From contig MHDQ01000121.1 of the NCBI GenBank assembly GCA_001803565.1, positions 1 to 7,353 on the forward strand: DNA of 7,353 bases, in the 5' to 3' direction. Position 1 is the first letter of the stretch. Each line of letters begins with the position of its first letter. Of this stretch, positions 1 to 7,353 are shown in pieces. The position numbers and the translations under genes were made by a program. A model generated the notes under the pieces. That model had not been told where the DNA came from. It saw only the letters and a program-made list of their open reading frames with translations, and ran no database searches. Origin of the DNA: Nitrospinae bacterium RIFCSPLOWO2_12_FULL_45_22. GTDB taxonomy: Bacteria; 2-12-FULL-45-22.

Positions 1-82
1 GCCGGAATGACGACTTATGCGTATTTAATTTGGACGCTGTGTATAGCATTTCAAAATCAAAGACCTGAGATTAAGAGATTTA

Positions 83-97
83 CTGAAACAAGTTCAG
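83..97. repeat. short CTGAA/TTCAG dyad
   Basis: CTGAAACAAGTTCAG has 5-bp inverted arms (CTGAA / TTCAG) around ACAAG. On the minus strand it reads CTGAACTTGTTTCAG. From memory, that string is the core of a widespread intergenic hairpin family, often found next to a CGTCATTCCGGC-type unit. The complement of such a unit, GCCGGAATGACG, sits at positions 1-12. The two may be decayed parts of one element cut by the window edge. The dyad is visible directly; the family link is recollection only. Confidence 0.4.
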
Positions 98-107
98 CAC
101 AAGCATA

Positions 108-170
108 GAGACTGGGAGACTAAATATCTAATCTCTTTTTAGTCTCTTAATCTCCTGGTTTCTCTAATTG
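108..170. repeat. imperfect inverted repeat behind the pump operon
   Basis: The core is a perfect 9-bp pair, GAGACTAAA (116-124) and TTTAGTCTC (138-146), with a 13-base loop. The symmetry continues imperfectly outward: GAGACTGGGAGACTAA on the left, and on the right, read on the minus strand, GAGAAACCAGGAGATTAA. A related string, ACCTGAGATTAAGAGA, occurs again at 64-79. It lies about 100 bases past the stop codon of the RND gene, so it could fold at the end of that transcript. The stem is AT-rich and lacks a clear U-run, so I do not call it a terminator. Confidence 0.55.
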
Positions 171-200
171 TTAATTGCTAATTTTGCAATGAAGCCAAAA

Positions 201-230
201 ATCCGTGTTCATCCGTGTGTATCCGTGGTA
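201..230. repeat. three-copy 10-bp tandem repeat
   Basis: There are three consecutive 10-base units: ATCCGTGTTC, ATCCGTGTGT, ATCCGTGGTA. The first seven bases are identical in all three. The tract lies 18 bases beyond the stop codon of the RND permease gene, which reads toward it. From memory, ATCCGTGT-type decamers recur between genes in many unrelated environmental genomes. No function is known to me. Confidence 0.75.
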
Positions 231-247
231 AACTTTAGGAGCAAGGT

Positions 248-3200
248 TTATACTTTTTCCCGGTGCAGGTACCAGAGGGTCTTGGCCCTTACCCATCGCG
301 CCCAACCATCCAGGATCAAATAGATAGTAGGCATAACCACCAGGGTCAGTAAGGTACTGCAAAGCAATCCGCCAAAAATGGCCCAGCCCAGAGGCTGTTT
401 CATCTCAGAGCCATCTCCCCCCATAATCGCCATAGGCAAAACCCCTAAAAGAGTAGTTACGGTAGTCATGAGTATGGGCCGGAGGCGAGTAGAGCCAGCT
501 TTTATGATAGCCTCTCGGACCGGTAATCCCCTCTCCCGTAACCGGTTAATATAATCCACCAGGACAATGCCATTATTGACCACCACACCCATTACACAAA
601 TAATACCAATAAAGGATGGGACTGAGAGATAAGTCCGGCTAAGGAATAGGGCCCAGAATACCCCTATCAGACTATAGGGCACGGAAAACATAATAATAAA
701 AGGGTGGGTCAGGGATTCGAACTGAGCAGCCATGACCATATAGACCAGGGTAATAGCCAATATGAAGCCCAGGCTCAGGCTTAGAAAGGACTCGATCATA
801 TTCTTATAAGAGCCGCTATATTCGATGAAGTATCCAGGCGGCATTCTAAGCCCCTCCAGTCCATCCTTTATCCGGCCTATCACCCAGGCCAGGTCTTTAC
901 CGCTGATATTGGCGGTGATAGTAGCGACCCGCTTTTGTCCTTCCCGATAGACCTTGCTCGGCCCACTGGATTTAACTACCCTGGCAATATCCCTTAAATA
1001 AATTTGGCTACCAAAGGGAGTGGTAAGGAGGATATTTTCCAGGTCCGCAATACTATCCCGATCCCGTTCCCTTAGCCTCACCCGGATATCAATCTCATCC
1101 CCTTTATCTTTATACCGGCTGGCTACCTCACCATCTATACCCGCATCTAATAGATGCCCTATCTGCCGCACCGTCAAGCCAAACTGGGCCATCTTATCCC
1201 GGTCAAACTGGACATGGAGTTCTGGATCGCCAAAGGTAAATACTTCTTCTACGTCATATACTCCATCCACCGTTTTTATCTTTTCTGTTACAAGCTGAGA
1301 GAGCTGGGTTAGGATGAAGAGGTCTTTGCCGAAGATATTTACCTCTACCGGCTTGGTGCCGGCACCACCCAGGGAATGGGTCTGGAGATTAACAAAATTG
1401 AACTTCTCTACCCCAGGGATCTTTGTAATGTCCTCCCGTAACGCATTGACGATCCCTTCGGTATCCTTATCCCGCTCCTTCCGGTCTACTAGCCGGGTCA
1501 TGAACATGGCCCGCTTACCGTCAAAGGTACTCTGGCCCATAGTCCCACCTCGCGCTATACCGACCACGGTATGTTCTCCTTTTACTTCTGGCCTTTTGAA
1601 TATGACATTTTCTATCTGGTGGGCTATCCGGTCGGTCTCTTCTAGCTTAGTACCGATGGGTGTCTCAATATCTAGCATGAAGGTAGGAGAATCGGCTAGC
1701 GGCATGAACTCTTTACCTATAGGGATAATCAGGAGCAGGCTCCCAAGGAAGAAAAGGGTACTACCACCCAAAGTGACCATTTTATGGTTCAAGACCCAAT
1801 TTAATAGACCTTGATAAAGCCGGATAACTGGTTTTAACCACTTATCCTGAGCGGTTCGAACCAGGTGGGCGTTTAGCAATTTAGAGCTCAGCATAGGGAC
1901 AACGGTCAAGGCGATTACTAATGACATCATGAGGGAATAGGCTACGGTGAGGGCCAGCTCGCGGAATATCCGGGCCGAGATACCGGTAGTAAAGACAATA
2001 GGTATAAAGACGACGATAGAAGTTAAGGTAGAGGCAGTAATGGCCATCATTACCTCGTTCGTTCCTTCCCGGGCCGCGCTCAACCTGTCCTTCCCCTCTT
2101 CTTTGATATGACGGAAGATATTTTCCAACACTACAATCGAGTTGTCTACCAGCATCCCTACGGCCAGTAATATCCCTCCAATGGTCATCATATTAATGGT
2201 CAAGCCAGTAAAATATATGGGGATAAAGGTAGCCAGGATAGAAAAGGGGATAGCCAGGCTGATTATCAGGGTGGGCCTGATCTGGCGCAGAAAGAAAAAT
2301 ATTACTATGATAGCTAAGAGGCCGCCCTGCCATATATTGTCCCGGACATTGCCCATAGCCATATGGATATAATCAGCCTGGTCAAAGTGCTTGCTCAGGG
2401 TCACTCCGGGCGGCAGGTGCTTCCTCATCTGATGAATCTTCTTCCAGACCTTCTTGGATATTTGTACTGGGTTGACCCCGGTCTGCTTGAGGATAACTAC
2501 CATCCCGCCGGGCTGCTGATTATGCCGGGAATAGACCAGGGTCTCGGCATAAGTATCATAGACCCGGGCGATATCCCGCAGCCGGATAGGGGCCTGACCC
2601 TTTATTGCCAGGACCATCTCGCCTAACTCACTGACCTGGCTCACCTCCCCTAAGGCCCTGACCAGATAATCTTTCTGCCCCTCTTTTATATTACCGGCGG
2701 AGATGTTTAAATTTTCCCGGTTCAGGGTTTGCAATACCTGATCCAGGGCCAGGCCATAACCCGCCAGCTTCTCCTGATCTACGGCTACCAACACCTCTCT
2801 ATCTGAGCCGCTATAGACCGAGACCGAGGCCACGCCATCAACGGCGGTCAACTGGTCTTTAATGTAGTCATCGGCGATCTTCTTCAACTGGTGCACGTCA
2901 TACCCACCGCCAGAGAAGCTCAACATCATCACCGGGATATCCGAGGGGTTAAACTTGGCAATGATGGGCTTATGAGCCTCATCCGGCCAAAAATGATCCG
3001 GTATCTGATCTATCTTCTCCCGCACCTCTACCGGCGCAATATCCATATCCGTGCCCCATTCAAACTCTACCGAGACCACCGAGAACTCCCGTTTCGAGAT
3101 AGAGGTTATCTTTTTTACCCCAGAGATGGAATTAACTGCCCCCTCGATCAGCTTGGTCAAAGACTCTTCGATCTCCTCGGGCCCTACGCCTTCATATTCG

Positions 3201-3346
3201 GTGACAATAGTGACAAAAGGGAAGGTCAGGTCGGGTAAGAGATCAACCGGGAGCCGGGAGAATGAGGCTAGGCCTAAGATAATGATGATCAGGATGATCA
3301 TAGAGGCCGCTACTGAGCGGCGGACCGAGAAATCTGATAGGGACAT
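248..3346 (-). CDS. RND efflux transporter permease subunit (HAE1/AcrB-like)
   Basis: This inner-membrane, proton-driven exporter would pump drugs, lipids or solvents through a tripartite channel. At 1032 residues it is full length for the AcrB type (about 1030-1050). TM1 is at 12-30, followed by the family stretch PVDLLPDL (33-40). The first porter domain spans roughly 40-335. TM2-TM6 lie at about 338-487 and TM7 at 524-543. The second porter domain covers about 550-850, and TM8-TM12 about 856-1012. The TM4 signature GMLVDNSIVVLENI spans 397-410. D401 matches AcrB Asp407, but the second Asp (408) is Asn402. In TM10, VVVNNGIVLVDY (921-932) puts Asn924 where AcrB has Lys940. The TM11 Arg (Arg971 in AcrB) is kept as Arg954 in RLRPILM. 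These equivalences rest on my recall of AcrB. The start codon overlaps the adaptor stop by one base (TGATG), with AGGAG 8 bases upstream, so the two are translationally coupled. The substrate cannot be told. The DN/NN pattern argues against CzcA/CusA metal pumps and for a divergent HAE1 branch, with moderate certainty. Confidence 0.95.
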   Translation of the reverse strand: MSLSDFSVRRSVAASMIILIIIILGLASFSRLPVDLLPDLTFPFVTIVTEYEGVGPEEIEESLTKLIEGAVNSISGVKKITSISKREFSVVSVEFEWGTDMDIAPVEVREKIDQIPDHFWPDEAHKPIIAKFNPSDIPVMMLSFSGGGYDVHQLKKIADDYIKDQLTAVDGVASVSVYSGSDREVLVAVDQEKLAGYGLALDQVLQTLNRENLNISAGNIKEGQKDYLVRALGEVSQVSELGEMVLAIKGQAPIRLRDIARVYDTYAETLVYSRHNQQPGGMVVILKQTGVNPVQISKKVWKKIHQMRKHLPPGVTLSKHFDQADYIHMAMGNVRDNIWQGGLLAIIVIFFFLRQIRPTLIISLAIPFSILATFIPIYFTGLTINMMTIGGILLAVGMLVDNSIVVLENIFRHIKEEGKDRLSAAREGTNEVMMAITASTLTSIVVFIPIVFTTGISARIFRELALTVAYSLMMSLVIALTVVPMLSSKLLNAHLVRTAQDKWLKPVIRLYQGLLNWVLNHKMVTLGGSTLFFLGSLLLIIPIGKEFMPLADSPTFMLDIETPIGTKLEETDRIAHQIENVIFKRPEVKGEHTVVGIARGGTMGQSTFDGKRAMFMTRLVDRKERDKDTEGIVNALREDITKIPGVEKFNFVNLQTHSLGGAGTKPVEVNIFGKDLFILTQLSQLVTEKIKTVDGVYDVEEVFTFGDPELHVQFDRDKMAQFGLTVRQIGHLLDAGIDGEVASRYKDKGDEIDIRVRLRERDRDSIADLENILLTTPFGSQIYLRDIARVVKSSGPSKVYREGQKRVATITANISGKDLAWVIGRIKDGLEGLRMPPGYFIEYSGSYKNMIESFLSLSLGFILAITLVYMVMAAQFESLTHPFIIMFSVPYSLIGVFWALFLSRTYLSVPSFIGIICVMGVVVNNGIVLVDYINRLRERGLPVREAIIKAGSTRLRPILMTTVTTLLGVLPMAIMGGDGSEMKQPLGWAIFGGLLCSTLLTLVVMPTIYLILDGWARWVRAKTLWYLHREKV

Positions 3347-4452
3347 CAGTTAATCTCCTGGTTAGAAAAGAATACCCGGGCACCGTGGGCCAGCCCATAA
3401 TTCCCTTCGGTTACTACCAACTCGCCTGCTTTTATACCAGCCAGTACCTCTATCTTACCATCTTGCTCATAACCGGTGCGGACTTCTATCCTATGGGCAA
3501 TAGAGTTGTTCACTTTATAAGCCACCTTCTTGGCCCCTATCTCGGCAATGGCGGATTTGGGTACTAATATCACGTCCCTATGCTCGGCTACCTGAATCTT
3601 TACCCGGGAGAACATACCGGCATTAAGTAACCTTTCTTCATTAGGGACTTCGATAGTTACTTTCAAGGTACGACTCTGGGGGTCTATTAGCGGTCGAATC
3701 TGGATGATCTTGCCAGTAAAGGTCTTTGCCGGATAACTATCTATTACTACCAGGGACTCTTGCCCTAATTGAATCTCGGCCTTTTTTATCTCTGACACCT
3801 CTACTTCGGCCTTTACCCGTGAGATATCCATTAGATGTAGCAAAGGTAGTCCCGGACTGATCTGCTCCGCCTCATTAGCGTATTTCTGGACAATGGTTCC
3901 AGCAAAAGGGGCCCTGATCCAGGTGTTATCCAACTGGGTTTGAGCCATCTTAAGCTGTGCCTGTGCCTCTTTTCGCTGGGCCAAAGAAATACTATATTGG
4001 CTCTGCAAACGGTCATATTCTTGCTGCGAGATGACCTTTTGCTGAGATAATTGCTCTGCCCGCTGCCAGTCTCCTTTGGCATTATTTAATCTTGCCTCGG
4101 CCAATTCTAACTGGGCCCGGGCCTGGTCTAAGGCAATAGCCAGCTCGTTATCTTCCAATTGGATGAGCAGATCGCCTTTGCTGACCTCCGAGCCTTCTCC
4201 TACCAGTATCTTCTCTATCTTGCCCGGGATCTTAGAGCTGATCTTGGTCTCTGCCCAGGGAAAGAGGGTACCTATTGCCGGGATATAATAATTGATGTCT
4301 CCCTTTGTTGCCCGGCTTACTTTGACCGGGATAGCATACTCTCCTTCGGCCTTCTTATCATCCGGAGAGCTCTCTGAGACTATTCCACACCCTGCCAGAA
4401 CGATCACCACCGCTACTAAAATACTTAGCTTATGCATGCCTGCTTGTTTCAT
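3346..4452 (-). CDS. RND periplasmic adaptor (membrane-fusion) lipoprotein
   Basis: This membrane-fusion protein would link the permease to an outer-membrane channel. It has 368 residues, within the usual MFP range. The signal peptide at 1-21 ends in the lipobox LAGC, giving lipidation at Cys22. The +2 residue is Gly (CGI), unlike the Asp of E. coli AcrA. Order of parts: barrel-sandwich half one at about 66-100 (ISSKIPGKIEKILVGEGSEV); an alanine/glutamine/leucine-rich coiled-coil hairpin at about 102-173; barrel-sandwich half two at about 178-208 (IRAPFAGTIVQK); a beta-barrel at about 212-288 (including PLIDPQSRTLKV); and a membrane-proximal domain at about 290-365 (VPKSAI, then GIKAGELVVTEG). 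I chose the start at 4452 because AGGTGG lies 10 bases upstream. The alternative ATG six codons in (4437) has a weaker site. It is the first gene of the operon, and the permease follows with a one-base overlap. No outer-membrane factor or regulator gene is adjacent in the window. Confidence 0.95.
   Translation of the reverse strand: MKQAGMHKLSILVAVVIVLAGCGIVSESSPDDKKAEGEYAIPVKVSRATKGDINYYIPAIGTLFPWAETKISSKIPGKIEKILVGEGSEVSKGDLLIQLEDNELAIALDQARAQLELAEARLNNAKGDWQRAEQLSQQKVISQQEYDRLQSQYSISLAQRKEAQAQLKMAQTQLDNTWIRAPFAGTIVQKYANEAEQISPGLPLLHLMDISRVKAEVEVSEIKKAEIQLGQESLVVIDSYPAKTFTGKIIQIRPLIDPQSRTLKVTIEVPNEERLLNAGMFSRVKIQVAEHRDVILVPKSAIAEIGAKKVAYKVNNSIAHRIEVRTGYEQDGKIEVLAGIKAGELVVTEGNYGLAHGARVFFSNQEIN
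3355..3359 (-). promoter_or_regulatory. ribosome binding site of the RND permease gene
   Basis: AGGAG on the minus strand lies 8 bases before the permease ATG, inside the last codons of the adaptor gene. Together with the overlapping TGATG stop/start it fixes the permease start and indicates coupled translation. Confidence 0.75.
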
Positions 4453-4462
4453 GGGATAAACA

Positions 4463-4468
4463 CCACCT
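4463..4468 (-). promoter_or_regulatory. ribosome binding site of the adaptor gene
   Basis: AGGTGG, preceded by an A-run on the minus strand, lies 10 bases before ATG 4452. It supports that start over the in-frame ATG at 4437. Confidence 0.65.
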
Positions 4469-4514
4469 TTTTTTGTGAACCATTTATAAATAAATTGAAC
4501 AAGGATTCATTTTA

Positions 4515-4542
4515 GTTTTACAAAGATTCTTTGGTTTGTCAA
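4515..4542 (-). promoter_or_regulatory. predicted sigma-70-type promoter of the efflux operon
   Basis: On the minus strand there is a perfect -35 box TTGACA (4537-4542). A 16-base spacer follows, then TAAAAC (4515-4520), which matches four of six bases of TATAAT. The leader to the adaptor ATG would be about 55-60 bases. The -10 box is imperfect, so the exact start point is uncertain. A 13-bp palindrome occupies most of the spacer. Confidence 0.55.
4521..4533. promoter_or_regulatory. candidate operator palindrome in the promoter spacer
   Basis: CAAAGATTCTTTG is a perfect dyad: 6-bp arms CAAAGA and TCTTTG around one central base. It falls exactly between the predicted -35 and -10 boxes of the efflux operon, where a bound dimeric repressor would block RNA polymerase. 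RND pumps are commonly controlled by TetR- or MarR-type dimers binding this way. No regulator gene is visible nearby, so the operator role is inference. The symmetry is seen directly. Confidence 0.4.
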
Positions 4543-4570
4543 GGAGATTTTTCTTCCTTTACTACCCGTT

Positions 4571-4690
4571 CAGCCACCAAGGCCCTAAGTCACCAGGGAA
4601 CAAGCCGTGAAGAGTGAGGAGTGAGCAGTAAGGGGTTAACAACTCTCGGCTTACTCCTCACTCCTCACGGTTTAGGGGTCTTCGTGGCAG
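4571..4690. repeat. nested inverted-repeat cassette with 7-bp units
   Basis: Inner arms: 4605-4632 (CCGTGAAGAGTGAGG, then AGTGAGCAGTAAG) and 4650-4670, the complement of CCGTGAGGAGTGAGG plus AGTAAG, with a 17-base loop at 4633-4649. The arms are built of 7-bp units of the form GNAGTGA. The left arm is one whole unit (7 bases) longer than the right. Outer arms: CAGCCACCAAGGCCCTAAG (4571-4589) pairs imperfectly with the complement of 4672-4690, which reads CTGCCACGAAGACCCCTAA. The left flank also shows period-8 units (CACCAAGG, CCCTAAGT, CACCAGGG at 4575-4598). The cassette fills the space between the two divergent promoters, outside both predicted transcripts. No coding potential was seen. Confidence 0.75.
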
Positions 4691-4704
4691 AGATGGATTG
4701 CTGG

Positions 4705-4734
4705 TTGACGTGGGCAGGGAAATAGGAATAAAAT
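4705..4734 (+). promoter_or_regulatory. predicted promoter of priA
   Basis: TTGACG (4705-4710, five of six bases of the -35 consensus) and TAAAAT (4729-4734, five of six of the -10) are separated by 18 bases. Transcription would start near 4741, leaving a leader of about 28 bases before the ATG at 4769. The promoter begins 15 bases after the hairpin cassette ends. Confidence 0.55.
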
Positions 4735-4753
4735 GGGTTTTTAATGTAGGGTG

Positions 4754-4761
4754 GGAAGGAG
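4754..4761 (+). promoter_or_regulatory. ribosome binding site deciding the priA start
   Basis: GGAAGGAG lies 7 bases before ATG 4769. An upstream in-frame GTG at 4751 would place this Shine-Dalgarno sequence inside the gene. The ATG is therefore the better start, and it also gives the usual PriA N-terminus, a short lead into VEILLPLP. Confidence 0.8.
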
Positions 4762-4768
4762 TTCTTCT

Positions 4769-7042
4769 ATGTCATATGTTGAGATTTTATTACCATTACC
4801 TATAGATTATCCCTTTACCTATTCTATACCTAAAGGACTGGAAGCCAAAGTTCAATTAGGGAGTCGGGTACTGGTGCCGTTTGGGCGACGGCGATTAACG
4901 GGTTGCATAGTAGGTTTTAGTCAGGAGAGCTCATTAGCCCAGATTAAGGAGATAATAGAGGTATTGGATGATACCCCTTCGGTGGATGCGAAATTATTAG
5001 AGTTAACCCAGTGGGTAGCAGGGTATTATTTTGCCCCGTGGGGAGAGGTGATTAAGGCGGCTTTGCCAGGCCAAATGCTCCTTTCTGCTACCCAATATTT
5101 GCATATTACCGAGGAAGGGCAGATGGCCCTCCAGCAAGGAGGTCTTACGGAGCCAGCAGGTACGATTTTGACCTTTATAGCTAGCCAGAAAAGGGTCAGG
5201 AAAGACCATTTAATTAAGGCCATCGGCCATAAAAAGACTGGCCTCCAAATAGACTTGCTCCAGGAAAAGGGCTGGATCGAAGCGGAATGGAAAACCAGGA
5301 AAACAGGGGTTAGAACCAAGCCCGATGGAATTTATCCCTCCCCCCTCCCCCTCACTCAAGGGGATGGGGTGATGGGGGGGGTGATAGGGCCTGAACTCGC
5401 CCAAGAAGAGTTGACGGCTGATCAGGAAAGGGCCTTAGCTGTTATTGTGGAGGCCATTGAGTGGGGGGAGTTCAAGGTATTTTTATTGCAAGGGGTAACC
5501 GGTAGCGGCAAGACTGAATTATATCTTCAGGCAGTCGGATTAACTTTGGCAAGAGGTAAACAGGCCCTGATCCTGGTCCCTGAGATAGCCTTAACCCCCC
5601 GGCTAATGGAATTGTTCAGGGATCGCTTTGGAGACCGAGTAGGGGTCCTACATAGCGGTCTCCTACCAGGAGAGCGGATGGTGGAATGGCGAAGAATAAG
5701 AGACAAGAAAGCAGATGTGGCTATAGGGGCCCGATCGGCCGTATTTGCCCCGTTTAATAATCTGGGTCTGATTGTAGTGGATGAAGAGCATGATAGTGCT
5801 TATAAACAAGAAGAAGGCCCACGGTATAATGCCCGGGATATAGCGGTCATGCGGGGTAAGCTAACCGGCTCGCTCGTGATCCTCGGCTCCGCTACCCCTT
5901 CGCTAGAGTCCTTCTTTAATGTCAGAAACAGGAAATTTCACCCCCTAATCCTTCCCCGCCGCATCCTGGATCGGCCCTTACCGACAGTAGAGATTGTAGA
6001 CCTGAGGGAAGAGAAGCGGTACCTGAGAAGGCCAGTATTCTTTTCTGCCCGGCTAAAAGAGGCTATAGAACAGAGAATAGCACGGGGAGAACAGACCCTG
6101 CTATTCCTTAACCGGCGTGGTTTTGCCCCCTTCATCCAATGTACTGACTGTGGTTTTGTCTTTCAGTGTCTTAACTGTGATGTATCCCTCACTTACCACC
6201 GCACCGAGGATCTTATGCGGTGCCACTATTGTGGCGAGCAGGTAAAAGTGACTGATGTTTGCCCCCAGTGTCATGGGATAAAGCTCTTACCCTTTGGCAT
6301 AGGTACCCAGAGGTTGGAAGAAGAGCTCAGGAAGGTATTTTCTGGGGCACGGATTGCCCGCTTAGACCGGGACATTGCGCGGAAATGGCTGGAGACCAGG
6401 AAAGTCCTGGCGGGGTTGAGGGATGGGTCGCTAGATATCCTGGTCGGGACCCAACTTATTGCCAAGGGGCATGATTATCCAGGGATAACTCTGGTAGGGG
6501 TGATCTCGGCTGATATCTCTTTGAATATACCGGATTTCCGGGCTGCGGAAAGAACTTATCAACTACTTACCCAGGTAGCAGGCAGGGCCGGTAGAGGAAC
6601 CCTCAAGGGAGAGGTAATTATTCAGACTTATAATCCACACCACTATGCCATCCAGTCGGCCAAAGGCCATGATTATCACGAGTTCTGTCGCCAGGAGCTG
6701 GAGTTCCGGCGGCGCCTCAACTATCCGCCTTTTAGCCGTATGATAGCGATAAGGATCGAGAGTCCTAACCAACAAAGATGCCAAGAGGCAGCAGCTCATT
6801 TAGGAGAGTTAATCCAGCAGGTTAAATCTCCGTATAGCGATAAGGTAGAAATACTGGGGCCTTCCCGGGCCATGCGGGCAAAGATCCGGAACCGATACCG
6901 GTGGCAGATATTGCTAAAGGCGCCCCGGATTAAAATCCTGGCGGGGATAATCAGAGAATCCCTAAAAAAGCCCTATTTATCTACTTGCAAAAGCTCCAAT
7001 ATTAGGATAAATATTGATGTAGACCCAGTTGATATGTTATGA
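4769..7042 (+). CDS. priA: primosomal protein N' (PriA), replication restart helicase
   Basis: PriA is a 3'-to-5' superfamily 2 helicase that recognises stalled forks and D-loops and reloads the replicative helicase. From the ATG it has 757 residues (E. coli about 730, B. subtilis about 805). The 3'-DNA-end binding domain is at about 1-105 (including VLVPFGRRRLTGCIVGF), and a winged helix follows to about 180. Walker A GVTGSGKT is at 242-249, DEEH at 338-341 and GSATPS at 373-378. The zinc-binding domain has all eight cysteines in four CxxC pairs: 458/461, 467/470, 485/488, 498/501. Motif V is at about 570 (VGTQLIAKGHDYPG) and motif VI is QVAGRAGRG (602-610). The C-terminal domain includes YPPFSRM and ends DVDPVDML. 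All catalytic residues are intact, so the gene looks functional. One oddity is a palindromic, proline/glycine-coding stretch at residues 189-206 in the linker before the helicase core. def follows 216 bases downstream, the common priA-def order. Confidence 0.97.
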   Translation: MSYVEILLPLPIDYPFTYSIPKGLEAKVQLGSRVLVPFGRRRLTGCIVGFSQESSLAQIKEIIEVLDDTPSVDAKLLELTQWVAGYYFAPWGEVIKAALPGQMLLSATQYLHITEEGQMALQQGGLTEPAGTILTFIASQKRVRKDHLIKAIGHKKTGLQIDLLQEKGWIEAEWKTRKTGVRTKPDGIYPSPLPLTQGDGVMGGVIGPELAQEELTADQERALAVIVEAIEWGEFKVFLLQGVTGSGKTELYLQAVGLTLARGKQALILVPEIALTPRLMELFRDRFGDRVGVLHSGLLPGERMVEWRRIRDKKADVAIGARSAVFAPFNNLGLIVVDEEHDSAYKQEEGPRYNARDIAVMRGKLTGSLVILGSATPSLESFFNVRNRKFHPLILPRRILDRPLPTVEIVDLREEKRYLRRPVFFSARLKEAIEQRIARGEQTLLFLNRRGFAPFIQCTDCGFVFQCLNCDVSLTYHRTEDLMRCHYCGEQVKVTDVCPQCHGIKLLPFGIGTQRLEEELRKVFSGARIARLDRDIARKWLETRKVLAGLRDGSLDILVGTQLIAKGHDYPGITLVGVISADISLNIPDFRAAERTYQLLTQVAGRAGRGTLKGEVIIQTYNPHHYAIQSAKGHDYHEFCRQELEFRRRLNYPPFSRMIAIRIESPNQQRCQEAAAHLGELIQQVKSPYSDKVEILGPSRAMRAKIRNRYRWQILLKAPRIKILAGIIRESLKKPYLSTCKSSNIRINIDVDPVDML
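5333..5386. repeat. palindromic G/C-run element inside priA
   Basis: This imperfect inverted repeat begins TATC and ends GATA. C-runs fill the left half (C6 at 5340-5345, C5 at 5347-5351 with one T between) and G-runs the right half (G4, G4, G8 at 5360-5381). It is in frame and encodes residues 189-206 of PriA (YPSPLPLTQGDGVMGGVI), between the winged helix and the helicase core. Its base and amino-acid composition differ from the rest of the gene. It resembles small palindromic repeats that have invaded reading frames elsewhere, but I cannot show other copies from this window. Confidence 0.6.
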
Positions 7043-7052
7043 AATAAGCGCT

Positions 7053-7105
7053 CAGCTATCAGTAGTCAGCTTTCAGTTAAAACAGCCTATAGCCCATTGC
7101 CTATT
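7053..7105. repeat. two adjacent 7-bp tandem tracts
   Basis: The first tract (7053-7080) has four 7-base units: CAGCTAT, CAGTAGT, CAGCTTT, CAGTTAA. The second (7085-7105) has three: GCCTATA, GCCCATT, GCCTATT. They share the period but not the sequence and are separated by four bases. The tracts start 11 bases after the priA stop and have no coding or promoter features that I can see. From memory, similar CAGCTWT and GCCTATW heptamers occur between genes in many environmental genomes. Confidence 0.7.
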
Positions 7106-7149
7106 GTCTTGCTGGGTATGGCTATTTTCTCTCAGAAATCCATTAAACC

Positions 7150-7202
7150 TGTAGTGGCAGAGCTTGCTCTGCCGAGGATGTCGAGCAAGCTCGACCACTA
7201 CA
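7150..7202. repeat. REP-like pair of hairpins with GTAG ends (BIME-like)
   Basis: Outer arms TGTAGTGG (7150-7157) and CCACTACA (7195-7202) are perfect complements. Inside are two hairpins: GGCAGAGC-TT-GCTCTGCC (7156-7173, 8-bp stem) and GTCGAGC-AA-GCTCGAC (7180-7195, 7-bp stem), joined by GAGGAT. Read inward from either end, each half is GTAGTG followed by a hairpin with the same core, GAGCTTGCTC. A GTAG head followed by a hairpin, in inverted pairs, is the layout of REP/BIME elements moved by REP-associated tyrosine (IS200/IS605-like) transposases. It lies between priA and def and could also act as a transcript-stabilising or attenuating structure. Confidence 0.75.
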
Positions 7203-7244
7203 TGAAATTTTGGGATACTTTATTTGGCTAAACTATTACAATAT

Positions 7245-7251
7245 AGGGGAG
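7245..7251 (+). promoter_or_regulatory. ribosome binding site of def
   Basis: AGGGGAG lies 7 bases before ATG 7259, a strong Shine-Dalgarno match that fixes the start. I found no convincing separate promoter in 7203-7244. TACAAT at 7237-7242 has no good -35 partner, so def may be read from the priA promoter. Confidence 0.75.
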
Positions 7252-7258
7252 AAGTTAG

Positions 7259-7353
7259 ATGCCGGTGTTAAATATAGTGACTTATCCTAATCCCATCCTG
7301 AGAAAAAAGGCTGCCCCACTAAAAACCATAGATGGCGAAATTCAAGCCCTGAT
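7259..7353 (+). CDS. def: peptide deformylase, N-terminal fragment
   Basis: Peptide deformylase removes the formyl group from the initiator methionine of new proteins, using a metal ion. Only the first 31 residues are in the window; the gene continues past the right edge. MPVLNIVTYPNPILRKKA is the typical deformylase start: a short strand, then a YPxPxLR motif. The catalytic motifs (GxGLAAxQ, EGCLS, HExDH) would lie beyond the edge and cannot be checked. Position after priA is the usual genomic context, often followed by fmt. The fragment shows no sign of disruption. Confidence 0.9.
   Translation, partial: MPVLNIVTYPNPILRKKAAPLKTIDGEIQAL

Follow-up and report, generated by a model that had tools for sequence, protein, structure and literature searches.

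A GTAG-headed REP doublet between priA and def as the core of a probable hybrid MITE in a Nitrospinae genome

The window, a 7,353-nt stretch of DNA from Nitrospinae bacterium RIFCSPLOWO2_12_FULL_45_22 (contig C121 of the host genome G000), carries between priA and def a pair of inverted hairpins that is best explained, with a probability of about 0.75, as a GTAG-class REP head-out heterodimer of the REPIN/BIME type forming the core of a 126-bp hybrid MITE, its hairpins being made by a RAYT, multiplied by MITEs and brought together in their present setting by recombination. Initially, the REP hairpins would have been generated and spread, like other GTAG REPs, by a RAYT that works on hairpins in single-stranded form. 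REP doublets may then have entered several MITEs and been multiplied as passengers by the DDE transposases of these elements. The copy in the window probably arose by recombination, at the doublet, of one doublet borne by an M1 MITE and another borne by an M4 MITE.

The paired hairpins lie at positions 7150–7202, where the original prediction had placed them, with their heads outside. Hairpin A (7151–7173, forward strand; GTAGTGGCAGAGCTTGCTCTGCC) consists of a GTAGT head followed by GGCAGAGC-TT-GCTCTGCC, and hairpin B (7180–7201, reverse strand, read from 7201 to 7180; GTAGTGGTCGAGCTTGCTCGAC) is inverted and carries a GTAGTG head followed by GTCGAGC-TT-GCTCGAC; they are separated by the linker GAGGAT (7174–7179), which was found in none of the other copies examined. 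Both share the predicted core GAGCTTGCTC, and in both a GTAG tetranucleotide stands directly 5' of a palindrome of 20–40 nt, as is characteristic of GTAG-class REPs and BIMEs. The outer arms, TGTAGTGG (7150–7157) and CCACTACA (7195–7202), are perfectly complementary, as had been claimed, and the doublet (fold z-score −6.3 against shuffled sequence) can pair as a single long hairpin. The three-way junction previously proposed for the unit can form but is rejected as its main fold on energetic grounds, since the long hairpin is preferred with both DNA parameters (−17.9 versus −13.0 kcal/mol) and RNA parameters (−32.2 versus −23.3 kcal/mol). The original extent of the unit holds for the doublet, but position 7202 is not the end of the element, which repeated arms on both sides widen to 7114–7239.

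The genome search that had been suggested, covering the number and orientation of GTAGTG-headed hairpins, revealed a repeat family. In the 3.67-Mb host genome (321 contigs, 85% complete), GAGCTTGCTC occurs 93 times and the pattern GTAGTGN{2,8}GCTTGC 83 times, with no occurrence of either in the reversed controls. The loci examined comprise at least 61 distinct units, namely 16 heads-out pairs, 18 heads-in pairs and 27 single hairpins, with inverted doublets accounting for 34 of the 61 and with none of the 61 lying within an ORF of at least 120 aa; mosaic arrays are present in another genome, G039. A set of 84 distinct hairpins from the host and G039, chosen on their 5' half only, contains 412 Watson–Crick stem cells out of 588 as compared with a mean of 312 and a maximum of 340 after shuffling, a test that does not model the kinship of the copies and therefore overstates their independence. 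Two-sided changes occur at stem positions 8/21 (C-G/T-A), 9/20 (A-T/C-G), 10/19 (G-C/A-T) and 13/16 (C-G/T-A), and the stem types of the family are clearly compensated. The earlier observation that the differing stems of the two hairpins keep their own pairing thus extends to the family as a whole, and covariation supports its attribution to selection on structure, but the source of this selection may be a transposase recognising the hairpins instead of a function for the host. Separately, some hairpin tips at six loci (L005, L087, L110, L024, L082 and L250) are swapped for other palindromes, e.g. GGCAGAGCCGGGTACCCTTTGGGTGCTGC, as if small palindromes had inserted into the hairpin loops.

The doublet occupies a 216-bp gap between two genes on the same strand. 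Upstream lies priA (4751–7042, forward strand; Pfam domains PriA_3primeBD, PriA_C and Zn_ribbon_PriA), and downstream lies the start of def, encoding peptide deformylase (7259–7353, forward strand), which is cut by the contig end; the resulting 31-aa fragment matches NF009484 at E 6e-4, its score falling under the model cut-off because the gene is incomplete. The pairing of priA with def is a common bacterial gene neighbourhood. A search with PriA returned relatives belonging to many phyla, with identities of 33–51%. On the reverse strand beside priA (248–4452), the window also contains genes for an RND efflux pump of the AcrB family and a HlyD/CusB-type adaptor. A short internal repeat, GCTCAGCTATCAGTAGTCAGCTTTCAG, is found just past priA at 7049–7076, and this AGCTATCAG-type repeat was discarded as a further high-copy family, not being abundant in 251 kb of loci. 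The location of the doublet raises the possibility of an RNA element of the priA–def transcript, acting as a terminator, an RNase target or an mRNA stabiliser and kept by selection at this site, in keeping with the strong RNA hairpin in the gap and with the covarying stems of the family. However, neither an intrinsic terminator, a T run nor a sigma-70 promoter was found in the priA–def gap, Rfam gave no match for the doublet, the doublet is scattered over many unrelated loci, and recognition of the hairpin by a transposase would equally produce covariation. Such a role is accordingly highly improbable as the explanation of the element. An RNA function and the MITE-borne REP reading are not mutually exclusive, and any effect of the hairpin on the priA–def mRNA would be secondary.

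Alignment of the flanks of the host units revealed repeated arms, from which four families with terminal inverted repeats (TIRs) were defined. M1 elements (106–144 bp) have the ends GGGTGTGGCTATT and a 9-bp target duplication, M2 elements (208–214 bp) the ends GTAACCGTTCA and a duplication of 8 bp, M3 elements (120–123 bp) the ends AGTTGCCACTGAAAAA and one of 4 bp, and M4 elements (51 bp upward) the ends GTAACTGTTTAGCCAAA and again one of 8 bp. At the level of the families, these are short non-coding elements with terminal inverted repeats and target-site duplications, as expected of MITEs. The duplications are supported by comparison with shuffled pairings of the flanks: the mean mismatch is 2.3 versus 4.5 for M1 (examples being AAATCAATT in L084 and TTAGGATTT in L148) and 1.9 versus 4.8 for M2 and M4 (GTGTAGTT in L015 and AAACAAAG in L081), with none of 2000 shuffles as good in either case; for M3, whose duplications are short and AT-rich, the signal is weaker (0.67 versus 1.12; 13 of 2000). 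A MITE arm adjoins at least one side of 47 of the 61 host units; the same MITE lies on both sides in 25 (8 M1, 6 M2, 10 M3 and 1 M4), an arm on one side only in 21, M1 and M4 arms together in one, the window copy, and no arm in 14, counts that describe sharing rather than independent detection because the arm consensuses were built from the same copies. Independent support for the arms comes from M1 and M4 copies without a window-type hairpin. Within each MITE family, the junction between arm and core is nearly constant across copies.

The GTAA ends and 8-bp duplications of M2 and M4 suggest that these ends are of the IS66 type. An autonomous relative of M1 was sought among 41 M1 ends in the fragmented host assembly, and no two exact ends lay at the distance expected of an insertion sequence; autonomous elements for the MITEs could be missing from the data because the assembly is fragmented and incomplete. 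Nested elements were also encountered. At L079 (988–1134), a 147-bp IS66-like MITE with ends GTAAGCGTTCAGCC and the duplication TGACAAAG appears to be nested in an M1 arm, and at L145 (75–317), a 243-bp MITE that has the ends GTAACGGTTCA/TGAACGGTTAC and the duplication GAATTTTT encloses an M1 copy whose core is of the GTAACTC type.

The window copy combines arms of two families. Its left arm (7114–7149, forward strand; GGGTATGGCTATTTTCTCTCAGAAATCCATTAAACC) is that of M1, with the outer end GGGTATGGCTATT shared by intact M1 copies that have 9-bp duplications, and its right arm (7203–7239, reverse strand; GTAATAGTTTAGCCAAATAAAGTATCCCAAAATTTCA) is that of M4, with the outer end GTAATAGTTTAGCC and matches to L235 (identical to L081), L234, L237 and L238. 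The local alignment scores of these flanks are 27 against the M1 arm and 34 against the M4 arm, the maximum for shuffled flanks being 14 in both comparisons. The element between priA and def is thus composed of an M1 arm, the 53-bp doublet and an M4 arm. Since its ends GGGTATGGCTATT and GTAATAGTTTAGCC differ and the adjacent sequences (TGTCTTGCT before 7114 and AATATAGGG after 7239) are unlike, it represents a hybrid without a target duplication, and because of the differing ends it has probably lost its mobility as a MITE. In a fragmented assembly, sequences wrongly joined at a repeat could look like such a hybrid; the GAGGAT linker peculiar to this copy and the priA–def neighbourhood make a misjoin less likely here. 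A second possible hybrid, in which an M4 arm, a hairpin and an M3 arm follow one another, is present at L243, with an assembly gap inside.

The slot occupied by the doublet in M1 is not reserved for one REP family. Between the same M1 arms, three copies (L145, L146 and L152) have a GTAACTC doublet, one (L160) a GTAGGGG doublet and two (L154 and L156) a GTAGCGG doublet, so that the M1 slot accommodates doublets from at least two REP families. Some M4 copies have no REP core at all (L237, 51 bp; L238, 66 bp), and others have different interiors. In the host, a truncated RAYT gene (L010) lies between GTAACTC hairpins, as do intact RAYT genes in another genome, G060 (L178 and L179), so that cores carried by M1 can be recognised as REPs served by an enzyme of known type.

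A profile search with PF01797 returned five Y1 hits in the host. According to NF047646 (NCBIfam), L009, L011 and L012 are RAYTs above the cut-off, and L010 is a fragment; with these RAYTs and 93 copies of the core, the outcome that had been named as fatal to the original prediction, a single copy and no Y1/RAYT gene, did not materialise. Three of the host genes (L010, L011 and L012) are flanked by GTAG or GTAAC hairpins of their own, not by the window hairpin. L011 (1200–2100; G000:C49) is a RAYT with flanking GTAGGG hairpins GTAGGGTRGGCATTGCCYACC and is a second REPtron in the host. L012 (1342–1998; G000:C141) is a RAYT with GTAGTG..GGTCTCCTGACC hairpins that run in frame in its 5' part and within the ORF, where they are read as the peptides AGSGRSPDL and AGSDRSPDL, and an inverted hairpin follows its stop codon; these GTAGTG-headed hairpins, located both outside the gene and in frame within it, have the tip TCTCCTGA, which differs from the tips of the window family. 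A Y1 transposase flanked by the window hairpin had been expected, but among 38 Y1_Tnp hits in eight incompletely assembled genomes (5 in the host and 33 in G039, G060, G115, G117, G207, G251 and G337) none had it on both flanks, and a REPtron in the sense of a RAYT gene between inverted copies of the same REP was accordingly not found for it. The nearest case is L223 (1456–1983) in G117, a Y1 gene scoring 78.3 bits against the NF047646 cut-off of 80, whose ORF contains an exact 22-nt copy of hairpin A (read as VVAELAL) and which has a degenerate copy at its 3' end. The same ORF also holds an inverted CAAAGC hairpin, and its hairpin A is the single exact copy in G117. L076, a Y1 fragment near a REP in G039, was dismissed as the cognate RAYT, as by eye it looks like an IS200-type N-terminus. 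Because no RAYT flanked by the window hairpin was found, the cognate enzyme of the hairpin is one that we infer.

The hairpin also occurs beyond the host. The pattern GTAGTGGYMGAGYTTRCTCKRC was detected in 8 of 386 sampled genomes, the host included, with 145 copies in G039, 15 in G060, 7 in G115 and one or two in the others; G001, of the same order as the host, contains none, and viral contigs gave no match to the hairpin pattern. G039 and G060 belong to the same phylum as each other, and the domain is the only rank that they have in common with the host. The G039 hairpins are arranged as typical REP arrays that lack the M1 ends and common outer arms, yet both stem types are present, and one doublet (L129) has the linker TTTATTT, as in host copies. 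With 145 copies free of M1 ends, the hairpin represents a unit independent of the MITEs.

How the copies reached their present sites can be read in several ways. A RAYT might have inserted each of them, including that in the window, as a REPIN on its own, with palindromic MITEs serving as preferred landing sites. The GTAG heads, the doublets and the RAYTs of the host would suit this account, as would the 14 host units without arms, the G039 arrays, the position of doublets near the MITE centre, as in GTAG-15 of Anabaena (PMC3733652), and the different REP families in the M1 slot. It is nevertheless unlikely, as the near-constant arm–core junction in each MITE family is expected from one insertion followed by MITE copying, the target duplications lie outside the MITE arms, none of the eight genomes yielded a cognate RAYT, and a pair of arms from different families, like that of the window, is not what simple insertion into a single MITE produces. 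The opposite view, that the hairpins are a mere internal palindrome of MITEs unrelated to any REP/RAYT system, could draw on the MITE-borne state of most host copies and on the lack of a RAYT with the window hairpin on both flanks; it is very unlikely given that the same hairpins exist in G039 apart from M1, that the same MITE slot holds REP doublets with known RAYT genes, and that an exact 22-nt copy lies inside the RAYT-like gene L223. The reading of the window unit as a REP pair is right, as indicated by the GTAG doublet, the host RAYTs and the G039 arrays, but the claim that a RAYT mobilises it is incomplete: a cognate RAYT was not found and most copies are MITE-borne. Their spread in the host is better explained by MITE transposition of the DDE type than by a RAYT, because most copies lie between arms with TIRs and duplications. 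More speculatively, and with a low probability, REP doublets may act as exchangeable adaptors between unrelated MITEs, with RAYT-catalysed or recombinational strand exchange at GTAG hairpins swapping arms and cores and giving rise to new hybrid mobile elements, among them the M1/M4 copy of the window and L243 (M4/M3).

Several features of the family have been described before. Alternative stems and head-out heterodimers are a standard feature of GTAG REPs (PMC3733652), and the described families GTAG-1 to GTAG-24 (PMC3733652) resemble that of the window in the GTAG head, a 7–8-bp stem closed by a TT loop of 2 nt, stem residues that vary in complementary pairs, HH and TT heterodimers, intergenic placement and the presence of several families per genome; the window stem GGCAGAGC/GGTCGAGC was not matched to any listed family in a comparison made without consensus sequences. 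Unlike them, most copies of the window family are MITE-borne. REPINs of Pseudomonas (PMC3116915) and BIMEs of E. coli are likewise inverted doublets with a short linker and two stem types, but the window unit differs in having no cognate RAYT found and in the unrelated MITE arms outside it. The association of REPs with MITEs is itself already known: GTAG-15 dimers of Anabaena variabilis occur inside long palindromes (PMC3733652), and QMITE2 of Coxiella burnetii carries a GTAG REP (reviewed in PMC10969869), so that the window element shares with both the placement of a GTAG REP within a MITE or longer palindrome. It differs from these in that its doublet is common to four TIR families, that one MITE family holds several different REP doublets and that hybrid-armed copies occur; in the open-access literature, no REP doublet common to several MITE families and no interchangeable cores with hybrid arms were found. 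In-frame REPs inside tnpA_REP genes are described for RAYT subclass 2.4 (PMC6006769), which L012 resembles in its in-frame GTAGTG hairpins inside and beside the gene and L223 in the hairpin A within its ORF, membership being judged by motifs. In addition, GTAG REPs are cut as single strands by their own TnpA_REP in vitro (PMC8266576), and REPs are known insertion targets of IS elements (PMC1525189).

The implications for the window are small, since what lies between priA and def is the relic of a repeat. As a rule, REPs and MITEs are regarded as separate mobile repeats served by different enzymes, HUH tyrosine transposases for the former and DDE transposases for the latter. Here, four or more MITE families contain the doublet, and a single MITE family takes several types of REP in one slot, so that REP copy number in such a genome cannot be read as RAYT activity alone. 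The repeats of this organism offer a natural test of whether other mobile DNA uses REP hairpins as places to land or to recombine.
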